Positions 1 through 5,473 of a stretch of 5,473 bases of DNA are shown one piece after another; within the stretch, counting starts at the first letter, position 1; every line of letters starts with the position of its first letter. Made by a program: the position numbers and the translations under genes. Location of the stretch: positions 1 to 5,473 of the forward strand of contig CADBKS010000198.1 of assembly GCA_902795255.1 (NCBI GenBank), written 5' to 3'. Source of the DNA: an uncultured Chloroflexota bacterium. GTDB lineage: Bacteria; Chloroflexota; Anaerolineae; Anaerolineales; Anaerolineaceae. The notes below the pieces were generated by a model. The model saw only the letters and a program-made list of their open reading frames with translations. It was not told the origin of the DNA and ran no database searches.

Positions 1-266
1 CGCAGCTTTCCCGAGGCGTGGAAAAACGCGGCGCGGATTCGGAACCGATGCTTTCGGACCTTCGTGAATCCGGTTCACTGGAACAGGATGCCGACATCGT
101 CATGTTCCTGCACAACCCCAACGCCGGCAAGGAAGCCGAAAGTCCGGAACTGGACGGAGCGGTCAAGCTGCTCGTCAAGAAACACCGTCACGGCCCGGTG
201 GGCAGTGTCGACCTGGTCTTCCTCAAGAGCCAGGCACAGTTTGTAAACGCCGCGCACGAACCGTAG
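1..266 (+). CDS. dnaB: Replicative DNA helicase DnaB, C-terminal end (5' truncated by the window)
   Basis: This is the last 88 residues or so of the hexameric replicative helicase that unwinds the chromosome ahead of the fork. The reading frame enters from outside the window; the first full codon is at position 3, giving QLSRGVEKR. The segment matches the end of the RecA-like ATPase domain of DnaB: the QLSRxVExR motif, then PMLSDLRESGSLEQDAD, the β-strand 'IVMFLHNP', and the KKHRHGPVG segment, which in this family carries the arginine finger reaching the neighbouring subunit's ATP. The protein ends at a TAG at 264-266, shortly after the final strand, as is normal for the family. The stop codon lies inside the Shine-Dalgarno sequence of the next gene, so dnaB and the two primosome genes downstream are probably one transcript. 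The GTG at 18 is internal and not a real start. Confidence 0.93.
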   Translation, partial: QLSRGVEKRGADSEPMLSDLRESGSLEQDADIVMFLHNPNAGKEAESPELDGAVKLLVKKHRHGPVGSVDLVFLKSQAQFVNAAHEP

Positions 267-279
267 GAGCACAGCGGAC

Positions 280-900
280 ATGAACCAGGTCTTTTCAGGC
301 TTCAGCAGCGGGATCGAGGTCGTCCCGACGCAGTTTTTTGAGGAACTGCTTCCGGCCATCGATGACCCGGCCGAGCTGAAGGTCACGTTATTTACGTTCC
401 ACCTGCTCAACCAGTTCGAAGGCGACCAGCGCTTCCTCTTCCGGGAGGATTATTCCGAACAGGAGCCATTCATGCGCGGACTCGCGGAAGACCCGGACGA
501 AGCGGAACATCTTCTGGACCGGGGCCTGACCGCTGCCGAAGAACGGGGGACGATCCTGCGTGCCACCTATGCGGACAAACCGCTGTTTTTTCTCAACAGC
601 CCGAAAGGGCGCGCGGCACTCGCGCGTCTGGAGGACGGGACCTGGATCCCGAACGCGTTTCTCCATATGAGCGGGCAGTCGGAAGTATTCCGACCTACCA
701 TCTTTAAACTCTACGAAGAAAATATCGGACCGCTCACACCGATGATCGCCGATATGCTGCGGGACTGCGAAAAGGAGTACCCGTACGAATGGATCTGCGA
801 CGCTGTCAGTGAAGCCGTCGTCAATAACGCCAGGAGCCTTCGCTACATCGAATCCGTCCTGCGTTCCTGGAAGGAGAACGGACATCATGGAACCTATTAG
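280..900 (+). CDS. DnaD-domain primosome protein
   Basis: A 206-residue protein. Residues about 141-203 match the DnaD-like C-terminal domain: 'YEENIGPLTP' at 145-154, 'YPYEWI' at 167-172, 'NNARSLRYI' at 182-190 and 'WKENG' at 197-201. In Firmicutes, proteins with this domain (DnaD, and DnaB of Bacillus) bind DNA and help recruit the helicase loader during initiation and restart. Residues 1-125 form a separate N-terminal region; 'AELKVTLFTF' at 31-40 is a plausible helix of a winged-helix oligomerisation domain, but I assign that only tentatively. The ATG at 280 follows an AGGAG (265-269) that overlaps the dnaB stop codon. The 3' end overlaps the loader gene by 14 nt, which suggests translational coupling. 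The helicase-DnaD-loader order supports a primosome role. The opening and the ELKVTL stretch resemble Chloroflexota members more than Bacillus DnaD; this is from memory, not a search. Confidence 0.85.
   Translation: MNQVFSGFSSGIEVVPTQFFEELLPAIDDPAELKVTLFTFHLLNQFEGDQRFLFREDYSEQEPFMRGLAEDPDEAEHLLDRGLTAAEERGTILRATYADKPLFFLNSPKGRAALARLEDGTWIPNAFLHMSGQSEVFRPTIFKLYEENIGPLTPMIADMLRDCEKEYPYEWICDAVSEAVVNNARSLRYIESVLRSWKENGHHGTY
871..876 (+). promoter_or_regulatory. Shine-Dalgarno fixing the loader start
   Basis: AAGGAG lies 10 nt before the ATG at 887, inside the end of the DnaD-domain gene. It favours 887 over the in-frame ATG at 809. The 809 start would add 26 residues that lie wholly inside the upstream gene, show no family resemblance, and have no comparable ribosome site. 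Confidence 0.75.
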
Positions 901-2317
901 GAGCATTGCGGAGCGGATCGCCCGCGACTTTATCCCGCCGGAAAATCCGGCCGAACCGCCGCTTGAACCGGAAAACCGCTTCGGTATGGGGGATCCGGAC
1001 TGTCCCCGCTGCCATGGTGTCGGTTTCATCATCAAAGGCAGAGACCCGAATGATCCGTCTTCCGGAAAGATGATCCCCTGTGACTGCCGCACCCGCCGCT
1101 TTGAAAACGACGGAAAAAAGGCGAAGCTCGCCTTTGCCAACCTCAGCGGTTATGAACGAATGACCTTTGACACCTTCGAGGTCGAAGGCCGCGGAGCGCT
1201 GCGCGATGAACAGCGCACCAACCTGACCTACGCCCGCGACTGCGCCAGAAAATTCGCCGAAGAGCCGGACGGCTGGATCTTTTTCACCGGACGTTACGGG
1301 ACCGGGAAAACCCACCTGGCCGCGGCCATCGCCAATGACGCTCTGGAAAAAGGACAGGACGTCATCTTCCAGGCGGTCCCGGACCTGCTGGACCAGCTCC
1401 GCATGACCTACGGGAACACCGGCGAAACCTTTGAGGACCGTTTCGAACGGATTCGCACCGTGAAGCTGCTGGTGCTGGATGATCTGGGCGCCCAGAGCCC
1501 GACTGCCTGGGCGGAAGAAAAACTTTACCAGATCGTGAACTACCGCTACGTCAACAGGCTCCCGACCGTCATAACATCCAACGTCAATCCCCGCGATATG
1601 GACGGCCGGATCGCCTCCCGTCTGAAAGATCCGTTTGTCCGGCGGATCATCATGCAGGTCCCGGATTACCGCGACCCGCTGGCAGGATCCGACGCGCAGG
1701 ACGATATTTCGATCCTGCACCTTCTTTACAGCCGGAATTTCGACAATTTCGACTCCCGGCGCTCCGAACATCTAAGCGACCGCGCTGCCGCGCAGCTGGC
1801 ACGCGCCTATTCGGAGAGTCTGGCATTCGCGCAGGATCCTTCCGGCTGGCTGGTCATTGCCGGTCCCAGCGGAATCGGCAAGACCCACCTGGCCGCAGCC
1901 ATCGGCAACTACCGCAAACAGCGCATGGAAAACCCGATATTCGTCACGGCCTCCGACCTGCTGGACCACCTGCGCGCGACCTTCAGCCCCAACAGCACCA
2001 CCACCTACGATTCCGTCTTTGAACAGGTCCGCAGCACCCCGCTGCTGATCCTGAATTACCTCGACACCATGAACGCGACCCCCTGGTCCAAAGAAAAAAT
2101 GTACCAGATCCTCAATTACCGCTATCAGGCACAGCTGCCGACGGTCATCACCCTGCTCAAACCCGTCCGGGACGTGGACCCGAACATCCGCAGCCGGCTG
2201 GTCGACGCCAATTTCTGCACTGTGGTCCAGATGTTCGACGTGCCCATGTACAACACCAACCCGGAGATCGACCTCAGCGAACTCCGGAATTCAAGACCAC
2301 TGAAAAAAAGAGCCTGA
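887..2317 (+). CDS. Helicase loader with two tandem DnaC/DnaI-type AAA+ domains, second one degenerate
   Basis: A 476-residue protein; DnaC and DnaI are about 245-310. DnaC-family ATPases load DnaB onto DNA. Residues 39-67 hold a CxxC...CxC cluster (C39, C42, C65, C67), a likely zinc site as in the N-terminal domain of DnaI. AAA+ domain 1 spans about 94-262: Walker A GRYGTGKT at 135-142 (K141), Walker B LLVLDDL at 194-200 (D198, D199), sensor 1 TSN at 230-232 and a possible arginine finger in RIASRL (R245). Domain 2 spans about 285-455: Walker A GPSGIGKT at 326-333 (K332), but Walker B reads LLILNYL at 386-392 (DD replaced by NY), and sensor 1 reads TLL at 422-424. The arginine in IRSRL (R437) is kept. 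The two domains are about 45% identical by hand count over 76 residues, so this is an internal duplication. I infer that domain 1 hydrolyses ATP and domain 2 may bind it but not cleave it. Loader identity is firm; the role of domain 2 is inference. Confidence 0.88.
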   Translation: MEPIRSIAERIARDFIPPENPAEPPLEPENRFGMGDPDCPRCHGVGFIIKGRDPNDPSSGKMIPCDCRTRRFENDGKKAKLAFANLSGYERMTFDTFEVEGRGALRDEQRTNLTYARDCARKFAEEPDGWIFFTGRYGTGKTHLAAAIANDALEKGQDVIFQAVPDLLDQLRMTYGNTGETFEDRFERIRTVKLLVLDDLGAQSPTAWAEEKLYQIVNYRYVNRLPTVITSNVNPRDMDGRIASRLKDPFVRRIIMQVPDYRDPLAGSDAQDDISILHLLYSRNFDNFDSRRSEHLSDRAAAQLARAYSESLAFAQDPSGWLVIAGPSGIGKTHLAAAIGNYRKQRMENPIFVTASDLLDHLRATFSPNSTTTYDSVFEQVRSTPLLILNYLDTMNATPWSKEKMYQILNYRYQAQLPTVITLLKPVRDVDPNIRSRLVDANFCTVVQMFDVPMYNTNPEIDLSELRNSRPLKKRA

Positions 2318-2330
2318 CAGGACACATTTT

Positions 2331-2348
2331 ACGGGGATGTATCTCCGT
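2331..2348 (+). other. Small hairpin between loader and aldolase genes
   Basis: ACGGGGA pairs with TCTCCGT around a TGTA loop, giving 7 bp with one G-T wobble. No T-run follows, so it is not a convincing terminator. It could be a processing or stability element in a shared mRNA, or chance. The 85-nt gap shows no clear promoter, and the aldolase may be read from the upstream operon. Confidence 0.25.
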
Positions 2349-2402
2349 TCGGGAAAAATATGACAGCCGGAAAGAACGATCCGAAGGCTGCAAGGAGACA
2401 GT

Positions 2403-3080
2403 ATGAAATATCTGCTTGACACGATCGACAAACAGGAGATCCTCGAATGCATCCGCACCATGCCGGTTTCCGGCGTGACCAGCAACCCCACCATCATTAA
2501 AAAACACGGAAAGGTCGATTTCTTCCCGTATTTCAGCGAACTCAGCGCCCTGCTCGGTGCCCGCCGCACCCTGCATATCCAGGTGACCGCACCGGACGCC
2601 GAAGGCATGCTGCGGGAAGCCGAAGCGATCACGGAAAAAGTCGGTCCCGGGACCTATATCAAAGTTCCCGTCAATGAACCGGGGCTTGAAGCGATCGGCT
2701 GCATGAAAAAACTGGGCATGCAGGTGACCGCGACAGGGATCTACACAAAGACCCAGGCCTTTATGGCCCTGGAAGCCGGCGCGGACTTTCTGGCCATGTA
2801 CTGGAACCGCATGGAGTCGCTGGATATCGACGCCTTCAGCACCTTTGCCGCGGCAGCCCAAATGATCGGCCGGTACGGATACAGCGCGGAGATCCTCGGG
2901 GCGAGCTTTAAAAACATCTCCCAGGTCAACAGCGCCTTTGAGGCCGGCGCCCAGGCCGTGACCGTCACCCCGCAGATCCTGAAAGACGCCCTGCGCATAC
3001 CGGTCATCGATCAGTGCGTAAAGACCTTTGCTTCCGACTGGGAAGCCACCTACGGGAACAAATCGATCGCCGATCTCTGA
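2403..3080 (+). CDS. Fructose-6-phosphate aldolase / small transaldolase family protein
   Basis: A 225-residue cytosolic TIM-barrel enzyme of the class I aldolase family; E. coli FsaA and FsaB are 220. Family landmarks, with FsaA numbering in brackets: D6 (D6), TSNP with N28 (N28), Q60 (Q59), the Schiff-base lysine K87 in YIKVPV (K85), T111 (T109), Y133 and R136 in 'AMYWNR' (Y131, R134), and S168 in GASFK (S166). The water-binding trio Gln/Thr/Tyr is that of FSA-type aldolases; classical transaldolase has Glu and Phe at two of these places. I therefore infer aldol cleavage or synthesis with dihydroxyacetone or related donors, rather than sedoheptulose transaldolase, although small transaldolases of the same subfamily exist. 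The ATG follows AAGGAG (2392-2397) at 5 nt. The gene ends a + strand run and is followed by a strong terminator. Nothing links its chemistry to the replication genes upstream. Confidence 0.86.
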   Translation: MKYLLDTIDKQEILECIRTMPVSGVTSNPTIIKKHGKVDFFPYFSELSALLGARRTLHIQVTAPDAEGMLREAEAITEKVGPGTYIKVPVNEPGLEAIGCMKKLGMQVTATGIYTKTQAFMALEAGADFLAMYWNRMESLDIDAFSTFAAAAQMIGRYGYSAEILGASFKNISQVNSAFEAGAQAVTVTPQILKDALRIPVIDQCVKTFASDWEATYGNKSIADL

Positions 3081-3106
3081 CCGTCCCCATCCCCCTTCAA
3101 AAGATC

Positions 3107-3142
3107 CGGGCGGTTTCCAGTTGAAAAACCGCCCGTTTTTTT
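3107..3142 (+). terminator. Rho-independent terminator after the aldolase gene
   Basis: A perfect 10-bp stem, CGGGCGGTTT (3107-3116) with AAACCGCCCG (3126-3135), has a 9-nt loop and is followed by seven T (3136-3142). It lies 27 nt after the aldolase stop and ends the + strand gene run. Confidence 0.93.
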
Positions 3143-3264
3143 ACATGCACACACAGTAGCAGAAATCGGTTGAAACTTCATCAATAAGCAAAAACCTTCA
3201 CTAAAGACAGCTAAAGCGTATTAAGAGCCAAGTGTTATTCAAATAAACTTACCATCCGTGACAC
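3143..3264. other. AT-rich gap without a gene
   Basis: This stretch lies between the aldolase terminator and the candidate RNA promoter. Short frames only, no ribosome site followed by a believable coding sequence, no tRNA fold and no repeat that I can see. Its lower GC compared with the flanking genes fits an upstream promoter region. Confidence 0.6.
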
Positions 3265-3270
3265 TATAAT
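3265..3270 (+). promoter_or_regulatory. Candidate -10 element for a small RNA
   Basis: A perfect TATAAT is placed so that transcription would start near 3277, exactly at the first base of a long hairpin. The matching -35 position (about 3242-3247, AATAAA) does not resemble TTGACA and there is no TGn extension, so an activator or alternative recognition would be needed. The placement relative to the hairpin is the main support. Confidence 0.4.
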
Positions 3271-3276
3271 CGGGGT

Positions 3277-3428
3277 GCCGGGGCCGACGGGTGGCCGACA
3301 GGCCAGCCCGATCGGCCCCGGCTAATAAAACCTGGCGCGGCAAGCAGCTTATGCAAACATACGAGCGAGTGTGCCGCGCCTTGCGAAGCACTCACTCCCG
3401 ACTGCAATGTGCTTATCAAAGGGAGCTC
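3277..3428 (+). ncRNA. Candidate structured small RNA, family not recognised
   Basis: There is no open frame here, but three structured parts follow one another. (1) Hairpin 3277-3322: an 11-bp stem (3277-3287 with 3312-3322), continued by 4 bp and 5 bp, with only A3311 and G3306 bulged and a GACA loop. (2) A perfect 9-bp stem GGCGCGGCA (3334-3342) with TGCCGCGCC (3372-3380), enclosing a smaller hairpin whose tip is TATG-CAAA-CATA (3350-3361). (3) A 6-bp stem AAGCAC (3386-3391) with GTGCTT (3409-3414), whose loop holds CTCCC (3395-3399), complementary to GGGAG (3421-3425); together these would make a pseudoknot. The following gene runs on the opposite strand, so this is not a leader of it. 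The motifs of tmRNA, SRP RNA, RNase P RNA and common riboswitches are absent. The 3' end is uncertain. It could instead be an intergenic palindrome element. Confidence 0.45.
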
Positions 3429-3445
3429 TTATAATATTCAATGGC

Positions 3446-3486
3446 AAGTAAACAAACAGAGGGCACCCCGGTTTCAGGGTACCCTC
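3446..3486 (-). terminator. Intrinsic terminator of the zinc-ribbon gene (minus strand)
   Basis: Read on the minus strand, GAGGGTACCC (3486-3477) pairs with GGGTGCCCTC (3468-3459) around an 8-nt loop, 10 bp with one T-G wobble. The T-rich tract TCTGTTTGTTTACTT follows. On the + strand the same stem has a C-A mismatch and no T-run, so it serves the minus strand. It begins 18 nt past the stop codon of the minus-strand gene. Confidence 0.75.
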
Positions 3487-3504
3487 CCGCTCTGACCGGA
3501 CCGC

Positions 3505-3921
3505 TCAGGTCCTGTCGACGAACTTGTTCCCGCACTTCGGGCAGGTGATCTCTACCTGACCCTTGCCTTTTGGAACGCGGATCATCACGCCGCACTGTTT
3601 GCAGCGGAAAAATTTATGGGTTTTGCGCTGCTGCCACTGCTGTTTCAGCTGACGGAAAAAGCGCTTCACCGCCTCGATCTGCTTCAGGTACCAAAGCCGC
3701 TCATTCCCGCGTTTCAGATGGTCCCGTGAAAAGGACCGGTAAAGCGAATACCCCAACGCGATGAGTCCGAACAGATAGAAGAAGCTTTTCTTCGTGACCA
3801 GTGAAAGGACCCAGAAGACCAGAAAAACGACAAACAAGGCGCTGTTCAGCTCATCCGTCCCGTACCGGCCCTGCATCCAGCAGGAAAATTTATACTTCAG
3901 ATTATCCAGAAAGTTCCGCAT
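3505..3921 (-). CDS. Small membrane protein with C-terminal zinc ribbon
   Basis: A 138-residue protein of unknown function. Residues 1-26 are amphipathic and cytoplasmic-looking ('WMQGRYGTDELN' at 15-26). Hydrophobic segments at about 27-43 and 46-61 are split by 'TKK', consistent with a membrane hairpin. Residues 64-103 are highly basic and rich in Q, R and K, probably helical. The end is a zinc ribbon, CKQC (C107, C110) and CPKC (C127, C130), with 16 residues between the pairs. Both termini would face the cytoplasm by the positive-inside rule. I recall similar proteins in Clostridia annotated only as zinc-ribbon domain proteins. The start at 3921 is chosen for GGAG at 3929-3932, 7 nt upstream; an in-frame ATG at 4041 would add 40 residues translated largely from a heptanucleotide repeat and is unlikely. 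The gene is divergent from the J-protein gene. Function is not assignable; a zinc ribbon can bind nucleic acid or protein. Confidence 0.8.
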   Translation of the reverse strand: MRNFLDNLKYKFSCWMQGRYGTDELNSALFVVFLVFWVLSLVTKKSFFYLFGLIALGYSLYRSFSRDHLKRGNERLWYLKQIEAVKRFFRQLKQQWQQRKTHKFFRCKQCGVMIRVPKGKGQVEITCPKCGNKFVDRT

Positions 3922-3928
3922 ATCCAAA

Positions 3929-3932
3929 CTCC
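3929..3932 (-). promoter_or_regulatory. Shine-Dalgarno fixing the zinc-ribbon protein start
   Basis: GGAG on the minus strand sits 7 nt before the ATG at 3921. It supports the 138-residue protein over the longer frame that would begin at 4041. Confidence 0.7.
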
Positions 3933-3976
3933 GCTTCAATAAAATAAAAAAAGGCTCCCGGACATCCTCCCGGCTG

Positions 3977-4011
3977 CCGGATCCCGGATCCTGAATCCTG
4001 AATCCCGAATC
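3977..4011. repeat. Heptanucleotide tandem repeat, five units
   Basis: Five consecutive 7-bp units fit CYGRATC on the + strand: CCGGATC, CCGGATC, CTGAATC, CTGAATC, CCGAATC, with a partial sixth CTGAAAA at 4012-4018. The repeat lies in the probable 5' leader of the zinc-ribbon mRNA. Seven is not a multiple of three, so unit gain or loss would change leader length but would not affect the chosen coding frame. Confidence 0.85.
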
Positions 4012-4020
4012 CTGAAAATA

Positions 4021-4029
4021 ATTGTAGCA
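4021..4029 (-). promoter_or_regulatory. Candidate extended -10 promoter for the zinc-ribbon gene
   Basis: The minus strand reads TGCTACAAT: a TACAAT hexamer (5 of 6 to consensus) with the TGn extension. No good -35 is visible, which extended -10 promoters can tolerate. The start of transcription would fall near 4014, giving a leader of roughly 90 nt that contains the heptamer repeat. Confidence 0.45.
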
Positions 4030-4042
4030 AACAAACATCATA

Positions 4043-4061
4043 AATTTGTTAGAAACAAATT
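4043..4061. promoter_or_regulatory. Perfect inverted repeat, candidate operator
   Basis: AATTTGTT and AACAAATT form a perfect 8-bp inverted repeat around AGA. It overlaps the -35 and spacer of the + strand promoter and the place of the -35 for the minus-strand promoter. It does not match CIRCE (TTAGCACTC-N9-GAGTGCTAA), the HrcA operator of many heat-shock genes. It is AT-rich, so chance or simple promoter AT bias cannot be excluded. Confidence 0.45.
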
Positions 4062-4075
4062 AAATCTTTTAAAAT
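4046..4075 (+). promoter_or_regulatory. Candidate promoter for the J-protein/dnaK genes
   Basis: TTGTTA (4046-4051, 4 of 6 to TTGACA) and TAAAAT (4070-4075, 5 of 6 to TATAAT) are separated by 18 nt. Transcription would start near 4082, leaving a leader of about 88 nt with a short upstream ORF and a hairpin. Confidence 0.5.
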
Positions 4076-4113
4076 AGAACCATTCAAGTGTATATTTAAA
4101 TTACAGTAAGCAT

Positions 4114-4173
4114 ATGAACGGAAACCGGCCTTACCCGTGGAAGGCGGGCCGGAGTTTACAGGAAAGAGAATGA
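4114..4173 (+). CDS. Possible 19-codon upstream ORF overlapping the J-protein start
   Basis: ATG at 4114 opens a frame for MNGNRPYPWKAGRSLQERE, ending with TGA at 4171-4173. That stop overlaps the J-protein ATG at 4170 as ATGA, an arrangement typical of coupled translation. No clear Shine-Dalgarno precedes it (only GTAAG), so it may be a chance frame. If translated it could be a leader peptide that disrupts the hairpin at 4125-4152 and controls J-protein synthesis. Confidence 0.25.
   Translation: MNGNRPYPWKAGRSLQERE
4125..4152 (+). other. Hairpin in the J-protein leader
   Basis: CCGGCC (4125-4130) pairs with GGCCGG (4147-4152) around a 16-nt loop that has an alternative CCTT/AAGG pairing. 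It lies 17 nt before the start codon and just upstream of the ribosome site, so it could affect translation. No T-run follows, so it is not a terminator. Confidence 0.4.
4160..4163 (+). promoter_or_regulatory. Shine-Dalgarno fixing the J-protein start
   Basis: AGGA, within AGGAAAGAG, precedes the ATG at 4170 by 6 nt. It places the start at MIEDPYKVLG, the normal opening of a J domain. The in-frame GTG at 4137 lies in the leader hairpin without such a site. Confidence 0.65.
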
Positions 4174-5006
4174 TAGAAGATCCTTATAAAGTATTAGGGG
4201 TCTCCCCTGATGCGACACAAGACGAGATAAAAAAAGCATACCGCCAGATGGCGAAAAAATACCATCCGGACCTGCACCCGGATGATCCGGACGCCAACAA
4301 AAAGATGAACGACGTCAACACGGCATACGACATGCTGATGAACCCGGACAAATGGCAGCAAGCCCGCGCGCGCCAGAGCTACAGCAATTCCTACGAGAGC
4401 AGCAGCTCCTACGGCAGCGGTTCTTACGGCGGCAGCACATACGGCAGCGGCTCACAACAGTACGGACAGTATACCAATCGGCAGTACCGCAGCACTTATG
4501 ACGGCAGCTACGGTTGGACCGGTGATTTCGGATTTGACTGGGATGATTTCTTCGGTTTCGGCAGCACTGCCTACCAGAGCACGAACACCGCACCGCAGGC
4601 CGAAGCTTCCGACTCTCCAGAGATCCGCAGTGTCATCGGCGCCATTAACGCGGGAAACTACCGCGATGCGATCCTGATCCTGACGAAGATCCCCAGCACC
4701 CTGCGGGATGCCCGCTGGCATTATCTCAGCGGAGTGGCGAACCACGGGATGGGCAACAGCCCGCGGGATATCGACATGATGCAGCGCGCCGTCCAGATGG
4801 ACCCGAACAACCGACTCTACCACAGTCTGCTCCAGCAGTACCGGAACGGCAGCCGCACGGCACGGAACACCTACACCTACACGACACAGAATACCGGCGG
4901 CAGCGGATTCTCCATTCTGGGAAAACTGCTGTGGGGGTGGATCCTCATCCAGCTGCTCTTCGGACTGCTGCGGTTTCTGTTTTTCGGCTTCCGCTTCACC
5001 TTCTGA
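4170..5006 (+). CDS. Membrane-anchored J-domain (DnaJ-like) co-chaperone
   Basis: A 278-residue protein. A J domain fills residues 4-65: 'DPYKVLGV' at 4-11, the basic helix 'KKAYRQMAKKYHPD' at 21-34 with the essential HPD at 32-34, then 'YDMLMNPDK'. J domains stimulate the ATPase of an Hsp70 partner. Residues about 69-117 are a low-complexity S/Y/G-rich linker, followed by an aromatic and acidic patch 'GFDWDDFFGFG' at 121-131. Residues about 150-226 form helices resembling two TPR units, ending 'AVQMDPNNRLYHSLLQQY'. Residues about 249-272 are strongly hydrophobic and lie at the very C-terminus, so the protein is probably tail-anchored with the J domain in the cytoplasm. It lacks the zinc-finger and β-sandwich substrate domains of true DnaJ, so it is not dnaJ. 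The dnaK gene follows after 59 nt and is its likely partner. Similar J-TPR-anchor proteins occur in Clostridia, from memory. Confidence 0.86.
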   Translation: MIEDPYKVLGVSPDATQDEIKKAYRQMAKKYHPDLHPDDPDANKKMNDVNTAYDMLMNPDKWQQARARQSYSNSYESSSSYGSGSYGGSTYGSGSQQYGQYTNRQYRSTYDGSYGWTGDFGFDWDDFFGFGSTAYQSTNTAPQAEASDSPEIRSVIGAINAGNYRDAILILTKIPSTLRDARWHYLSGVANHGMGNSPRDIDMMQRAVQMDPNNRLYHSLLQQYRNGSRTARNTYTYTTQNTGGSGFSILGKLLWGWILIQLLFGLLRFLFFGFRFTF

Positions 5007-5013
5007 ACCATTC

Positions 5014-5041
5014 ACCCCGCGGATCCCGCGGGGTTTCTGTT
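5014..5041 (+). terminator. Terminator or attenuator between the J-protein gene and dnaK
   Basis: ACCCCGCGG (5014-5022) and CCGCGGGGT (5026-5034) form a perfect 9-bp stem around ATC, followed by TTTCTGTT. The interrupted T-run suggests partial termination, lowering dnaK relative to the J-protein gene, or else a separate dnaK promoter, for which there is hardly room before 5066. Confidence 0.65.
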
Positions 5042-5065
5042 AACCTTTGAAAGGAACCTGTCACT

Positions 5066-5473
5066 ATGTCAAAAACCATCGGAATCGACCTCGGGACGAC
5101 CAACAGCTGCATGTCCGTTGTTGAAAACGGCCGCCCGATCATTATCCCTAACGATAAAGGGACCCGCACCACGCCCAGCGTGGTAGCCTTCACAAAAGAC
5201 GGTGAACGGCTCGTCGGCATCAGCGCCGCGCGTCAGGCTGCCGTCAACAGCGCCCGCACGGTGCTCTCCGTCAAGCGCGAAATGGGCACGAACTGGCACA
5301 TCGATATCGACGGCAAAAAATTCTCCGCGCAGGAGATCAGCGCCATGATCCTCCGCAAGCTCCGCCAGGATGCCGAAGCTTATCTCGGCGAACCGGTCAC
5401 GGACGCGGTCATCACGGTGCCGGCTTACTTCAACGATATCCAGCGCCAGGCGACCAAGGATGCCGGAAAGATC
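5066..5473 (+). CDS. dnaK: Hsp70 chaperone DnaK, N-terminal part (3' cut by the window)
   Basis: The first 136 residues of an Hsp70; a full protein would be about 570-620. The ATPase domain begins with the phosphate-1 motif [11 protein letters not shown] (5-15), then '[10 protein letters not shown]' (33-42), the catalytic lysine K70 in SVKREMG, and '[10 protein letters not shown]' (115-124) leading into [10 protein letters not shown]. The segment between K70 and the ISAMIL helix is short: it lacks the roughly 24-residue insertion found in proteobacterial DnaK, as in Gram-positive and some other lineages. The ATG is preceded by AAGGA (5051-5055) at 10 nt. It follows a membrane-anchored J-protein and not grpE/dnaJ, and no CIRCE operator is visible, so it may be a second, specialised Hsp70 of the cell rather than the main heat-shock DnaK. 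Substrate-binding domains are outside the window, so this cannot be settled here. Confidence 0.93.

Follow-up and report, generated by a model that had tools for sequence, protein, structure and literature searches.

A tandem-AAA+ helicase-loader form widespread in Chloroflexota and its predicted pseudo-ATPase domain in one lineage

Results

The loader gene and its neighbours

The stretch of DNA analysed here (the window; 5,473 nt) begins with a dnaB-dnaD-dnaC operon. The window edge truncates the gene for the replicative helicase DnaB, whose C-terminal part (3–266, + strand; Pfam and NCBIfam) is separated by 13 bp from a gene for a 206-aa DnaD/DnaB_2-domain replication initiation protein (280–900, + strand; Pfam and NCBIfam), whose ORF shares 14 bp (887–900) with that of a tandem-AAA+ DnaC/DnaI-type helicase loader of 476 aa (887–2317, + strand; ATG start). 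The letters AAGGAG, which read as a ribosome-binding-like site, lie at 871–876 (+ strand), 10 nt 5′ of the loader ATG. This gene order recurs across Chloroflexota: an upstream DnaD-domain ORF on the same strand is found in 121 of 129 loci and DnaB in 116, for two-domain and single-domain loaders alike, with several loci per genome in some cases and four loci that start at a contig edge. At three loci (L039, L128 and L129) the loader ORF directly overlaps the end of the dnaB ORF, and no intervening DnaD-domain ORF was found.

The genes downstream in the window, for an aldolase and a J-protein, had no tblastn match in the relatives' loci, many of which have short flanks only, either at 1e-10 or at 1e-3, the DnaD and DnaB queries matching in the latter run; on this ground we rejected them as parts of the system. 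The J-domain protein (4137–5473) has a weak TPR match, below the Pfam cut-off, and lies directly 5′ of a dnaK-like gene. Separately, an intergenic segment (3262–3412, + strand) has a strong predicted fold (−81.1 kcal/mol, where shuffled sequences average −55.8; z = −6.5). It has no Rfam family at the gathering score, only weak miRNA hairpin matches (24 bits, with a cut-off of 100), and no similar sequence in the relatives' loci by blastn; it is possibly an unclassified RNA.

Two AAA+ domains, one of them degenerate

The loader consists of one Cys-motif N-terminal domain followed by two DnaC/DnaI-type AAA+ domains, and the Pfam IstB_IS21 model (PF01695) matches it in two stretches. The N-terminal motif, C39-x2-C42 ... 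C65-x-C67 (1001–1087, + strand), is invariant in an 83-row alignment; by analogy with the DnaI N-domain, described as zinc-binding (PMC3791466), these four cysteines may hold zinc. An earlier note on this DNA, made from the letters alone, had described two DnaC-like ATPase domains head to tail and about 191 residues apart, the distance from G135 to G326 being 191, and had called the first intact and the second degenerate. The motifs are where that note had placed them. Domain 1 (D1; residues about 84–262; 1136–1672, + strand) is canonical, with Walker A GRYGTGKT (G135–T142; 1289–1312, + strand), Walker B D198/D199 (1478–1483, + strand), of which D199 aligns with E. coli DnaC E170, and sensor 1 N232 (1580–1582, + strand). 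Its arginine coupler R241 and arginine finger R245 (1607–1621, + strand) are assigned by the RxxxR motif as given in PMC8213410; the HMMER alignment, which is not the basis for these roles, pairs R245 with E. coli R216 with no gap. D1 has all of these family motifs.

Domain 2 (D2; residues 276–455; 1712–2251, + strand) is a predicted pseudo-ATPase with an intact fold. It keeps Walker A GPSGIGKT (G326–T333, including K332; 1862–1885, + strand) and the finger R437, and has N390 Y391 in place of the Walker B pair (2054–2059, + strand) and L423 L424 at sensor 1 (2153–2158, + strand). A further loss, beyond those listed in the earlier note, is that of the arginine coupler, now N433 (N433 to R437; 2183–2197, + strand). 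A sequencing error does not explain the NY pair, which is present in 52 distinct proteins, the window's included. Alignment to E. coli DnaC places equivalents of the ssDNA-contacting tetrad (E. coli K143, F146, S177 and Y179) at R172, Y175, T206 and W208 in D1, and at R363, F366, T398 and W400 in D2 (span 1973–2086, + strand). At the sensor 2 place (finger + 17; E. coli R237) the window protein has R262 in D1 and M454 in D2, with N456 at the corresponding position of the D2 PxY motif; this column is the end of the domain model and blank in most rows, so these residues are those of the window protein and not a family count.

Relation to known loaders

Like DnaI (4m4w, 2w58 and 5he8), which is described on DnaB as a trimer of dimers (PMC3791466), the window protein has the AAA+ fold, an N-domain Cys motif and a DnaD-domain partner gene. 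DnaI differs in having one AAA+ domain per chain, as judged from structure names and lengths, and no covalent dimer. With DnaC (E. coli 6qel/6qem; 3ecc) the likeness extends to counterparts of the Walker motifs, sensor 1, coupler, finger and tetrad in D1, and of the E. coli P-loop, tetrad and finger in D2; however, E. coli DnaC is described as a 245-aa protein with one AAA+ domain, acting as six separate protomers in a cracked ring, with composite sites at five of the six interfaces (PMC8213410). The same source reports that its ATPase activity is lost when the Walker A Lys, the Walker B Glu, the sensor 1 Asn, the finger or sensor 2 is changed, and that DnaB is still loaded, at about half of the wild-type level, by the N-domain on its own, so loading need not cease when the ATPase is lost (PMC8213410). 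The window protein shares its sequence family (PF01695) and fold with IstB, the IS21 helper ATPase, but its neighbours are DnaB and a DnaD-domain protein rather than an IS21 IstA transposase. To double-ring AAA+ proteins of the p97/NSF type there are loose two-domain matches only, and the AlphaFold2 model (pTM 0.48) does not fix the arrangement of D1 and D2. Having two AAA+ domains per chain, where one is usual in the family but not part of its definition, the window protein is classed as a tandem variant of the family and not as a plain DnaC or DnaI.

The tandem form is old and widespread

Among 400 Chloroflexota genomes, which are relatives of the window's genome, 240 have a DnaC-type match at 1e-10, either single-domain (open frame of about 270–345 aa) or two-domain, and 131 have DciA. 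Both loader types occur in one genome (G101), where the DnaC match is weak (3.5e-11). In a further 30 neither was found; these genomes may be incomplete or have another loader. This near-mutual exclusion suggests that the window protein is probably the resident DnaB loader, and the pattern agrees with the displacement of dciA by dna[CI], phage-type dna[CI] having been domesticated once in Chloroflexi, as described in PMC5109545. The Chloroflexi dna[CI] of that paper is very probably the same gene as the window loader; the terms 'tandem', 'two AAA' and 'fused' are absent from its main text.

In a scan of contigs, the best 80 of 197 loci all have two AAA+ domains in one ORF; the titles of these 80 run mostly from Anaerolineae through Dehalococcoidia and SAR202, and the closest among them are from gut MAGs (goat abomasum, L001; goat jejunum, L005). 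A cultured member of the Anaerolineae, Bellilinea caldifistulae, also has a two-domain loader (L015). Three protein searches together with the loci gave 463 distinct proteins, of which 444 have two AAA+ domains, 13 one (two of these being truncated database entries), four have four, one has three and one has six. The earlier note's tandem loader is real, and its tandem form is not peculiar to one genome but widespread in Chloroflexota. That note had also considered single-domain relatives and a recent or assembly-derived duplication. Single-domain loaders do occupy the same operon slot, but the duplication is old, since the 15 D2 domains sampled from Anaerolineae make up a single clade (support 97); an assembly-made duplication was rejected, as D1 and D2 of the window protein are 41% identical and the form recurs in many genomes. 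We conclude that a tandem loader with a D2 predicted to be dead is real and no artefact and that the two-domain form, judged from these sequences, is old and widespread, the product of neither a recent nor an assembly duplication.

The trees disagree on whether the duplication happened once or repeatedly across the phylum. With FastTree, one clade (0.909) takes in 124 of 128 D2 domains, plus 17 D1 domains and one single-domain row, and in a 70-row tree a single branch separates all D2 domains from the other rows (support 82.9, not starred). A phage-rooted IQ-TREE instead joins Anaerolineae D1 to D2, weakly, and constraining Anaerolineae D1 and D2 together in the 70-row set gave a likelihood 12.2 higher (p-AU 0.746). 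A phage origin of the tandem form was rejected, since no tandem relative was found in viral_contigs or phage records: the viral_contigs scan gave two pattern matches, none of them confirmed, and of 50,697 phage records 745 match the loader, none covering 80% of the query in one place. Among the matches listed, 30 phage places span about 480–690 bp, that is, one AAA+ domain matched by both halves of the loader.

Nested losses in D2 under apparent purifying selection

Among the 444 two-domain proteins, Walker A of D1 is intact in all 444, its Walker B in 440, its sensor 1 Asn in 337 and its finger in 443, whereas the corresponding counts for D2 are 436, 362 (as DD), 23 and 429. The P-loop Lys is present in both domains of all 444, and the ssDNA tetrad, [RK][YF][TS]W, in 442 D1 and 436 D2. 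The earlier note had asked after relatives with an intact D2: the DD pair is there in the 362, but both domains are fully canonical in only nine proteins. D1 alone is canonical in 328, and neither domain in 98, mostly because sensor 1 is missing from both, so 'one domain always active' is no rule for the phylum. The asymmetry is reversed, with D2 canonical and D1 not, in nine proteins. L052, L053, L058, L059, L061 and further loci of SAR202/Dehalococcoidia type lack the sensor 1 Asn in either domain and have DD in both. All 52 NY proteins keep the P-loop Lys, finger and ssDNA tetrad in D2 and all four motifs, finger included, in D1; in eight of them the D2 P-loop Thr is lost. These counts suggest that catalysis by D2 has been widely given up, with the DNA-contact residues, P-loop Lys and finger retained.

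The sensor 1 Asn is generally missing from D2 (421 of 444), and a D2 without its Walker B pair is a derived condition of a single clade. On a tree of 72 rows the D2 losses are nested, from DD to D plus H/F/Y, then NY, then a P-loop T to M change: a 37-row clade (SH-aLRT 100) has D plus H/F/Y or NY, with the coupler lost in all 37 rows, and within it lie the NY clade (98) and then the T to M clade (100). The order is not strict, since three members of the 37-row clade (P0050, P0097 and P0116) retain the Asn at D2 sensor 1. The D2 Walker B state changes at least seven times on this tree, with separate losses in L031 (DH), L090 (DA) and L115 (DN), and the D2 finger was lost separately in the L021/L024 group and in L111/L112. 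The finger is scored missing from 15 of the 444 D2 domains, or 14 without L039, whose letters there are unreadable, and D1 is canonical in all 15. The 14 are L021–L024, L029, L030, L033, L035, P0150, P0209 and L111–L114.

A D2 that is a functionless, decaying relic of duplication would account for catalytic residues lost one after another. However, dN/dS is about 0.05 in D2 and 0.07–0.15 in D1 (pairs window/L001, window/L002 and L001/L002), values that are rough, as dS is near or above 1; in the remaining 12 pairs dS had reached saturation in one domain or both. Within the NY clade, mean column entropy is likewise lower in D2 (0.69 bits) than in D1 (0.88 bits), the N and Y columns being fixed by the choice of rows and so giving no evidence of their own. 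The D2/D1 ratio of nonsynonymous difference has medians of 0.93 for the NY clade and 0.88 for a group with DD, so D2 was not loosened by the loss of its site. D2 looks to be under purifying selection, and we consider a relic highly improbable.

Discussion

From the domains, motifs, operon and conservation set out above we infer the number of chains that act together, the contacts between their units, their nucleotide state and their binding to DnaB. In the reading that we favour, with a probability of roughly 0.6, the window protein is the chromosomal DnaB loader of an Anaerolineaceae/Flexilinea-like Chloroflexota bacterium. Each chain, with one helicase-binding-type N-terminal domain followed by two AAA+ modules, would be a covalent, asymmetric version of the DnaI dimer, and three chains would form a six-AAA+ collar on one DnaB hexamer. 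D1 would be the ATP-hydrolysing motor and D2 a fixed, non-hydrolysing unit of the collar. Hydrolysis of ATP by D2 is very unlikely, as it has neither the Walker B pair nor sensor 1; it likely binds nucleotide, with K332 of its P-loop, and would offer its finger R437 and grip ssDNA through its tetrad residues. We conclude that D2 is probably a built-in structural partner. The covalent pair fits directly with the DnaB-DnaI crystal, in which three loader dimers are described, the two monomers of each making different contacts with the helicase (PMC3791466). Against this reading stand the AlphaFold2 model, which leaves the D1–D2 arrangement unfixed, the finger-less D2 domains beside a canonical D1, the 98 proteins in which neither domain is fully canonical, the three members of the D2-degenerate clade with Asn at D2 sensor 1, and the chains with four AAA+ units, which do not divide a hexamer.

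The earlier note had suggested, as possibilities, a half-size assembly of alternating catalytic and structural sites or a permanently ATP-bound clamp on DnaB. The active/inactive pair survives, in that D1 is apparently active, D2 predicted not to hydrolyse, and three chains plausible, but strict alternation is opposed by the 14 finger-less relatives with a canonical D1, since a D1 site that relied on the D2 finger for its completion should not tolerate such a loss. These relatives are better fitted by a D1-only tier, that is, a p97/NSF-like loader in which six chains per DnaB make two separate rings, one of active D1 and one of inactive D2 units (12 AAA+ in all), with fingers acting within their own tier. 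Such an arrangement would also explain why the D1 of every NY protein keeps its finger along with the other motifs, and Foldseek and VIA matches to two-domain p97/Cdc48/Rix7 chains span both domains. We judge it rather unlikely all the same; the covalent-dimer geometry is favoured, and the choice is held open. Alternatively, D2 may be mainly an extra module for binding ssDNA or a partner, with an unused nucleotide site and a P-loop kept for folding only. The tetrad that persists in D2 despite wide catalytic decay, and the P-loop Thr gone from some NY proteins, point this way, but the universal P-loop Lys and the finger in all but 15 D2 domains count against it, and we think this alternative improbable.

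Longer chains extend the series. P0121 (1224 aa) has six AAA+ units, P0038, P0141, P0176 and P0243 have four, and P0240 has three, which led us to reject a rule of even numbers only. In these chains, known as protein sequences alone from single- or double-contig database entries, the front units are 52–86% identical to one another and the last unit 28–46% identical to the rest; the repeats are non-identical, which argues against misassembly. P0038, P0141 and P0240 have canonical front units, but those of P0176 and P0243 are without the sensor 1 Asn, P0243 having DG at Walker B as well. In P0121 the front units are nearly canonical: four of the five carry all motifs tested, the exception being the third, in which sensor 1 is Ser. 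It is conceivable, as a tentative and on balance doubtful idea, that Chloroflexota loaders are built by concatenation, with D1-type front units multiplied (1, 2, 3 or 5) ahead of one diverged end unit, in which case P0121 would reproduce the cracked DnaC hexamer in one polypeptide, its degenerate last unit marking the crack.

We found no description of a tandem helicase loader in the literature searched, which took in few subscription papers. What appears to be new is that a known loader family has a tandem variant, whose losses form an informative natural series; many Chloroflexota appear to load their replication helicase with two, and rarely up to six, joined ATPase units. DnaC and DnaI loaders have been studied as assemblies of identical subunits, so the roles of single ATP sites have been hard to ask about. 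In tandem chains the positions are fixed, and different lineages have single losses (sensor 1, Walker B, P-loop Thr or finger) in one unit. With this series, and with the rare chains that have three, four or six units, one can test directly how many hydrolysing sites are needed to open a DnaB ring, and at which positions.
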